Part shown: positions 1 to 64,000 of the stretch, in pieces
Position numbering within the stretch: position 1 is the first letter of the stretch
Layout: each line of letters starts with the position of its first letter
From: a virus
IMG/VR virus record: IMGVR_UViG_3300027668_000008
Location: 186,001 to 250,000 of that record
Direction: 5' to 3' (one strand)
DNA length: 64,000 nucleotides
The notes under the pieces: model-generated
Databases searched by the model: none
Told to the model about the DNA's origin: nothing
What the model saw: only the letters and a program-made list of their open reading frames with translations
Translations under genes and position numbers: made by a program

Positions 1-85
1 TTGCGTTGTCGCCGCCGCGGTTTCCGCCTTGTGAACGGGTATCCTGTGCTTGTAGTTTTGCACGGATTTCTGCTAATGATGCCAT
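1..85 (-). CDS. 32: gp32-like ssDNA-binding protein, N-terminus only
   Basis: Reading leftward from an ATG at 85 gives about 28 residues (MASLAEIRAKLQAQ, then a Gly/Asn/Arg-rich stretch) before the window ends. A short basic/polar N-terminus of this kind is usual for gp32 of marine T4-like phages, where it mediates cooperative binding. A purine-rich ribosome site (AGAGAGG) lies just upstream, and a sigma70-like promoter lies at 183-211. Only the N-terminus is visible, so the identity rests on this short similarity and on the phage context. Confidence 0.5.
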   Translation of the reverse strand, partial: MASLAEIRAKLQAQDTRSQGGNRGGDNA

Positions 86-182
86 GTTATGTGCCTCTCT
101 GTTGCCTAGTTAATAGCCTAGTTATGTTGTTTTAATATTGCCTTGATAGCAATGTGTACACCTTCCTGATGTACTGCTAACA

Positions 183-211
183 ATTATACTTATCTTTAAA
201 CCCAAAGTCAA
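183..211 (-). promoter_or_regulatory. sigma70-like promoter for gp32
   Basis: On the minus strand, TTGACT (206-211), a 17-base spacer and a perfect TATAAT (183-188). Transcription would start near 176, about 90 bases before the gp32 ATG. This fits early expression by host polymerase. Confidence 0.65.
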
Positions 212-430
212 CCTTTATTTTCTGAATCTAATATAATTGTTACAACTAACTGTTTGGAAGGACTTGCTGTGAACTCACCTCCAACTTTCTAATAGCAGAT
301 CACATCTAATATTGCAAGGTTTCGACGTGAAATTTACTAGAACCACCGCTTCTTAAACCAACCCACTTGGGCGCCTAAAAAGATTAAGTGTGCGTTACCC
401 CTCTGCCGAAGAGTTATTCCGCCACAAACA

Positions 431-457
431 CAAAAGAATTATAAGCCCTTTTGTTTT
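431..457 (+). terminator. terminator-like hairpin
   Basis: CAAAAG (431-436) pairs with CTTTTG (448-453) around an 11-base loop and is followed on the plus strand by TTTT. The stem is short and AT-rich. It overlaps a minus-strand -10 box, so one of the two readings may be fortuitous. Confidence 0.3.
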
Positions 458-466
458 AGTTGTTAA
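438..466 (-). promoter_or_regulatory. sigma70-like promoter, tandem copy 2
   Basis: TTAACA (461-466), 17-base spacer, TATAAT (438-443) on the minus strand. Its transcript would run through the whole noncoding leader toward gp32. The -10 box lies inside the hairpin at 431-453. Confidence 0.45.
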
Positions 467-470
467 GTAT

Positions 471-499
471 AATATACATTAGAATGTATCCGAAGTCAA
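471..499 (-). promoter_or_regulatory. sigma70-like promoter, tandem copy 1
   Basis: TTGACT (494-499), 17-base spacer, TATATT (471-476) on the minus strand, just past the stop of the nucleotidyltransferase gene. It shares its -35 sequence with the gp32-proximal promoter at 206-211. Confidence 0.5.
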
Positions 500-517
500 C
501 CATTTTTTTAAATTATT

Positions 518-889
518 TTATAAATCGCCGTTTTTTCGCATATTTGCACGGATTTTAGTAGCACTAATGTCGTGTATCTCTTTACCTAAGTCATGTTCTG
601 TAATAGTATATCCTACTCCACGCCCATAACTAATGTCTACAATATTTGGAACATTGATAATATTGTACTCTTTACGATACTCGAATCCTTCGAAACTTAA
701 TCCATTAATGATGTTTTTACGGACTGTATCAATATCAAATGGATTATCGTCTACACCCTGTACATTACGAATCATAATGCAAACTTGCCCGGTTTGTGCT
801 AGTGCTTTTTTAAATAATGCTGTGTGGCCATCATGCCACGGTTGCCAGCGACCCAACATCTGAACTGTTGGCTTCTTACTATCAAACAT
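518..889 (-). CDS. HxGH nucleotidyltransferase (adenylyl/cytidylyltransferase-like)
   Basis: Small 123-aa enzyme of the HIGH-motif nucleotidyltransferase superfamily. GRWQPWHDGH (residues 13-22) carries the H-x-G-H phosphate-binding motif. ISATKIR (108-114) matches the C-terminal ISxTxxR motif that holds the nucleotide phosphates. It transfers a nucleotidyl group from an NTP to an acid or phosphate substrate. The substrate cannot be read from sequence; NMN, phosphopantetheine, glycerol-phosphate and sulfate are all used by relatives. It is the last gene of the 5940-518 cassette, and its start overlaps the end of the APS-kinase-like gene by 8 bases, which implies coupled translation. Together the pair could make APS and PAPS, but that is inference. 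Confidence 0.75.
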   Translation of the reverse strand: MFDSKKPTVQMLGRWQPWHDGHTALFKKALAQTGQVCIMIRNVQGVDDNPFDIDTVRKNIINGLSFEGFEYRKEYNIINVPNIVDISYGRGVGYTITEHDLGKEIHDISATKIRANMRKNGDL

Positions 890-1307
890 TGTTTCTGTTC
901 ATATAGTTTAGTATTACTTCAGATAATTGTGCGTGTGTATCGTCAAACCATTCACGTACATGGTAATTAACCTTGTTAGGCATTTGAAACATTCTGTTAG
1001 TATCCTCGTACTTGCCAATTTTAATTGTATCCATCCAAACTGTATAATCAGCATTAAACTCTTTTCTTGCTGTTTCAGTAGGACAAATAAAATCACAAAC
1101 TGCGATTTTATCAGACATAACTACTCCATCTGCTAAATGTTTCATGCGTTGTGCTTGTCTTATTCTTCCCTCAGGACTAAAATCCCAATCGTCATATTTT
1201 TTGCGTACTACATCGGCATTGATGTGTACTGCACCAATTAAGTTAGCAAATGGTTTTGCTAGTGTTGTTTTACCACTTCCAGGTAACCCAAAGATTAAAA
1301 TTTTCAT
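882..1307 (-). CDS. APS-kinase-like P-loop kinase
   Basis: 141-aa P-loop kinase. Walker A GLPGSGKTT at residues 7-15. NADVVR (31-36) corresponds to the DGDNVR substrate loop of CysC. FSPEGRIRQAQRM matches the FSxxxRxxNxRR helix, and FICPTETARKEF with the following VWMDT matches the central FISP and VDT strands. APS kinase phosphorylates adenosine 5'-phosphosulfate to PAPS. It is shorter than bacterial CysC (about 200 aa), with a reduced lid region, so another small-molecule kinase activity is possible. It sits between sulfotransferase-like genes and a nucleotidyltransferase in a compact operon. Confidence 0.7.
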   Translation of the reverse strand: MKILIFGLPGSGKTTLAKPFANLIGAVHINADVVRKKYDDWDFSPEGRIRQAQRMKHLADGVVMSDKIAVCDFICPTETARKEFNADYTVWMDTIKIGKYEDTNRMFQMPNKVNYHVREWFDDTHAQLSEVILNYMNRNNV

Positions 1308-1318
1308 ATTGCACTCCT

Positions 1319-1999
1319 CTAAACCAAACTATCAAGTTTAGGTAAAAAATGTTGTTGTTGCTCTGTGCTTAAATATTCTTTTACAAAGTTTCTAACTAAT
1401 GTTATGTTATCGTGTGTGTATTGTTCTACTACATCTTTAGTTAAGTTATATCTTTTCATTACTTCTTCATCATATTTAAAGAATAAACTTTCATAATCAA
1501 TGATGTATGTTTTGTTTGTTGCAAAACTATTAACTTCGTTAACTCGCTGTTTGTAGTCTGATTCCAATAATTTTAAGTCGTTGTCTTCTAATGCGTTGTT
1601 TACAAACTTATTATATGTATTTGTTGTTCGGTTTTTAAGTAAAGTTAAAAAACTAATGTACCACTGTATTTCGGGCTTTGGCAAAATGTAATGTATCTCA
1701 TTTATATCCAAATATTCTTTTAGATATATTGGCACCCAATGCCACGATAAGTTTTCCTCTTTGCTTTCAACTAACTTGCGTATATTATCTTCGTAAATGT
1801 CTTGTCTTATAGTATGCCCAATTTTTAGATAATGATATGCATGAATTTTGTTAAAGAACATTGGTATCCATTTGACCGGACCTTCGACTTGAAATTCGTT
1901 GTTAGGTTTTTCTGTACCGCTTCCGTAATGGTTAACCATTACAAAATTCCCACTTGCTCCGGGTGGCCATATCCATAGTTCGTTAACTTGTTTTTTCAT
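1319..1999 (-). CDS. sulfotransferase-like P-loop protein A
   Basis: 226 aa. The N-terminal strand-loop ELWIWPPGASGNFV looks like a degenerate sulfotransferase 5'-phosphosulfate loop (PPRSGTT type). Near the C-terminus, YIIDYESLFFKYDEEVMKRY followed by a long helix resembles the DYExL...P region of sulfotransferase-like proteins in marine phages. If active it would move sulfate from PAPS to an acceptor such as a glycan. The catalytic base is not identifiable by eye. Its start overlaps the stop of the next P-loop gene by 4 bases. The fold assignment is tentative. Confidence 0.4.
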   Translation of the reverse strand: MKKQVNELWIWPPGASGNFVMVNHYGSGTEKPNNEFQVEGPVKWIPMFFNKIHAYHYLKIGHTIRQDIYEDNIRKLVESKEENLSWHWVPIYLKEYLDINEIHYILPKPEIQWYISFLTLLKNRTTNTYNKFVNNALEDNDLKLLESDYKQRVNEVNSFATNKTYIIDYESLFFKYDEEVMKRYNLTKDVVEQYTHDNITLVRNFVKEYLSTEQQQHFLPKLDSLV

Positions 2000-2631
2000 A
2001 TTGCACCTTTGTAACTACTTGCTAATTTTATTGTTTCGTCTAATTCCGATTCTGCTTGTGATACATATTTTTCATTTGCATCTTTGTTTAGTGTCTCTAA
2101 AAGTTTACTATCATCTGTTGTTAAGTCAATTACACCTAATTCTGATTCTAACCAATTTAAATAAGGCATCTTATACAAGTATAGCAATTCTTGACTTGCA
2201 AAAATTGTACGATAGTTAGAAATTATGTTATCTAACTCTTGTATAAACACAGGTGTAGTGTGTTTACCTCTTACTCGTTCTTGTTGCAGTTTTACAATAT
2301 TACTATCTCTGCCAATAATAAGAAACTGCACATTTGCAAATTGTGTAACTTGCTTAATAAATTCATCGTATGCTGGTATTGTTTCTATGCCGTCATCAAA
2401 ATAAGGACAACTAATGCTTGTAATAAAATGCTTACTTTGTGTCCAATCAAACTCATACAATTTTGTGGGATCTTTCCAATACTCTGCAAACGGTTCTAAA
2501 TCATGCCCTTCCCAATACTTTTCCTGTAAACTAGGCCAAACAAATATATCGTTATTGTGTCCTAATGCTTTACTGAATAAATGATTACCACTACCTTGTG
2601 GTCCTGTCATTATTGTTAATACTGGTTTCAA
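1996..2631 (-). CDS. sulfotransferase-like P-loop protein B
   Basis: 211 aa. VLTIMTGPQGSGNHLFSKAL (residues 4-23) is a beta-strand, P-loop, helix unit of the sulfotransferase/nucleotide-kinase class. FLIIGRDSNIVKLQQERVRG resembles the 3'-phosphate-binding R/S segment of sulfotransferases. The start codon appears to be TTG at 2629-2631: the frame is closed just upstream, and the next ATG (residue 8) would cut into the first strand. It begins one base after the oxygenase stop, so translation is probably coupled. Substrate unknown; a kinase is an alternative. Confidence 0.45.
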   Translation of the reverse strand: MKPVLTIMTGPQGSGNHLFSKALGHNNDIFVWPSLQEKYWEGHDLEPFAEYWKDPTKLYEFDWTQSKHFITSISCPYFDDGIETIPAYDEFIKQVTQFANVQFLIIGRDSNIVKLQQERVRGKHTTPVFIQELDNIISNYRTIFASQELLYLYKMPYLNWLESELGVIDLTTDDSKLLETLNKDANEKYVSQAESELDETIKLASSYKGAI

Positions 2632-2632
2632 T

Positions 2633-3373
2633 TTAGTCTAGTGTCCATACTGTATCTCGTGATCCGTTTTCAATTAATTCTCGTGTTTTATCAGATTTTA
2701 ATCCTGTAATTTGAATAACTGATCTCGGATAACTGCTTGTATTAGCCGTTGCGTGTGGTACATTGGGCCAATCAAAAATATGTGCTTCGCCGGCTTTCCA
2801 ACGTTCGTATACACAATTACCATACATATAAAATTGACCAGGCTTCCAATCATCTAGGAAAAATGTAATACGACATACTTGCTCTGGGTCATCTAAACAA
2901 CGATCCCATAACTTATCAATATGCAAGTTAAACATTTGTCCAGTTCGTTGAACGTGTGAACGTGCTTTAAATTCGTCTACTCCACCAATAATGCCAAAGT
3001 GTTCTTTCATTTTGATAAGGGTTGGGTAGTCGTCTAACTCGTCGGTCATGTCAGTTAACATTAAGTTTTTAGGATCACCGCCGCCTTTTGCAATATCATG
3101 TTCTTCTTGTTTTAACATTGGAGATTCTACTTCACTCTCTCCATAAAATTTTCGTGTTTGCCAGTTAATAGACTTATTAGAATTTTCAATTAATCTGTTT
3201 TTATCGTCTGACCAATCACCTTCAAAACGACCTAGAACTTTGAACCATTCGCCTTCCTTATCAATAATATTATCATCAAAGTGATACTCGCTGTGTGCTA
3301 CTGTCCAATCCCAACTACTTTCGTATTTGTCTGCAGGTTGTAAAGTTTTATTCCATTTTGTTTTATTATACAT
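2633..3373 (-). CDS. 2-oxoglutarate/Fe(II) oxygenase
   Basis: 246-aa cupin-fold dioxygenase. Iron ligands are H151-x-D153 (LHIDKLW) and distal H207 (VPHATANTS). R217 (YPRSVIQITG) is placed to bind the 2-oxoglutarate carboxylate. The AGEAHIFDW strand resembles the aspartyl/asparaginyl beta-hydroxylase branch. It would hydroxylate a protein or small molecule while converting 2-oxoglutarate to succinate. Its ATG overlaps the TctA stop by 8 bases, so it is coupled to a carboxylate transporter gene. A transporter supplying its co-substrate is an attractive but untested idea. Confidence 0.75.
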   Translation of the reverse strand: MYNKTKWNKTLQPADKYESSWDWTVAHSEYHFDDNIIDKEGEWFKVLGRFEGDWSDDKNRLIENSNKSINWQTRKFYGESEVESPMLKQEEHDIAKGGGDPKNLMLTDMTDELDDYPTLIKMKEHFGIIGGVDEFKARSHVQRTGQMFNLHIDKLWDRCLDDPEQVCRITFFLDDWKPGQFYMYGNCVYERWKAGEAHIFDWPNVPHATANTSSYPRSVIQITGLKSDKTRELIENGSRDTVWTLD

Positions 3374-4874
3374 AATCTATTCCTTTATCTTTTCTTAATA
3401 CGCTGTTTAAAAATATGCCAACAGCGATTATAATACAAACTAAAAATATAGGGTGATTGTAAATATTAAACAATTCTCCCCATCTAAATCCTTCCATAGA
3501 AGTTAGTCCTGGTTTCCACTGTTTGTATCCGTATAACTGTAGTGTTCCCCAAAAGTATTCATCAATCTTAAATGCTACAACATATGCAACAAGGATTGCT
3601 GGTCTACTAATGTTAAATTTCTTACATACTACACCAATTGCACTTAAAATAGTTAACAAGGCTAAATCTTCCCAACCACCTGTATACTGCATATTTGCGT
3701 AAACAATTACTGCTAAAATAAATGTTGCATAAATCCAAAAAGGAACTTCTAATATTTTAAGAATATACTTGTACAGAAAAATACTTAATAGTGCTACACC
3801 AATTGTTCCAAAGATATAACCAAATGCTAAACTGTTTGTAAATTGTAAATCATCTAGTAAACTTGGTGTACCAATTTCCATACCAAAGTACATACAAATT
3901 GCCATAACCATAGCCGCAAATGGTGCCGCTGGAATTCCAAATAACACTGCTGGTATCATACTAGATACTTTTTGTGCATTGTTGGCTCCTTCACAACCTA
4001 GTAGTCCTACAGGGTTACCTTCTCCAAATGGAACTTCTTGATCTTTACCTTTGTGTGCGGCTTTAGTGGCACCGTATGCTAAAAAGTCTCCTACTGCTCC
4101 GCCTACACCTGGTAATAGTCCAGTAACGAACCCAATTAGTCCTCCACGAACCATGTCTTTCCAATGTCGTCTACAATCGCCGAAGCCTTGCTTTAAACCT
4201 TCAAAATAGTTTCCTTCTATTGGTGGTGCCGCTGATTTTAATCCTCGTCTAAATCCATCTAATAACTCCGGAACTCCGAATAGTCCTGATAATAAAACTA
4301 CCATGCCAATTCCGTTTTGTAGATATTCCCAACCAAATGTTAGTCTAGGATTACTTACAACATCTTCGCCTACCATACCTACTGCTAATCCAAATATGAT
4401 TGCACAGATACTTAAAAATATATTTTTACTTGCCACAAAGCCTACACAGGCTAGGGCCATTGTCATGAATCCCAGAAACTCTGGACGTCCAAATAATACG
4501 ATAATCTTCCCATAATAAGGAAGTAAAAAGAAAGTTAATGCCGCGAATATAACTCCATTAAATGTAGAGTCAGTAATAGCAATTCCCATTGCTCTTGCCG
4601 CCTGGCCTTTCTTTGCCATTGGATAACCATCGATAACACAAGCCGCTGTTGTACTAGCGCCTGGTATACCTGTTAGAATACTTGTATAACTATCTGCACT
4701 GGCACAACTTGCCACGATTGCAGTCAGAAAGACCAACCCCAAATAGGGGTCAGCCATAAAGTACGCTCCCATGCTAAAGACAGTTATCAGGGCGGTAGTT
4801 ACACCTGCAATAGGTATAATACCAACTAGCATTCCATACATGGTGCCAATTAATGCCCAGATAACATAATCCAT
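3366..4874 (-). CDS. tctA: TctA-family permease of a tripartite tricarboxylate transporter
   Basis: 502-aa polytopic inner-membrane protein of about 11-12 segments. Family hallmarks are clear: GIPGASTTAACVIDGYPMAK near residue 90, a second glycine-rich motif LLPGVGGAVGDFLAYGATKA near 258, and N-terminal VGIIPIAGVTT. TctA is the large permease subunit that moves a carboxylate delivered by the periplasmic TctC protein. Length is normal for the family. The small subunit TctB usually lies between tctC and tctA, but here only about 10 bases separate them, and no TctB-like four-helix protein is seen in the cassette. The host would have to supply it, or the system works without it. Confidence 0.9.
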   Translation of the reverse strand: MDYVIWALIGTMYGMLVGIIPIAGVTTALITVFSMGAYFMADPYLGLVFLTAIVASCASADSYTSILTGIPGASTTAACVIDGYPMAKKGQAARAMGIAITDSTFNGVIFAALTFFLLPYYGKIIVLFGRPEFLGFMTMALACVGFVASKNIFLSICAIIFGLAVGMVGEDVVSNPRLTFGWEYLQNGIGMVVLLSGLFGVPELLDGFRRGLKSAAPPIEGNYFEGLKQGFGDCRRHWKDMVRGGLIGFVTGLLPGVGGAVGDFLAYGATKAAHKGKDQEVPFGEGNPVGLLGCEGANNAQKVSSMIPAVLFGIPAAPFAAMVMAICMYFGMEIGTPSLLDDLQFTNSLAFGYIFGTIGVALLSIFLYKYILKILEVPFWIYATFILAVIVYANMQYTGGWEDLALLTILSAIGVVCKKFNISRPAILVAYVVAFKIDEYFWGTLQLYGYKQWKPGLTSMEGFRWGELFNIYNHPIFLVCIIIAVGIFLNSVLRKDKGIDYV

Positions 4875-4884
4875 ACTATATTCC

Positions 4885-5940
4885 TTACTTTAAAAGTTCT
4901 GGTTTATAGATTGATGGAAAGCCGTATGCTTCTTGATTCCACTTAACCGCATCTTTAAGAGCTTTTTCTGTAATCAAAGATTTCAGTGCCGCTAGTAATG
5001 ATGGACCGTCTTGGATCCAAGGATAAACACCAGTCTTAGCATAAATTTCTGCACTTGCAACTGGATCATTAATCATCTCAGTTACAGCCGCTTTAACTTT
5101 TGCCGCATTAGGGTTACCTTTGTTCATCCAAAGTGATTTTTGAATTGCATCACGCCAATTACGAGTAAGTTTATATGCTTGATATAATTCACCTGCTGGA
5201 CGTTCGCCCCATAAGTTCTCATACACATCTTCGAATTGTGTGTTTGGAAAGTTTGGATCTGCAATTTGTACATTGTTTTCTAAGTCTAGAATACCGTGTG
5301 TGAACCAAAGTTCGTTACCTTCGATACCTGTGTAAAAACGTTTCCATGCCGCCGGACTTTCACGTGCAATATCAAATTCGCCGTTTTTAAATCCAAGACG
5401 CTTTTCTCCGCCTGATACACCGTTAACCCAGATAACACGTTCTCTCCAACAAGCCAAGTATGCTTCGATTGAACCTTCTGGTTGTGGACCACATAGCAAC
5501 ATTGCCGCCGCCGCCGCATCTGGTTCAAAACCTGATCCGCCTGCGATTGTCCAAGTGCCGGATTTTTCATCCTTGCCTGCTTGTTTACCTAAAACGATAT
5601 CATTGTTCATTGAACCAATTAGTTCATAATCAAAGTAATCGTAATCTACTTTATCTAGTAGATATGATACACCGTTACCACCATGTGCTACCATAATCGT
5701 TTTGTCATCAAAACGTAGGTCATTGTGGAATTTGTTAAAGCCAGGAATATCACGTGCCCCTGGAATATGGCGTACCACTACTGGTTCACCGATAAACTTT
5801 TCCAAGTTTTTCGCAATAATCTCGCCCCATACAGAAGTACCTTTACCAGGTGCTTGTGGAACAATTAGTGTATAATCAGCGAATGCTGATGTGGCAATAC
5901 TCATCGAAAGTACTGCTGATATTAGTAGTTTTTTAAACAT
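4885..5940 (-). CDS. tctC: TctC-family periplasmic solute-binding protein
   Basis: 351 aa with an N-terminal signal peptide (MFKKLLISAVLSMSIATSAFA, cleavage after SAFA). The mature part opens YTLIVPQAPGKGTSVWGEII and continues with VVVRHIPGARDIPGFNKF. These match the LVVPFAPGGxTD and VVVENRPGAGGxxG segments of TctC/Bug proteins, which bind carboxylates in the periplasm. Ribosome site AAGGAGA sits 6 bases before the ATG. It is the first gene of the seven-gene operon that ends at 518. A complete signal peptide shows that the product is meant for export in the infected cell. Confidence 0.88.
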   Translation of the reverse strand: MFKKLLISAVLSMSIATSAFADYTLIVPQAPGKGTSVWGEIIAKNLEKFIGEPVVVRHIPGARDIPGFNKFHNDLRFDDKTIMVAHGGNGVSYLLDKVDYDYFDYELIGSMNNDIVLGKQAGKDEKSGTWTIAGGSGFEPDAAAAAMLLCGPQPEGSIEAYLACWRERVIWVNGVSGGEKRLGFKNGEFDIARESPAAWKRFYTGIEGNELWFTHGILDLENNVQIADPNFPNTQFEDVYENLWGERPAGELYQAYKLTRNWRDAIQKSLWMNKGNPNAAKVKAAVTEMINDPVASAEIYAKTGVYPWIQDGPSLLAALKSLITEKALKDAVKWNQEAYGFPSIYKPELLK

Positions 5941-6244
5941 TTATGTTCTCCTTAATTACTACATTAATAATTAACCGTACACTACTGCAAGGTTAGGTCA
6001 AATTTCCATACAAAAAAGCCAAATGCAAAGCATTCAGTTAAAAGTAATTTAGATCAGTTTTTGGGGATTTTTTTTGTTTAAAAAATCGATCAGAATTGAG
6101 TCTATCATTTTCTTTTCTCTTGTTTATAGGTCTTTTCAAAGATTATAGTAAATATTGCATCTACCATCTTTGGAACAGTAAGGTTTACTGTTAACAATAT
6201 TATTTAGCAAGAACGTTACCGCCCTTGCTAAAAATTAATTCTTT
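5941..6244. other. intergenic region upstream of tctC
   Basis: 304 bases without a gene. On the minus strand there is a TATAAT at 6142-6147 without a good -35 box, and a TTGACC at 5996-6001 without a -10 box, so the operon promoter is uncertain. Possible regulatory structures are an A/T hairpin (GATTTTTT at 6066-6073 with AAAAAATC at 6080-6087) and a small dyad AATGC-AAA-GCATT near 6024-6036. No late box of the TATAAATA type is visible. Confidence 0.45.
6203..6232 (-). terminator. hairpin downstream of the 813-aa gene
   Basis: TTTAGCAAG (6203-6211) and CTTGCTAAA (6224-6232) form a perfect 9-bp stem around a 12-base loop, 12 bases past the stop of the 813-aa gene. The minus-strand tail is AT-rich but not a clean T run, so it may act as a weak terminator or as a 3'-end barrier. 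Confidence 0.45.
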
Positions 6245-8686
6245 TTATTTTAAGCCTGCTAGGAATAGTATTTCATCACGTAAGTGTTGATCTTCAGGTG
6301 TTTCGGCAACTACTTCTACTGCTTCTTCAACTTTTTCTTCTTCTACTTCTTCCTTGTCATCTTTTTTGTTGCCTTTTTTAGCGGCTAACATTTTTTCAAA
6401 AGCGGCTTTTTGTGCTGGGCTTTGTGCTTCTTCTAATTCTTTTTCTTCTGCAACTGCATCATAATCAATTACTGCTGTAATGTTGTTGCCACAGCATTCA
6501 CATTCTTCTCCGATTTGTGCCTTAGTATGTTTACCTTCACAATGAGGACATCCTGATTTACATCCACAAGTTGCTTCTGTAATTCCTGAGTTTTTAATAT
6601 GGTCATGCGGTTGCATAGTACCGTCTTCGTTAATGCCTAAATCTTTCATTACTTCTTTAACCATTATACTAATATCACTTGAACCTAGTTCGTCCATTGG
6701 TGCATGGCTTTGAGCAACTTCTTCAATTGCTGATAATAATGTTTGCATATCTACATTTTTAAGAATTTTATCAAACGTTTCTGGGTTTGCAGTAATACGC
6801 CATTGAATAGCATCTGCTATTTCTTCATAACCTTCAGTATCTGCACCGTTTACTGCAACGTTTTCTACTTGTGCAGTTTCGTCTACACCGTTAATAGTGT
6901 CGTAAAATTCTTCGTTATCTGGATGCTTTGCTAAAAATTCTTCTCTAGTCATTTCTTCTGCGTCATCATGCAATGCGTTCTTAACTGCGCCTTCTGTTGT
7001 TTCTTCTTCATTGGTACTAGAGTGTGTCAAATGAGGTTTAACTATTTTTTGGATTCTGTCTTGCATTTCTTGTGGAATATCATATTGGTCTAATGAGTCA
7101 TCTACCCAAGATGCAATAATTGGTCGAGCATCACCTTGTGGGTCTTCATCAGCCGCTTCGCCTAAACTATCAAATAAACTGTCATCACCAATAATATTAT
7201 ACATAACGTTAGTAGCATTTTCGCCTTCTGCACCAAGGGGGAGTACATCAGCCATTGCTGTTTCTAAAGAATCAATTGCTTCAGCAGTATCTGGAATTGC
7301 CCAAGTACCTTCTGATAAATTATTCATTATACTTTCGTATTGATCTTCTTCTGTTTTTGCTTTTAAATCTCTTTTTCCAGGAATGATATTAACATTACCT
7401 TTCATGTATTTAGATGCTAACTGGTAAGCCGCTTGTCTATCTGGTGGAGTATCCATAGATGCTAAATCACTAATCTGTAAAGAAAGTGCATCATCGATGG
7501 TACGTTTAGCCAATGTCATAATAATTTTTCTAACTAAACCGTCTTCTGGATTTTCAGAAGTGTTTTTGTTAATAACATTTTTTTTCAAATGTTGAATATA
7601 ATTTTTAATATCCTCATCTTCTTCTGGATTCATGCGTATGTCTAATTTAGCACTTGGATCTTTTGCTAGATCATGTGCCATTGCGTTTCCACCTTCTTGT
7701 TCTTGTACTTTCATTTTATTAATCCCTCTAGCCAAATTTGGCAGTATTGTATCCACTATGTTATCTTTTTGAATACGAACTAACTTACTTCTGATATCAT
7801 CTAAGTCTGCTTGTTCGATATTATTTTCTGTTGGTCTATATTGTTCTACATATTTCGCATAACCTTTAGCACCACATAAAGTTTTTAAAGTTTCTCTAAT
7901 ACCTTGATATCTTTGACGTGCTTGTTCGATAATATGTTGTGCTTCATCTTGTTCAGCAAAATTATCTGCACGTTTAAAAACTTTAACAAATTTTGCTAAG
8001 TCGAGTGCTTCCTGTGTTATTTCGTGTATATGTTGACCAATTTCGTCTTGGTATGAACCGTTGTGATTCATATGTTGGGCTAATGCTCTGCCAGATAATA
8101 AATTTTTGAAAGGAAGTTTAACTCTTCCTTGTTCTACATTCTCTACATACAAACTATGAATGTTTCTACTACGAGAACCACGAACATCTTCATCAACAGG
8201 AGCACTATGTTTAATTATTAAACGAACATTCTCACCAAAACGTTGGTAAGATGTTTTTAACGTACCTGCTAACTTACTTTCAAATGTTACTTCTGTACTA
8301 TCATAAGCATTATCGTTATTTTTAATATAAGCATAATCAGTTTTATCTAATTGTTGCTTACCGATGTTACGAACATCAAAACTCATTAAATTTCTTTTTG
8401 CAAAAAATCTTAATTCCTTTAAAAAACTGTACCAGTCTTTCTTATCACCATGTCGCATTTCTTCTGTAATATTATTGTTATAATATATTACTAATGCATT
8501 AGGATCTACTACATTTACAGTAACACTACCATGACTTTTGCCACTTGCTCCGTACTCTAGGGTAAAAATTCTACCTTCGTTTGGTTCAACCGTAGTCACT
8601 GCTTGACTATCTGCGATGGTCAATTGAGTGAATTTTTTGGCTAGTACGCCATATAAGTCTTTTGCTACTTTATCATGTATTTGCAT
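6245..8686 (-). CDS. large acidic conserved phage protein, probably virion-associated
   Basis: 813 aa, not assigned to a named T4 gene. N-terminal ~230 residues are mixed alpha/beta; the middle is helical and charged. Residues about 700-745 hold a cysteine cluster (CGCKSGCPHC ... CECC) that could bind zinc in two ribbons. The C-terminus has a Lys/Glu-rich run ending in EDQHLRDEILFLAGLK. It follows TerL by 17 bases and is probably co-transcribed with it. The short lysine/leucine tail resembles the C-termini of prohead core proteins (gp22 here ends EIKRLAGLN), which suggests a head-associated role. That is inference. Confidence 0.55.
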   Translation of the reverse strand: MQIHDKVAKDLYGVLAKKFTQLTIADSQAVTTVEPNEGRIFTLEYGASGKSHGSVTVNVVDPNALVIYYNNNITEEMRHGDKKDWYSFLKELRFFAKRNLMSFDVRNIGKQQLDKTDYAYIKNNDNAYDSTEVTFESKLAGTLKTSYQRFGENVRLIIKHSAPVDEDVRGSRSRNIHSLYVENVEQGRVKLPFKNLLSGRALAQHMNHNGSYQDEIGQHIHEITQEALDLAKFVKVFKRADNFAEQDEAQHIIEQARQRYQGIRETLKTLCGAKGYAKYVEQYRPTENNIEQADLDDIRSKLVRIQKDNIVDTILPNLARGINKMKVQEQEGGNAMAHDLAKDPSAKLDIRMNPEEDEDIKNYIQHLKKNVINKNTSENPEDGLVRKIIMTLAKRTIDDALSLQISDLASMDTPPDRQAAYQLASKYMKGNVNIIPGKRDLKAKTEEDQYESIMNNLSEGTWAIPDTAEAIDSLETAMADVLPLGAEGENATNVMYNIIGDDSLFDSLGEAADEDPQGDARPIIASWVDDSLDQYDIPQEMQDRIQKIVKPHLTHSSTNEEETTEGAVKNALHDDAEEMTREEFLAKHPDNEEFYDTINGVDETAQVENVAVNGADTEGYEEIADAIQWRITANPETFDKILKNVDMQTLLSAIEEVAQSHAPMDELGSSDISIMVKEVMKDLGINEDGTMQPHDHIKNSGITEATCGCKSGCPHCEGKHTKAQIGEECECCGNNITAVIDYDAVAEEKELEEAQSPAQKAAFEKMLAAKKGNKKDDKEEVEEEKVEEAVEVVAETPEDQHLRDEILFLAGLK

Positions 8687-8703
8687 ATTACTATTTACCT
8701 TTT

Positions 8704-10275
8704 CTATAACATTAATGTAGGCATAGGTTCTACTACATCGTCAAAATTATCGCTTAAAAGCTCGTCTATTCCAGCATCATACTTCTTTAACACCATACTC
8801 ATACGCACTGCTAACACTAAAGACATGACTAAATCATCTGTTTCGCCAGGTCTTGCTTGGTAACTACTACCAACTGCAACAAACGACTTTAATTCTGATA
8901 TTAAATTTCTACTGTTAATTACTAATCTCTTTGTTTCGATTAAACTTTTTAACTTGGCACAAGCAGATAGTTTAGATTTATGTGTTGTATTAAACCCTCT
9001 ACGAAACTTTTTACTATTACCATGTCCTTTGGGTTCACTAATAAAGAAGCCTGGAATATTCTCTTCACCTATTTCTGCTATTGTAACTAGTGCCGCTTCT
9101 CCTAATGTGTTATTCTCTACACTGTAGTAAACATCATTAGGTTCATCAATACATTGTACCAAATACTCGCCAATAGATTTCATTATTTTAATTTGCTGTG
9201 CTATTGGAGTTTTATTGTGCATAAACTCAGCAACTTGTTCTAACGATGGCATCTCTATAACTTGTATGGCGGCATTATCGCCTCCAGTACCTAAACTAGG
9301 ATCTAAACTTATTAAGTATATACTTCCTTTTTTAGGTTTTTTGAACCATCTAACTTGACCTTGTCTATCAATAGGGTCTTTGCCTTCTAACTCTGCTAAT
9401 CTAATTGGATTAATTAATGTTTCATCAAAGATAATTGGTTCACAATCCATCTCACGTTTAAAACGTTCTTCTCCAATACGCCCTAATTCTTCGTTGGCCC
9501 ACTTCTCATCTCTGTCTGGGTGTTCTCTCCAAAGTGCTTTAAAGCCGTAGAAGCCGTTTATCCCTATACCGCCTTTTAATGGGTGACCGTAATCGTCGAT
9601 AGTTCTGTTTGCTTCTGTCCATAACAACCAAAACTGATCTTCGTCACTGTTAGGTGTACTTGTAATAATTGCTTTACCACCAGTTGCCAACGTTGGAGAT
9701 ATCGAAGTCCAAAACTCTTTAGCAATAGTTGGTCTCACAAACGCAAACTCGTCACAGTATAGTAACGTAATGGACATACCACGTCCTGTGTTTTCTGTTG
9801 TTGCTTGTGCTACAATTCTACTTCCGTTTTCAAATTCAATTGAGCCTTTGTTGTAACTAGTTACACCGGCTCTAATATGATTGGGCATGAGTTCATATGC
9901 ATATCGTATACGTTGCATAATTTCTTGTGCACCTGCATATTTGTGAGCCGCAATTAAGATAGTGCTATCCGGTACAAACATACCGTACCACAACAGGTAA
10001 CCTGCCGCTGTAGTAGTTTTTCCCATTTGTCTACTTAATAAATTAATACTAAATCGATTAGTGTGATAACTGTTAACTAACGTTTCTTGAAACTTATAAG
10101 CGTTGTATAAAATTTTACCAAGAACCGGGTGCTGAATATGAAAATATTTTGATAAGAAATATTCAGGCCCTGTATCAGGATTTGCACATTCCATGAATTC
10201 TTTTAATTCATCTTCTGTCCAACGTTCTGCCTGGTGTGGCTTTTTAATTAAAACACCGTCTAAACTTCTGCTCAT
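8704..10275 (-). CDS. 17: terminase large subunit (DNA packaging ATPase/nuclease)
   Basis: 523 aa. ATPase domain: Walker A SRQMGKTT (81-88), Walker B LLYCDE (171-176), coupling motif TSTPNS (205-210). The nuclease domain has RNase-H-type acidic residues in LISLDPSLGTGGDNAA (about residue 310) and a late DDLVMSLVLA. It forms the motor on the portal vertex that packages and cuts concatemeric DNA. Somewhat shorter than T4 gp17 (610 aa). It lies in a late minus-strand block with gp16 about 2 kb upstream. The assignment is secure. Confidence 0.96.
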   Translation of the reverse strand: MSRSLDGVLIKKPHQAERWTEDELKEFMECANPDTGPEYFLSKYFHIQHPVLGKILYNAYKFQETLVNSYHTNRFSINLLSRQMGKTTTAAGYLLWYGMFVPDSTILIAAHKYAGAQEIMQRIRYAYELMPNHIRAGVTSYNKGSIEFENGSRIVAQATTENTGRGMSITLLYCDEFAFVRPTIAKEFWTSISPTLATGGKAIITSTPNSDEDQFWLLWTEANRTIDDYGHPLKGGIGINGFYGFKALWREHPDRDEKWANEELGRIGEERFKREMDCEPIIFDETLINPIRLAELEGKDPIDRQGQVRWFKKPKKGSIYLISLDPSLGTGGDNAAIQVIEMPSLEQVAEFMHNKTPIAQQIKIMKSIGEYLVQCIDEPNDVYYSVENNTLGEAALVTIAEIGEENIPGFFISEPKGHGNSKKFRRGFNTTHKSKLSACAKLKSLIETKRLVINSRNLISELKSFVAVGSSYQARPGETDDLVMSLVLAVRMSMVLKKYDAGIDELLSDNFDDVVEPMPTLML

Positions 10276-10284
10276 TTATATGCC

Positions 10285-10521
10285 TTACTTGTTTAAACTT
10301 TTGATATGCTTGTGTAGTTGTGCTACAAGTTTATCTTTTGTTTCTCTTCTATCTAACTCAATTTTATGAGTTCTGCCTAAGTTTTCTAATGCTTTCTTAG
10401 TTAACTTGGCAAGTTCTTTTTTGCTAGGTACTATTGCTGGTTTTTGCTTAACAACCTTTACGGGTTTTAAAGTTTCGACAAGCGGTTTTACTGCAAAGAT
10501 TTTTTCAAACCATTTGAACAT
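10285..10521 (-). CDS. small basic protein with a SAP/HeH-like C-terminal motif
   Basis: 78 aa, lysine-rich. An amphipathic N-terminus (MFKWFEKIFA) is followed by a basic linker. LTKKALENLGRTHKIELDRR, then ETKDKLVAQLHKHI, resembles the helix-extended-helix (SAP/HeH) DNA-binding motif common in phage structural proteins. It lies directly upstream of terL with its own late box at 10564-10571. It may bind DNA at the packaging machine; function not established. Confidence 0.55.
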   Translation of the reverse strand: MFKWFEKIFAVKPLVETLKPVKVVKQKPAIVPSKKELAKLTKKALENLGRTHKIELDRRETKDKLVAQLHKHIKSLNK

Positions 10522-10679
10522 ATTAATTCTCCTTTTAATTATAATATATACATATTACTATTATATTTATCGGTAAAATAAACCTGTTGTAAGAAAGTGT
10601 TATAGAATGGGGCAATATACAAGCATACGACCCTCAAATTCGTCGTATAAGCAAGTCTTTGTGTGTTAACTACAACTTA
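10522..10679. other. short intergenic region with late box and hairpin
   Basis: Contains the late box at 10564-10571 and a stem of ATACGAC (10625-10631) with GTCGTAT (10642-10648) around a 10-base loop. The hairpin lies just beyond the 78-aa gene ending at 10680 and has no T run. It may be an mRNA 3'-end structure. Confidence 0.4.
10564..10571 (-). promoter_or_regulatory. late promoter box GATAAATA
   Basis: GATAAATA on the minus strand, 43 bases before the ATG at 10521. It matches the T4 late consensus TATAAATA in seven of eight positions. It probably drives the 78-aa gene, terL and the 813-aa gene with the phage sigma gp55. Confidence 0.55.
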
Positions 10680-10916
10680 TTAGTCGTCGTAGGGTTTTTC
10701 ACCAGTTAACCACGGTTTACTGAACCAAAGTCTAAACCATGCTTGTGTTCCGGGTTGGATTTTCTTTTTCTTTGCTACTTTAGAAAGATCATTAGCAAGA
10801 CTGCCAATGTTTTCACCTACTATAGATGAGTAAGGGGTCAATCCAGAATATGAACCAACCCCTGCTAATTTTTTTAATTCGTCTAACTCTTTATCAAATG
10901 CTTTTTTATCAGCCAT
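10680..10916 (-). CDS. small conserved phage protein
   Basis: 78 aa, highly charged in the first half (ADKKAFDKELDELKKLAG). The C-terminus is rich in tryptophan and aromatic residues (TQAWFRLWFSKPWLTGEKPYDD). No family recognised. It is preceded by 8 bases from a 307-aa acidic protein and belongs to the same head/packaging block. A minor virion component or assembly factor is possible. Confidence 0.5.
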   Translation of the reverse strand: MADKKAFDKELDELKKLAGVGSYSGLTPYSSIVGENIGSLANDLSKVAKKKKIQPGTQAWFRLWFSKPWLTGEKPYDD

Positions 10917-10924
10917 GATTGAAA

Positions 10925-11848
10925 TTACATATCGCTTAACATTTTAGACAGTCTATCTTGTAACTCTACTGCTAAAGGATTGTCGCCTGGATATTCTTTC
11001 TTAGTTTGTTTCTTGGGACCGTTAAGTCCACCTGACATTTTGTTTAGTTGTGTGTCTGCATCGAAGTATTCTTCGTCTGGAGAGTTACTATACTCGTCAA
11101 GTTCAACTTCGCTAGTTGCCTGAGTTGGTGCCTGTTCAGCCTGTTCAGCCTTATGATCATGTCCATCACACTCACATTTATCAATTTCCTTGTCACAAGT
11201 ATCACATAACTCTAAATTATCTTTAGAAAAGTCAAAGTCTTTTTCTTCTGCTTCTGCTTTAACTTCTTGCTTTGCCATACCAGCGAGATCTAAAATTCTT
11301 GCTAAATCCTCTACTGCTACTTCAACTACATCTTTTTTAGCAATTGATGTTCCTTCAATTAAACCTTCATCGGATAATGCATCCTGGATCCATTGATAAG
11401 GATCGCCGTCTCTTGCTTTTTGTGTACCATACGGCATATCGCCAGTTTCACTATAGTACGAAAACAATTCCATGTATAATTCGTCGTCGTCTCCGATATC
11501 AGTCTTGCCGGATTTTAAATCAGCGTATGCTTTAGGATGTTTATTAAGAATACTTTCAGCATCTCTATCATATGCATCTTCTTCAGATACTTCTAAAGGT
11601 GCTTCTTGAATAGTATCTTCATCACTATCAATTGCTTCGACTTTGTACTTCTTTCCGCCAACTGTAAATTCTGCTTTGCCATCTTTTCTGGCTTTTTCAA
11701 GTGCTCCTGAGAATTCGTTGCCTTCGTTAGTATCGTCTGACTCAACTCTTAGTGCATTTTGCACTGCTGGTTTTTTATTTAATTCTTTTGCTATGTCAGT
11801 TGGCTTGTTAGTTTGTACACTTTCTAATGCGTCTAATATATCTCTCAT
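10925..11848 (-). CDS. acidic phage protein with possible zinc knuckle
   Basis: 307 aa, strongly acidic. EFTVGGKKYKVEAIDS (about residues 60-75) forms a short beta-hairpin module, followed by a region rich in Asp/Glu/Tyr. CDTCDKEIDKCECDGHDH (about 212-229) could bind a metal. The C-terminus (AVELQDRLSKMLSDM) is amphipathic. No family named. The composition is like that of internal head proteins that are processed or packaged with the core, but no function can be assigned. Confidence 0.5.
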   Translation of the reverse strand: MRDILDALESVQTNKPTDIAKELNKKPAVQNALRVESDDTNEGNEFSGALEKARKDGKAEFTVGGKKYKVEAIDSDEDTIQEAPLEVSEEDAYDRDAESILNKHPKAYADLKSGKTDIGDDDELYMELFSYYSETGDMPYGTQKARDGDPYQWIQDALSDEGLIEGTSIAKKDVVEVAVEDLARILDLAGMAKQEVKAEAEEKDFDFSKDNLELCDTCDKEIDKCECDGHDHKAEQAEQAPTQATSEVELDEYSNSPDEEYFDADTQLNKMSGGLNGPKKQTKKEYPGDNPLAVELQDRLSKMLSDM

Positions 11849-11860
11849 AATAATGTTATC

Positions 11861-12406
11861 CTATTCCTTATTTTCTTTTGCAATTTCGTCTGCATATGCT
11901 GTTGCCAAAGAAACTGTAGGAGTTTCTTTATTATTTGCTAAATCTTTTAAAAAGTTTGCGTTATATTCGTCACCGAAATGTTCGCTTGCCTTAATCTCTA
12001 CTGCATCTTTTAACTCTGGAGTTCCAAGTGCAGGTACATAATCTTTTCCCATGTCTTCAACGTATTCTTCCCTAGCAACTTCATTAGGATCGTTTGGATT
12101 AGATACCATAACGTGTGATCCAGGAAGTCCTGCATAGTCTACTAATTCCTGTCTTAACATATCAACTGTTGAGGGATATGTTATGGAAATATCCATTATA
12201 GTAACTTCTGAATTTTTCATAGTTTGAAAATCCATAGGGTGTTCTTGTATAGGTGTAACTTTAGGCTTGGTCATATCTTTTAAATTATATTTTCCAAGTG
12301 CTATTTCAATTCTATCCAATTGAGCATCAGTTAAAGTACCTGCGTACTTCACACGAAATTTGTATTCTTTAATGTTTTCCATTAAATATTGCTTAAATGT
12401 TTTCAT
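11861..12406 (-). CDS. conserved hypothetical phage protein
   Basis: 181 aa. It opens with MKTFKQYLMENIKEYKFRVK, an N-terminal amphipathic segment also common in T4-like internal or core proteins (MKTFKEYL type). Alpha/beta middle region with DISITYPSTVDMLRQELVDY. Preceded by a late box that overlaps the gp16 stop (12435-12442). Lies between gp16 and the acidic 307-aa protein. No catalytic motif seen; a head-associated role is inferred from position only. Confidence 0.5.
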   Translation of the reverse strand: MKTFKQYLMENIKEYKFRVKYAGTLTDAQLDRIEIALGKYNLKDMTKPKVTPIQEHPMDFQTMKNSEVTIMDISITYPSTVDMLRQELVDYAGLPGSHVMVSNPNDPNEVAREEYVEDMGKDYVPALGTPELKDAVEIKASEHFGDEYNANFLKDLANNKETPTVSLATAYADEIAKENKE

Positions 12407-12433
12407 ACTGCTAATACACCTTCTTTTGTTATA

Positions 12434-12940
12434 TTATTTATCTTTTGAAAGCAGTTTTTCCAACAATGCATTGCGATCCAATACAACTGCTGTGCCTTCT
12501 TCGGCGTTTACGCCATTTTCGCTATCGTGCTTCTGCTGTACTTGATCTAATCTTGCTTTTTGTAACTGTAATTGGATCATTTTTAATTTTCTGTCAACTT
12601 TGGCGCCTTTGGCATTTAAAGCCGTGTCTAATAAACGTGCCGCTGTATTAAATATCTCACCTGCATATCTGGCTTCTACATTCATGCCTAAATCCATTAA
12701 ATCTTTAAATGTATCTCTTGCCGTTAGAGCAAGTTCGTCCATTTCTGTGTCATTTAATGACAAATCTTTGACCATCGGTAATGCTTGGTCAATTTTATCT
12801 GCTTTCGCCAATGCACTTGCTATATCTTCCTGTGTATGAGTAATAGTATGGTCTACTGACTTCTCAGGTTCTGGGATAATATCTTCAGCAAAATCTTCTG
12901 CGGGTGCTAAATCTAGCAATTCTTCTAATTTCTTTGTCAT
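12434..12940 (-). CDS. 16: terminase small subunit
   Basis: 168 aa, mainly helical. The core TARDTFKDLMDLGMNVEARY-AGEIFNTAARLLDTALNAK, followed by a long Lys/Gln-rich coiled helix, fits the central coiled-coil of T4 gp16, which forms rings that regulate TerL. Acidic N-terminus (LLDLAPAEDF). Close in size to T4 gp16 (164 aa). Preceded by its own late box (12972-12979). Its last codons and stop (AAA GAT AAA TAA) themselves form the late box of the next gene. Confidence 0.75.
   Translation of the reverse strand: MTKKLEELLDLAPAEDFAEDIIPEPEKSVDHTITHTQEDIASALAKADKIDQALPMVKDLSLNDTEMDELALTARDTFKDLMDLGMNVEARYAGEIFNTAARLLDTALNAKGAKVDRKLKMIQLQLQKARLDQVQQKHDSENGVNAEEGTAVVLDRNALLEKLLSKDK
12435..12442 (-). 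promoter_or_regulatory. late promoter box overlapping the gp16 stop codon
   Basis: GATAAATA on the minus strand. The TAA stop of gp16 (12434-12436) is part of the GATAAATAA string, which lies 28 bases before the next ATG at 12406. Confidence 0.45.
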
Positions 12941-12971
12941 AATGTTTCCAATAATTATATGCTATTATAAT

Positions 12972-12979
12972 TATTTATC
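12972..12979 (-). promoter_or_regulatory. late promoter box overlapping the gp4 stop codon
   Basis: GATAAATA on the minus strand, containing the TAA stop of gp4 (12975-12977), 31 bases before the gp16 ATG. It has the same AAAAGATAAATAAT context as the box at 12435-12442. Confidence 0.5.
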
Positions 12980-13412
12980 TTTTCTTAGGACGATGAAAGA
13001 TGTCATCTTCAGTTACTATTCTAAATGTTAGTCCATTTTGTTTACAGTATCTATTAGCGGCTTCCCACTTTGCAGAGTTTAATATAACTTTTGCTTGTGC
13101 GTGTTTGCTTCTACCTGCTTGTTCCATTGTTGTTTCTTTTTTAGGCTTTACTTCAATACATTCAGCACGTTTCTTACCATTCTTGTCTTGATACACGACA
13201 ATAAAGTCCGGAACATAAATTGTATTCTTACCTGTTAATGGATTTTTATAAGGAATTTTAATTGCTTCACTGGCCCATTGTATAACGCCTGGGTGGTTGT
13301 CGCAAAATTGCATGAACGCCCACTCCCAACTGCTTCTATACATTGGTGTTTTATTGCCGGCATATTTTGCAGGATTCTTGACAGTATACTTGCCTGAAGC
13401 GAACTTTGCCAT
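12975..13412 (-). CDS. 4: head completion protein with nuclease-like fold (gp4)
   Basis: 145 aa, matching T4 gp4 (150 aa) along its length. MYRSSWEWAFMQFCDNHPGV corresponds to the YRSNWEKFFFEWLDKNPEI segment. Then VIQWASEAIKIPY, YVPDFIVVY, ECIEVKPKKET, and AANRYCKQNGLTFRIVTEDD. The E, D and ExK residues (residues about 30, 71 and 84-86) form a TnsA/PD-(D/E)xK-like site. gp4 acts late in head maturation, after packaging, before the tail joins. Start at the ATG at 13412, 2 bases after the preceding stop. Confidence 0.88.
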   Translation of the reverse strand: MAKFASGKYTVKNPAKYAGNKTPMYRSSWEWAFMQFCDNHPGVIQWASEAIKIPYKNPLTGKNTIYVPDFIVVYQDKNGKKRAECIEVKPKKETTMEQAGRSKHAQAKVILNSAKWEAANRYCKQNGLTFRIVTEDDIFHRPKKR

Positions 13413-13414
13413 GG

Positions 13415-13783
13415 CTAATCCAGTATGTTACGAGCAACAACTTGACTTGGTGCTTTATTTCTATTGAATCCTAATATACTTGTATTAGCTCTAGTTTGAT
13501 TAATTAACGAAACTAGTGCTTGTTGAATTTCTGTAACTGCATAATCATTAAAGTCTTCGATTATGTCCATTGGGGAAACGTTATGTAACATAGCAATTTG
13601 TAAAACTGTGTCTGTTAATCCGTTTGATATTGCTACGTTGTCGTTTGTTTTTCTTTTAAAGAAACCCATAATTGCATCAAACTCATTAGGGTTAACTACT
13701 GTTGAGTTTCTGTCTGTATTATAAACGTCAAAAAACTCTGTAGTTTTATTTCCGTTTGGATTTGCTGGTAAATTAGTTGACAT
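13415..13783 (-). CDS. conserved hypothetical phage protein
   Basis: 122 aa, helical and neutral. FDAIMGFFKRKTNDNVAISN is followed by LTDTVLQIAMLHNVSPMDII, which could pack as a small helical domain. The position between gp4 and a tube-fold protein is that of T4 gp53, but no gp53-like (LysM) pattern is seen. Tight spacing on both sides (1-2 bases) places it in the gp19-to-gp4 transcription unit. Not assigned. Confidence 0.5.
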   Translation of the reverse strand: MSTNLPANPNGNKTTEFFDVYNTDRNSTVVNPNEFDAIMGFFKRKTNDNVAISNGLTDTVLQIAMLHNVSPMDIIEDFNDYAVTEIQQALVSLINQTRANTSILGFNRNKAPSQVVARNILD

Positions 13784-13784
13784 A

Positions 13785-15161
13785 TTATGTTATTCCGCCT
13801 TGACTTTTGCCTGCATACGAAGAACTATTAGTAATGTTACTAACACTTGTTCTTTGTGGTGCTACTGGATTTTTTGTTTGCTTACTAGCATCTTGATGTT
13901 GTAACTGACTAAAGTCTTGAGAGTTAATATGACTCATTATATTTCCACCTAATCCAGGTCCAAATAAACTTGATATAGCCGCTGGAATCTTTTGGGTCAT
14001 TTGACCTACCATTCCACTTGCTCCACTAACTGCACTTTGTAGATCTCCACCTACACCGCCTGCAAAACCTTTTAATTGATCTAACATTGCATTTGTTTGT
14101 ACTTTAGACCCGTTACTAGAAACTACACCACTACGCATTGGAGCACTTGTAGTAACTCCTGTCATTTTAGGTACTTGTGGTAAAGGATTACCTTGTGCCG
14201 ATTTGGCATTAGGAAAACTAAAATCACCAATTGGATTTTGTCCTCTTAAAGCATCCATTGCCGCACCAGTAAGTTCTGACTTTAACATATGTTTTAAGTT
14301 AGCACCTTTTAAATTACTTGCTCCACGCAAACCTGTAACAACTGCTCCTGCAATGTTGCCACCTGCTAAATCGGCTCCTATACTTCCTACTGCGTCTACT
14401 AAACCGCCTGGGCCTAAAAGACTTGTTGTACCGCCGCCTGCTGGTGTTAGTGGACTAGGTGCTTTGTCATAGTGCAATGTACCGAAACCTTGTGGACTGT
14501 CTCCATCAACAAGTCCCGATTTATATTTCACTGTTTCAAATCTAACTGACATTCTATGTTCTAGTATGCCTGCACTGTCTGAATAATCATGATTGTCGTG
14601 ATCAAAAGTTTCGATAATTGGATTAACTAACCAATACTCTGTATACTTCTTTTGATATAAACTGTAAATTTTTATTCCAGTAAAGAATGGTTTTGTATTT
14701 CTGTCTAAACCCCATTGACGAGCATTGTCCATCATAGGTTTATATGTATCTTTATAACCATATGTTCCACTTGACTCATACTGTGGGTCATTGTTGTAGT
14801 AGGCATAATATGCATACCACAAGTTTCTTATCACGTCACTATTATCATCGTGGAAGGTGATGTTACAAGGACTATAATTAATCTTGTTGTGGTGATAACG
14901 TTTTCTGTTATATTGATTGTGTTCAACAACTTCAAAGTTATACTTAGGTAGATCTACAGACTTAACTAAAAAACTTGCTTCTAAGTTTTCACTTCCACTG
15001 AATGAAAATCCAAGGCCCGGGTTGACCTGGAAGACCACGTGAAAGAGAAACTTATGTTTGGGTGCTAGTCTGTAATTGCCGTCGACGAACGTTCGTGATG
15101 CGTGTTTATAATCACGAACATTATCACCGGTTGCAAGAGCTTTTAAGAAAGAATTAATCAC
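13785..15161 (-). CDS. tail-tube-fold protein with Gly/Ser-rich C-terminus
   Basis: 458 aa. Residues about 35-220 look like the tail-tube fold: HKFLFHVVFQVNPG, LVKSVDLPKYNFEVV, INYSPCNITFHDDNS, and a closing strand EHRMSVRFETVKYKSG, similar in plan to gp19. The rest is a low-complexity Gly/Ala/Ser/Thr region with hydrophobic helices, as in baseplate-tube junction or tape-like proteins. The start appears to be GTG (15159-15161) behind AAGGAG. It follows gp19 by 23 bases. A gp48/gp54-like or tube-terminator role is possible; the tube fold is more secure than the role. Confidence 0.55.
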   Translation of the reverse strand: MINSFLKALATGDNVRDYKHASRTFVDGNYRLAPKHKFLFHVVFQVNPGLGFSFSGSENLEASFLVKSVDLPKYNFEVVEHNQYNRKRYHHNKINYSPCNITFHDDNSDVIRNLWYAYYAYYNNDPQYESSGTYGYKDTYKPMMDNARQWGLDRNTKPFFTGIKIYSLYQKKYTEYWLVNPIIETFDHDNHDYSDSAGILEHRMSVRFETVKYKSGLVDGDSPQGFGTLHYDKAPSPLTPAGGGTTSLLGPGGLVDAVGSIGADLAGGNIAGAVVTGLRGASNLKGANLKHMLKSELTGAAMDALRGQNPIGDFSFPNAKSAQGNPLPQVPKMTGVTTSAPMRSGVVSSNGSKVQTNAMLDQLKGFAGGVGGDLQSAVSGASGMVGQMTQKIPAAISSLFGPGLGGNIMSHINSQDFSQLQHQDASKQTKNPVAPQRTSVSNITNSSSYAGKSQGGIT

Positions 15162-15184
15162 AGGTTATTCTACTCCTTTATGGA

Positions 15185-15802
15185 TTAGCCTGTTACTACT
15201 TCACCAATAGTTCTAGCCACTGTAGTTCCTACGCCTGTTCCTAATGGAGTTTGAACTGCGTTATCAAAACGAATCGACATTGTAACTGTCGCTGGTTCTG
15301 AAGTTGCGTAATTCAAGTCGTTGTAGTTAACGTTTTGGATCATACAACCGTATAATTCCCACGTCTCTAGTACGTTTGGTGTTGATGCTCCGTTACCACC
15401 GTCTAATATTTCACATCTAGTAATGAATTTGTAATCAATACCCGATGCCGCACTTGATTGTTCCATCATATCAAATTGTTTCTGTACTTGTTCTCCAACA
15501 AGTTTAGATACTTGACCTGATGCATCATCACGCATATTAACTGATACGGCTTCCCAAGTGTGTTTACCTTGGATATAAACTTTACTGTTGTAGATATCAA
15601 TTGGTACTTCTTCAAAATTGACTGAAGGACGTTGAAAATCCATAACTTGTTTTGTTAGTTCACTTCTTGGAGTTGAGATTCCGAAATTTTCGAAACTCAC
15701 ACGGAAGCGATACTTTAATTTTGGCATTAACAGACCTTGGCTTGATGCGGATTGATCCGATGCTAAAGGTACTGTAAATTTGCTTAATGAACTTACTGAC
15801 AT
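15185..15802 (-). CDS. 19: tail tube protein
   Basis: 205 aa. KLKYRFRVSFENFGI, LTKQVMDFQRPSVNFEEV, KVYIQGKHTWEAVSVNMRDD, and a C-terminal NVNYNDLNYATSEPATVTMS strand are the typical elements of T4-like gp19. Hexameric rings stack into the inner tube of the contractile tail. Larger than T4 gp19 (163 aa) through an N-terminal extension and a loop. Good ribosome site (GCAGGAGC) and a late-type box at 15834-15841. Lies next to the sheath gene as in T4. Confidence 0.9.
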   Translation of the reverse strand: MSVSSLSKFTVPLASDQSASSQGLLMPKLKYRFRVSFENFGISTPRSELTKQVMDFQRPSVNFEEVPIDIYNSKVYIQGKHTWEAVSVNMRDDASGQVSKLVGEQVQKQFDMMEQSSAASGIDYKFITRCEILDGGNGASTPNVLETWELYGCMIQNVNYNDLNYATSEPATVTMSIRFDNAVQTPLGTGVGTTVARTIGEVVTG

Positions 15803-15833
15803 ATTTTTTGCTCCTGCTTCTATGCTTTAATAA

Positions 15834-15841
15834 TATTTAGT
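15834..15841 (-). promoter_or_regulatory. late-type box ACTAAATA upstream of gp19
   Basis: ACTAAATA on the minus strand, 32 bases before the gp19 ATG. A weaker variant of TATAAATA; the same ACTAAATA occurs before gp18 (19119-19126). Confidence 0.4.
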
Positions 15842-15876
15842 CGCTTAATTTACCTTGTTCCTAATAAGGCTCTATA

Positions 15877-18800
15877 TTAAATAGAGCCTGTATTTTGGAT
15901 ACGAACTGGTATGTAGATGTATTCAACCGCTTTAACTGGTTCAATAGCAATGTCTATATACAACTCGTTTCTGTCAATTCTATCATTTGTGTTGTTTGTT
16001 TCGTCACATACAACCAAATAATCATAAAGACCACGTTTCGCAACTAAATCATTCATTAATTGCTCAACAACTTGTTTTACTTCATCACGTGTTAGTTTAT
16101 CGTTAGGTTCAAAAACAAAAGGTTTTGTAATAACTGCTAAACGTTCACGTATATAAGCAGTAAGTCTAGATACATTAATACGATCTAAAGCACTCGCTGT
16201 TGCCGTTTTAGTTTTGTTACCATAGTTTAATACACCGTTGCCTGGTAAGAATGTAATTGGGTTAATACTGTTTTCGTATAAAGTATCTCTTAAAGATTCT
16301 CTAACTCCAACACTAGTAAATTCACCAGTTGCTACATCAATATATCCTAAGCCTGTTGCGTTATCAACTATACCACGTCTTGTGCCTGCCGGAGCAAACC
16401 AAGGATAACTAGCGTCATCTGAACGAATCATTGTTCTTAACATCATATGACTTGAAGGAACTACAATACTATTACCATTTAAATCTGTAGTAATACCACT
16501 TGGGTAAAACACACCTAAGTATGTATCAGCAGTAACCATTCCATCATCGTTATTATCTGTTGCTAGTTTGGCATTAGTTGCCCAGTTTTGAATATCTGTA
16601 CTATTTGCCGCTAATCTCATTGGTGTGTCACCAATTACAAAAGCAGTGTTACGTCTATCATTGTTTAATGATACCATATTAGCAATTAGTTCTGGATATC
16701 CTGGTGCCGCCATTACGTTAAAGTTTCTTTGCTCTTCACGTAATTCTGAACTTGTATCAAGTGCAGATTTCATAGCCGCTACCACAACTTGACGTACTGC
16801 TTGTCTACCCATGAATGGAGAACCATCATTTTGTAAACCTGCTTTACTTACCCATGCATCTTTTTCCGTTGGTAATACTTTACCTGGGAAGTTTGTAGAG
16901 TTAAAGAAATCTTTCTTAAACTCTTTTACATTGTAAGAACTACGTCTCATATTAAACATTAACATACCACGTGGGTAATTAGCCGCTAGTGGTACATCTA
17001 AGTCTGTGTAATCGTTTGTTAGTAAAGATTTAGTAGTTGTAATATCACCACTGACTACGTCTGTAGTTGCGTTACCCATATATCTTGCATCTGCAAATAG
17101 GATACCATCTTCACTAGTTTGATCTGTATTGTCTATTGTTACAAACTTGTCTGTGCCTGAAACTTGTTCCCATCTTTTAATAATTGGGAAGTTTTCTAAG
17201 TCACTTGTATCAACCCAAAGGTCACCGTAAACTAGTGCTGACTTATCTGACTGTTGTGTCGGTTCAGTTGCACTAACTAATGGACCATTTGGACTTGTTG
17301 TTGACAAGTCAAATCCTCTAGCATCTGTAGAAACATTTTGGTAACCTTTCCAAGTTGTACCGTTATGTATCATGATATCCATTTCATCAGTTACATTATG
17401 GAACCATAGTCTACCTGTTGCTGGATTAGTTGAAGGTTCAATTGATCCTGCTGTATAAACTAGTTGTTGGAAGTTACTTGCTACCAAGTTTCCTGCTGTT
17501 GCACCTTCTCTAAGGTATGTATTAGCAGTTGTAAAGCCTGCTGTAGCCAAAGGAGTGTTGTTTGTGTTTGCAAGTATCATAACGCCACCTAATGAGTGTG
17601 TTAATGTAATTGCTCCAGTTGAAGCCAAACTAGCAGTAACATAAGGAATATTAACTGTGTTAATATCATTTACTATATCTGACGCTGTTGTGCCTGTTGC
17701 TGTAACTGTGTAACCTGTAACTGTGTTAACGCCTTTTGCGGATGACGTAATTGTAAACGCATCACCAACAACAAATGTTGGTGCAGTAGCGGTACCAGTA
17801 ACAACTGTTGAACCTTTAACTTTTCTTTCGTATAATTTGTATAGTGTAAATCCACTTGAGTTTGTAAATGCGTGTGCGTAAACTGTACCTACATCTATAT
17901 TCAAACCGCCGCCTACTGAATCTAAACCGTATAATGCGTGTCTATCACCACGATACACATTTACTGCTTTAGCAACAAATTTGGCTAGTGTTGTACTGTA
18001 AGCACTTACATCAAACTTTGCTCCGTTATTTGGAGTTGTAGTTTTAATCCAAACACTACCTGTTGGCGCCGAAGTAGCATCTGCTGTTTTCCATTCTGGA
18101 ATAGATGTATGTGGTTGTTGTAGTACAGAGATAACATAGTATGTTGCCGCTGTTACACCAATGTCTGTTAATAATGTTCCACTAACGTTAGCAATAACAA
18201 TAGCATTGCTTGCCGCTGTAGATTGTCCATAAATTTCAATTTTACTATTTACTAGTGCCGCTGTAACGCCTGTAATAGATGCCGCATTAATGTCAGCAAC
18301 TGTTTGTGCATAAGTTGTACTAGTTGTAGTAACTGTTGTTCCGTTAATAGTAATGCTGTCGCCATTTGAAACAGTGCCGCCTGATGCAGTACCTTGTACA
18401 GTTGGAATTGCAGTATGCCAATTAGTTGTGCCTAATGCTTTCCATCCTGATGCAGTTCTTACACTTACAGTATTATTGTTAGTACTGGCATCAATCGCAT
18501 AATCGCCTGCTTTGCCTATTGAAGCAAGAGGTACATTACTTGAGATTTTAGTACTATCTGTAATTACTGTTGGAACTTTATTAGTAAAAGTTTGTGTTGT
18601 TGCATTCCATTCAAAAATACCAAATTTGGTTTTAGCAGTATCTAACCAATGAGTACCATTAACTGGTTTAGCAGTTGGTCTTCCTGATTGTCCTGTTAGT
18701 TCACCTAAGTCAACATCTGCTCTAACAATGTATGCTCTGTTACTTGCACCTAATAGTGAGTAAGCAGACATAAGGCCATATTCATTTTGTTCATAGCCGT

Positions 18801-19053
18801 GTAGTGCAGTACCTGATGTACTTTTGTAGAATGAAGGTTCACCGAACGTTGTTACAAGTTCTCTTTGTGATCCTATTAAATAAGTTTTTTCTGCATTTAT
18901 TTTTGCAGTTCCACTAGCAACTCCTGTGCTAGTCGGGTCGTTTTTATTCGTTGCTGTTGCAATAACCAACATAGGCACAGTACCTACTGCCGTACTGGCA
19001 TACTGTGATTCGTCGACTATTTTAACTTCAATACCTGGTGATACAAGCGCCAT
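15877..19053 (-). CDS. 18: contractile tail sheath protein, enlarged
   Basis: 1058 aa, against 659 in T4. The N-terminus ALVSPGIEVKIVDESQYAST is the sheath hallmark. The C-terminal domain has SRLTAYIRERLAVITKPFVF, LVAKRGLYDYLVVCDETNNT and the VEYIYIPVRIQNTGSI tail strand that links neighbours. About 400 extra residues lie between (roughly 130-620): a string of small beta modules with Gly-Trp patterns (GTHWLDT, GSVWIKT, GRLWFHN, GDLWVDT) and two cadherin/invasin-like TITSS-type strands. These probably project from the tail surface. Sheath subunits contract on infection. Confidence 0.92.
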   Translation of the reverse strand: MALVSPGIEVKIVDESQYASTAVGTVPMLVIATATNKNDPTSTGVASGTAKINAEKTYLIGSQRELVTTFGEPSFYKSTSGTALHGYEQNEYGLMSAYSLLGASNRAYIVRADVDLGELTGQSGRPTAKPVNGTHWLDTAKTKFGIFEWNATTQTFTNKVPTVITDSTKISSNVPLASIGKAGDYAIDASTNNNTVSVRTASGWKALGTTNWHTAIPTVQGTASGGTVSNGDSITINGTTVTTTSTTYAQTVADINAASITGVTAALVNSKIEIYGQSTAASNAIVIANVSGTLLTDIGVTAATYYVISVLQQPHTSIPEWKTADATSAPTGSVWIKTTTPNNGAKFDVSAYSTTLAKFVAKAVNVYRGDRHALYGLDSVGGGLNIDVGTVYAHAFTNSSGFTLYKLYERKVKGSTVVTGTATAPTFVVGDAFTITSSAKGVNTVTGYTVTATGTTASDIVNDINTVNIPYVTASLASTGAITLTHSLGGVMILANTNNTPLATAGFTTANTYLREGATAGNLVASNFQQLVYTAGSIEPSTNPATGRLWFHNVTDEMDIMIHNGTTWKGYQNVSTDARGFDLSTTSPNGPLVSATEPTQQSDKSALVYGDLWVDTSDLENFPIIKRWEQVSGTDKFVTIDNTDQTSEDGILFADARYMGNATTDVVSGDITTTKSLLTNDYTDLDVPLAANYPRGMLMFNMRRSSYNVKEFKKDFFNSTNFPGKVLPTEKDAWVSKAGLQNDGSPFMGRQAVRQVVVAAMKSALDTSSELREEQRNFNVMAAPGYPELIANMVSLNNDRRNTAFVIGDTPMRLAANSTDIQNWATNAKLATDNNDDGMVTADTYLGVFYPSGITTDLNGNSIVVPSSHMMLRTMIRSDDASYPWFAPAGTRRGIVDNATGLGYIDVATGEFTSVGVRESLRDTLYENSINPITFLPGNGVLNYGNKTKTATASALDRINVSRLTAYIRERLAVITKPFVFEPNDKLTRDEVKQVVEQLMNDLVAKRGLYDYLVVCDETNNTNDRIDRNELYIDIAIEPVKAVEYIYIPVRIQNTGSI

Positions 19054-19118
19054 ATTTTTTACCTCGCAAAATTATTTTATTTGTAATTCGTTTTAATTCG
19101 TTTACAACTTTGTTATTG

Positions 19119-19126
19119 TATTTAGT
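19119..19126 (-). promoter_or_regulatory. late-type box ACTAAATA upstream of gp18
   Basis: ACTAAATA on the minus strand, about 66 bases before the sheath ATG. It is divergent from the perfect plus-strand late box at 19187-19194. Confidence 0.4.
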
Positions 19127-19186
19127 AAAAAACTACAAAAAGGTCTATTTTGTAACCAGGAATAGCGTCACCTTTAAAGAGCGGTA

Positions 19187-19194
19187 TATAAATA
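19187..19194 (+). promoter_or_regulatory. perfect late promoter box TATAAATA, likely leaderless transcript
   Basis: TATAAATA lies only 5 bases before the ATG at 19200. In T4 late promoters transcription starts about 6 bases past this box, so the mRNA would begin at or next to the start codon. No Shine-Dalgarno sequence is present. Confidence 0.6.
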
Positions 19195-19199
19195 CTTGT

Positions 19200-19547
19200 A
19201 TGAAAACTAGACCCATATGTGTTAAATGCAAGAAGAAGTCTGCCGCCATAAATTATAAAAAGGGCGAAAAGGTGTATTACCGCAGAATGTGTGATACTTG
19301 CAACCGTAACTTTGTAAGAAAACCCAAACTAACAGTCTGGGCTAAAGCAGGTTATAAAAAGAAAAGTAGTTGTGAGAACTGTGGATTTAAAGCAAAGTAC
19401 TATGATCAATTAGAAGTATACTTCATAGATGGTAACTTAATTAATATTAAGCATAGTAATCTTAAATCTGTTTGTTTGAATTGTTTAATTGAATTAGGAC
19501 ACTCAGGGTGGAATTCTAAGAAAGGCGATCTAATACCAGACGTTTAA
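19200..19547 (+). CDS. HNH-fold zinc protein with degenerate active site
   Basis: 115 aa, basic. Two zinc sites: CVKC (7-10) with CDTC, then CENC with CLNC. The second half follows the HNH plan, CENCGFKAKYYDQLEVYFIDGN...NLKSVCLNC. The usual catalytic histidine pair before IDGN is Tyr-Phe here, and the last HNH histidine position is Leu. A DNA-binding role without cleavage is therefore likely. Start chosen at 19200: it fits the late box, and the frame upstream of it (to 19038) is the antisense of the gp18 start. Its last 32 bases overlap the end of gp1 on the other strand. Confidence 0.65.
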   Translation: MKTRPICVKCKKKSAAINYKKGEKVYYRRMCDTCNRNFVRKPKLTVWAKAGYKKKSSCENCGFKAKYYDQLEVYFIDGNLINIKHSNLKSVCLNCLIELGHSGWNSKKGDLIPDV

Positions 19548-20148
19548 GGTCTTCCAACGTTGAATTGTTTTCTATAACAATATCAAAATCTTTATCATCA
19601 CTTACCCAACGCCATTCGCTTTGATGTACTTCAGGGAACACTATATTCATAGAATGAACTTCTTGCAAGTCATCTATATGTTGATTAACACTTATAGCAG
19701 TGGTCCACCATAACGGCTTTTCGCCTCTTCGTACTTGCCAAACTTCGCCTTTTAACTCTTTAATTACGTTAATTTCGTTTGGAAAACGTACATCAGGTAT
19801 TACAAAATTCTGTGTCGGATTGTTTAAAATCTTTTGTTTAACTAAACTTACCCATACACCATCAAAGAAGCCTTCTCTCATACAATCTGTTCCAAACAGT
19901 TGTAATACTAGTCTAGGTGTAATTTCTTTGCCAGTTTCAGATGACCAAAAATCGTCTTGCTTTTCTCTCCAGTCTCTACTATTTTTAGTATCACCTTCAA
20001 GCATTTTACGATCCCAATTGAATATTGTTGCTACCCCGTCTTTAAGTGCATCAGCGAAACTTATTTTTTTAAAGTCGTGCTCTGCTATTAATGTGTCGGC
20101 AACTGTTCCTTTACCAGACCCGATAAGTCCGCATATTCCAATAATCAT
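19516..20148 (-). CDS. 1: deoxynucleoside monophosphate kinase
   Basis: 210 aa, like T4 gp1 (241 aa). GICGLIGSGKGTVADTL (residues 4-20) is the P-loop; FADALKDGVATIFNWDRKML matches the FAxxLK...W/LxGxxK nucleotide-binding section. Then RLVLQLFGTDCMREGFFDGVW, VIPDVRFPNEI, and basic VWQVRRGE. It phosphorylates dNMPs for phage DNA synthesis. Third gene of the 22231-19516 unit, whose promoter is sigma70-like. The 3' end overlaps the convergent zinc-protein gene. Confidence 0.9.
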   Translation of the reverse strand: MIIGICGLIGSGKGTVADTLIAEHDFKKISFADALKDGVATIFNWDRKMLEGDTKNSRDWREKQDDFWSSETGKEITPRLVLQLFGTDCMREGFFDGVWVSLVKQKILNNPTQNFVIPDVRFPNEINVIKELKGEVWQVRRGEKPLWWTTAISVNQHIDDLQEVHSMNIVFPEVHQSEWRWVSDDKDFDIVIENNSTLEDLKRLVLDRLS

Positions 20149-20170
20149 TGTTTACCTTAGTTGTTAATGT

Positions 20171-20920
20171 TTAGCCAATTACCCAAGTCATTGGCATTTG
20201 TCCGTCTACTAAATTATACAGGTCTTGCTCGAGTTTGTCAAGCTCTGTTATTGCTTCTTGTTTTAAAGAGTCGCCATTTAGTGAGGTTCCACCTTGTGGG
20301 CCGGCAATAGTAGCAAATTTGCTTCTTGCTTCACCTAACATATACTTGCAACGTGCAAGTGTATAATCATAAAGCCACGTTTTACAACGCAAATCTGTTA
20401 ATAATGTTACATCTGGTTTTTCATTATACATCCAAAGAAGTATATTTTCACCAGTAGCACGGATTTTTCTAACGATTGTTAGTTTCTTAGATACAGGCTC
20501 AAATGTAAAGTTAATGTATCCACCGAACATTTTGGCTGTTAATTCTTGGTATTGAGCAAACATATCATAACTAGCAAGTCCACCGACTTTGCCTGCTTGT
20601 AGCATATATGTATTCATATATCCTGCTTCAAATGGTTCAAACATTGTACCAGTTGAGGATCCACCTGTGCTTCTACGAAATACTTCTCTTACTGATTGTA
20701 CTTGGTCAGGTAATATGTACTCTTGTTGTTCTTCTACAAGAGATAAAAATCCATAACTTTCTTCAACTGCATTAGAACTTTTTTGTCTATAAACGTCAAA
20801 TGCTTTGTTTAATGCAATTTGGTAGTGGGCAGGATCAAGTTCAACTTCGACCATGCCTCCGCCTAAACTGGCTTTGCAATATTCGAATACTTTACTTTGT
20901 TCTGTCGCTAAATCTGCCAT
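20171..20920 (-). CDS. 13: neck protein gp13
   Basis: 249 aa. LDPAHYQIALNKAFDVYRQK, QQEYILPDQVQSVREVFRRS, MFGGYINFTFEPVSKKLTIV, and LARCKYMLGEARSKFATIAG, GPQGGTSLNGDSLKQEAITE agree with gp13 of T4-like phages, which joins the portal to gp14 after packaging. Shorter than T4 gp13 (309 aa). Its partner gp14 is divergent, beginning at 22371, with an unassigned 429-aa gene between. Confidence 0.8.
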   Translation of the reverse strand: MADLATEQSKVFEYCKASLGGGMVEVELDPAHYQIALNKAFDVYRQKSSNAVEESYGFLSLVEEQQEYILPDQVQSVREVFRRSTGGSSTGTMFEPFEAGYMNTYMLQAGKVGGLASYDMFAQYQELTAKMFGGYINFTFEPVSKKLTIVRKIRATGENILLWMYNEKPDVTLLTDLRCKTWLYDYTLARCKYMLGEARSKFATIAGPQGGTSLNGDSLKQEAITELDKLEQDLYNLVDGQMPMTWVIG

Positions 20921-20941
20921 GAATAATTCCTCTTATATACA

Positions 20942-22231
20942 CTATTTAGCAACTTTCAACAGTATTGTTTGATCATTGATTCTGCCATTTAGTTTAGTAT
21001 CCACTGCCTTTATGTCATCTAAGTACTTCCGTAAAAGGATCTTTCCTGCGTGTTTAAACGCCGACAGTTGCTCTTTAGGCTTTCGTAGAGTCTTTTGTAC
21101 ACTAGCATCACTAAACTGTGTAATAGTTGTACCTTTAATACTTAACCCACTACCATCACGTTGTTGCCCTGTGGGGTCAATATTATTAGCAACATACTTT
21201 CCTATTTTACGAGTTTTAGTATTGTAAATCCACAGTTCACTCATCCCAATTACTTCAATAGGGTTAACACTAACTAGTCCAAGCTCTCCAAATTCCTTTA
21301 GATATTTCATCTTACTAACCAATTTCTCTTTTGCTACTGGCTTCTTTTTACGAGGTTTACGTTCTGCTTTACCATGCTCAATCAACATCGAACAAGCCTT
21401 ATCAATTTCTGCATAAATGTCATGCATTTTTTTACGTTGCTTTTTTGGTATTGGTTCGTATGCTTCTAATAACTGGTCATACCATTCATCATCTGTCTTT
21501 ACAGGACCAATTAGTTCTTGCATTTCTGTTAAGTTAGGAGTATAGTGATCCCTAATAATTTTTGCATGAGCAGGTTTTGCCTGTTGCTTTCGAAGTATGC
21601 TTAATGGATTGAACTGTTTCATATCAAACTTTTCTAAGTCGTCTATTGCAACATCTAGAAATTCTTCTATTTCATCAGTTAAGTTCAATGAAGCAATTCG
21701 TAGCCTGTCTTGTATAGTTAATGCAGGTCCGCCATAAAGTTTTTCTTTTTCTTCAATTTGACCGCCCTTTTTAATTAAAATTTCTTTACCTAACGCAACC
21801 ACATCGTCGATTGACTTACGGACAAATATTGTTGGATCTGATTGTCCTCCGATTACGCCTGGTAACGTTTCTAAGTATGCATCGTATTCATCGTGCCACG
21901 TGGGCATACCTTTAAGTAATGCACAACACTGAGCACACGTTGTAATACTCATTCTCCACGACTCACAAGCACTAACGGCTTGTAGATCATCTTTAGTGTA
22001 TCCATTAGCAGTCATCCATATTTTTACTTTCGGTAGTAAATCCTTGGCTTGATAGTAATGATTATAATAAGCAGTTACCCGAGTGCGTTCTCTGTGGTAT
22101 TGCTCAATAGGCCACGATTGCCAATCGTCCCATATAGGCTCTGGACCTGTGTATTGTTCGTCGGCAGACTTAGGTGTTCTCACCTTTGCTGGCTTTTTAC
22201 GTGGTAATTTCACTGATGTTCCTGTTCCCAA
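20942..22231 (-). CDS. conserved hypothetical phage protein with TTG start
   Basis: 429 aa, basic. N-terminal KLPRKKPAKVRTPKSADEQY is a basic tail; PIWDDWQSWPIEQYHRERTR and CESWRMSITTCAQCCALLKG are distinctive. The middle is helical (LTIQDRLRIASLNLTDEIEE), and the C-terminal third is beta-rich and basic (MSELWIYNTKTRKIGKYVAN). The start is TTG at 22229-22231, 5 bases after GGAG; no in-frame ATG fits. It leads an operon with gp13 and gp1. Function unknown; its basic ends suggest nucleic-acid contact. Confidence 0.6.
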   Translation of the reverse strand: MGTGTSVKLPRKKPAKVRTPKSADEQYTGPEPIWDDWQSWPIEQYHRERTRVTAYYNHYYQAKDLLPKVKIWMTANGYTKDDLQAVSACESWRMSITTCAQCCALLKGMPTWHDEYDAYLETLPGVIGGQSDPTIFVRKSIDDVVALGKEILIKKGGQIEEKEKLYGGPALTIQDRLRIASLNLTDEIEEFLDVAIDDLEKFDMKQFNPLSILRKQQAKPAHAKIIRDHYTPNLTEMQELIGPVKTDDEWYDQLLEAYEPIPKKQRKKMHDIYAEIDKACSMLIEHGKAERKPRKKKPVAKEKLVSKMKYLKEFGELGLVSVNPIEVIGMSELWIYNTKTRKIGKYVANNIDPTGQQRDGSGLSIKGTTITQFSDASVQKTLRKPKEQLSAFKHAGKILLRKYLDDIKAVDTKLNGRINDQTILLKVAK

Positions 22232-22271
22232 AATTTGCTCCTGTATGACTTTATATATACAATTAACTTTA

Positions 22272-22299
22272 AATATACTATCTTTACGCTATTTGTCAA
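22272..22299 (-). promoter_or_regulatory. sigma70-like promoter for the 429-aa/gp13/gp1 unit
   Basis: TTGACA (22294-22299), 16-base spacer, TATATT (22272-22277) on the minus strand. A late box for gp14 lies on the opposite strand at 22344-22351. Confidence 0.55.
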
Positions 22300-22343
22300 C
22301 CTTTTTCTTTATCTTTCTGCATTTTAGTTAAGAATAGTTTCTA

Positions 22344-22351
22344 TATAAATA
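22344..22351 (+). promoter_or_regulatory. perfect late promoter box TATAAATA for gp14-gp15
   Basis: TATAAATA, 19 bases before the ATG at 22371. The short leader includes the ribosome site AAAGAGG. Confidence 0.75.
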
Positions 22352-22370
22352 CTACAAAGAGGTTACAAAT

Positions 22371-23567
22371 ATGCCAAAACTATCCATGTGGAAGCCTGAG
22401 AAAGGGCAAGACTACAACTTTTTCGACAACAGGGTTCGTGAGATGTTCACCATCGGTGGTACCGGTGTAAACATTCATAAATTCTTAGGAGCCGATACGG
22501 CTAACAACGACGGGAAAGATTCCACTCAGCCTAGTTATGCTACACAAAGTGAGCAAAATATTCAGGATTTATTATTCCTAGAGAACAGAGATAGAAAATA
22601 TGATACGTCTGTTTATGAGATGCGTGGCATATATAATGTTTCAGATATAGATTTTGACCTTACACAATTTGGATTGTTTTTACAAAACGATACATTGTTT
22701 ATTACAGTTCATATGAATGACATGGTAGAAAGTTTAGGTAGAAAACTTATCAACGGTGACGTTATAGAACTACCTCATATGAGAGATTTTTATCCACTAG
22801 ACTCAGAATTACCAGCGGCATTAAGACGCTATTATGTTGTGCAAGATGGTAACAGAGCCGCAGAAGGATTTAGTCCAACGTGGTATCCGCATTTATGGAG
22901 AGTTAAATGTACTCCACTAGTTGACTCACAAGAGTACAGAAGTATATTTGATCAAACTGCTAAAAAACAAGACGGTTCAGATGTTACTGGTGCCGATAAC
23001 AAGTTAAGAGATTTATTAAGTACATACAAGCAAGAGCTTGAAATTAACACTGCCATTATTACCGAAGCAGAAAAAGAGTTACCTAAGAGCGGTTACGACA
23101 CAAGTTCATTTTTTGTTGTACCTACTAATAATGATGGTACTCCCGCTGATCCAGAAGAAGATAGTGCAGATACAACAACAGTTGGAGCAAGTAGTACACT
23201 TGTTACTGCTGACGAAGTTCCTGTTACACCAAGTCAAGAAGGATATGACAGTCCAGGTGGTATGGCAGGTGACGGTATTGCTCCTAACGGGTACCCTGTT
23301 ACTCCAGCAACTGCTTTCCCAAGTGGTGCAGACATTGGAGATTTTGTACTTAGATTAGATTATAAACCAAATCGTTTGTTTAGATATGATGGCAAACGTT
23401 GGGTCAAAGTTGAAGATGCAGTTCGAACAAGTACAACAGGCGGTGCTGGTTCTACGCAGAAAGATGGCTTTGTTAATAATACAAGCACATACACAGACGA
23501 CGACGGTGATGTTAGAAAGTCTAGACAACGTTTAAGTGATGTTCTAACACCGGAAGAGGACAACTAG
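22371..23567 (+). CDS. 14: neck protein gp14 with extended C-terminus
   Basis: 398 aa. FDNRVREMFTIGGTGVNIHK, LLFLENRDRKYDTSVYEMRG, FDLTQFGLFLQNDTLFITVH, GDVIELPHMRDFYPLD and PHLWRVKCTPLVDSQEYRSI follow the T4 gp14 plan (EIxE...Y...R, GDxIxxP, FEIxxVEP). The conserved part ends near residue 200; the rest is an added Asp/Thr/Gly-rich tail with an FRYDGKRWVKVED beta-hairpin like that in the fibres. T4 gp14 has 256 aa. gp14 closes the filled head and docks the tail. One base separates its stop from gp15. Confidence 0.85.
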   Translation: MPKLSMWKPEKGQDYNFFDNRVREMFTIGGTGVNIHKFLGADTANNDGKDSTQPSYATQSEQNIQDLLFLENRDRKYDTSVYEMRGIYNVSDIDFDLTQFGLFLQNDTLFITVHMNDMVESLGRKLINGDVIELPHMRDFYPLDSELPAALRRYYVVQDGNRAAEGFSPTWYPHLWRVKCTPLVDSQEYRSIFDQTAKKQDGSDVTGADNKLRDLLSTYKQELEINTAIITEAEKELPKSGYDTSSFFVVPTNNDGTPADPEEDSADTTTVGASSTLVTADEVPVTPSQEGYDSPGGMAGDGIAPNGYPVTPATAFPSGADIGDFVLRLDYKPNRLFRYDGKRWVKVEDAVRTSTTGGAGSTQKDGFVNNTSTYTDDDGDVRKSRQRLSDVLTPEEDN

Positions 23568-23568
23568 A

Positions 23569-24969
23569 ATGGCAAGACAGTTTTTTTATGACAATCAGAT
23601 TAGAAGATTCTTACTACAATTTGTAAGATTGTTTAGTAATTTTCAAGTAGAAGTTGGTGCTAAGAATGCCAGTGGTGACAGAGACTTGCTTACAATTCCA
23701 GTAACATACGGCGACATGAGTCGTAACGTTGCCCAAGTAATGAGAGATGCAAGTGAGAACAAAGTATTAAGTGCTCCTCGAATGACTACGCATATACAAA
23801 GTATGACATATAGTAGAGAACGTGTACAAGAGCCTAACTTTGTAGATAAGTTACACGTTAGACAACGAAAATTTAATGACAGTACAAAGACATACAGTCG
23901 TACTCAAGGTAATGCTGTAACTGTTGAAAGACATATGCCTGTTCCTTATGACCTAAGATTAAACTTAGATATTTGGACTACTAACACTGAAATGAAATTA
24001 CAAGTATTAGAACAAATTTTATGTTTGTTTAATCCGAGTTTAGAAATACAAAGTACAGACAACTACGTCGACTGGACTAGTTTAAGTTTAGTACAATTAG
24101 AAAACGTAAACTTTAGTAGTAGAAGTATTCCTGTTGGAACCGAAGACCAAATAGATATTGCAACATTAGAATTTAGTATGCCTATTTGGTTAAGTATGCC
24201 TGCTAATGTTAAGAAGATGGGTGTTATACACAAAATTATTAATAGTGTCTATGATGGAAGTGGAGACTTAGTAAATTCAGTTAGTGATGACAATTTAGTT
24301 ATGGGAACAAGACGTGCTGTTACACCAGGTAATTATGGTGCTGTACTTTTAAATGGTCAAGCAGAACTTGTTGACACAAACGCAGAAAGTACTCGTGACA
24401 CTTTAGATACTACTGTAATTCTTACTGAAAATTTAACAAAACCAAGTTGGAGAGCAGTCTTAGAACAATACGGGCCTATTAATCCAGGTATAACACAGAT
24501 ACGTTTTATACAAGACAATGACGCTGAGGTTGTAGGAACCATTGCATATCACCCAGCAGACCCTCATATCCTCCTTGTAACGGTAGATAGTGACACGATC
24601 CCGGTTAATACACTAACAGCAATTAATTCAATCATACGCCCATCTAAAGCGACAGCGACAAGTGTAGTTAAAACGACAGGTAATCGTTATTTAATTTTAG
24701 AAGATATTGGAAAAACAACATCACCGGCACAAGTAGACGGTCCAGATTTTTGGAAAAGCAATGCAGGTGTAGACTTTGTTGCTAACACAAATGATATTAT
24801 TAAATGGGACGGGGAGAAATGGGTTATAGATTTTGACGCTAGTGCAACCGAAACATTAAGTTATGTTACTAATGCTACAACTGGTATCCAATACAAATGG
24901 ACTGGTACACAATGGCTTAAAAGTTATGAAGGGGAGTATGCTCCTAAAAACTGGAGAGTTGTTATCTAA
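23569..24969 (+). CDS. 15: tail completion and sheath stabiliser gp15
   Basis: 466 aa. FFYDNQIRRFLLQFVRLFSN-FQVEV, TIPVTYGDMSRNVAQVMRD, PYDLRLNLDIWTTNTEMKLQ-VLEQIL, and FNPSLEIQSTDNYVD align with T4 gp15 (FYNSSFRRYATLMGDLFSNI, PSPIKMIYELSIFTRYEDDM). gp15 caps the sheath and joins head to tail. Roughly 230 C-terminal residues have no T4 counterpart and end with WKGxxW-type hairpins (IIKWDGEKWVID, YKWTGTQWLKSYEG). The 3' end overlaps a convergent gene by 4 bases. Confidence 0.85.
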   Translation: MARQFFYDNQIRRFLLQFVRLFSNFQVEVGAKNASGDRDLLTIPVTYGDMSRNVAQVMRDASENKVLSAPRMTTHIQSMTYSRERVQEPNFVDKLHVRQRKFNDSTKTYSRTQGNAVTVERHMPVPYDLRLNLDIWTTNTEMKLQVLEQILCLFNPSLEIQSTDNYVDWTSLSLVQLENVNFSSRSIPVGTEDQIDIATLEFSMPIWLSMPANVKKMGVIHKIINSVYDGSGDLVNSVSDDNLVMGTRRAVTPGNYGAVLLNGQAELVDTNAESTRDTLDTTVILTENLTKPSWRAVLEQYGPINPGITQIRFIQDNDAEVVGTIAYHPADPHILLVTVDSDTIPVNTLTAINSIIRPSKATATSVVKTTGNRYLILEDIGKTTSPAQVDGPDFWKSNAGVDFVANTNDIIKWDGEKWVIDFDASATETLSYVTNATTGIQYKWTGTQWLKSYEGEYAPKNWRVVI

Positions 24970-25736
24970 TCGTTCCACTTGTACTTTAACTGAACGCCTA
25001 TATCCATATCACTAATAAAAGTTCTGTAGTCTAAATACTTTACGTTTTTACACCACTTCCAATCGTCTGGAAATGTGTAAGCAGGATTATCATTTACCCA
25101 GTGAAAATTAACATCTTTGTAAGAATCAAATATAACTTTCATGTGTGCAATCCATTTCGCATCTGATGACGGTTCTGTTGATGATGGATAATTTTCTGTA
25201 TCCGCATATACATTATTTGTTAATTCAGGATCTCTTTGATTATCGAACCCAATCAAATATACTTCCTTATGCTTGTCAAAACAAGCCAAATATGTTGCGA
25301 TTGTTCCCGAGTTATAGTAACTAATATTTTGTGGAATTAAATGAAACTTACCCGGGTATTTTACAACATTCTTAGCAGTTGTATATACAATATTATTTTC
25401 ACCAAAGCCTGAGTTGGCTATTTCTTTTGTCATATTATCTAACATAGTGACAGTGAAATCTGGTTTCATATCTCTATATATAGCATTACACCCGTAAGTT
25501 TGACAACGTTTGTTTGCTAACAAGCCTCCACTATGATTTTCAATATACTCTAAGGAAAATTGTTTTCGTACTCTGCTATTACCGTTACCAATTACAACTG
25601 CATAACCACGATGGTCATCATTCATAATCGTTCTGGGTATCCACTCTCGGTCTTCTGTTCTAACACCGTCGGTTAAACTAACATTGTGTATGACAAATTC
25701 GCCTTCGTAGTCGTCTGAGTAAAATGGAAGTTTCAT
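24966..25736 (-). CDS. Rossmann-type protein, possible glycan enzyme
   Basis: 256 aa. After a Trp-rich N-terminus, YAVVIGNGNSRVRKQFSLEY and LLANKRCQTYGCNAIYRDMKPDFTVTMLDN form a pattern seen in 6-hydroxymethylpterin-kinase-like (DUF115) and sialyltransferase-like proteins. That is a GNGxS loop, then a TYGCNAxxRD segment, then a DxxM strand. VYLIGFDNQRDPELTNNVYAD (about 168-188) is a second conserved loop. Last gene of the late fibre operon, preceded by a TATAAATA box (25761-25768). A role in sugar transfer on host or virion glycans is guessed from neighbours and fold. Confidence 0.5.
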   Translation of the reverse strand: MKLPFYSDDYEGEFVIHNVSLTDGVRTEDREWIPRTIMNDDHRGYAVVIGNGNSRVRKQFSLEYIENHSGGLLANKRCQTYGCNAIYRDMKPDFTVTMLDNMTKEIANSGFGENNIVYTTAKNVVKYPGKFHLIPQNISYYNSGTIATYLACFDKHKEVYLIGFDNQRDPELTNNVYADTENYPSSTEPSSDAKWIAHMKVIFDSYKDVNFHWVNDNPAYTFPDDWKWCKNVKYLDYRTFISDMDIGVQLKYKWND

Positions 25737-25760
25737 ATGTTGTTACCTTTATATTAGTAA

Positions 25761-25768
25761 TATTTATA
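25761..25768 (-). promoter_or_regulatory. perfect late promoter box TATAAATA overlapping a stop codon
   Basis: TATAAATA on the minus strand, 24 bases before the ATG at 25736. The TAA within it (25764-25766) is also the stop of the permease gene. Confidence 0.6.
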
Positions 25769-26801
25769 TGAAAAGCATTGCTCCGGCAGTTAGTATAACC
25801 AAACTACCCCAAAGCCCGAGTATGGTAGCATAATAACGCAATTTGGTACCAAAGTAAAGCATTCCTATTGCCACGCACTTGTGCATTGGACTAATCAAAT
25901 ATCCTACAAAGTCTACTGCAAAGAACCACGGCAAATATTCTATACCATATATAGTTGCCATAATAACTGTTAATGCACCAAAACGTGAACTACTTCCTAA
26001 TGCAAATGCACCGGCAAAACTAGCCAAACTTAACATAGTAAACCCCCAAAGAGTGTTAATGTCAAGTCCACTTGTTTCTAAAAATGTTTTAATTTGTTCT
26101 GTATTTTCTCTAGCAATATTTGCCGCAATAATGATAAGTGCGACCCAGCCAATTAGTCTAAAATCAACATAGCCTAATAACTTCTTGATGTTAAAAGTCT
26201 TTGTTACAAGTATGTAATAAGCAGTTAAAGATCCAAATACCCACATAAAGTCTAGTCCGGCAATAATACCGCCCACACCTGCAACGTAGGGAAAAACATA
26301 TCTAGTTATTCTACTAACTTTAATTTCTGTTCCGCAGTCACCAATTTCAATATCACTTTCTTTTACACCCCATACCAAGTATGAAATAATAAAAATAAGA
26401 GATACTGCTAACAAGGGCCACATCATTCCCATAAATTGTCCGTATGAGATACCAAACGCCGCCATTGGTAAAATAACTGTTTTCTCTAACGGTGACCAGA
26501 AATAATAATGGTGTGTACTTACATAATCAATAGGACCAAACTTATCTCTACCACAACACCCTTTGTCGGGTGCCATAGTTTCGAGCATTCCTGCACTCAC
26601 TGTAACCCTTCCTTTAATAGGAAGTATGCCTGTTAATGCACTCACTATTGCTACAACAGATTTTTTACTTTTTAAATTTTGTTCAAAGAAACAAAACAGA
26701 TCCTTAAATAATCCATTTTCTTTTACCATACCTGCAATCATCATTACAAATACGATTAAAAATAAATATATTTGACCCTTTAATATTAAGTCAATAATCA
26801 A
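25764..26801 (-). CDS. DUF401-like integral membrane transporter
   Basis: 345 aa with about nine hydrophobic segments. ALTGILPIKGRVTVSAGMLE recalls the LPMPGGALFSAP loop of DUF401/ion-transporter-superfamily permeases, and YLISPMHKCVAIGMLYFGTK recalls their SPxHxCLVxxxEYF loop. It would lie in the inner membrane and move an unknown solute, probably an anion. The start is TTG in a TTGA overlap with the upstream stop (26798-26801). The gene is embedded in the late fibre operon, so the protein should be made late. Confidence 0.6.
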   Translation of the reverse strand: MIIDLILKGQIYLFLIVFVMMIAGMVKENGLFKDLFCFFEQNLKSKKSVVAIVSALTGILPIKGRVTVSAGMLETMAPDKGCCGRDKFGPIDYVSTHHYYFWSPLEKTVILPMAAFGISYGQFMGMMWPLLAVSLIFIISYLVWGVKESDIEIGDCGTEIKVSRITRYVFPYVAGVGGIIAGLDFMWVFGSLTAYYILVTKTFNIKKLLGYVDFRLIGWVALIIIAANIARENTEQIKTFLETSGLDINTLWGFTMLSLASFAGAFALGSSSRFGALTVIMATIYGIEYLPWFFAVDFVGYLISPMHKCVAIGMLYFGTKLRYYATILGLWGSLVILTAGAMLFI

Positions 26802-27589
26802 TTATTGTTTCCTTTTTGTATCGAAATCTTTAGTTGTTCCGTAAGTTCTGAAGAGTTACCCAACTGTGCTTGTTGATTACTGTTATGTACTATTTGTGCA
26901 GTCCTACGTTCATTGTGTACAAACACATCACTTGCAAGTTCTATTGCTTTAGTTTGGTCTTCATATGTTAACATTGTTAAACTGTCCATGTTTCCAACAC
27001 CTACTTTCCCGTATGCAATCATATCCATAGCCGATTGTTTACCTAAACGTTTAACCCAATAATCTCGTTCAGCCGCTTCTATTTTCTCTGGGTGATCAAA
27101 AATATCAATTAACTTTGATCCATCTTCCAATATGCCATATTCGCTTTCAGATAATTCCTGTATCAAATTTAAATACATTAAACGTTCTTCTCTATGACCT
27201 CTAAGTAATCTTACAAATCCATCACGTTTTGCTTCTGCATAATTTATTTCAATTTGTGCTCTACGTTTTACAAATTCATCATCAGTTTTTTCAATATCGT
27301 GTTTCCACTCATCGATTGTTAATTCAATTTTTGCAAGTTCGTATTCTTGTGAGGTAATAGAATGTTCTCTACCTTGTATTTCCATAAGGTACTGTTTCAT
27401 TGCACCATACGGAGTAATACCAGCCTGTCCAATAAAATGCCTCATTTTAAATTCTGGCATAACAAAGTTTCTGCTTATACTATATCCTACTATATCTGCT
27501 TGTTCTGTTGTTAACTCATCTATGTCAGATTTTAAGTCTTTACCTGTTACTTGCATAGATGATTTTAAACTATCAAACGTTTTGCCCAT
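26798..27589 (-). CDS. conserved hypothetical helical protein
   Basis: 263 aa, almost all helical and charged. MRHFIGQAGITPYGAMKQYL is a distinctive N-terminal segment. The long coiled-coil-like helix LAKIELTIDEWKHDIEKTDD is followed by a basic helix (RRAQIEINYAEAKRDGFVRL). DRD/DYWVKRLGKQSAMDMIAYGK lies near residue 180. No family recognised. It is translationally linked to the downstream permease by a 4-base overlap and lies 5 bases from the upstream oxygenase. Confidence 0.5.
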   Translation of the reverse strand: MGKTFDSLKSSMQVTGKDLKSDIDELTTEQADIVGYSISRNFVMPEFKMRHFIGQAGITPYGAMKQYLMEIQGREHSITSQEYELAKIELTIDEWKHDIEKTDDEFVKRRAQIEINYAEAKRDGFVRLLRGHREERLMYLNLIQELSESEYGILEDGSKLIDIFDHPEKIEAAERDYWVKRLGKQSAMDMIAYGKVGVGNMDSLTMLTYEDQTKAIELASDVFVHNERRTAQIVHNSNQQAQLGNSSELTEQLKISIQKGNNN

Positions 27590-27594
27590 ATGTG

Positions 27595-28200
27595 TTATCC
27601 TCCAATATATCTAGGTGTTTGAAACCGTATATTAAATGCAACATTTATTCGTTGCATATTACTTTTATTTGTTTCTGTTTCATGTGGCATCCAAGCGGGC
27701 CACAAAATTAATTGTCCATTTGTAGGAGATATACTATATCTACTAGTAAACGGTGCGTGGGGGTGACAACTTTCTGTTAAGTTCATCGGATTGTGCCAAA
27801 CAATATCACCTGTGTCTTTTCCTTGTAAGTAGTAAACTGCTACATAATGATGAAGTCTGTGATCATGTAAGGCATTTTTACTGTCTGGTTCATTTATATT
27901 TGTCCAGTATCCAATATCTGGTGCACCGTAATTTCTAAGTTTTTCATTATACAATGGGTCGGCTTCTGCATATGTTTCTATTGCACTATTACATAACAAG
28001 CGAAGTTCTTCTACTAACCATTGTATATCTGGATAGTTGAATTCGTGTCTCCAGCAACCTCTGTTACTAAAGTTTAATTGCTTTTCATCTGTTTGTTTTT
28101 TTATGTTTTGTGCATATTCAATCATAGAGTTACGTTGTGATTCTGATCCAACATCATCTTTTACGAAAACATCTGCTTGTAATATTTTAAATTTGTTCAT
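27595..28200 (-). CDS. 2OG-Fe(II) oxygenase, second copy
   Basis: 201 aa of the small 2OG oxygenase type found in marine phages. LHDHRLHHYVAVYYLQ supplies the HxH/HxD pair (H112, H114), distal H173 is in WPAWMPHETE, and R184 in MQRINVAFNI would bind 2-oxoglutarate. GQLILWPAW is the family's usual strand before the distal His. It overlaps the U32-like/methyltransferase gene by 14 bases, so the two may modify the same target. Confidence 0.75.
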   Translation of the reverse strand: MNKFKILQADVFVKDDVGSESQRNSMIEYAQNIKKQTDEKQLNFSNRGCWRHEFNYPDIQWLVEELRLLCNSAIETYAEADPLYNEKLRNYGAPDIGYWTNINEPDSKNALHDHRLHHYVAVYYLQGKDTGDIVWHNPMNLTESCHPHAPFTSRYSISPTNGQLILWPAWMPHETETNKSNMQRINVAFNIRFQTPRYIGG

Positions 28201-29812
28201 TTCTTTTTACTACCATTACATATAAACCGTTCCACCATTTAGTTTTATCTTCTATATTATTAAGAATTAACTTTTCAAATTCTATTTTATAATTTGTGTT
28301 TAATATTCCTTGTTTACTACCATTAACAACTCCTTGCCAATTAGCATCATCGAATATTAATATGGCTTCATCTGCCCAATACTTACTATAATGTTCAACT
28401 GCTTTTGCCGTTAGTTCTTGGTCATGTGGACCATCATAGAAAAACAAATCGTACCCGTTGTCTTCTAATTTAACATTAAGCATATCGTCGTTATAAACTT
28501 TTAAATTTTTATAACTACTTGTATTGTTGTCAAACTGTTTCTTATTATTAGTTGGTAGTTTAAATTCTCCGCTTTCGGGATTGATATTTTCATTCCAATT
28601 ATCAACACAAGTTACTGGAATATTTGTATCTAAAACACTAATAGCGGTAGAGCCCATAGCACTACCTACTTCTAAATACATTATACTATCTTTTCCCAAT
28701 TGATGCAAGAGTTTTTTTACTCGTTCACTAGTTAATCCTTGTATGTTATTAGTATAGTCGTTGTTTTCATGCGATACTAGTGCTTGTACTAATGTTATTG
28801 CCTTGCTATTATTGACTTTTCCAGACTTACTTTCATAAACTTTATCGCAAAAATTACAATCCCAACAATCAAATTTACAAGTCTTAATTATTTTTCGCCA
28901 AGCATTTATTGGCTTGTCTTTTAAATTAGTATCATCAAGATATTGTTCGAATCCACTAACTAATATTTCCTTCTTGTTATGGTAATTTTCAACTATTTTT
29001 AGAGTTTCATAGAAACGTTTTATATTTTCTCTGCCATGCATTTTAAATACATCAACATACTTTGCTAGTTCTACCCAGTCTTCTCTCCATGGAGGAAAGT
29101 TTGCTTTCTTTAGATCTGAACTAGGGTCAGTAATATCCCATTTGGAACAACTTACTCTGCTGATAGGATCATTAAAATATTGAGGATTATCACCAACTCT
29201 GGTATTATTAAATTGAAAATGTTCTTCCATCATAGCACAACCTCCGGCACAACCTTCATTTGCTAATAAAGAAATTTTCATATCATACTTGTCCGCGGCT
29301 TTTCGTATACGAGCAAGACTATCGTGATCTCGCATTAAATCTCTATGCAAGTTTACATAATGAAATCCGTGTTTACCTAATTCAGCAACATCTTTAGCCG
29401 TTTGTACTTGTCTAAGAATTGTATTTTTTATTAAAAGTTTAGGAAACTTTTTCTGTATTTGTCCAGTTGCTACCCAATGTGTGTGAGGTATAGTTGCACT
29501 ATGTACTCCTGCATTATATAACTGATCGAAGTTATGTATCCACGTATCTAAATTGTCTTGCGAAGGTCTAACTTCAATATTATTAAATGTTGCACTTATA
29601 GGTATGCCTGTTGCTTCTTGTATTTTAAGTGCTACTGATATTAATTCATTTGTGTCAGAAGCAAACACATCACCCATAGCATCTTGCTCAAAAGGAGGCA
29701 TTCTACAAGTAAAGTAAATATCGTAAATCACTTCTCGATGATTAATACAAAAATCTACAAAATGTTGTAACTGGGTATTATTTAACTTTGGGTTAAGCGG
29801 TATACTGAACAT
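28187..29812 (-). CDS. fusion of U32-like TIM-barrel protein and SAM methyltransferase
   Basis: 541 aa. Residues 1-330: barrel-like domain with YDIYFTCRMPPFEQDAMGDV, LLIKNTILRQVQTAKDVAEL, then SLLANEGCAGGCAMMEEHFQ and RVSCSKWDITDP, and a cluster CKFDCWDCNFC near 310. The cysteine layout resembles peptidase-U32-family proteins. Residues about 370-541: class I methyltransferase with IMYLEVGSAMGSTAISVLD (SAM loop), VTCVDNW, LFFYDGPHDQE, and AILIFDDANWQGV, like the Methyltransf_24 group. The fusion suggests two steps on one substrate. Sits in the late operon after the fibre genes. Substrate unknown. Confidence 0.6.
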   Translation of the reverse strand: MFSIPLNPKLNNTQLQHFVDFCINHREVIYDIYFTCRMPPFEQDAMGDVFASDTNELISVALKIQEATGIPISATFNNIEVRPSQDNLDTWIHNFDQLYNAGVHSATIPHTHWVATGQIQKKFPKLLIKNTILRQVQTAKDVAELGKHGFHYVNLHRDLMRDHDSLARIRKAADKYDMKISLLANEGCAGGCAMMEEHFQFNNTRVGDNPQYFNDPISRVSCSKWDITDPSSDLKKANFPPWREDWVELAKYVDVFKMHGRENIKRFYETLKIVENYHNKKEILVSGFEQYLDDTNLKDKPINAWRKIIKTCKFDCWDCNFCDKVYESKSGKVNNSKAITLVQALVSHENNDYTNNIQGLTSERVKKLLHQLGKDSIMYLEVGSAMGSTAISVLDTNIPVTCVDNWNENINPESGEFKLPTNNKKQFDNNTSSYKNLKVYNDDMLNVKLEDNGYDLFFYDGPHDQELTAKAVEHYSKYWADEAILIFDDANWQGVVNGSKQGILNTNYKIEFEKLILNNIEDKTKWWNGLYVMVVKRNEQI

Positions 29813-29818
29813 TGAGCC

Positions 29819-30544
29819 TTACACATTAAGTTGTGCGGCAGTCGTCGTTCCTGTACTTGTTTGTAATGCTACTGGCATTGTCATTTCGAATCTTTGATGC
29901 ATTAATACAAAACAGGCGCTGATGTCTGCACAATTTTTGATTTCCGTTTCTACGACTTGTTTACTTGCTAGTAAAGTTCTAACTTTTCCATCGTGATTAT
30001 TGATTGCTTGTCCTATTAGCCTTGCCATGTCTGCTTTTTCGATTCCTCTACTTGTTGCTAGTGCGTCAAGTAACGGAACAGTGGCTGAATTATTTTTATT
30101 ATACTTGATATAATCTGATTTTTGCTTATCCCAAGTACTACTTTCTAATACACTAACATTAATATTTAGTGCTTGTAATCTATGGTCATAAATTTCATCT
30201 AATTGTTTACGCATAACTGCTTTCATAAAAGCAGTACAATTTGTAACGTCATCAGTTGTTAATGTATATTTTTCTTTTTCGCCTGTGGGTTCTGAACTTT
30301 CGTGTAACCCCATTTGTTCATCTTCAAGTGTACCCGGTCTAATGCTTACATGACCTTTCCAGCCTTGTGTTAGTAACCATGCTTTTGCAACGGCGTCTGT
30401 CAATATCGTTGGCTCTAAATGTAAATAAGGTATGATGTCTTTGTGTGTATCAGGTATAAATCCTACACAGTAATTTAAATATCTGCCATATATTTTTACA
30501 GGACCTAATTCTTTTTGTGTTTTCATTTTAAATAAAATATACAT
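29819..30544 (-). CDS. conserved phage protein linked to tail fibre
   Basis: 241 aa from the ATG at 30544, which has GGAGAG at a good distance; an upstream ATG at 30559 overlaps the fibre gene and lacks one. Contains PYLHLEPTILTDAVAKAWLL near the start and a helical middle (FMKAVMRKQLDEIYDHRLQA, LLDALATSRGIEKADMARLI). The C-terminus ends VALQTSTGTTTAAQLNV. Directly follows the adhesin-like 622-aa gene, the usual place of a fibre chaperone. That role is inferred from position. Confidence 0.5.
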   Translation of the reverse strand: MYILFKMKTQKELGPVKIYGRYLNYCVGFIPDTHKDIIPYLHLEPTILTDAVAKAWLLTQGWKGHVSIRPGTLEDEQMGLHESSEPTGEKEKYTLTTDDVTNCTAFMKAVMRKQLDEIYDHRLQALNINVSVLESSTWDKQKSDYIKYNKNNSATVPLLDALATSRGIEKADMARLIGQAINNHDGKVRTLLASKQVVETEIKNCADISACFVLMHQRFEMTMPVALQTSTGTTTAAQLNV

Positions 30545-30546
30545 AA

Positions 30547-32415
30547 TTATGCTCTCCAAACACAGTGTCCTGAGCTTCCGCCTGCTACGCCTGTTCTTAC
30601 TGATCCAGAACCTAGTTCAGTTCCTGAGTTAGTTGCATATGTCCACTTCCAACCTCTGTTGTTCTGTGAACCATCATAATTACCCATACTATACTGATGT
30701 GCTTGTCCCATATCTAAATTTTCTTCCCCACAGTTTGTAATTGGTTTAGTAACTGTTGTTGTAACTGTTTCCGATGAGTAACTCCATACTCTTACATTAT
30801 TACCACCATTGTAACTTCCTTCGTTGCCAGCATAACCATAACCTAGTTTGTCTGCCCAACCTTTTTGCTGACTGTTAATACCCGGTTTATTAGTTGGTGT
30901 TGTCATTGTAACTTGTGTGCCTGTTGACCAAACAAATTTTCTACAATCATTTACATCTTGCCAAACATAACCATAATTTTCACCACTGTGACTTGCACAA
31001 CCTGACTGCATAGCATCACCACTTAATGAATCCTGTCCTTGGTCAGAATACATAGTTCCGTTTGCTAAATTCATAACATCTACGTTTGCATTACCACCGC
31101 CTACAATCCAAGCCTTTTCGTGTTCTTTAAATAGTGTAGCACAATCGTTTCTTCCCCATTGCAGATTTGGTCCATTACCGCCAGTGTAGGTTGACATATG
31201 GAAATTTGTTGTTGCCGCACTAGTACCTGGCCAAGTGTCATCTGCACTCCAAAGATACCCATGTGTTAGTGTACATACACCGGAAGTATATGCCGCGGCA
31301 TAGGTCAGTACATCACCATTATTAGTCATAACGTCAGTTGCATGAACCATTGTGTTTACGTTTTTCCACGGACTTGAACTTTGGTAACCGCCCATAACAA
31401 ATCCAGTTGTAATAACTTGTCTTGTTAAGAAAGGTTGTGCTCCGCTACTTCCAGCGGCTTCGACCCAATCACTGCCATCATATAACATTAATTTTTTTGT
31501 ACCACTGTTATAGTAAACTTGTCCTGCCGCTAAATTACTTGACGGATCACTCGACAATGATTTAAAATCAACCGGTCCACCAAATTGCGGTGTTGTATCT
31601 TCAATAATATTAGATATACCTGCTGACTGAATAGAACTAATAGAAGTAAATCCAAAGTTACCACTTCCATCTGTTTTTAAAACCATGTTTGCAGATCCAT
31701 CACTAATACTTAAATCAGTTAATGCAGTTGGTATAGTGGGTTTGTTAGATAAATCATTATAACTAATTGTAACACCAGTTAAATTACTTGTATTTGTTTG
31801 TATTGCGTTACCCATGTATGCATGATTTTCGCATTGGTAATGAAGTACAGGTGGCGTATCATCTGTGATTGTAATTTCTGTATAGGCTCCGGCTTGACCG
31901 GCTGTTCCATTTTGTGTTACGTTTGTTGTATATGCAGAAGTTTTATCTGCTTTTAAGAAAAATCTAATTGCGTGAGTATTATTACTACTATGTGAAGTAT
32001 CAAATCTATATGCTCTTCCAGGAGTAAACACAAAATATGGTGCTTGAATTCCGTCCATAAAGTATCCTTTAGACGATCCTGTACCGTTGTATCTGTGTGT
32101 TGCAGTTTTGTCTAAAGATTGTACTATAATATCAATTCTACTTCCAAAAGGTCTTGCGTGTGATCCTGCGTCAACATATGCTTTAATAGATTGTTGTGTG
32201 GCTAAATGCTCGTCCGAATCAGATGTCATAGCATCTTCGTCTTTAACAGCACTACCTGAAACAGATGTATCTAATTGTGCATTTGTTAAAATTGGGGAAG
32301 AATTTGCTGTATTTAATTGTTGCCATACAGAGTCTGTACTGTTGTAAACAAAACTTACTCCACCTACAACTACTACTGTCCCGTTTGATGGACTTGCTGG
32401 AAATGTTGCCGCCAT
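30547..32415 (-). CDS. tail fibre/adhesin with cupredoxin-like segment and C-terminal repeats
   Basis: 622 aa. After a fibre N-terminus (GTVVVVGGVSFVYNSTDSVW, LATQQSIKAYVD), residues about 120-210 resemble a cupredoxin: GRAYRFDTSHSSNNTHAIRF to HYQCENHAYMGNAI, with Cys-x2-His-x3-Met ligands. A QVYYNSGTKKLMLYDGSDWV hairpin follows. The last ~290 residues repeat Gly/Asn/Trp-rich units (AWIVGGGN, NYGYVWQDVNDCRKFVW, LGYGYAGN...VRVWSY, NNRGWKWTYATNSG) that could form a propeller-like receptor-binding head. The end GHCVWRA is a typical tip strand. Probable host-recognition protein. Confidence 0.65.
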   Translation of the reverse strand: MAATFPASPSNGTVVVVGGVSFVYNSTDSVWQQLNTANSSPILTNAQLDTSVSGSAVKDEDAMTSDSDEHLATQQSIKAYVDAGSHARPFGSRIDIIVQSLDKTATHRYNGTGSSKGYFMDGIQAPYFVFTPGRAYRFDTSHSSNNTHAIRFFLKADKTSAYTTNVTQNGTAGQAGAYTEITITDDTPPVLHYQCENHAYMGNAIQTNTSNLTGVTISYNDLSNKPTIPTALTDLSISDGSANMVLKTDGSGNFGFTSISSIQSAGISNIIEDTTPQFGGPVDFKSLSSDPSSNLAAGQVYYNSGTKKLMLYDGSDWVEAAGSSGAQPFLTRQVITTGFVMGGYQSSSPWKNVNTMVHATDVMTNNGDVLTYAAAYTSGVCTLTHGYLWSADDTWPGTSAATTNFHMSTYTGGNGPNLQWGRNDCATLFKEHEKAWIVGGGNANVDVMNLANGTMYSDQGQDSLSGDAMQSGCASHSGENYGYVWQDVNDCRKFVWSTGTQVTMTTPTNKPGINSQQKGWADKLGYGYAGNEGSYNGGNNVRVWSYSSETVTTTVTKPITNCGEENLDMGQAHQYSMGNYDGSQNNRGWKWTYATNSGTELGSGSVRTGVAGGSSGHCVWRA

Positions 32416-32418
32416 AAT

Positions 32419-34020
32419 TTAACTCCTCTTTAACAGTACTTCTACTGTATCTTGTTCATCGACTTTGTTATTTAACGCCAAACCGATAATACAGCCTGGT
32501 TGATAATTGCCACTAAATTTTGTTGCATATCCTTTAATTTCGCTAGATGTTAACATATCACCCTTTTCAATGTGTCCAACTACTTTAATTGGAACTCGTC
32601 CTACAAAACCTACACAAACTGGATGTTCTGCATCTATATCTTTATTCATTAAGTAAGCAGGTTTATCAGAAACAACGCCTGCTATTTGTGAACTAGCATA
32701 TTTGCCACACTCTGTAACTTCGTGTGTTCCGCCTACTATAACCACTGTGCCTACTTCATAATCTTTATCACCTGCATACATCTCTGCCAAGTCAGCATAC
32801 TGTGCCGATGATGCTTTACCTGAAAATGCTACTGCGTGAATCTCTTTAAACTGTTTTGCAGAAGAACCTAAATCTCTAGTATTATCTCCATCTGGTAAAA
32901 TAACACCTGTTACCGCAACTGTTCCATCTAACATTGGACCACTTTGTCCAGGTGACCACTCTACCCATTGTTTAGTAGTACCGTCATTAATGTATTTGTA
33001 AAAGTTACCATTATCAGTATCGTACCATTCGTCGCCGTCTGCTGGACTACTTGGTGCTCCAGAACTTGCAACATACGTTGTTGCACTTCCGCCTGTGCCG
33101 TTAACCCATGCACTACCGTTGTATTTTAATACTTGGTCTGTTTGCAGACTTGATATTGTTACATCTGCTAGTGTACCTAAATTTGAACTTGTTAAATCTG
33201 CTAGTGCACCAATACCTGCCGCTGTTGGTGGAGAGTATGTAAACACACCTGTACTATTGTTGTATGCAATAGAACCGTCACCACTTGCACTTCCTTCTGC
33301 ACCGACTGATAAATCTGTTAATGCAATTCCGCCTGCATCTGCGGCATTTACCCAAGCACTACCATTGTATTTTAATACTTGTCCGTTACTTACACTTGAT
33401 ATTGTTACGCCTGTTAGTTCGTTTAATTCGTTTACTTCAGCAGTATTAACCCAAGCACTTCCGTTGTATTTTAAAATTTGTCCTGTACTTGCACCAGATA
33501 GTGTTACGTCTGTTAATTCTCCAATTTCATTTGTTGAAGCAATTAATCCATCGACATAGGCTTTATTTGCCGCATCTGTATTTGCAGTAGGTGTTCCTAA
33601 TTCAGTTAGTTTAATACCATTTAAATCTATTGTTGTGTTACTATCGATTTTAATATTACTATTTGTAAATCTTACATCTTCATTTTTAAATCTTACTTTT
33701 TTATCAAATACGTTATCAAAATCATCATCATCACTATCATAATCAGATATAGAACTTGCAACCATAGTTTTAGTTGCTAGTACAGAAATATTTCTTTCAA
33801 TATCTTCTAATCTTCTTAAGTCTGATTTTGATCCACCAAATACAATATCGTCATCTTGTATATCACCTTCAGCAAAAGATTCAATATCACCATTCTTTTT
33901 ATAACGCCAAAGTTTCGAATCAACTGATGCTCCACTTAATTCTGCTGATTTTAATGAATGTAGATCCTCGAAAGATCTCATCTGTCCATTAATTTTTATT
34001 TTTCTTCCGCCTCTAGCCAT
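32419..34020 (-). CDS. tail fibre protein with YADLAEMY C-terminal domain
   Basis: 533 aa. Contains three copies of a ~35-residue fibre repeat ending GQ(I/V)LKYNGSAWVN, an AANKAYVDGL segment, and a DGDEWYDT...W hairpin. From residue about 405 (SSAQYADLAEMYAGDKDYEV) to the end is a compact domain with HEVTECGKYASSQIAGVVSD and GRVPIKVVGHIEKGDMLTSS. The same domain ends the 1287-aa fibre. It resembles intramolecular chaperone/autoproteolysis domains of fibre tips, but no catalytic residue was proven. One-base overlap (TAATG) with the upstream gene. Confidence 0.65.
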   Translation of the reverse strand: MARGGRKIKINGQMRSFEDLHSLKSAELSGASVDSKLWRYKKNGDIESFAEGDIQDDDIVFGGSKSDLRRLEDIERNISVLATKTMVASSISDYDSDDDDFDNVFDKKVRFKNEDVRFTNSNIKIDSNTTIDLNGIKLTELGTPTANTDAANKAYVDGLIASTNEIGELTDVTLSGASTGQILKYNGSAWVNTAEVNELNELTGVTISSVSNGQVLKYNGSAWVNAADAGGIALTDLSVGAEGSASGDGSIAYNNSTGVFTYSPPTAAGIGALADLTSSNLGTLADVTISSLQTDQVLKYNGSAWVNGTGGSATTYVASSGAPSSPADGDEWYDTDNGNFYKYINDGTTKQWVEWSPGQSGPMLDGTVAVTGVILPDGDNTRDLGSSAKQFKEIHAVAFSGKASSAQYADLAEMYAGDKDYEVGTVVIVGGTHEVTECGKYASSQIAGVVSDKPAYLMNKDIDAEHPVCVGFVGRVPIKVVGHIEKGDMLTSSEIKGYATKFSGNYQPGCIIGLALNNKVDEQDTVEVLLKRS

Positions 34021-34988
34021 TATACTTTAAATCCTGTAACTTCTAATTGGTCATCTGTATCTATTATACCAATATTTATCGTTAATGTTGATCCCGACAC
34101 ACTGAACTCAGCGGGCCTTAAAAGCATTCTATTCATATAAACATTGAAATGAACCGCTGTATTTAAATCACTAAATGTATATGTAACTTGAGCTGAAACA
34201 TTTGTTGATGCTTCACCTGTTGTTACTGTTTGTACTGCACTATGAAATCTTGTAAAACTGTTTGTAAGAGCAACTGTGCCTGTTGCATCAGGTAATGTAA
34301 TTGTTCTGTCTGCTGTTGGATCTGTTAATGTAACTGTAGTTTCGTGTGCATTACCTGTTGGTCCTTCAAATTTTAAAGTTGCGCCTGCATTAATATATAA
34401 TCCGTTTTCGTTAATTCTTACAATGTTATCTTGTGTACCATTGTTCATTACTGTAAACTCTAAAGTACCATCTTCGCTACCATCAGTAACATCACTTGAT
34501 TTAGCACTAATTTTACCATAGATTACAGTTTGATCTGTAGAGTTTCTTCCTTTAAATTTTAATTGCCCTAAGTAATCTGCATTAAATGGAGAAACACTAT
34601 TTCTATCTAATTCTATAATTGGTCCAGCGTCTGATCCGCTTTCTGTAGAAGTTAAACTTCCGCCATCAGTAATTGCTGTAAACAACCCTGAAGTAATTCC
34701 TGTTAAGTTAGAACCGTCACCATGAAATGCGTTTGCTTGTATATCTGTATAGCCGACAATAGTAACATCACCGTTAGTTGTTCCATCTTCAGCGGTGGTA
34801 ATTGCAACAAATCTATCTGCAGATTCGTCCCACATTAATGCAACATTTGTATCGTCGCCTCGCTCTAATACTATACCTGTATCTTTATTGTTGCTTCCAG
34901 TTTGTCCACTATTAAGCCGTATTAAGGGATCGGTAAGGTTTGTTACATCGAAGTTTACCTGAGCGGCTTTAGGTCTTGTTAATGGCAT
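34020..34988 (-). CDS. tail fibre protein
   Basis: 322 aa. First fibre gene of the 34988-24966 late unit. MWDESADRFVAITTAEDGTT and NAFHGDGSNLTGITSG are standard marine-phage fibre motifs, and the C-terminal half has short beta repeats (TVTLTDPTADRTITLPDATG). The last ~60 residues (VHFNVYMNRMLLRPAEFSVS) fold like the LNGVVQEP-type module found in three other virion proteins here. A CATAAATA late box is at 35028-35035. Confidence 0.6.
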   Translation of the reverse strand: MPLTRPKAAQVNFDVTNLTDPLIRLNSGQTGSNNKDTGIVLERGDDTNVALMWDESADRFVAITTAEDGTTNGDVTIVGYTDIQANAFHGDGSNLTGITSGLFTAITDGGSLTSTESGSDAGPIIELDRNSVSPFNADYLGQLKFKGRNSTDQTVIYGKISAKSSDVTDGSEDGTLEFTVMNNGTQDNIVRINENGLYINAGATLKFEGPTGNAHETTVTLTDPTADRTITLPDATGTVALTNSFTRFHSAVQTVTTGEASTNVSAQVTYTFSDLNTAVHFNVYMNRMLLRPAEFSVSGSTLTINIGIIDTDDQLEVTGFKV

Positions 34989-35027
34989 CTATGTCTTCCT
35001 ACTGTCAGTATATGCTATATTCTATAG

Positions 35028-35035
35028 TATTTATG
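35028..35035 (-). promoter_or_regulatory. late promoter box CATAAATA for the fibre operon
   Basis: CATAAATA on the minus strand, 40 bases before the ATG at 34988 and just beyond the terminator of the preceding gene (35066-35089). Confidence 0.55.
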
Positions 35036-35065
35036 TCTTAATGGTCCTTGACAATCTAGTCAAAA

Positions 35066-35089
35066 AGAAAGGCCCCGTAGGGCCTTTCT
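35066..35089 (-). terminator. intrinsic terminator after the 1287-aa fibre gene
   Basis: AGAAAGGCCC and GGGCCTTTCT form a perfect 10-bp stem with a 4-base loop. On the minus strand it is followed by a T run. The same stem recurs at 46357-46380 behind gp23. Confidence 0.9.
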
Positions 35090-35118
35090 CCTATATTAGT
35101 ATAAGTCTTTAGTATGGA

Positions 35119-38100
35119 TTACATACGTCCAACAACAACTTCAATTACGCCTTCGCCTTCTGCGTGATTTTCAAGTGCTTTACCAATAACAGTACCCATT
35201 GCAGGATTTTCTTCTGCACGAGCCATTCCGTTACCAGCCGCTACAAGCATATCACCTTTAGCAACTGCACCAGTTACTTTACATGGAACTCTTCCTTGTA
35301 ATGCTACTGCTACGCCGTCTGCGTCACTGTTCATTAAGTAAGCAGGATTTGTTGAAACAACACCAGCAATTTTCTTGTCTGCATCTTGCATACAAGTTGT
35401 TACTTCATGTTCTCCACCAAAACATACTACTGTTCCTGGTTCAATATCTGCATCTGCAGAGTACATCTCTGCCAAGTCAGCGTATTGTGCCGAAGTTGCA
35501 GTTCCACTAAACACACCAGTCGATAATGTAATACCTGAACTGTTGAATGTAGTGTGTGCCGCATTATCAAGTGTAACAACCGCAGTACCTGTACCACTGT
35601 CAGTGACTTCAATCTTACTGTCACCTTCTGAGATACTGTCCTGTGATAAACCAGCAAGTCCGCCGTCAACATAACCTTTAGTAGCCGCATCGCTTGAAGC
35701 AGTCGGTGTTGCTACACTAGTTAGACGTTGTGAGTTTGCATTTAAGATACCACCAAGTGTCAAAGTATATGAACCACTAATTGTCAAGTTTTCAGCAATC
35801 ACATCACCTGTGAATGTTCCACCTGCCAATGGCATTTTAGTAGCAAGACTGCTTGTAACAGTTCCACTAAAGTTTGCATCGTCACCTAAAGCCGCCGCCA
35901 GTTCGTTAAGTGTATCTAACGCACCTGGAGCCGAATCAACAAGAGAATCAATTTTTGCTTGTGCTCTTGCATCTGCTCTAGCATTTGTGAAGTACAAGTT
36001 AGTTGAACCTTCTGTCATTTCATCAGTGTTGTCTTTAGTTGCGATTTGACTCGTAACATAAGCCTTGATTGATTGTTGTGTAGCCAATGCTGTTGCACTG
36101 TCAGAACCCATTGCATCTTCATCTAAGATTGCAGTAATTCTGGCACCACTTGCACCTGCTATACCACTTGAGTTGATTGTGAACATTTCAGTACCAGCCG
36201 CATCAAAACGGATTGTATCATCATCTGTACCTTCTTCAACTTGTATTTGCGTATCACCATCTTGGTCAGCAATGCCAACTATTGTAGATGTTGTAGTTAA
36301 TACACGAGCGTCAATAACATCACCAGTTGCCGGAGCCTCTGTAAATGTTAATGTTGTTCCACTTACTGCGTATGCAGTAGTTGGGATCTGTACAACACCG
36401 TTTAGAGACACGATAGTAGTTGCAGTTGTACCAGTTACACTTAATGTAAATGCTACTGTACTTGCATCACCATTGAAGGCATCTGCCGCGATTGTTGTAA
36501 AGTCAGCGCCTGAGTTCCACTCACCACCAGTGTAAACTTCAAGTGTGCCAGATGTAGAGTTAAATCTATACTGACCAATACTTGGAGATGCTGGACGTTG
36601 AGCAGTTGTACCAACTGGAAGTCTTACAGAGTCTGTAGAGTCTACAACTAGGCTTGAGCCTGCTACTGTAGATGTTCCACCAACACTTAATGTTCCAGCG
36701 TTTGTACTATTACCACTTGCTGTTATTGTTGTAACTGTTGCCGCCGCTGGTGTGTTGCCACCCAATACGCCATCAACTGCACCTGTGTGTGCACCTGCTG
36801 AATCACCAGTTAAATCACCAGTAATATTACCTGCAAAGTTAGTATTTGCTGTAATAACAGTACCTGTAACAGCCGCAGGAGTATTACCACCTACAACGCC
36901 GTCTTGTGTTCCTGTTACATTACCTGCTACATTACCAGTTACGTTACCAGTAATATTACCTGCAAAGTTAGTACTTGCTGTAATTACTGTACCATTAACT
37001 GTTGTACCTGTAATCGCCGCCGCAGTGTTGGCACCAATAATCGCACCGTCAATCGCACCGCCGTTTACGTCAACTGTTGCGAACGTTGAAGTTCCAGTTG
37101 AAGTTACATCACCAGATACTGCGCCTGTGTGAACACCTGCACTGTTACCAGTTAAGTTACCTGCTACATCACCAGTTACGTCACCTGTAATATCACCAAC
37201 AAAATTAGTATTTGCTGTGATTACTGTACCAGTTACCGCGGCAGGAGTATTACCACCTACTACGCCATCAACTGCACCTGTGTGTGCACCTGCACTGTTA
37301 CCAGTTACGTTACCTGTTAAAGCACCTACAAAACTAGTTGCCGATAAAGCACCAGTTCCACTGTTGAACGTTAATGAAGCCGCATCTGACAATTCGCCAT
37401 TTGCACCTGAAAACGTTACTCTAGTGTTTGTAAGATCTGCTACTCTCATACTACCGAAAGCCGCCGCACCTAGATCACCACTGAACACACTTGATGTGTC
37501 AGTTGCATCTGCGATGAATACGAATTCAGTTGCTGATGTATCTAAACCAAAATAGCCTTTTTTCGCAGAGCCATCGTTGTGTAGATATGTAATACCTCTA
37601 TCTAAGTTATCATTACTGTCAGCACCCACTTGGAATACCGGATCAGCAATAGTAACAACTGTTGAATCAACAGTAGTAGTTGTACCTGTAACAGTTAAAC
37701 TACCTTCGATAGTAACTGTTCCGCCTGATCCACCTGGATTAGGGTCAATAGTTAAATTACCTGAAGTAGTTTTGATTGTGTTTGCATCAATATTGATGTT
37801 ACCCATAGTTAAACCATCTGAATTGATAGTTCCTTCTGATGCACCGTCAATGTTAAATGTTATTAAACCATTTGAACCACTATCAGTAACTGTAACATCA
37901 CTGTTTAATTGGTTAATGGCGTTTGCCGCACCTGATAACTGTGAATCAACATAGGCTTTAGTAGCCGCGTGTTGGTTCGCTGTTGGATCAGTTACGTTTG
38001 TTACTTGATTAGAACCAGCATCAATAGTACCGCCTGCTGTAATAGTAGTAAATGTACCAGCCGCCGGTGTATTACCACCAACAACACCATCTTGTGTTCC

Positions 38101-38982
38101 TGTTACATTACCTGTTACATTACCTGCTACGTTACCAGTTACGTTACCAGTAATATTACCTGCAAAGTTAGTACTTGCTGTAATTACAGTACCAGTTACT
38201 GCCGCTGGAGTAGTTCCACCAATAATACCATCAACTGCACCTGTGTGTGCACCTGCTGAATTACCAGTTAAGTTACCTGCTACGTCACCAGTTACATCAC
38301 CTGTAATATCACCTGCAAAATTTGTGTTTGCAGTAATAACAGTACCAGTTACTGCCGCCGGTGTATTACCACCAACAACACCATCTTGTGTTCCTGTTAC
38401 ATTACCAGTTAAGTTACCTGCTACGTTACCAGTTACGTTACCTGTTAGTGCGCCTGCAAAATTTGTGTTTGCAGTAATAACAGTACCAGTTACTGCCGCA
38501 GGAGTATTACCACCTACAACACCATCTTGTGTTCCTGTTACATTACCTACTACGTTACCAGTTACGTTACCTGTTAAGGCACCTGTTGCTGTTCCAAATC
38601 TTATGTCACCATAAGATGCAATAGTTACGTTACCTGCAGTTGTTCCTGCATCTGTTGTAAGCATCATTGCGAATTGGTCTTCGCTTTCGTCCCAAATCAT
38701 TGCCGCATTGTTACCAGCACCGCCTCTGTTAATGATAATACCACCATCAACGTTTCCTGCGCCACCTGATCCCAATAGCATAAATGGATCTGCCACGGTC
38801 GTGTTTGTTGTATCAACAGTAGTGGTTGAACCATTTACTGTTAAATTACCTGTTACAGTCAGATTACTGCCATAGGTTAAGTTTGCTTCCAATTTACCGG
38901 CTGTTACGTTAACGTCTGCAATTTTTGCAGTTGTTACCGCGGAGTCGGTTATCTGATTGGTTTTAATACGAGTTACGGCCAT
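35119..38982 (-). CDS. giant repetitive tail fibre protein
   Basis: 1287 aa. N-terminal RIKTNQITDSAVTTAKIADV and LTVNGSTTTVDTTNTTVADP are fibre attachment motifs. Two blocks of TGNVTGNVAGN ladders separated by DGVVGGNTPAAVTGTVITA units follow (about eight units). Later come IGQYRFNSTSGTLEVYTGGE, a GDASTVAF...LNGVVQIP module, LATQQSIKAYV, and the YADLAEMYSADADIEPGTVV domain ending in EVVVGRM. The ladders probably form a triple beta-helix shaft. Late box TATAAATA at 39037-39044; strong terminator after it. The gene is its own transcription unit, the usual sign of an abundant fibre. Confidence 0.75.
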   Translation of the reverse strand: MAVTRIKTNQITDSAVTTAKIADVNVTAGKLEANLTYGSNLTVTGNLTVNGSTTTVDTTNTTVADPFMLLGSGGAGNVDGGIIINRGGAGNNAAMIWDESEDQFAMMLTTDAGTTAGNVTIASYGDIRFGTATGALTGNVTGNVVGNVTGTQDGVVGGNTPAAVTGTVITANTNFAGALTGNVTGNVAGNLTGNVTGTQDGVVGGNTPAAVTGTVITANTNFAGDITGDVTGDVAGNLTGNSAGAHTGAVDGIIGGTTPAAVTGTVITASTNFAGNITGNVTGNVAGNVTGNVTGTQDGVVGGNTPAAGTFTTITAGGTIDAGSNQVTNVTDPTANQHAATKAYVDSQLSGAANAINQLNSDVTVTDSGSNGLITFNIDGASEGTINSDGLTMGNINIDANTIKTTSGNLTIDPNPGGSGGTVTIEGSLTVTGTTTTVDSTVVTIADPVFQVGADSNDNLDRGITYLHNDGSAKKGYFGLDTSATEFVFIADATDTSSVFSGDLGAAAFGSMRVADLTNTRVTFSGANGELSDAASLTFNSGTGALSATSFVGALTGNVTGNSAGAHTGAVDGVVGGNTPAAVTGTVITANTNFVGDITGDVTGDVAGNLTGNSAGVHTGAVSGDVTSTGTSTFATVDVNGGAIDGAIIGANTAAAITGTTVNGTVITASTNFAGNITGNVTGNVAGNVTGTQDGVVGGNTPAAVTGTVITANTNFAGNITGDLTGDSAGAHTGAVDGVLGGNTPAAATVTTITASGNSTNAGTLSVGGTSTVAGSSLVVDSTDSVRLPVGTTAQRPASPSIGQYRFNSTSGTLEVYTGGEWNSGADFTTIAADAFNGDASTVAFTLSVTGTTATTIVSLNGVVQIPTTAYAVSGTTLTFTEAPATGDVIDARVLTTTSTIVGIADQDGDTQIQVEEGTDDDTIRFDAAGTEMFTINSSGIAGASGARITAILDEDAMGSDSATALATQQSIKAYVTSQIATKDNTDEMTEGSTNLYFTNARADARAQAKIDSLVDSAPGALDTLNELAAALGDDANFSGTVTSSLATKMPLAGGTFTGDVIAENLTISGSYTLTLGGILNANSQRLTSVATPTASSDAATKGYVDGGLAGLSQDSISEGDSKIEVTDSGTGTAVVTLDNAAHTTFNSSGITLSTGVFSGTATSAQYADLAEMYSADADIEPGTVVCFGGEHEVTTCMQDADKKIAGVVSTNPAYLMNSDADGVAVALQGRVPCKVTGAVAKGDMLVAAGNGMARAEENPAMGTVIGKALENHAEGEGVIEVVVGRM
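36740..38595 (-). repeat. tandem coding repeats in the 1287-aa fibre
   Basis: Two blocks (about 38040-38595 and 36740-37335) encode repeated TGNVTGNVAGN ladders and GGNTPAAVTGTVITA units. Copies are near-identical at the nucleotide level (TACCTGTTACATTACC-type strings recur), so unequal recombination could change the shaft length. Confidence 0.7.
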
Positions 38983-39036
38983 AAGTGAATCACTCCTCTT
39001 TATTTTATGTCGTTATAAGTCTGGTCGGACCAATAG

Positions 39037-39044
39037 TATTTATA
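39037..39044 (-). promoter_or_regulatory. perfect late promoter box TATAAATA
   Basis: TATAAATA on the minus strand, 54 bases before the ATG of the 1287-aa fibre. Confidence 0.75.
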
Positions 39045-39088
39045 GGATTCACGTATTTTTTATATGCTTGTATATGGTTTAAAGGTAA

Positions 39089-39108
39089 ATTAAATTAAAT
39101 AATTTAAT
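39089..39108 (-). terminator. A/T hairpin after the 422-aa gene
   Basis: ATTAAATT and AATTTAAT form an 8-bp stem around AAAT, 11 bases past the stop at 39120. There is no GC clamp, so it would be a weak terminator at best. Confidence 0.3.
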
Positions 39109-39119
39109 TAAAGTAGCAC

Positions 39120-40388
39120 TTAATGAAAGTCTACCCAGGCACTATTTGCATAGCCCTGAAACTTATTTGTTGTGGTATTATAGATTACCATACCGTTACT
39201 TGGAGTTAGTGCATTACGTTGTGTTGTTGTCATACTTGCTAACTGTACTGCATTATTAAACGCACTTCTACTTGTTTGTATATTAACAACTTCGGTACCA
39301 CCAGTATCTAATCTGATCGTATCATCGTCTGCGCCTTCTTCGACTTGTATCTTTGTATCACTATCCGAATCAACAACAGATCTAATAGTGGTTACAAGTC
39401 CTAATTTTCTTACTTCAATTCTATCACCAGTTACTGGTGCTTGTGTAAATGTTAACACTGTTCCGCTAACACTATATGCTTGTATTGGTTCTTGTACAAC
39501 ACCGTTTAATGTTACCATTACTGTTGCACTATCGGCTGAACTGTTAAGTGTAAATGCAGTTGTCGAACCGTCTCCAGCAAATGCTTGAGTTGATATTGCT
39601 CCTGCACTACTTCCAACTGCTACCCATTCACTGCCGTCATAAACTTCTATCTTATCACTATCGTCATTAAAACGTATCATGCCTTTAGCAGGAGTTCCGG
39701 GACGTTCTGCATTGGTTCCAACAGGAACAACAAGAGCAGTTGTGCTATCAATTATTACAGTGCCGGTGCCATCAACGTCAATAGTTAAATCGTCGCCTGA
39801 GTTCGATGGAGCAATAACATTGCCCGAGAACCCTAGTGTACCTGTGCCACCACCTGTACCGTAAGTACCTGTGTATCGGGCACCCTCAATATAAACACTA
39901 GCACCACTAAAACTTTTTCCATTAGGATAGTTACTACCAATAAAATTTAATACTCCTGATTCATAATCAAAGAACCATTCGTCATTATTACCACTACCAG
40001 TAACAAAAACTTTATTACCTACAACAGTTGCACCTGCGGCATCACCTGAAGTATGTATGTAAACATTTACAATATATGTACTTCCAAACTGTGGTGGGAT
40101 CCAACCGGTTAATCCAGTTTTCCATGTTCTGTCTGCTGTTGCTGTATTATCTTCTGTACACTCTATAGCACTACTTCCAGTATAAACTGTAACAGGACTT
40201 GAACTACTACCGGGTTTAACTCCTGGTATACTAGCAGAATCTCTCCATACTCTGTCACCTCTAATTAGTAGTGGTGATGGTATTGCTTCGTTAGGAGCAA
40301 GTTTGTTAGCATTGGTGTCTGTTTTAGTTGCACCATAACCTAATTTTTTAAATAGATAATCTAGTTTCTGTGTATCTGAAATTGCCAT
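39120..40388 (-). CDS. fibre-associated structural protein
   Basis: 422 aa. N-terminal KLDYLFKKLGYGATKTDTNA and NEAIPSPLLIRGDRVWRDSA are conserved in marine T4-like structural proteins. FGSTYIVNVYIHTSGDAAGA and DEWFFDYESGVLNFIG form a jelly-roll-like middle domain. Then FNDDSDKIEVYDGSEWVAVG, a full GDGSTTAF...LNGVVQEP module, and a final IYNTTTNKFQGYANSAWVDF hairpin. Overlaps the 1140-aa gene by one base (TAATG). Confidence 0.6.
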   Translation of the reverse strand: MAISDTQKLDYLFKKLGYGATKTDTNANKLAPNEAIPSPLLIRGDRVWRDSASIPGVKPGSSSSPVTVYTGSSAIECTEDNTATADRTWKTGLTGWIPPQFGSTYIVNVYIHTSGDAAGATVVGNKVFVTGSGNNDEWFFDYESGVLNFIGSNYPNGKSFSGASVYIEGARYTGTYGTGGGTGTLGFSGNVIAPSNSGDDLTIDVDGTGTVIIDSTTALVVPVGTNAERPGTPAKGMIRFNDDSDKIEVYDGSEWVAVGSSAGAISTQAFAGDGSTTAFTLNSSADSATVMVTLNGVVQEPIQAYSVSGTVLTFTQAPVTGDRIEVRKLGLVTTIRSVVDSDSDTKIQVEEGADDDTIRLDTGGTEVVNIQTSRSAFNNAVQLASMTTTQRNALTPSNGMVIYNTTTNKFQGYANSAWVDFH

Positions 40389-43300
40389 TAGCTCGCCACT
40401 CCAATACTTAGACTAGATATACTTTGTCCACTTGTTAATGCAATCCTAACTAAAGAAACATTTCCTGTTGCGTTTGCCATATTTTCTGTTCCAAATGTCA
40501 TTGTATATCCACCACTTAAACTACTGTTTGTTGGAATAACATCTCCTCCAGTAAACGCACAACCGTCACTTCCGTTACCGCCGTTGCCAGTATCAGCGCC
40601 AGGTAAACCTACTCCACTATATTGTGTTGTACAATCTAACCAACCGTTTGCTCCACTTGAACTATCGACACCTGTGCCAGGTAATGCTATCCACACACCT
40701 GCTACACCAGATGAACTTGTAATCTGTACATCGTAGTTTGCAACAATGTTTCTTCTAAATGCAAAAGTAAAATACTGTGTTCCGGTATCACCACTTCTGT
40801 TTGGTCCTGCAGGCAAAAATCCTGTACTATAATCTGATACATTATATTCTAAATCACCCCAACGCACTGTTGCTTCTTTTGTTCCTGCAACTGTTTTGTT
40901 TCCAGTAAATAAATTATTTGTATAAAAGTTTGTTGATCCAGTAAATGACGGTGTATTAGTTGTTGCACTTGCAAAGTCGAATACACGTTTGCCGTTGTCT
41001 GTATGAGCTCCGTCACCTAAACTATTAGATACACTAATATCTTCTTCAACAACTCCTGATGGACTTGCTGTGTGTACTGCAACTAATGGACTCGATACTT
41101 CAACATAACTTCCTGTACCATTCATATTCGACGCTCTTAACTTAATAGTTTCAATCGCCGCTATACTACTCGATGTTAAATTAATTGTTTGTGATCCGAT
41201 AGCATAAGGAGTACCTACTCCAGTATCTGCAATAGGAATACCACTTGCTAACATTGTACTTGCACCATCTATGTTCGCATATGTTTTGTTTTGTGTATAT
41301 ATAACACTGCTAGAAGTTCCTTCTGCATTTGTACCACTAGCAATAGTTAATACCGAACTTGTATCTCTGTATGCTTGTCCTACTAAATTTTCTAATGTTA
41401 CGCCTGTTAATGCCAGCGTAGGGCTTCCTGTATTATAATAAGGAACACCTGAAATATATCTGTAACTTCCTGCTGATGCTTCTGTTAATGCGGAACTACT
41501 AGTATTAACTGTTGGTGTACTAGTCATATCATCATACACAACTGCAACATAATTTGTGTTACCTGTTGCACTATGTTCTAAACGTTGGTCATTAACACCC
41601 ACAGTATAACTCGCTAGAGATTGTGTAATCTTAGCATCAAACGTTTGATAAAATCCCGTAGGATACGTCGACGAACTTATACTATCATTTGCATCAACTT
41701 GGTTACTAACAACTAATGAAGTAAATGTTCCATCTTCATTAAGTGAATTACTAAACGTTTTATTACCTCTATCAACACCGTTTATTTTAGCAGTTAACGT
41801 GCCTGAGAGCCCGTTGTAAGCATTATCTACAACACTAGTGTCAATAGTCCCACTTGTGTAACGTCTTGCAGTAGTTGTGGTTAATACATCTCCTGCACTT
41901 AATGGATTCGAATCACTACTATCTGTAAAGTTTGCCGCTAGTTTAGGACTTGTTCCTACATAACTATCAGCCAGTGTTATACTTTTTGTACTTAAATTTG
42001 CTGGTGCACTAGGTATTGCTCTAACTTCAAACGTTAGTCCTGTGTCTGTATCTGTTTGTGCTGTTATATCCGGTGTTCCGTTTGCAGTAAATGACAAGTT
42101 TTTATTACCTACACTAACACTTGTAAAGTCATGGTCTAAAGTTCCGCCTATTGATCCTGGGCTGGAGCCATCTTCCGATACTACATTGTTTGAACTTCCA
42201 TCATTCCAGTTATAAACATAATCGTCTGCGTTTTGTGAAGTGTTTGTAACTCTCACCAACGCTCTGTTTACACCGTTATAGTCAACACCATCATAAACAT
42301 CATATTGATTGTCGCCACTTCTGTCACTAACTGTGATTGCTGTTCCTGAAAGGTTTGCTCTTACGTCCGGTTCAACGTGGACTGAGAATGTACTACTAAT
42401 AAACGGACTACTTGAATGGTCACTAATAACTCTTAATGTGCCTGTGTAATCTTGTGCTGTGCCATTTGCTTGGTCGCTACTACTTAATGTATATGTGTGA
42501 CTTAATGGAACACCTCTGTCACCTGCAGAACTTGTTCCTGCGTTAACTGTTACATTACTTGTTCCGTCACCAAACTGATATTGATACTGTATTCCGTATG
42601 TTGAATAATTACCAATACCTGCTTCTGAATTATTTGTAAGACTTACAACGTGTCCACTAGTACCTTCTTCATTAATACCAGTTACATCATCTAATGATAC
42701 TGTAGGTGTGTGGTCATCATAAATTTTTATTATAGCACTATCAGGACCAACTGGTATAACAGCCGGATCCGCAGTGCTCATTGTATCTAATGTAAGTTGT
42801 GTTGTAAAACTCTGTTCCGATTCTGTTGCTGTCGGAAATGTGTGCGATAGTCTTGTACCATTACTACCACCTGTTGCAGTGTCACTAGAAATTGTTGCGT
42901 TACTAGATCCATCGCCCCATATAATTGTCCACTGAACAACTGCACCTGAAATATCTGTATTAGTACTATTATTTTGGAAGTATACAGTTGCACCATCGTC
43001 CCATTTAGTAATTGGACTACCTCCGCCAGCGGCGGCATACCATGCAAAGTCTACTGTTGGGTTTGGACTGTAAACAGCAATATAATCTGTTCTTATAAAA
43101 CTTGCACTACTTCCGGTTCCACTTCCACTTGTATTACTTGCTGTAACTGTAATACTGTGTGGGCTACCTGCGTAATTAGTGTATGTGTGACTTGGACTTG
43201 TACTAGAAGTTGTTGTATTACTTGTTCCATCGCCCCAGTCGATTACATAATTATTTGCTGTACCTACTGTTGATATACTTAATATTGTGCTAAATCCTGA

Positions 43301-43810
43301 ACCACCGGATGTTACACTTGCTGTAAATGTTACACTTTTAACAAAAGTGTTATTACGAATATTTTCTGTTACTTCGTTTAAGTCGTCAATTGCGTCAGTA
43401 ACTTTAGTAGCACCTGTCCAACTTAAATACGCACCGTCAGTTGTTAAACTTCCATCAGTTGGTGTTGCTAGTGTTGTTGTCATACCTGTAACACTGCCTG
43501 CTACAGTTGAAACATCTACCCAACTTAATGTACCTGCACCATCTGTAGCAAGAACATAGTTATTTGTTCCTCCAGAGATAGTGATGCCTGATGGTGCTCC
43601 TAAGTCTAAAGGACCACTTACACTTCTAATTTGTGATGCGTTGATTGTTACGTTGTCTACTTGTAGGCTTTGTGTTGGAGAGGCTGTGTTAATACCCACC
43701 CTGTCATTCGTGACATCGATGTATAATAAATCTGTATCTACTGATAAATCCGTGCCTAATCGCTCAAGATTACTCTTAAGCATAGCACCGGAAATTCTTC
43801 CAATTGCCAT
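40388..43810 (-). CDS. large structural protein with PKD-like domains
   Basis: 1140 aa. N-terminus (MLKSNLERLGTDLSVDTDLL) is of the fibre attachment type. From residue about 150 to 620 there are at least four PKD-like units, each with a W/F-x-DG(T/S)SN strand: YVIDWGDGTSN, WTIIWGDGSSN, YQYQFGDGTSN, YVYNWNDGSSN, spaced about 90-110 residues and each followed by SHTY/DHDF. The last ~500 residues are Thr/Ser-rich beta segments ending LTSGQSISSLSIGVAS. PKD folds on phage surfaces usually decorate or bind glycans. Late box CATAAATA at 43861-43868. Confidence 0.65.
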   Translation of the reverse strand: MAIGRISGAMLKSNLERLGTDLSVDTDLLYIDVTNDRVGINTASPTQSLQVDNVTINASQIRSVSGPLDLGAPSGITISGGTNNYVLATDGAGTLSWVDVSTVAGSVTGMTTTLATPTDGSLTTDGAYLSWTGATKVTDAIDDLNEVTENIRNNTFVKSVTFTASVTSGGSGFSTILSISTVGTANNYVIDWGDGTSNTTTSSTSPSHTYTNYAGSPHSITVTASNTSGSGTGSSASFIRTDYIAVYSPNPTVDFAWYAAAGGGSPITKWDDGATVYFQNNSTNTDISGAVVQWTIIWGDGSSNATISSDTATGGSNGTRLSHTFPTATESEQSFTTQLTLDTMSTADPAVIPVGPDSAIIKIYDDHTPTVSLDDVTGINEEGTSGHVVSLTNNSEAGIGNYSTYGIQYQYQFGDGTSNVTVNAGTSSAGDRGVPLSHTYTLSSSDQANGTAQDYTGTLRVISDHSSSPFISSTFSVHVEPDVRANLSGTAITVSDRSGDNQYDVYDGVDYNGVNRALVRVTNTSQNADDYVYNWNDGSSNNVVSEDGSSPGSIGGTLDHDFTSVSVGNKNLSFTANGTPDITAQTDTDTGLTFEVRAIPSAPANLSTKSITLADSYVGTSPKLAANFTDSSDSNPLSAGDVLTTTTARRYTSGTIDTSVVDNAYNGLSGTLTAKINGVDRGNKTFSNSLNEDGTFTSLVVSNQVDANDSISSSTYPTGFYQTFDAKITQSLASYTVGVNDQRLEHSATGNTNYVAVVYDDMTSTPTVNTSSSALTEASAGSYRYISGVPYYNTGSPTLALTGVTLENLVGQAYRDTSSVLTIASGTNAEGTSSSVIYTQNKTYANIDGASTMLASGIPIADTGVGTPYAIGSQTINLTSSSIAAIETIKLRASNMNGTGSYVEVSSPLVAVHTASPSGVVEEDISVSNSLGDGAHTDNGKRVFDFASATTNTPSFTGSTNFYTNNLFTGNKTVAGTKEATVRWGDLEYNVSDYSTGFLPAGPNRSGDTGTQYFTFAFRRNIVANYDVQITSSSGVAGVWIALPGTGVDSSSGANGWLDCTTQYSGVGLPGADTGNGGNGSDGCAFTGGDVIPTNSSLSGGYTMTFGTENMANATGNVSLVRIALTSGQSISSLSIGVAS

Positions 43811-43860
43811 GTTATTCTCCTACACCACTGTTCAATCCCGGGTGAGCCTGGGTATATAAC

Positions 43861-43868
43861 TATTTATG
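43861..43868 (-). promoter_or_regulatory. late promoter box CATAAATA
   Basis: CATAAATA on the minus strand, 51 bases before the ATG of the 1140-aa protein gene. Confidence 0.5.
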
Positions 43869-43888
43869 CTAATGATTAAGAAAGGATA

Positions 43889-44314
43889 TTATGCAATATC
43901 TGTAGCGTCAAAGCCTTCGATTGCATATATTCTATGTGTGTTTGGTGGTGGACTTGTAAACGTAATATCACGCCCACTAACAGTGTATGACGCTGTTGGT
44001 TCTTGTATAACATTGCCCACAACAACCATAACGTTATTTACTGTGCTAGGTGCTGTTGTAAAGAAATTAGTAAATGCAGTTGTTGAACCGTCTCCAGTTA
44101 CAACTGTTGTTTTTGTAACAGTAGCATTACCAGAACGTGATAAGTTTTTCCAAGCCGCACTATCGTAGTATTCTACTTTATTAGTGTCCTCGTTAAAACG
44201 AAATTCACCAGCCGCTGGATTTGTTGGTCTACCTGCTGTAGTTCCTGAAGCAGGTTGTGTAACCTGATTTCCACGTTTAATAAAATTTGTGTTACTTTTT
44301 AAAAAGCCAGCCAT
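43889..44314 (-). CDS. small virion protein with shared fibre modules
   Basis: 141 aa: N-terminal FLKSNTNFIKRGNQVTQPAS, a FRFNEDTNKVEYYDSAAWKN hairpin, then one GDGSTTAF...VVVGNVIQEPTASYTVSG module ending HRIYAIEGFDATDIA. It is a minimal combination of two modules that occur in the 422-aa and 1287-aa proteins, so a collar, whisker or fibre-base component is likely. Two bases separate it from the 102-aa gene. Confidence 0.55.
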   Translation of the reverse strand: MAGFLKSNTNFIKRGNQVTQPASGTTAGRPTNPAAGEFRFNEDTNKVEYYDSAAWKNLSRSGNATVTKTTVVTGDGSTTAFTNFFTTAPSTVNNVMVVVGNVIQEPTASYTVSGRDITFTSPPPNTHRIYAIEGFDATDIA

Positions 44315-44316
44315 TA

Positions 44317-44625
44317 TTAAATACTCACGTAACTAACAGAGGCAGTAATCGCATTACTTGTTCCTGAAATTGCTTGTATAGTATCAGCATTTCCTAATAC
44401 CATTTTTTCAGCATTCATAATGTAAGTGTCGCCGCCTGTAATTGTTAAATCTTTAACTATTTGGTTTGTTGCCGCGGCAGAACCACCACTTTGTACTACG
44501 TTAACAGATAATGTTGCATCAGATCCAGTTGTATTGCAAAAGAATATAACTGTGATTGCAGTGTTATTTGTACTTGTATACAATGTTGTTGATGTAGTGC
44601 CTATTTGTCCTTGTGCTATTGCCAT
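44317..44625 (-). CDS. small beta-rich virion protein
   Basis: 102 aa, all beta and polar: TTSTTLYTSTNNTAITVIFF, GSDATLSVNVVQSGGSAAAT, KDLTITGGDTYIMNAEKMVL, ending ITASVSYVSI. This jelly-roll-like pattern is common for phage decoration or fibre-connector proteins. No named family. Lies between two fibre-module genes in the same late unit. Confidence 0.5.
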   Translation of the reverse strand: MAIAQGQIGTTSTTLYTSTNNTAITVIFFCNTTGSDATLSVNVVQSGGSAAATNQIVKDLTITGGDTYIMNAEKMVLGNADTIQAISGTSNAITASVSYVSI

Positions 44626-44634
44626 CTGTTTACC

Positions 44635-45429
44635 TTAAAATATTAATCCAAAAACTATTGCTTTTGATTTTGTTACTAATTCGTCAGTAGTATTTATGTT
44701 AGATACAAACACCCCAGAACCGCCTGAAGCAGGAGTTTTAGCATACACTTTTGTGAATCCTGCCACACCTGTTGGATCTGAACCTTGTTCTGTTATTTTA
44801 GTAACATCTACTATGTTTATTTCACCAGTACCTGTTGTACTTAAAATTAAATTCTCACCAGTAGCAGTATTACTTACTGTATTACCACTTATCTGTACGT
44901 TGCCATGTGCTAACGCCGATGCAGTTACTTCTAAAACATCAGTGCCATCTAAGTTAACAAAGAACTTACTAGTTCCAACACCGTCGTCGAATACTTCTGC
45001 TTTACTGTCGCCTTCTACAATTTTATCTGCAGATGCGCCTCCTACTTGTGCATCAACATAACTCTTAGTTGTTAAATCGTCACTACCTACCGGTGATGCA
45101 CCTCTTACTTTAGCAAAACTAGAACCTATCTTAAAATCAAATACATCATTTGCTTCATCAAAATGAATTGTAGCATTATCAACTGATCCACGATCAATTT
45201 CTAAACCAGAAGTTCCAGATGTTACACCTGCTCCTGCTTCGCCTTCGTTAAGTACAATAACATTATCTGCTATTGCAGTATTTGTTGATGACACAGTTGT
45301 ACTTGTACCTGTAATTACCAAGTTTCCGTCAACTGTTAAAGTGTGGGTATCAATAGAAACATTACCAGTACTACCGGCATCTGTTGTTATCTTATAATCA
45401 CCTAAAACTCTTTTTTCTGTGTTTGCCAT
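44635..45429 (-). CDS. fibre-like structural protein
   Basis: 264 aa. LTVDGNLVITGTSTTVSSTN-TAIADNVIVLNEGEAGAG repeats the N-terminal module of the 1287-aa fibre. IHFDEANDVFDFKIGSSFAK, DDLTTKSYVDAQVGGAS and GNVQISGNTVSNTATGENLI are shaft-type segments, and the C-terminus is GVFVSNINTTDELVTKSKAI. Late-type box GCTAAATA at 45451-45458. Confidence 0.6.
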   Translation of the reverse strand: MANTEKRVLGDYKITTDAGSTGNVSIDTHTLTVDGNLVITGTSTTVSSTNTAIADNVIVLNEGEAGAGVTSGTSGLEIDRGSVDNATIHFDEANDVFDFKIGSSFAKVRGASPVGSDDLTTKSYVDAQVGGASADKIVEGDSKAEVFDDGVGTSKFFVNLDGTDVLEVTASALAHGNVQISGNTVSNTATGENLILSTTGTGEINIVDVTKITEQGSDPTGVAGFTKVYAKTPASGGSGVFVSNINTTDELVTKSKAIVFGLIF

Positions 45430-45450
45430 GCATTTAAACCTTATATAGTG

Positions 45451-45458
45451 TATTTAGC
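45451..45458 (-). promoter_or_regulatory. late-type box GCTAAATA
   Basis: GCTAAATA on the minus strand, 22 bases before the ATG at 45429. It lies just downstream of the terminator at 45477-45500. Confidence 0.4.
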
Positions 45459-45476
45459 CTTTATAAACTATTAAGA

Positions 45477-45500
45477 AAAGTTGCCCCGAAGGGCAACTTT
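45477..45500 (-). terminator. intrinsic terminator with UUCG tetraloop
   Basis: AAAGTTGCCC and GGGCAACTTT form a 10-bp stem. On the minus strand the loop reads TTCG, giving the very stable C(UUCG)G tetraloop, followed by TTTTCTT. It ends the transcript of the 150-aa gene. Confidence 0.85.
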
Positions 45501-45515
45501 AATATTTGCTTAAGA

Positions 45516-45968
45516 TTAAGCGTCTTCTGTGAAGTCTGTATCGTCAGTACCTGCCGCAGTATCGTCGTCACCTGCTTCTTCAACTTGAACTTTTCCGTCC
45601 GATGCTGAAACAGTAGTATTCCAACCTATAGATGTGCCGTGCAATGCGTTAGATCCAGTAGCACTTGGTTGTGCTAGTGTCATTTTACGTCCTGCAATTT
45701 TAGATACACCATAAGTTTCACCATCATCGCCTTTTACAGAAATAATCATATCTGTTCCAGTTAATGCCGCTGGTAAAATACCAGTTTTTAGTGTACGAAT
45801 GTATGCAGTGCCAGGTGTTCCAGTTGCTTTAACTGAAAACTTTTTACTACCTAGTTGCTTTGCGATATATCCTTCAACAACGGCTGAACCGTCATGAAAG
45901 TTTACTTTAATTTCTTTGCCGCCTGCTGTAGGCACTCCGAAAAATCTTTTGTTAATTGGTCTTCCCAT
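45516..45968 (-). CDS. virion protein upstream of the fibre block, strongly expressed unit
   Basis: 150 aa. RPINKRFFGVPTAGGKEIKV, EGYIAKQLGSKKFSVKATGT and TYGVSKIAGRKMTLAQPSA form a small beta-barrel-like core; the C-terminal 25 residues are Asp/Thr/Glu-rich (EEAGDDDTAAGTDDTDFTED). It has its own TATAAATA promoter, a hairpin at the predicted mRNA 5' end, SD AAGGAG and a UUCG terminator. That pattern suggests an abundant product, possibly a capsid decoration protein because gp23 lies nearby. Confidence 0.6.
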   Translation of the reverse strand: MGRPINKRFFGVPTAGGKEIKVNFHDGSAVVEGYIAKQLGSKKFSVKATGTPGTAYIRTLKTGILPAALTGTDMIISVKGDDGETYGVSKIAGRKMTLAQPSATGSNALHGTSIGWNTTVSASDGKVQVEEAGDDDTAAGTDDTDFTEDA

Positions 45969-46019
45969 TTTATTTCTCCTTGATACGTTTTATGTACTAC
46001 GAGGATGGCTCCCCATAAA

Positions 46020-46035
46020 CTCACATTAGTGTGAG
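46020..46035 (-). promoter_or_regulatory. 5'-terminal mRNA hairpin
   Basis: CTCACA (46020-46025) and TGTGAG (46030-46035) form a 6-bp stem with a 4-base loop. It starts about 6-7 bases past the TATAAATA box, so it should sit at the very 5' end of the transcript, where such stems protect mRNA from RNase E. Confidence 0.5.
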
Positions 46036-46041
46036 CAATAC

Positions 46042-46049
46042 TATTTATA
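46042..46049 (-). promoter_or_regulatory. perfect late promoter box TATAAATA
   Basis: TATAAATA on the minus strand, 73 bases before the ATG at 45968. Confidence 0.75.
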
Positions 46050-46052
46050 TGT

Positions 46053-46244
46053 TTATTTGTTATGATGTTTAACTGATAAATGCTTGAGTATTTTACCTGC
46101 ATTTTCACCAGACTTAACAGTGTAGCCAGAGGTTCCTCCTGCATTAACATCTACTTCTGATCTGCTTTTTTGAAGTAATTTATCTATGCGGTTTTTCTCT
46201 GCCTGCTTACTATATGCTGTAAGCATATGTGTATGTCGGCCCAT
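46053..46244 (-). CDS. small basic hypothetical protein
   Basis: 63 aa: MGRHTHMLTAYSKQAEKNRI then LLQKSRSEVDVNAGGTSGYT, ending KHLSVKHHNK. Start placed at the ATG at 46244 because AAGGAGGG lies at the right distance; a GTG two codons upstream falls inside that site. The very strong ribosome site supports it as a real gene. No family recognised. Lies between gp23 and the 150-aa gene. Confidence 0.55.
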   Translation of the reverse strand: MGRHTHMLTAYSKQAEKNRIDKLLQKSRSEVDVNAGGTSGYTVKSGENAGKILKHLSVKHHNK

Positions 46245-46356
46245 AATCACCCTCCTTATTAAAGTTAGGTGCGTTCCTTCGCTATTGCTACTTCCGGCCT
46301 CAAAGGCTGAACGTTGTAAAATTATTTAGTCATAATATCTGAGTTTTTACTCAAAA

Positions 46357-46380
46357 AGAAAGGCCCCGGAGGGCCTTTCT
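46357..46380 (-). terminator. intrinsic terminator after gp23
   Basis: AGAAAGGCCC and GGGCCTTTCT, perfect 10-bp stem, 4-base loop, minus-strand T run after it. The stem sequence is identical to that at 35066-35089. Confidence 0.9.
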
Positions 46381-46431
46381 AATATTGTTTCAGTTAGTTA
46401 ACAATAATATCCAAAAAGGATAATATGTATA

Positions 46432-47679
46432 TTAACTAAATGTTGGGTTAGCAATAGTTACTCTACCAACGTAATCCGCCGCGTTTCCAAGTGAACTTGC
46501 AGTTTGTGAAAGTTCGCTGTAACCGTAACGTGTCATAAAGCCAACTAATGGCTCTAATGTTGCTGGATCAAGTACTACACCTGAACTCATTAGTGGAACG
46601 TAAGGACAATAAAATGCCGCCGCGTCCGCTTCTGATGAACCTTTGTAACCAACTAATACCGCTTCTGAATCAGCCGCATAACTGTCAACATAGATTCTCA
46701 TTGCTGAGTTCAATGTACCAACGAATTTAGTATTTGTTGGTGCTTCAAAAGTACCTTCAGTTGTTCTTGCGAACGCTGAAGTAGATGCACTTTGTAGCAT
46801 AGTTAATGCAGTTGGAGAAACAACAGCCCAGTTACCTGCGCCACGTCTTGTTCTCTGTGCGATTTTGTTAGATACTCTGTTGATCGCCACAGCCAAAGCC
46901 GCGTGTTCGTCACCAACGTAAGTTGCTGTACCACTAACTGCCGCTTGGTCATATGCTTCAGTGTTTGCACCGAAAGCCGTTGAACCAGCCGCCGCTAAAG
47001 TTCTTAAAGAACTTAGAACTTCTTGGTCGATCTCTGCAGTAATCTCTTGGGCTAATGCCGCCATGATTTCTGCTTCTACATCAATACCTTGTTGTGATTG
47101 AGCGTCTTGAGCCGCTTCAAAAGTCCAACGAGCTGATAGTCTTCTAGTACGAGCTTCTACAGTTTGACGTAGAATTTCGATTGAAAGAGTATTACCTGGA
47201 ACACCTTCTAAGTATCCAGCCGCTGTTGTACCAGCCGCTTTTGCACCTGCCGCCGATTCAGTACCTGAATAACCAGCCGCGATGTCTTTTGGCCCTAGAG
47301 CCTCATCGTTAGCGGCTAGGTTAGTACCGTCATTAGTAGTTGCTTGAATTGCCGCACCGTTGGCACTATTAATAGTGTTTGCAGAGTTATATTTAACTCT
47401 TAAAGTGTGGATTTGTGCAATTGGACCAGTCATAGGTTGTACACCAACGATTTCATTTGCAATCACTGTTGGCATTACACGTCTAATTACGGGTAAAATT
47501 ACTTTGTTTAATTGTGCTACACCACCTGCCGCTGTCGCGCCACTAGTTGCCGCCTCTGAAAGGTGGCGTTTAGTATTTTCAAGTATTGTAGACATTGTCT
47601 TGCGACGAGTACCTTGTAAACCATCTAAAAGGGCTTCTTTAGTATTGTCCCAACGACCTTCTGCTAAAATATCAGACAT
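46432..47679 (-). CDS. 23: major capsid protein
   Basis: 415 aa, HK97-fold capsid protein of the T4 type. LNKVILPVIRRVMPTVIANE-IVGVQPMTGPIAQIHTLRVK is the gp23 signature; RTRRLSARWTFEAAQDAQSQ is the spine-helix region, and LSSLRTLAAAG and WAVVSPTALTMLQ follow. A prohead-protease site of the L-x-E type (HLSE/AATS) falls after E42, so the mature chain should begin at A43; T4 cleaves after E65. Shorter than T4 gp23 (521 aa). Followed by a strong terminator; preceded by gp22 and gp21 as in T4. Confidence 0.96.
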   Translation of the reverse strand: MSDILAEGRWDNTKEALLDGLQGTRRKTMSTILENTKRHLSEAATSGATAAGGVAQLNKVILPVIRRVMPTVIANEIVGVQPMTGPIAQIHTLRVKYNSANTINSANGAAIQATTNDGTNLAANDEALGPKDIAAGYSGTESAAGAKAAGTTAAGYLEGVPGNTLSIEILRQTVEARTRRLSARWTFEAAQDAQSQQGIDVEAEIMAALAQEITAEIDQEVLSSLRTLAAAGSTAFGANTEAYDQAAVSGTATYVGDEHAALAVAINRVSNKIAQRTRRGAGNWAVVSPTALTMLQSASTSAFARTTEGTFEAPTNTKFVGTLNSAMRIYVDSYAADSEAVLVGYKGSSEADAAAFYCPYVPLMSSGVVLDPATLEPLVGFMTRYGYSELSQTASSLGNAADYVGRVTIANPTFS

Positions 47680-47701
47680 TTTTATAGTCTCCTAATTGTT
47701 T

Positions 47702-48793
47702 TTAGTTTAGTCCCGCCAGACGCTTAATTTCAATGATATTGCCCTCATCTTCTGCGTTCACGGATTCTTTTTTATTACCAGTTACTTCTTTCGACTCCAT
47801 TATAGCATGAGATTTTGTCTCTGCTTTAACTTCGTTTTTAAGAACTGCTGGCAAGTACTTATTAAATGTACCTGTAAGTTTATCAGTTACGACATTTTCA
47901 AGTAAGTCTTGCATTACCGTTTTCTGATTTTTGCTTAAAGGTGCCATCATTTCGTTTAACTGTTGATCACGGACAATGCGATCATTGATTCTACGAATTT
48001 CTGCTTCTTTGCTTTCAACTAAAGTAGATTTCTCAACTGCAACTTTTTTCGATTCATCAAGTTGTTTAGTTACGTTTGCTACTGCTGTTTGCAAATCTTT
48101 AATCTCTGAATTTTCATTCAAATGTGATGTTGCAAACTCACTAGCAAATGTTTCAAACAATTTGCGTCCGAAGTTATTTTGACGTGCAGTGTCAATATCT
48201 TCTTTTAATTGAGTTAACTCGGTGTTAAGATTCTTAACGACTGAATCCTTCACTAATTTACTTGAACGTTCAATGAAAGTCTCTTTAAGTTTTGAAAGTT
48301 GTTTCTTGCCTTCTGCAACAAGTTTAACTCTAGTTTCTACAACTGCTTCTTTATCCTTATGGAATTCAGCAATCTCTTCTGCTAGTGCTTTTACAACAAA
48401 CTTTTGTAACTTATCAAGAGTTTCTGCTTGAACTTTACGATCGTCGTTTAGTTCGCTTAATTCAGCACCTAGTTTACCAATCATGAATGATTTAACTTTA
48501 TCAGTCTGTTCAGACATTCTAACGTTATATCTTACACGATCTTCTTCTAGTGCTTTGCGTTCTGAAACGATATTCTCAAGTTCCTTAGTTAAGTTTTCAT
48601 TTACCATCTTGTCAAGACTCTCAACCATAGTAGTTTTGTCATGCTCATAACGACGAGAAAATTCTTCTCGTAACTCACCGCGGATCTCTTCCCTAGTTTC
48701 AGTTAACTTGGTTTCCCATGCTTCCTGAATTTCAGTCTTAGTTTCCTCGTTGACTATACCGCTATCAAGCAATGGTTTGAGTGCGTCAAACAT
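47702..48793 (-). CDS. 22: prohead core scaffold protein gp22
   Basis: 363 aa, highly helical, Lys/Glu-rich coiled coil over most of its length (for example LTETREEIRGELREEFSRRY). NEMMAPLSKNQKTVMQDLLE-NVVTDKLTGTFNKYLPAVL near residues 285-325 is the conserved C-terminal section of gp22 in T4-like phages. The scaffold fills the prohead and is cut by gp21. Longer than T4 gp22 (269 aa). It lies between gp21 and gp23 as expected. Confidence 0.88.
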   Translation of the reverse strand: MFDALKPLLDSGIVNEETKTEIQEAWETKLTETREEIRGELREEFSRRYEHDKTTMVESLDKMVNENLTKELENIVSERKALEEDRVRYNVRMSEQTDKVKSFMIGKLGAELSELNDDRKVQAETLDKLQKFVVKALAEEIAEFHKDKEAVVETRVKLVAEGKKQLSKLKETFIERSSKLVKDSVVKNLNTELTQLKEDIDTARQNNFGRKLFETFASEFATSHLNENSEIKDLQTAVANVTKQLDESKKVAVEKSTLVESKEAEIRRINDRIVRDQQLNEMMAPLSKNQKTVMQDLLENVVTDKLTGTFNKYLPAVLKNEVKAETKSHAIMESKEVTGNKKESVNAEDEGNIIEIKRLAGLN

Positions 48794-48797
48794 TTGG

Positions 48798-49433
48798 TCA
48801 ACTCCTTAATTTAAGTTCATTGATAAGGTTTATAACCTCATCTTTTAAAAATTTTTGCACACGAGTATCTTCTTTAGCCTCTGCCGCTAATCCTAAAATT
48901 TTATGTCCATGTTTCATGTTCATTAAACCTTCGTAAATTGCAGTTGGGTAGGCATTTGGTGCACTCGGTTGTGCAACTACGTCTACTGTGACGATTTCGA
49001 AACCACTAACTTCACCGTTAGCATCATTGACTTCGCCGCTTCCGCGACTTGAAACTCCCAATTTGACACCGCTTTCTAGCATTGTTCGTACTAGTTGACC
49101 CATCGGTGTTGGGAGAATTTTTAGTTTACCATAACCATTTGGACCATCCATCCACATTTCTGTAATCATGTGGCATACTCGATCTAGGTTAATTTTTAAA
49201 TCGTCTGGATGATCTACTTCTCCTAATACAGAGTCGCCTTTTGTAATTTGATCATTTAACGTAGTAACCGCCGAAGTAATTTGGTCCACAGGGTAAAGTC
49301 TTTGGTTGTGATTTTTCACACCACCTTGAATACAAATTCCTTTAAGGTATAAATCCTTGCCGTCATTCGCACTTTCTGTGACCATCTTTGCTTGGTCATA
49401 TGTTAAGTTCTCTTTTAAATACATTGAGCTCAT
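48798..49433 (-). CDS. 21: prohead core protease
   Basis: 211 aa, herpesvirus-assemblin-type serine protease. Catalytic His75 in LGEVDHPDD and Ser128/129 in LGVSSRGSG; the C-terminal strand EIVTVDVVAQPSAPNAYPTA is conserved. It cleaves gp23 and core proteins after (L/I)-x-E. Size equals T4 gp21 (212 aa). Confidence 0.94.
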   Translation of the reverse strand: MSSMYLKENLTYDQAKMVTESANDGKDLYLKGICIQGGVKNHNQRLYPVDQITSAVTTLNDQITKGDSVLGEVDHPDDLKINLDRVCHMITEMWMDGPNGYGKLKILPTPMGQLVRTMLESGVKLGVSSRGSGEVNDANGEVSGFEIVTVDVVAQPSAPNAYPTAIYEGLMNMKHGHKILGLAAEAKEDTRVQKFLKDEVINLINELKLRS

Positions 49434-49458
49434 CGTATATTTTTTCCTTTAAAAGTTA

Positions 49459-50181
49459 TTATACTTTCTTTAGGTCCGGTTTAGTAGTACCGCCCATGTC
49501 TTGTGCTTTAGGTGCCGGCTTACTTGCGTCGGTTCCTTTTGATACTTTCATACCACCTTTTTGCTGTTTTGCAACAGGTGATGCTTTGTTATCAGCATGG
49601 TCAGCCTTATCGGCATCTGGTGCTTTTTCAAGTTTTGATTCTTCAACTACTTCGTCTTCAGTTGCTTCGTCAATCTCTGTTTCATCAGTTTCTACAACAG
49701 CGTCTTCTTCAGTTGCTACTGCTTCTTCCATTTCTGGTTCTGCAGGTGCTTCCATTTCTTCACCATCGTCTGCTTCTGAATCATCACCATCTTCTTTTGA
49801 TAATAGCTCTTCAAATTCCTTTTGAAGTTCAGCAATGTTGTCTTCTAAATCTACAACACGGTCTTCTAGCTCTTCTTCATCAGATGCTTCCATGTCTGCT
49901 GGTGCCTCAGGCTCCATATCCATTTCTGCTTCTAATTCATCACTAGCACCTTCTAAATCGCCTTCAGGCTCCTCAGAAATACCTTCTTCGTCTGCTTTAA
50001 TGTCTTGCTCAAAGTCTTTCACTTCGTCTTGTGATACTACTTCATCTAAATCATCTTGAGAAATAAGATTTTCATAAATCTCACGTGAATTCTCAATTAC
50101 GATTTCGTGAAACAAATCACTTGCTTTTTGCTCATCTTCGTTGACTATTAAATCAACTAGTTGTTTCCATTTATCGCTCAT
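49459..50181 (-). CDS. acidic prohead core protein
   Basis: 240 aa from the ATG at 50181, which has AGGAG seven bases upstream; the ATG at 50187 is too close to that site. The N-terminal ~70 residues are helical (WKQLVDLIVNEDEQKASDLF, EIVIENSREIYENLI), and the middle is dominated by Glu/Asp. The C-terminus is Lys/Pro-rich (MGGTTKPDLKKV). Position between gp20 and gp21 and the composition match the small acidic core proteins gp67/gp68 of T4, which are cut to internal peptides. Sequence identity to either cannot be judged. Confidence 0.6.
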   Translation of the reverse strand: MSDKWKQLVDLIVNEDEQKASDLFHEIVIENSREIYENLISQDDLDEVVSQDEVKDFEQDIKADEEGISEEPEGDLEGASDELEAEMDMEPEAPADMEASDEEELEDRVVDLEDNIAELQKEFEELLSKEDGDDSEADDGEEMEAPAEPEMEEAVATEEDAVVETDETEIDEATEDEVVEESKLEKAPDADKADHADNKASPVAKQQKGGMKVSKGTDASKPAPKAQDMGGTTKPDLKKV

Positions 50182-50216
50182 ATTCATACTCCTATTAGGA
50201 TAGTTATCGGTAATAT

Positions 50217-50224
50217 TATTTACT
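50217..50224 (-). promoter_or_regulatory. late-type box AGTAAATA
   Basis: AGTAAATA on the minus strand, 36 bases before the start of the acidic core protein. A weak variant; it may drive the prohead genes. Confidence 0.3.
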
Positions 50225-50317
50225 ATAAAGGTCGGAAAAAGGGGTCTAAAAGGTGAAATATTAGTACTTTTTAGGATTATTTTTTAGATAAGCCAAAATA
50301 CTTTCTCTTTTTAGGAC

Positions 50318-50533
50318 TTATAATCCGCCGTCGTCACTGGATTCAGCACCATACTGGGCTTGTACTTTCTGTAGTTTCTCATACTGTTCAAACTTTTTCG
50401 CTTCTTTAATACGTCGAAGTTTGTTGATTTGCTCTAATGTCAACTTGACTTTTCGAGTGTCACCAATTATTAGTACACTTTTATCGTCCTCTACAGAGTA
50501 GCGGTTTTTTTCAAATAAATCATTCAAGTCCAT
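50318..50533 (-). CDS. small conserved protein between portal and core genes
   Basis: 71 aa: N-terminal DLNDLFEKNRYSVEDDKSVL-IIGDTRKVKLTLEQINKLRR, then a charged helix and an acidic tail (GAESSDDGGL). Its leader AAAGGTAAATAGTATTATG combines a ribosome site with a late-like string, as does that of the 813-aa gene. No family recognised; position suggests a head-assembly role. Confidence 0.5.
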   Translation of the reverse strand: MDLNDLFEKNRYSVEDDKSVLIIGDTRKVKLTLEQINKLRRIKEAKKFEQYEKLQKVQAQYGAESSDDGGL

Positions 50534-50560
50534 AATACTATTTACCTTTATATTATAATG

Positions 50561-51124
50561 TTATTTATTAAAAAATATATTAAATGATAAACTAACCCTT
50601 GTATCATGAGATTCGTTCCGCATTATACCATGTTTTAAGTATCCGGGGAATAAAAGCAGTTTACCTACAACAGGTTTATGTTGCCAAGAACCCGTTGTTA
50701 CACAAGTAGACATAGCCACTTGTACTGTAGGATTCTCGAAAACTATGTTCCCGTCTTTTTGATTTGTTTGAAAATAATATACGCCTGATATGTCTGCGTT
50801 ACCGTGGTCATGAACATGACCATAATCGTTATGTTCAAATAACGATATCCATGATTCCATTCGATAGTCATTGCTATGTGTATAGCCTAACTGCTCTGAA
50901 AACTCATTTAAATTCTCATTTAAAAATAAGTTAAAGTTAGTTAAGTTATAGTTCTTTATTATATCGTCTGAGAGTTTAGATATTTTATGGGTCTTACCCC
51001 AATCTAGATTGTATTCTGTACCAGTGTCTTGTACAACAATACCAATTTCGTGTTGTATGTTTTTTAAATTTTCGTCTTTAGCAAAACTGCACCATAAAGG
51101 TGTAGGGAAGATATTTTCTATCAT
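50561..51124 (-). CDS. 2OG-Fe(II) oxygenase, third copy, inside the head module
   Basis: 187 aa, small marine-phage oxygenase type. HVHDHGNADISGVYYFQ supplies the first two metal ligands (H103 with H105 or D106), H165 in LFPGYLKHGIM is the distal ligand, and R176 in HDTRVSLSFNIFF would bind 2-oxoglutarate. GKLLLFPGY matches the equivalent strand of the copy at 27595-28200. Inserted between gp20 and the prohead core genes with 11 bases to gp20, so it should be expressed late with the head proteins. Target unknown. Confidence 0.78.
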   Translation of the reverse strand: MIENIFPTPLWCSFAKDENLKNIQHEIGIVVQDTGTEYNLDWGKTHKISKLSDDIIKNYNLTNFNLFLNENLNEFSEQLGYTHSNDYRMESWISLFEHNDYGHVHDHGNADISGVYYFQTNQKDGNIVFENPTVQVAMSTCVTTGSWQHKPVVGKLLLFPGYLKHGIMRNESHDTRVSLSFNIFFNK

Positions 51125-51135
51125 TCCTGTTCTCC

Positions 51136-52839
51136 TTATAAGTCGATATCTGCGTTAGGGTCTCCGCCTAAGTCATCTGCTACATCAACTTCGTCACCAC
51201 CTACTCCTGCTTCTGCTTCTGCATCAGCGTCTAAGTCTGTGTTTAATCCACCTGGTGTAACTCCGACACTTCGTAAATCTTGTCCAACTGTTTGTTGTGC
51301 TTGTGTTTTTCCGTTTTCCTCTGCCCAAAGTTTATCATTCTCTGCAAGTTCTTCTTCGCTAATACCTAAGAAACGTTTAAGCATGAATCGTTTGCTCAAA
51401 TAAGGTGTTTGTGATAAACTTGTAAACAATGAAGCACGTTGGTTGTCTAATTCTGCTTGTCTGTAAGCCGCAAAGTTTTGAGGTTCATTCAAACGCAAAT
51501 CAAACATACTACTATCAATATTAAAACCTTTCCAGTTTAAAAACATTTTGAACTCATGGTCAAATGATGTTGCCACTGTGTTTTGTAAACGTTTACAATA
51601 TTGATTGAATCTGTATTCTTGGATTAATGCAGTTCCTACTCTACCATCACTTGCAACCGAACTTCCGTCCTCTGCACCTGTTGGCAAATAACTACTTGGA
51701 ATTCTTAATCCTCTAAACAACTTGTTAGTAAAGTATTTCAAGTCATCAATTTCACCTAAGTTTGTACCACCCGGTAATGTTTCAACTTTAGATCCTCTAC
51801 CTTCAGCAGTTTGTGGAAAGAAATAATCTTCGTTAATACTCAATGGATTATATGTTGCATCCATCATACTTCCGCCGCCACCACTTTGTGTTGGAATACG
51901 TCTTTGGTGTATTTCGTTTTTAACTCTGTTAACGTAACCCATTGCCATGTGTGCTGGCATATTACCTACGTCAATATAGAACACACGTCTTTCAGGAGCA
52001 CGTTGCACCCTGTAAATAATAATAGCGTCTTCTAATAATTCTTTTTGTTTGTATACTTTAAATACACTTTCTAAAACACTGAGACCAAAGGGCCAATTAG
52101 GATCTAATCCTTCAGTTAAACTAATATGCACAACATGACTGGCATCAATTGCCATTTCGTTTGTTGAGTTACTAAATCTAGAATTGTTTGTAGCAGAATT
52201 TAAATTATAAATGTTACCCTGGCCTTGATTGGCGGCAACGCCTCCTTGACTTCCCATAGTTCCACCCGACTTCATGTCACCATGTTGAGGTTGTGTTACT
52301 GTTAGGTTTTCAAAATTAGGATTAATATTTTTTAAAACGTACTGCTCAGGTTCTTTACCTTTGCTTTCGTTTACAATAACTTTAACAATGTCTGCATTGT
52401 CTACCCAATGCCATTGAAATGTTTCTGGATCTCTAACAAATATTTGATCACCATACTTTAATGTATTACGAAACATTTTAAATATTCGTTTATCAAAATC
52501 GTTTAAACTTACCCAACTATGTAGTGCTTCTTTAAGTACTTTTACTTCAGAGTCACTTGGTTGTTCTTTAAAGAATATATCGAACGGTGTTTTATTTTCA
52601 ATATTTGTTTGTGTACTGAATTCTGCTAGGATATCTAGTGCCGCATTAATCTCACTGTCGCTATCCATAGTTTCATATTGAGTATATCGTTCAACACGGT
52701 TTGGATGTCCTGTATAAACTTCTGGTAGATGACTTTGATAGTTCTTGAAGCCCACGTCAGCCTGAGAATCTCTTGGCATAGTCGTAGAGCCTGTCATGCT
52801 ATTAGTGTCTACTACTTTAAAATACTTTTTCCAACTCAT
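51136..52839 (-). CDS. 20: portal protein
   Basis: 567 aa. VYTGHPNRVERYTQYETMDS-DSEINAALDILAEF near the N-terminus is the classic gp20 signature; then FKMFRNTLKYGDQIFVRDPE, YRVQRAPERRVFYIDVGNMP, ETLPGGTNLGEIDDLKYFTN-KLFRGLRIPSSYL and RFNQYCKRLQNTVATSFDHE. Forms the dodecameric portal through which DNA is packaged. Acidic C-terminal tail (ADAEAEAGVGGDEVDVADDL). Slightly larger than T4 gp20 (524 aa). Late-like box AATAAATA at 52892-52899. Confidence 0.96.
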   Translation of the reverse strand: MSWKKYFKVVDTNSMTGSTTMPRDSQADVGFKNYQSHLPEVYTGHPNRVERYTQYETMDSDSEINAALDILAEFSTQTNIENKTPFDIFFKEQPSDSEVKVLKEALHSWVSLNDFDKRIFKMFRNTLKYGDQIFVRDPETFQWHWVDNADIVKVIVNESKGKEPEQYVLKNINPNFENLTVTQPQHGDMKSGGTMGSQGGVAANQGQGNIYNLNSATNNSRFSNSTNEMAIDASHVVHISLTEGLDPNWPFGLSVLESVFKVYKQKELLEDAIIIYRVQRAPERRVFYIDVGNMPAHMAMGYVNRVKNEIHQRRIPTQSGGGGSMMDATYNPLSINEDYFFPQTAEGRGSKVETLPGGTNLGEIDDLKYFTNKLFRGLRIPSSYLPTGAEDGSSVASDGRVGTALIQEYRFNQYCKRLQNTVATSFDHEFKMFLNWKGFNIDSSMFDLRLNEPQNFAAYRQAELDNQRASLFTSLSQTPYLSKRFMLKRFLGISEEELAENDKLWAEENGKTQAQQTVGQDLRSVGVTPGGLNTDLDADAEAEAGVGGDEVDVADDLGGDPNADIDL

Positions 52840-52891
52840 TTGTTTTATGTCCTATATTTCGAATTCATTGCTTTATTATAACATATAGTAG

Positions 52892-52899
52892 TATTTATT
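52892..52899 (-). promoter_or_regulatory. late-type box AATAAATA upstream of gp20
   Basis: AATAAATA on the minus strand, 53 bases before the gp20 ATG. Confidence 0.4.
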
Positions 52900-52906
52900 G
52901 CAACCG

Positions 52907-55327
52907 TTAAGATTGAAGTTTTACTATGTGTCCAGTTTGCCTGTTCATTTTCTTTAATTCTACAAGTAATTCAGCATTATCTGAACCTGTGCCTTGTATT
53001 TGTATAAGTTTTTCAACACTTTTAGTAAGGTTTACTATAGGTCCCATGTCCATATCCACTGGTATATTTCTGCCATTCGGTAACGGAACAACTGCTTCAT
53101 TAGTAGCACCTTCACCGATCATTGAAAGTGTGGGCTGTTTAATAATGCCTCCATCTTCAAAACCAAACTTATTTGCAAACCAACCGCCTATTTTCTTACC
53201 AGCGGAATCTCCGCCTATACTACCTAAAACACCACCAATAATACCACCAATAGCAGTACCAACAATTGGAACAAATGATCCTATCATGGCACCTGCCGCT
53301 ACACCACCTAAAGTACCAGCAAAGTTACCAGCCGCTGAGCCAACACCTTCCATTGCTTTACCTGTAGTGGTCTCTTGCTCACTAGTTGCCGCTGTAATAC
53401 CACCAGATGCTAACGCACCCAATATTGGTATCTTTTTAAGAATTCCGCTTGCCACTTTAGTAATAATACTTCCACTACCTGCCGCAACTGCTTTAGTACC
53501 CGAACCTGCAAGACTTGCCGTTGTTTTTACTGCTTCTGTTGTTGCTTTAGCACCTGCGCCTACCACAGTAGCAGTTGTTTTCGATGCCGCAACGGCAGTT
53601 TTTGTTGCAGTGTCTATTGCTGTTTTAGTGGCTTTAGTTGTTGCAACAAGTGAATTTGCCACAGTCTTAGATGCAGTTGCAAATTCGTCTGCGTGTTTAA
53701 CTGCCATTTGACCTAAAGTTTTAGATGCATTGTTTGCCGCTTTTGCGAACCCACTTGCCGCACCGCCTGCCAATACAACATTGTCTTTAAAGTCGGTTAA
53801 GGCTTGTTTCTCTTCTGGTTTCATTTCAACACCGTCAACTAAATCTTTTAATTTGCCAACGATTGTTCCCATGCTTCCAATAGCCGCTTCAGCAACTTTG
53901 TTCATTCCAAGTCTTGTTGTTTTACCTAAGTCCTCGACTAACATTTGTGTATCTTTTACAGTTTTAGTTTCTGGTTCAGGTTCAGGTACTAATGACTTAC
54001 TGTAAGCATCCATGTCACCTTTAAATTTTTCACTAATAACTTTGTACTGTTGGTTAACGCCTTGTAGTGCTAGTACACTTTTGTTCATTTGGTCTGCTAT
54101 TGGACTAAATCCTTGTAAGTCACGCATTCCTTTGAACTGGCTATTTTGTGCATCATAAACTGCACCCATTCTCTTAACAACATCCTCTGACTTAATAGTA
54201 CCTTTACGCATTGAAAGACCAAGTTTGTTAAGCTCTTCTCCCATCGGACTTTGTAATAGTAAGTTACCTTCTGCTGTTGCACCTACTGTTAGTCCTTGCA
54301 TACCACGAAGAACAAGATCCATTGCTCCTGGTACATCGCCGAATTTATCTCTTAATAGCTCTAATGAATTTCTAGTATTTGTGTTTCCTGTAACAGACAT
54401 TTCAGATAACATTAATTCAATGTTAGCCTCTTGTTTGTTTCTTGCCATTTTTTCTGCAAGAGCTTTTCTGTCTTGTCCAGTTAGTGTAGCAAGTTTTGTA
54501 ATTTCTTCTGAATAGTTTGCCGCCGCCATTGCTTGTTGTCTAGTAGACATATTTGCAAATGCAGTATTACGTTGTTGCATCGTAATATATTCGCCGAGCA
54601 TTTCAGCACTTTCTTCAGCACTGATACCTAAGTATCTTAATTTGTCACGTGATAGTTCATTCATTGCGACATTAATGTCTACAAATCGTTTAGCACCCAA
54701 TCTAGCAGTACCACCAAAGACAGCCAAACTTGCTGAGTTTTCTCTAACGATTCCTGTAAAAGTTTCTAATCTTAAATAACTTGCCGCCGCGGCTTTCTCA
54801 ATATCAAATAAGTTGCCGGAAAATGCCGCACCACTTCTGGATAGTTGGTCAAATGAATCTGATAAGTTGGCTGTATGAGCAATAACGGCTCCGCCTGCGG
54901 CACCTAATGCGCCTCCGGCATATGGTATTGCACTTGCTAATTTGTCAACGGCAGTACCCATGTCTCTCATGTTTAGTCCAACGCCGGCTGTACTTGCACC
55001 AAATTTAACAACGTCTTCAACTGCTCCCATGACTTTATCAGCCATGCCTCCTAGTTTTGAACCAAAACTACCAGCACTTTTTCCCGCATCGTCTAATTCT
55101 TCTGCTAAATCGTCAGCACTTTTAGTAAGACCTTTAAGCTCTACATTGAGCTTTTTGCTACTTTTCGCTTGTTCGTTGGTATTCTTAAGAGCATCTTTAA
55201 AACTCTTGGCTCCAGTAGAACCAGAAGATGATGCTTCCATTTTATCAACAAGTCTCTTTAATGTTTCTTCAGTAGCAACATTATTAAGTGTGACTGTATT
55301 ATTGTCTATGTCTATTTCAACTGCCAT
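52907..55327 (-). CDS. tail tape-measure-like protein
   Basis: 806 aa. Extended helical protein with a hydrophobic Gly/Ala-rich region (residues about 660-735, LGGVAAGAMIGSFVPIVGTA), then the FEDGGIIKQPTLSMIGEGAT and EAVVPLPNGRNIPV end found in many tape-measure proteins. Coiled-coil N-terminus; a helical Ala/Thr/Lys stretch at about 545-625. Tape measures set tail length and enter the cell envelope; the T4 counterpart is gp29 (590 aa). Divergent from gp26, as tape measures often neighbour tail chaperone genes. Confidence 0.7.
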   Translation of the reverse strand: MAVEIDIDNNTVTLNNVATEETLKRLVDKMEASSSGSTGAKSFKDALKNTNEQAKSSKKLNVELKGLTKSADDLAEELDDAGKSAGSFGSKLGGMADKVMGAVEDVVKFGASTAGVGLNMRDMGTAVDKLASAIPYAGGALGAAGGAVIAHTANLSDSFDQLSRSGAAFSGNLFDIEKAAAASYLRLETFTGIVRENSASLAVFGGTARLGAKRFVDINVAMNELSRDKLRYLGISAEESAEMLGEYITMQQRNTAFANMSTRQQAMAAANYSEEITKLATLTGQDRKALAEKMARNKQEANIELMLSEMSVTGNTNTRNSLELLRDKFGDVPGAMDLVLRGMQGLTVGATAEGNLLLQSPMGEELNKLGLSMRKGTIKSEDVVKRMGAVYDAQNSQFKGMRDLQGFSPIADQMNKSVLALQGVNQQYKVISEKFKGDMDAYSKSLVPEPEPETKTVKDTQMLVEDLGKTTRLGMNKVAEAAIGSMGTIVGKLKDLVDGVEMKPEEKQALTDFKDNVVLAGGAASGFAKAANNASKTLGQMAVKHADEFATASKTVANSLVATTKATKTAIDTATKTAVAASKTTATVVGAGAKATTEAVKTTASLAGSGTKAVAAGSGSIITKVASGILKKIPILGALASGGITAATSEQETTTGKAMEGVGSAAGNFAGTLGGVAAGAMIGSFVPIVGTAIGGIIGGVLGSIGGDSAGKKIGGWFANKFGFEDGGIIKQPTLSMIGEGATNEAVVPLPNGRNIPVDMDMGPIVNLTKSVEKLIQIQGTGSDNAELLVELKKMNRQTGHIVKLQS

Positions 55328-55337
55328 TATATACCCA

Positions 55338-55345
55338 GATAAATA
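55338..55345 (+). promoter_or_regulatory. late promoter box GATAAATA for gp26
   Basis: GATAAATA on the plus strand, 56 bases before the gp26 ATG. Faces the minus-strand box at 55383-55390. Confidence 0.5.
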
Positions 55346-55382
55346 CTTTATAAGTATTATAGTGATAACACTATTATATGTT

Positions 55383-55390
55383 TATTTATC
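55383..55390 (-). promoter_or_regulatory. late promoter box GATAAATA for the tape-measure gene
   Basis: GATAAATA on the minus strand, 55 bases before the ATG at 55327. Both leaders cross the dyad ATAGTG-ATAA-CACTAT (near 55359-55374). Confidence 0.5.
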
Positions 55391-55401
55391 GGAGTCAAAA
55401 C

Positions 55402-56235
55402 ATGGAAAACAATCAAAACCCTTTGGTAGGGTATTTTCGTAAACCAGAAGTTTACTTGTCACTACCTAGTAAGGGAAAGTACTACAAACATGGTGTTTTA
55501 GACTTGCCACCTAACGGCGAACTTGGGATTTTCCCAATGACTGCTAGGGACGAGTTAGTCCTAAAAACACCAGACGCATTACTTAACGGTGCAAGTACCG
55601 TTGAAGTGATACAAAGTTGTGTGCCTGCTATTAACAATGCTTGGGAAATTCCTAGCATTGATATGGACACATTATTAATCGGTGTGCGTATTGCCACTTA
55701 TGGTGAGCAAATGGACATACAAATCGCTTGTAATAAGTGCCAAACACAAAACGAGTTTGGAATCGACTTAACTGCATTAATGGATCAGACTAAGGACTGG
55801 AAGTTCGAAGAAGATTTGGAAATTGGTGATTTAAAACTTACATTTAAACCACTAACTTACCAAGAACTAAATGCTGAAAGTTTGCGTAACTTTGAAGAAT
55901 CAAAGATTATGAAAATCGTTAACAACGACAGTCTAGATGATGAAAAGAAACGTGAAATGTTTCAAGATGCATTCTTAAGACTTACTGCATTAACAGTTGA
56001 CTTAATTGGTAAAACAATATGTAAAGTTGAAAGTCCAAATGGCGTAACTGAAGACAGAGCTCACATTGCTGAGTTTGTACAAAATGTCGACAGAAAAACA
56101 TTTAGTGCAATACAAGATCATCTAGATGGACAAAAAGATAAGAACTCTTTCAAACAGTTTGAAGGCGAATGCACTAATTGTGAAGCACATTTAAGTACTC
56201 CAATTATGTTCGACAATTCCAATTTTTTCGCCTAA
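55402..56235 (+). CDS. 26: gp26-like baseplate/tail assembly protein
   Basis: 277 aa. FRKPEVYLSLPSKGKYYKHG, LGIFPMTARDELVLKTPDAL, VEVIQSCVPAINNAWEIPSI and DTLLIGVRIATYGEQMDIQI are the T4 gp26 family signature. Two cysteine pairs (CNKC, CTNC) could hold zinc. Start taken at 55402 because GGAG lies 7 bases upstream; an ATG at 55378 has no ribosome site. gp26 is needed for baseplate hub assembly. The last codons contain a U UUU UUC slippery heptamer followed by GCC TAA, leading into a -1 frame of 76 codons. Adjacent to the tape-measure gene, like lambda G. Confidence 0.85.
   Translation: MENNQNPLVGYFRKPEVYLSLPSKGKYYKHGVLDLPPNGELGIFPMTARDELVLKTPDALLNGASTVEVIQSCVPAINNAWEIPSIDMDTLLIGVRIATYGEQMDIQIACNKCQTQNEFGIDLTALMDQTKDWKFEEDLEIGDLKLTFKPLTYQELNAESLRNFEESKIMKIVNNDSLDDEKKREMFQDAFLRLTALTVDLIGKTICKVESPNGVTEDRAHIAEFVQNVDRKTFSAIQDHLDGQKDKNSFKQFEGECTNCEAHLSTPIMFDNSNFFA
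56223..56229 (+). promoter_or_regulatory. -1 ribosomal frameshift slippery site
   Basis: Heptamer T TTT TTC in the correct phase of gp26 (codons AAT TTT TTC GCC TAA). After a -1 slip both Phe tRNAs re-pair with TTT TTT and reading continues CGC CTA AGG. A weak stem (GTCTC/GAGAT, near 56246-56263) lies downstream. Confidence 0.6.
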
Positions 56236-56459
56236 GGCTTCTGAGTCTCGCTAACGATGAGATCGGACAGTTAGTTAAAGACTATGACAAGGAAGCCCAA
56301 AATCTTAAAAAAGAATTGGTGAGAATAGTATGGTATATGAGAGGTGGAATACACTTGGATCAAGCCTATAACTTGTCACGGAATGATATGAAGGATATAT
56401 CTGGTGTTATCGAAGAGAATATTAAGACAACTCAGAAAACTGGATTACCTTTAATCTAA
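56229..56459 (+). CDS. 51: -1 frame extension of gp26 (gp51-like tail chaperone domain)
   Basis: 76 codons from the slip site to TAA at 56457-56459. Sequence runs RLRLLSLANDEIGQLVKDYD, then a Lys/Glu helix, WYMRGGIHLDQAYNLSRNDM, and ends TQKTGLPLI. The frame is closed upstream (TGA near 56180) and has no ATG until codon 38, so independent initiation is unlikely. Frameshifting would give a 352-aa gp26 fusion. In T4 gene 51 (hub assembly catalyst, absent from the virion) follows gene 26. The short gp51-like protein of marine T4-like phages has this location. Codons and composition are those of a real protein. Confidence 0.65.
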   Translation, partial: RLRLLSLANDEIGQLVKDYDKEAQNLKKELVRIVWYMRGGIHLDQAYNLSRNDMKDISGVIEENIKTTQKTGLPLI

Positions 56460-56602
56460 TATGTTCATGACTATACATTATAATCACTTACATCCATAAA
56501 CATTTTATAAGATTACTAAAAGATATACTTCGTATATCTAATAACTTCACTATCGTTCGTTATTAATTTTCTTTTAGAGTTTTTAGTAGATAATACTATT
56601 AA

Positions 56603-56631
56603 TTGAATAACTGAATATTAAACAATATACT
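56603..56631 (+). promoter_or_regulatory. sigma70-like promoter of candidate small RNA
   Basis: TTGAAT (56603-56608), 17-base spacer, TATACT (56626-56631); start expected near 56638. The region is AT-rich, so chance matches are possible. Confidence 0.35.
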
Positions 56632-56637
56632 TTTAAT

Positions 56638-56855
56638 ACATATTAAGTATAAGAGCGAAGCGATAGTCATCATGTAGATTGTTTCAGTCAGACGGAACCA
56701 CTTACGGTTCCGTCAAATGCCTTCATGTGAGTTCGCCACAGCCCGACTATTGGAAGTAAGTATTTTATCGCAACTCTATGGGTTCTAGTCTTTCCCACAC
56801 TTACACTGATCCTACTTTCGTAGTCTATTTCCTCGTTCCGATTGAAATAGTTTTT
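56638..56855 (+). ncRNA. candidate structured small RNA
   Basis: About 218 bases bounded by a promoter-like pair and a terminator-like hairpin. It contains a perfect 9-bp hairpin (GACGGAACC-ACTTAC-GGTTCCGTC, 56691-56714) and possible longer-range pairings (ATAGTC with GACTAT, GCGATA with TATCGC). No tRNA T-arm or tmRNA motif. Family unknown. Confidence 0.35.
56825..56855 (+). terminator. terminator-like hairpin
   Basis: CTATTTC (56825-56831) pairs with GAAATAG (56844-56850), followed by TTTTT on the plus strand. It could end the candidate RNA and read-through from gp26/gp51. Confidence 0.45.
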
Positions 56856-57060
56856 AAGAGTTATATGCGTTTGTCATACGTTAGCAATCGTACTATACTA
56901 ACCGGTGAGCCCAATTTGTTTGATGGCTTCCACACTCTGGTGTGTTGATCGGTATGTTGCGTGTGTCCCTTTACGGGTACTTTTTCCACAGTGGATAGTT
57001 AAACTGGCCCACTAACCTTATGTGCTAATTGATTTGCCATAATGATTGCTGATTTTGTGC

Positions 57061-57570
57061 CTATGCACACAGAGTCTTAACTCTGTCTGCGTTTCTTTGA
57101 AAGAATTCTTCGAAGCCTGTGATATGCCATGTTTTGTGTTTTGGGGAATTGTATGTGAATTGCCGTGATGTGATGAGTTGATGTGCGCCTGGGGTTGCTA
57201 TAAATTTGCCTTTGTTATTAAACTTCATTATTAAAATATTGAAGTCGCCATCATCTGCCGCGTCCATTAATTGGTCCAGCCAGTCCTCCAGCATACGAAC
57301 CTTGTCGTGTGTGAGCAGTTGATGAAATGGAAAGTCTTTATACGATTTACATTCCGCATTAAATTTTGGAAACGATTGTCCAGGAATAATATCTCCTTTA
57401 AATCCACGTATTTGACCTTCGTGTAATACTTCTTTACGAACAGTATTTTGTCCGCCTACATAAGCGCCTGAGCCCGGAGCTCTAATAAAAGATTCGTTGT
57501 ATAAATCGGATAAGAAACGTGCAACGTCTCTTTCCCAATTACTTCCTTTTGCTTTTTGCTTGTTTGGCAT
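57061..57570 (-). CDS. Holliday-junction-resolvase-like PD-(D/E)xK nuclease
   Basis: 169 aa. SNWERDVARFLSDLY (E13), RAPGSGAYVGGQ, FKGDIIPGQSFPKFNAECKSYK gives the E...GD...ExK metal site of archaeal-type resolvases and related phage nucleases. FNILIMKFNNKGKFIATPG follows as a core strand pair. It probably resolves branched DNA before packaging, the job of gp49 in T4. Last gene of the minus-strand recombination operon; it overlaps the DUF6356-like gene by 32 bases. Confidence 0.75.
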   Translation of the reverse strand: MPNKQKAKGSNWERDVARFLSDLYNESFIRAPGSGAYVGGQNTVRKEVLHEGQIRGFKGDIIPGQSFPKFNAECKSYKDFPFHQLLTHDKVRMLEDWLDQLMDAADDGDFNILIMKFNNKGKFIATPGAHQLITSRQFTYNSPKHKTWHITGFEEFFQRNADRVKTLCA

Positions 57571-57784
57571 TCTTCTTCCTATGTATGTTTAATAGTAACA
57601 CCTTTTGGTGGTACTCGTCAATCTTTTTTTCTGCATAGAAAGGAAATAATGTTGGAACAAAACCGTGTATGATGCTAATGATACCTGTAAGTATCAAATC
57701 CAATCCTGCCACGACGGCAAACTTGGTATGCTCATAATAGGTCTTTCCGGCTTCTTTTAGATGTGCCTTAATTGCCCTTTTCAT
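57539..57784 (-). CDS. small membrane protein, DUF6356-like
   Basis: 81 aa: HLKEAGKTYYEHTKFAVVAG then a transmembrane helix (LDLILTGIISIIHGFVPTLF, about residues 28-47) and a basic C-terminal tail (KNAKQAKSKRK). The HLKExxxTYxxH pattern recalls DUF6356. Found in many marine phages; function unknown. Overlaps the genes on both sides (17 and 32 bases), so translation is likely coupled to the AMP-forming ligase upstream. Confidence 0.6.
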   Translation of the reverse strand: MKRAIKAHLKEAGKTYYEHTKFAVVAGLDLILTGIISIIHGFVPTLFPFYAEKKIDEYHQKVLLLNIHRKKNAKQAKSKRK

Positions 57785-59126
57785 AGATTCCCTTTAACTT
57801 ATTGATGTTCGGCTTTCCTAGAACGTTAAGCTCGATGTGTGTAACTAATTTATCCACCGATATACCGTTGTCAGCCAACTTCTGAACTAACTGTTTTACA
57901 TTCACGTCTTTATGTTGCATAACCACTACAACGTGTGTCTGAGATATGCTAAACACACAACAGTATCCTTCTAACCAATTTGGTACAAGTTGTTGTGGAT
58001 TGATTAGTTGGTCGTCAATTCTTATTAAGTCGCTATTGCGTTTTTCAAAATAAAATGTATCTGCGTCAGCACTTACAATATCTTGAGTAACAAATATATC
58101 TATAGATTCATCATTAATGCTTTTGCACATATGACTACTACCTTCGATTGTAAGTATCTCATTTTCGTTAATATCGTAACTGCCTGTGTTGTCGACTATA
58201 CTTCCCATTTCTTTACTATTATACAAGTCTAAGTTGTGCTTGTCAACGACTTTATGTATTAAAGGTGGTAAACATTCAGTAAGTCCATATATTACTGCAA
58301 CTTTTTCTACGCCTTGATTCTTAACCAACCTTCTAATAAACGAATTGTCTATTACACTACCGCCAGTTAAAACCCATTTAACATAATCAAAGTTACGCAA
58401 GTGTATTCCTTGCTTTGCATATGATTGAAAATGCACCGGAAAAATTAACATCATATCCGGTTTGTACTTGTCTAAATCTTCTGCGTTATAAGGATTGTCT
58501 AGTCTAGGTAGTACAATCCGTTTACTTGAAAACAATGCAGGAAAAAAGTAAACACTGCTCACACCTAAGTGAACAATATTATGGAAAAACCAACTTGTGT
58601 TTGCTTCTTTCCAATAAAGTCTTATACTGTCGTCTGTTGCACTCTCTACACTTTTATGAGTGTGTTGTATGCACTTAGGTACTCCAGTACTTCCACTTGT
58701 TAATGCTTCTATTAAAACTTCCGAATGATCGATGATATAAGTTTCAACACCTTCGAACATATCTTCAGTAACACTTATGTCGTCTAAATCTAAGTGAGTA
58801 CAATTATCAGCATGAATAGTACATGGGTGTATACCACGTGTTATCATTGCTTTAATATTTCTACTAGATGTGTATTCATTTGTTATTTCGTGTTCTCCAC
58901 TTATAACAATAATAAGTCCATAATCAATAGCCGCAAAAACACAGGCAAGGTGATGAAAGTCTTCTTGCATTGCAAGTCCAACTCTATCGCCCTTGACTAG
59001 GTTATTGTTCAAGAACAGTTGTTGGTACCCAGAAGCAAATCGAGATAAACTCTCTTTAGTCAACTGGGTACCGTTAATTAGATCAACTATTTCAAAATTA
59101 TTAGATAACTTTGTAATAGATATCAC
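57768..59126 (-). CDS. AMP-forming acyl/aryl ligase (ANL superfamily)
   Basis: 452 aa. Phosphate-binding motif EALTSGSTGVPKCIQHTHKS near residue 137, a YGLTECLPPL motif near 275, the hinge segment YFEKRNSDLIRIDDQLINPQ near 355, and the C-terminal lysine motif VLGKPNINKLKGIY. All core elements are present, so it is likely active: it adenylates a carboxylate, then passes it to CoA, a carrier or an amine. Slightly short for the family; no carrier domain attached and none seen nearby. Start appears to be GTG (59124-59126). Embedded between a 58-aa gene and a membrane protein in the gp47-gp46 operon. Confidence 0.82.
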   Translation of the reverse strand: MISITKLSNNFEIVDLINGTQLTKESLSRFASGYQQLFLNNNLVKGDRVGLAMQEDFHHLACVFAAIDYGLIIVISGEHEITNEYTSSRNIKAMITRGIHPCTIHADNCTHLDLDDISVTEDMFEGVETYIIDHSEVLIEALTSGSTGVPKCIQHTHKSVESATDDSIRLYWKEANTSWFFHNIVHLGVSSVYFFPALFSSKRIVLPRLDNPYNAEDLDKYKPDMMLIFPVHFQSYAKQGIHLRNFDYVKWVLTGGSVIDNSFIRRLVKNQGVEKVAVIYGLTECLPPLIHKVVDKHNLDLYNSKEMGSIVDNTGSYDINENEILTIEGSSHMCKSINDESIDIFVTQDIVSADADTFYFEKRNSDLIRIDDQLINPQQLVPNWLEGYCCVFSISQTHVVVVMQHKDVNVKQLVQKLADNGISVDKLVTHIELNVLGKPNINKLKGIYEKGN

Positions 59127-59129
59127 AAT

Positions 59130-59306
59130 TTACATACCGTTCTTTTTTTCTTGGATCTCGGCACGTCTTGCTTTCGCAAGTTTGCCCATTTCACCTAAAG
59201 ACTTACGAGCTCTTGCCGCCGCGGCTTTTACGCCTTTGGTTTCAAATGCTTCGTTTTCTTTAAGGTACGTTTCGTAGTGTACTACGATGTCATCATGTAT
59301 TGCCAT
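59130..59306 (-). CDS. small basic histone-like protein
   Basis: 58 aa, ATG at 59304-59306 behind AGGAG. Acidic N-terminus (MAIHDDIVVHYETYLKENEA), then VKAAAARARKSLGEMGKLAK and ARRAEIQEKKNGM. Small Ala/Lys/Arg-rich proteins with RARKxLxEMxKLxKxRRxEI are common in marine T4-like phages and may bind DNA. Lies between gp46 (9 bases) and the ligase (3 bases). Confidence 0.65.
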   Translation of the reverse strand: MAIHDDIVVHYETYLKENEAFETKGVKAAAARARKSLGEMGKLAKARRAEIQEKKNGM

Positions 59307-59315
59307 TTTTTTCTC

Positions 59316-61085
59316 CTATACAACGTCAATGTCGTTGTTATAACTTGTAAATCCGTTTTCTTTAATAACGGACAATATATTATTAACACGACCAGCGAGT
59401 TCGTCTCTGTGTGATACTAACCATACAGACTTTTTTCGTTCCCTACTGATTTTTTTAAGAATAGCCAGACTGTTTTCAACACCCGAACTATCCATACCAG
59501 AATCAACTAGTTCATCAATGAACAATAAGTTAATTGGCTGGTATAAGTTTTCCCAAACATCTCTGAACGCCCAACTTAACGAAAGTATAAGTCTGTTACG
59601 TTCACCTCTGCTTAGGTTGTCAAAATCTAAATCTCTACCATGTTCCTCTATTATTACTGTTAAATCGTTTTGGAATACAACACTGTGTGGTAATCCAATA
59701 CGTTCTAAATAATAAGCAAGTCGTTTGTTTAGAAATGCTAGATTCTGATCAATTATACGTTTACGAATAAACGAATCTTTACTAGTTAAAAGTTTCATTA
59801 AAAAGTCTTGATGATCCTTAACCCTAGTTAACTCGTTTACTGTATCGTACTTAACCTCCTCAATGCCATGTTCTTCCATTTCTTGAATTTGTTCTAGATA
59901 TGGATCTTCCTGGACTTTAAGGCTCGTTAATTCGCTTTGTAACTTGTCTAAACTAGACCTGTGGTTGTATGCATCATCTATTTTGTCATAGAATACAGTA
60001 GGTTTTGCACCTAACTCGCCCATACTTGCTAGTTCAGATAGTAGTTCTTTCTCAGTTTTTCCATTAGTTTCTAAGACAGATACTGCTTCAGTTAATAATT
60101 CTTTTTTATCTTTAAGTATGTCTTCATGTGTATTATCGTGTAATTCCTGCCCACAAGCATAACACTTGTGTTCTTCTAAAGACTTTACTTCTTTTTCTAA
60201 TTTTACTTGATTGTTAGCATAACGTGTAGACTCTGTTACAAGTCTATCTAGTTTATCCTGTAAGTCTGTAAACTTTCTTGCTTTTTCTGAATACGTTGTT
60301 ATTAAGTTGTGTGCTTCTATTTCTTTTTCAATATCAACATGACTTAGTGATTCAAATGCAGATTCAATTTGCTCAACGTCCTGCGTCTTCTTGTTAATCC
60401 ACATTGTGCTTCTACGTTTGATAGCATCAATCTGTTCTCTAATCTTGTGGTTTGCATCACCGGTTGCTTTAATTCTGTATTCTTCTTGTGTGATTAAATC
60501 TTTATTAATACGCAACTGTTCTTTTAAGGTGTCAGCCTTATCACTTAATAATGTAATACCTAACAACTGTTCAATAATAACTCGTTGTTCATTGTGCTTT
60601 AAACTTAAGAACGGTTGTGTGTAAGTATTCAGTGCAACAATATGTTTAAACATATCGTGACTCATACCTAACAAACGTTCTACTTCTTTTTGTGTTTCTC
60701 TACTGTCGCCTTGTGCAGTGTCTGATGCTTCTTGTTCAGTACCATCTACATAAAATTTTAATAAGTTAGGCTTCCTGCCACGTTCGATACGATATGATTT
60801 ACCGCCTAATTCGAAGCCAACTGTAACTAGCATACTTTTGCCGTTAGTTTTGTTTACTAAATTATCTTTACGAATGTTAGTAAGTGCATTACCGTATAAT
60901 GCGAAACTTAAAGCATTGATAATAGTAGTCTTACCAGTACCATTTCTGGATCCATGGTCTCCGCCACCTGTGTCCAAGTTCTCACCTAGTACAAGTGTTA
61001 AGTCACTTCTATTAAAGTCAAGTGCTTGAGTACTGTTTCCAACACTCATGAAATTCTTAACAGTTAAGTTGTTTAGTTTAAACAT
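59316..61085 (-). CDS. 46: recombination endonuclease subunit gp46 (Rad50/SbcC-like)
   Basis: 589 aa. Walker A GSRNGTGKTT (45-54), coiled-coil arms, zinc hook CYACG near residue 305, ABC signature LSRGERNRLILSLSWAF and Walker B LLFIDELVDSGMD near the C-terminus. With gp47 it resects DNA ends for recombination-dependent replication and host DNA breakdown. Length near T4 gp46 (560 aa). Three bases from gp47. Confidence 0.96.
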   Translation of the reverse strand: MFKLNNLTVKNFMSVGNSTQALDFNRSDLTLVLGENLDTGGGDHGSRNGTGKTTIINALSFALYGNALTNIRKDNLVNKTNGKSMLVTVGFELGGKSYRIERGRKPNLLKFYVDGTEQEASDTAQGDSRETQKEVERLLGMSHDMFKHIVALNTYTQPFLSLKHNEQRVIIEQLLGITLLSDKADTLKEQLRINKDLITQEEYRIKATGDANHKIREQIDAIKRRSTMWINKKTQDVEQIESAFESLSHVDIEKEIEAHNLITTYSEKARKFTDLQDKLDRLVTESTRYANNQVKLEKEVKSLEEHKCYACGQELHDNTHEDILKDKKELLTEAVSVLETNGKTEKELLSELASMGELGAKPTVFYDKIDDAYNHRSSLDKLQSELTSLKVQEDPYLEQIQEMEEHGIEEVKYDTVNELTRVKDHQDFLMKLLTSKDSFIRKRIIDQNLAFLNKRLAYYLERIGLPHSVVFQNDLTVIIEEHGRDLDFDNLSRGERNRLILSLSWAFRDVWENLYQPINLLFIDELVDSGMDSSGVENSLAILKKISRERKKSVWLVSHRDELAGRVNNILSVIKENGFTSYNNDIDVV

Positions 61086-61088
61086 TAA

Positions 61089-62102
61089 TTAAAGGTTCCT
61101 GTATATTTCCATTAAAAGATTTGGATCATATAAATCTGATTCAACTGAAGTGAGCTGAGTCATAACAATACTGTCTACACTTTCAAAGTTTATTTCTGCT
61201 TTTTCATCAAATGCTACATCAACTTCTTTTTGTTGTATAAGTGCTATTTCTCTAACATCATATTGTTCGTAAAAAGTTTCTTTAATAAAGTTTGCTTCCT
61301 CGTAACTAATGTTAATATCTAAATTAACTCTTAGATAAGACTTAGGAAGAAGTATTCCTTGTGGGTTATCAAGTAACTGACTTAACTTTAATACTTTATA
61401 CTTGGGTGCATCTTCCCACTTAACATAGTAGTGTGGAACACCCCATTCTAGTATCATTGCTCCACGATCATCATCCCAAGAGTCAGAGTAGTTATGTGGG
61501 AAAGCATTTCCGATGTATGTAATATTACCTACTTCTTGACGCTTGTGGAAGTGACCGGTAAACATTCGTTCAATACCTTGAAAGTCTGAATGTTTAATTT
61601 CTCCATGGTCTGGCATTTGTACCATTGCATTCATATAAAAGTTAGGAAGTTCAAAATGTCCTAACATATACTTTGCATTTAGTTTTTTAAGCGACTTATA
61701 TTCGTCACCTACTAGCCATGGAACTATTGCGACATCACCTTCTGTAGTGATCTCGTCAAAAAGTCGTACATTTGGTATATGTTTTGCCCAAGTGATACTA
61801 TTAAAATCTCGTTTGTCTTTGAAGTACTCGTCGTGGTTACCTGGTATGAAGATTACTTGATCAAATGCTTGACTCAGTAAAGTAATGGCTTCTACACTGT
61901 GATTCAGTGTGGCTACATTAATACTGGCTCGTTGGTGATGCCAATCACCTAAGAACAAACAGGTTTCACAGTTTTTCTCTTTTCCTTGTTCAATTACCCA
62001 CCTCACAAAGTTAACACAATCTTCATTGTGTGTTAGACTGTTGCTTTTGTTTCCGAAGTGAATATCTGTAAAGGCAATGGCTTTCTTAAATAGATTACTC
62101 AT
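61089..62102 (-). CDS. 47: recombination endonuclease subunit gp47 (Mre11/SbcD-like)
   Basis: 337 aa. Metallophosphoesterase motifs in order: FTDIHFG, LFLGDWHH, FIPGNHDEYF, MLGHFE, and MFTGHFHKRQ. Nuclease partner of gp46. Same size as T4 gp47 (339 aa). First gene of the operon that continues through gp46, the 58-aa protein, the ligase, the membrane protein and the resolvase. Confidence 0.96.
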   Translation of the reverse strand: MSNLFKKAIAFTDIHFGNKSNSLTHNEDCVNFVRWVIEQGKEKNCETCLFLGDWHHQRASINVATLNHSVEAITLLSQAFDQVIFIPGNHDEYFKDKRDFNSITWAKHIPNVRLFDEITTEGDVAIVPWLVGDEYKSLKKLNAKYMLGHFELPNFYMNAMVQMPDHGEIKHSDFQGIERMFTGHFHKRQEVGNITYIGNAFPHNYSDSWDDDRGAMILEWGVPHYYVKWEDAPKYKVLKLSQLLDNPQGILLPKSYLRVNLDINISYEEANFIKETFYEQYDVREIALIQQKEVDVAFDEKAEINFESVDSIVMTQLTSVESDLYDPNLLMEIYRNL

Positions 62103-62134
62103 GCTTTTCCTAGATTTAAGTTACATACATTACT

Positions 62135-62163
62135 ATAATACTGTATTCTGAGAACAATGTCAA
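62135..62163 (-). promoter_or_regulatory. sigma70-like promoter for the gp47-gp46 operon
   Basis: Perfect TTGACA (62158-62163), 17-base spacer, TATTAT (62135-62140) on the minus strand. The -35 box overlaps the gp55 stop. Start expected near 62128, about 26 bases before the gp47 ATG. Confidence 0.75.
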
Positions 62164-63008
62164 CCTTTTTTGGCGGCTTTCACTTTAGTGTTTTCATTAA
62201 ACTTATCAACACGTTTTTGTTCTGCTACTGTGTCATTGGCATTTTGTCTAGTAAAACTAGGTGCTAAGTCATTCATTTCCAATATATCATCTCTAATGTT
62301 TTGGTTACGTTTTTCAATGTTTAGTACTCTTGTAAAACTATTTGTTATTGCCGCAGTATAATATGCAAACGGATTGTCTGATTTACTTTCGTCAAACTGT
62401 AGTCCTATTTGTGCTAACTGTAATAATGCTTGTCCACGCATTTCATCTACATATGTGTAACCACGCCAGTTGTATCTGTGACTGTAACGTTCACATAACA
62501 TCATATACATATGTGCTAACTTGTTTGTTACTTTACCACCTGATAAACTAAAGTTGCCGTTTTCCATTCCGCCTTCCCAATGAGACTTGCCACAAATAAC
62601 TAATTCGCCAGTTGCATTAAATCGCCAATGTTGGAACGGAGGAAAATTACATTTAGTGTGATGATCTGCAACTGTCTTAGGATTCTTTTTACGTTCACTG
62701 TCTGTTGGAACGTGTTCAAAAGTCATAACTCTAAAAATCAGTTCTGTTTTTTCGAATGATTTAGGATCAACATGGAAGTCTGCCATCTTTTTTCCTTTAA
62801 TAGTATTATTCTTATATCCGTTTTTTGCTATCCTATCTGCTCTATTTTGCCGAGCTTGAAGAATTGTTGCTTTTTTAATTTCCTTTTCCGAATGTAAAAT
62901 AATATCGAAAATCTTTGCGTCATCATCTAAGAACGACCCAAAAGTGCTTTTAGATGTATGTATTTCTGCTAATAGGTCTCTATTGTTGAGGTAATTTCGT
63001 ACTGCCAT
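62160..63008 (-). CDS. 55: late transcription sigma factor gp55, with insert
   Basis: 282 aa, against 185 in T4. N-terminal MAVRNYLNNRDLLAEI is typical of marine gp55. The sigma region 2-like part is TYVDEMRGQALLQLAQIGLQ then SDNPFAYYTAAITNSFTRVL (about 185-229). Between them, about 110-130 residues (roughly 60-170) form an extra domain with HTKCNFPPFQHWRF and a His/Cys/Trp-rich stretch. gp55 directs polymerase to TATAAATA boxes. Own sigma70-like promoter at 63038-63066. Confidence 0.85.
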   Translation of the reverse strand: MAVRNYLNNRDLLAEIHTSKSTFGSFLDDDAKIFDIILHSEKEIKKATILQARQNRADRIAKNGYKNNTIKGKKMADFHVDPKSFEKTELIFRVMTFEHVPTDSERKKNPKTVADHHTKCNFPPFQHWRFNATGELVICGKSHWEGGMENGNFSLSGGKVTNKLAHMYMMLCERYSHRYNWRGYTYVDEMRGQALLQLAQIGLQFDESKSDNPFAYYTAAITNSFTRVLNIEKRNQNIRDDILEMNDLAPSFTRQNANDTVAEQKRVDKFNENTKVKAAKKG

Positions 63009-63037
63009 ATTTTTGACTCCTTAAATTATATACTCAT

Positions 63038-63066
63038 ATTATACACTCGATAAATACTAATATCAA
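63038..63066 (-). promoter_or_regulatory. sigma70-like promoter for gp55
   Basis: TTGATA (63061-63066), 17-base spacer, TATAAT (63038-63043) on the minus strand. The spacer contains the late box of the divergent gene. Confidence 0.7.
63049..63056 (+). promoter_or_regulatory. late promoter box GATAAATA for the tube-cap gene
   Basis: GATAAATA on the plus strand, 29 bases before the ATG at 63086, inside the spacer of the gp55 promoter. Confidence 0.6.
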
Positions 63067-63085
63067 GAGGAAAGATTAAATAATT

Positions 63086-64000
63086 ATGACAACTTTTAAA
63101 GACGGTATTATTTCGAGGAATGGAGTGAACTTAGGCATTCCAGACCCCACAAACACTGCTTCTGCATCAGGTACTACTCAAACTGCCCAAACCGGCAAGT
63201 TTAGTATTGCGGGTGCAACCAAGGCTTTTTCCGATAACATAGAGCAATTTGGTGCAGACTTTAAGGATATATTAGAAGATCCTAAAGGTGCACTTACAGA
63301 AATGCTTAATGGAGATCCTGTTACTGCTAGGTTAAAAGGTGCTGGTATTGACAAAGGTGCTAATCCTAATGATAAGTTGGCAGAAATTGCGGCTTCAAGT
63401 TCGACAGTTGGCAAGAATAAAGATGATCACAGAGTAAGACTGTCTTTACCACCTGCGGCTAAAATACATTATCAAAAAGCAACAGTTCCTTATTTACTAC
63501 AGCCGCTAGTTAATACTAATGGCGTTATCTTTCCTTATACTCCACAACTTATATTCCAGCATAATGCTGATTATAGTCGTAGCAGTCCTACACATAGTAA
63601 TTATCCTCTTAATTATTACAGTGCAAGTAATGTGAGTGACATCTCCATGTTTGGAGAGTTTGTTAGTGAGAATGGACAAGATGCAAGATATGTACTTGCA
63701 GTTATAACTTTTTTAAGAGCCGTTACTAAAATGTTTAGTAACAGTGACGACCTGGCAGGTAATCCACCACCAATCCTAAGATTAAGTGGACACGGACAAT
63801 ACTTACTACCAAATGTCCCAGTAGTAGTAAACACAGTTTCGATTACTATGCCTAATAATGTTGATTATATTACTATCCCATCAGGTGGATTAAATTCACA
63901 AGGCAGAGCAATGACAACAAGAGTACCTAAAAGTTTAGATATTAACGTTGGCTTAACACCAGTATACAGTAGAGCTCAAATGAGAACATTTGGTGTAGAT
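63086..64000 (+). CDS. 48: baseplate tail-tube cap protein (gp48-like), truncated by window
   Basis: 305 codons to the window edge, no stop. After a linker N-terminus comes DHRVRLSLPPAAKIHYQKAT, VPYLLQPLVNTNGVIFPYTP, SPTHSNYPLNYYSASNVSDI, YVLAVITFLRAVTKMFSNSD, PPPILRLSGHGQYLLPNVPV and VYSRAQMRTFGVD. This is the gp48-type (gp54-like) protein that caps the baseplate hub and starts the tube. Ribosome site AAGAGGAAAG. Preceded by a late box. Confidence 0.75.
   Translation, partial: MTTFKDGIISRNGVNLGIPDPTNTASASGTTQTAQTGKFSIAGATKAFSDNIEQFGADFKDILEDPKGALTEMLNGDPVTARLKGAGIDKGANPNDKLAEIAASSSTVGKNKDDHRVRLSLPPAAKIHYQKATVPYLLQPLVNTNGVIFPYTPQLIFQHNADYSRSSPTHSNYPLNYYSASNVSDISMFGEFVSENGQDARYVLAVITFLRAVTKMFSNSDDLAGNPPPILRLSGHGQYLLPNVPVVVNTVSITMPNNVDYITIPSGGLNSQGRAMTTRVPKSLDINVGLTPVYSRAQMRTFGVD

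Follow-up and report, generated by a model that had tools for sequence, protein, structure and literature searches.

In a large T4-like phage, a gp26-like gene is followed in the -1 frame by an open reading frame that lacks a start codon at its beginning. The locus raises the question of whether this frame is translated as an extension of the gp26-like protein by programmed -1 ribosomal frameshifting, as a sequence-only reading of the DNA had proposed, and of how such a pair of products would relate to gp26 and gp51 of T4.

Organization of the locus

The window, that is the whole stretch of DNA analysed, is 64 kb long and corresponds to bases 186001-250000 of a 306,714-bp IMG/VR virus record. 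Profile search showed that a T4-type portal and a major capsid protein are encoded in the window, and the source virus is a large T4-like phage of the jumbo type. The features of the locus are listed with window coordinates, strand and basis.

55402..56235 (+): gp26-like protein, 277 aa, from ATG at 55402 to the TAA ending at 56235, proposed short tail assembly chaperone (TAC-N); PF12322, phrog_150
56223..56229 (+): slippery heptamer T_TTT_TTC in -1 frameshift phase; sequence, kept in relatives
56230..56235 (+): 6-nt spacer including the 0-frame stop TAA (56233-56235); sequence
56229..56459 (+): C-terminal domain in the -1 frame (TAC-C), 76 aa plus stop, proposed frameshift-only product; ORF, selection, homology
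56236..56242 (+): 5' arm of an RNA stem, GGCTTCT; predicted pairing
56291..56297 (+): 3' arm of the RNA stem, GGAAGCC; predicted pairing
52907..55327 (-): probable tape-measure protein, 806 aa, divergent from gp26; weak similarity
55338..55345 (+): T4-late-promoter-like octamer GATAAATA upstream of gp26, tentative; motif match
55383..55390 (-): T4-late-promoter-like octamer GATAAATA facing the probable tape-measure gene, tentative; motif match

The gp26-like protein matched PF12322, the N-terminal part of tail assembly chaperones, at 2.2e-17 and phrog_150 ('baseplate hub') at 1.4e-17, and it is the only phrog_150 copy in the whole 306,714-bp record. In a viral library the matches with a functional name were mostly T4-type baseplate hub proteins. 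The predicted TAC-N fold had no significant match in the PDB, which leaves it with no structural tie to lambda- or HK97-type chaperones; a PDB sequence search likewise gave no significant match. A ribosome-site-like GGAG lies upstream of the gene. The frequency of the GATAAATA octamer across the whole window was no higher than chance. Beyond the -1 frame, about 600 nt (56460-57060) contain no long ORF, and no Rfam match, tRNA or inverted repeat was found in them.

The sequence-only reading had placed the chaperone beside the tape-measure gene. The 806-aa neighbour gave PHROG tape-measure matches, partly of low complexity, and about 100 aa of it matched the gene that follows the chaperone genes of cyanophage Syn1 (blastp 1.9e-6). 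A gene of 734-1130 aa occupies the same place in relatives. These weak similarities suggest that the neighbour is probably the tape measure. It lies on the opposite strand to the gp26-like gene and is divergent from it. In cyanophages Syn1 and MED4-213 a long gene lies directly after the chaperone gene on the same strand.

Several other elements were observed elsewhere in the window. A glutamine riboswitch (RF01739; 46268-46315, minus strand; 52.6 bits, cut-off 35) lies directly after the major capsid gene and before a short ORF (46053-46250), which is unusual within a phage head-gene cluster. At 3366-5940 on the minus strand, a TctA-family tricarboxylate transporter permease (PF01970, 1.1e-86) adjoins a 351-aa protein that had no Pfam match and resembles a TctC-type binding protein by eye; the pair may represent host-derived transport genes in a phage. 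An AMP-binding enzyme (57768-59126, minus strand; PF00501, 2.3e-23) is located between RusA/PDDEXK-like and gp46-like genes, and a membrane protein (25764-26801, minus strand) matched DUF401 at 2.1e-7.

The slippery heptamer and the -1 frame

The gp26-like gene ends AAT TTT TTC GCC TAA, which places T_TTT_TTC in the X_XXY_YYZ phase needed for a -1 slip; the position and phase given in the sequence-only reading were exact. After such a slip the next codon would be CGC at 56229, the first of 76 sense codons (56229-56456) ahead of a stop at 56457-56459. From stop to stop the -1 ORF spans 56184-56459, and the frame is closed further upstream. No ATG, GTG or TTG was found at the head of the ORF, and its first ATG lies 36 codons beyond the shift. 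The open frame to 56459 and its closed, start-less head had both been described correctly beforehand.

TTTTTTC is common in this AT-rich DNA, and the window contains 22 copies of it as against 28.6 expected; the heptamer count was rejected as evidence. It is the phase and conservation of the heptamer, not its mere presence, that exceed chance. The junction was examined in a set of 91 entries consisting of the window, 12 close-to-moderate relatives (40-100% identity), 80 loci from an alignment search that partly overlap the 12, and four jumbo phages (Atu_ph07, Phosso, 121Q and PA5oct). The heptamer in phase, together with the -1 ORF, was present in all 91 of these IMG/VR and jumbo phage entries, which hold 72 distinct C-domains; one contig (L097) ends inside the -1 ORF. 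Both Phe codons of the shift site were invariant among the unique sequences (TTT in 72/72, TTC in 72/72), whereas TTC usage at other conserved Phe columns was only 16%. T_TTT_TT[C/T/G] in phase, followed by a -1 C-domain, was also found in 12 further named phages ranging from cyanophages to schizoT-evens (S-PM2, Syn1, MED4-213, Melnitz-3, S-CRM01, phiM7, Astolliot, RHph_Y68, PC-Liy1, Aeromonas phage 65, GAP32 and XaC1).

The 0-frame stop lies 3, 9, 12 or 18 nt past the heptamer in the 91-entry sets and 0 to 33 nt past it in the 12 further phages. The fact that the heptamer is fixed while the stop varies from 0 to 33 nt indicates that conservation acts on the slip site and on neither the stop nor a start. 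Ackermannvirus pertopsoe (L128 near 2307) and Vibrio phage D506 (L127 near 2235) have a -1 C-domain-like ORF after gp26 with no X_XXY_YYZ heptamer, which suggests another slip site or another mechanism in these two phages.

The C-domain could also be made as a separate protein by translational coupling, with ribosomes re-initiating at the gp26 stop. In the fetched records it is annotated as a separate small gene or left unannotated. In 6 of the 72 unique sequences, including Atu_ph07 and Phosso with their ATGA overlaps, the -1 frame offers an ATG one codon beyond the shift, so that re-initiation is possible there, and the annotated start of 121Q is at a TAATG junction. The window, however, has CTA at this place, most relatives have ATA or another non-start codon, and the first ATGs of their -1 ORFs lie mostly 14-36 codons into the domain. 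The expected absence of a gp51 start was seen in the window and most relatives and failed in those six. The heptamer also stays invariant where the stop has shifted 12, 18 or 33 nt away, which argues against coupling, and we regard coupling as an improbable account of the locus beside -1 frameshifting.

Downstream stem, selection and proposed translation

In the window a predicted RNA stem, absent from the sequence-only reading, begins 6 nt after the heptamer. The null model was obtained by shuffling the -1 ORF synonymously; under it the window clade gave a median p of 0.013, the window's own stem being modest (fold z about -1). Stems at p<0.05 were obtained in 17 of 32 sequence clusters (binomial 2e-14). 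Most of the significant stems have spacers of 3-6 nt, and the arm sequences differ between lineages, for example GGCTCTTTGT/ACAAAGAGCC in Atu_ph07 and GACTCCTT/AAGGAGTC in the L073 locus. A significant stem was lacking in about half of the 32 clusters, several cyanophages among them, which shows that it is not a universal feature. In one clade (A6), analysed at fixed geometry, two inner pairs show compensatory changes, both partners being exchanged between A-U and G-C, pairing was found in 93% of cells as against 34-50% for slid partners, and the covariation score was reached by none of 500 shuffles. A second clade (A7) at fixed geometry gave modest or weak, consistent covariation, with 18 of 500 shuffles reaching the score. 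In the window clade the 3' arm shifts its position from one lineage to another, for which reason column-based covariation testing was confined to these two clades of fixed geometry. A search of the locus against Rfam found no known frameshift element. The results are consistent with the stem being the downstream element of the frameshift cassette and a putative stimulator.

Slippage of the RNA polymerase on the T6 run would yield some mRNAs with one extra U, in which the -1 frame is read. The run is present and is lengthened to T7 in Melnitz-3 and phiM7, but six T residues are a short run for polymerase slippage, and the seventh base is nearly always C though T would favour the process. The kept X_XXY_YYZ phase and a stem with a 3-6 nt spacer suit ribosomal frameshifting instead, and transcriptional slippage is less probable still than coupling.

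Purifying selection acts on the -1 frame at the protein level. Pairs of relatives gave omega values of 0.06-0.35 for the -1 ORF, comparable to those of gp26, and across 72 divergent sequences the -1 frame contained no stops, as compared with 484 and 463 in the two remaining frames. The AlphaFold2 model of TAC-C was all helical (pLDDT 84). A chance overlap or decayed former gene with no product would suit the fetched records, which never annotate the -1 ORF as part of gp26, yet with omega well under 1 and zero stops its probability is negligible.

The heptamer, the -1 ORF under selection and the stem form a standard -1 frameshift cassette, and the locus very probably specifies a tail assembly chaperone in two forms, the longer of which arises by programmed -1 ribosomal frameshifting. 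On this central point the comparison, through the phase of the heptamer in 91/91 entries and selection on the -1 ORF, supported the sequence-only reading. Most ribosomes would stop at the end of gp26 and produce TAC-N of 277 aa. A minority would be held by the downstream stem and move back one base on U_UUU_UUC, the Phe tRNA shifting its pairing from UUC to UUU; reading of 76 more codons in the -1 frame would then give gp26-TAC-C of 352 aa (276 through TTC plus 76). Slippage and its rate are inferred here. By analogy with lambda G/GT, the chaperone may bind the tape-measure protein, probably the product of 52907-55327, with the short form coating it and the rare long form bringing the tail tube to it. 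The cassette is clean and testable.

Relation to T4 gp26 and gp51 and to other chaperone loci

The sequence-only reading had taken gp26 and gp51 to be the T4-type G/GT pair. In T4 itself they are not a frameshift pair, as gp26 (115802-116428, minus strand) and gp51 (116479-117228, plus strand) are encoded on opposite strands and both are full-length PF12322 proteins (5e-63 and 4e-52). In the phrog_150 alignment gp51 extends to position 280 of 282 and gp26 only to 235, which indicates that gp51 comprises a gp26-like part and a C-terminal domain. The counterpart of the -1 domain is only about the last 50 residues of gp51. Direct profile comparison of window-type TAC-C alone with T4 gp51 or cyanophage TAC-C gave no significant match. 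Cyanophage-type TAC-C matched the gp51 C-terminus (E 5.8e-8), the cyanophage-type fusion matched nearly all of gp51 (E 2.6e-18), and the window-type fusion matched the cyanophage-type fusion (E 4.2e-18). Linked stepwise in this way through cyanophage homologues, TAC-C is probably related to the C-terminus of gp51. What stands of the G/GT proposal is a short and a long chaperone with a -1 domain related to gp51; it does not extend to T4, where the genes are separate divergent paralogues with no frameshift.

Frameshift phages have one phrog_150 gene and T4-type phages have two; the two phrog_150 matches of S-PM2 are its N-part and its -1 domain. The tree, with a midpoint root only, placed gp26 and gp51 as sister clades (support 86/76) beside the frameshift lineages. 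Together with the stepwise fusion-gp51 matches, these results suggest that the two chaperone forms, which this phage and others would obtain by frameshifting, come in T4 from duplicated genes, with gp26 as the short form and gp51 as the long one. As for the direction of change, we lean slightly towards frameshifting, with a near-invariant U_UUU_UU(C/U/G) and a stem in many lineages, being ancestral in the T4 superfamily and the T-even line having swapped to duplication. One T4-type IMG/VR genome (L117:1060-1822) carries a gp51 gene that is interrupted by a change of frame and by an in-frame stop; the gene may be broken, or the sequence may contain an error.

A chaperone role is supported for gp26 and gp51, classic but poorly understood T4 assembly proteins. 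The short/long pair would be reached by two routes, namely duplication in T4 and frameshifting in the majority of the T4-type lineages covered here. In cyanophages, rhizobial phages and jumbo phages, the annotation of small 'gp51' or hypothetical genes behind gp26 should be corrected to show them as frameshift extensions of gp26.

The slippery site of lambda is G_GGA_AAG. The window differs from lambda in its U_UUU_UUC site, its 277-aa N-part and its probable tape-measure gene on the other strand, with no link to lambda found in sequence or fold, and shares with it the heptamer logic and, as proposed here, a short and a -1 extended form near a probable tape-measure gene (PMC5009743). Lambda G and GT, produced at roughly 30:1, attach to the tape measure, recruit the tail tube and are absent from the virion (PMC5009743). 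The chaperone locus of Vandenendeviridae/Andersonviridae has a GTTTTT site (PMC12846349); it resembles the window in a -1 frame open past the end of TAC-N and a polyT slip site, the likeness being one of locus layout between different phage families. The two T4 proteins, gp26 and gp51, are counted among the chaperones of hub assembly, gp51 being required and absent from the particle (PMC3004832). They are paralogues within PF12322, the family of the gp26-like protein of the window, and gp51 corresponds end to end, via the cyanophages, to the frameshift fusion. Unlike the pair proposed for the window, they are separate and divergently transcribed with no frameshift, and gp51 is full-length with its own start.

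Vladimirov and colleagues reportedly named gp26/gp51. The idea put forward for this locus is not new: T4-like tail assembly chaperone genes were identified by Vladimirov, Gautam and Davidson 2022 (Virology 566:9-15), a study that is cited in PMC12846349 (2025) for polyT slippery sites in the TAC-N genes of T4-like phages. As far as the title of that study and the citing text go, its T4-like chaperones resemble those proposed for the window in having two forms, of which the longer carries an additional C-terminal domain, and the window differs in being from a particular new jumbo-type phage with a divergent probable tape-measure gene; the downstream stem and its covariation come from the present analysis. 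The locus is a well-supported new example of a widespread frameshift trick of T4-type phages, the outline of which had been published before.
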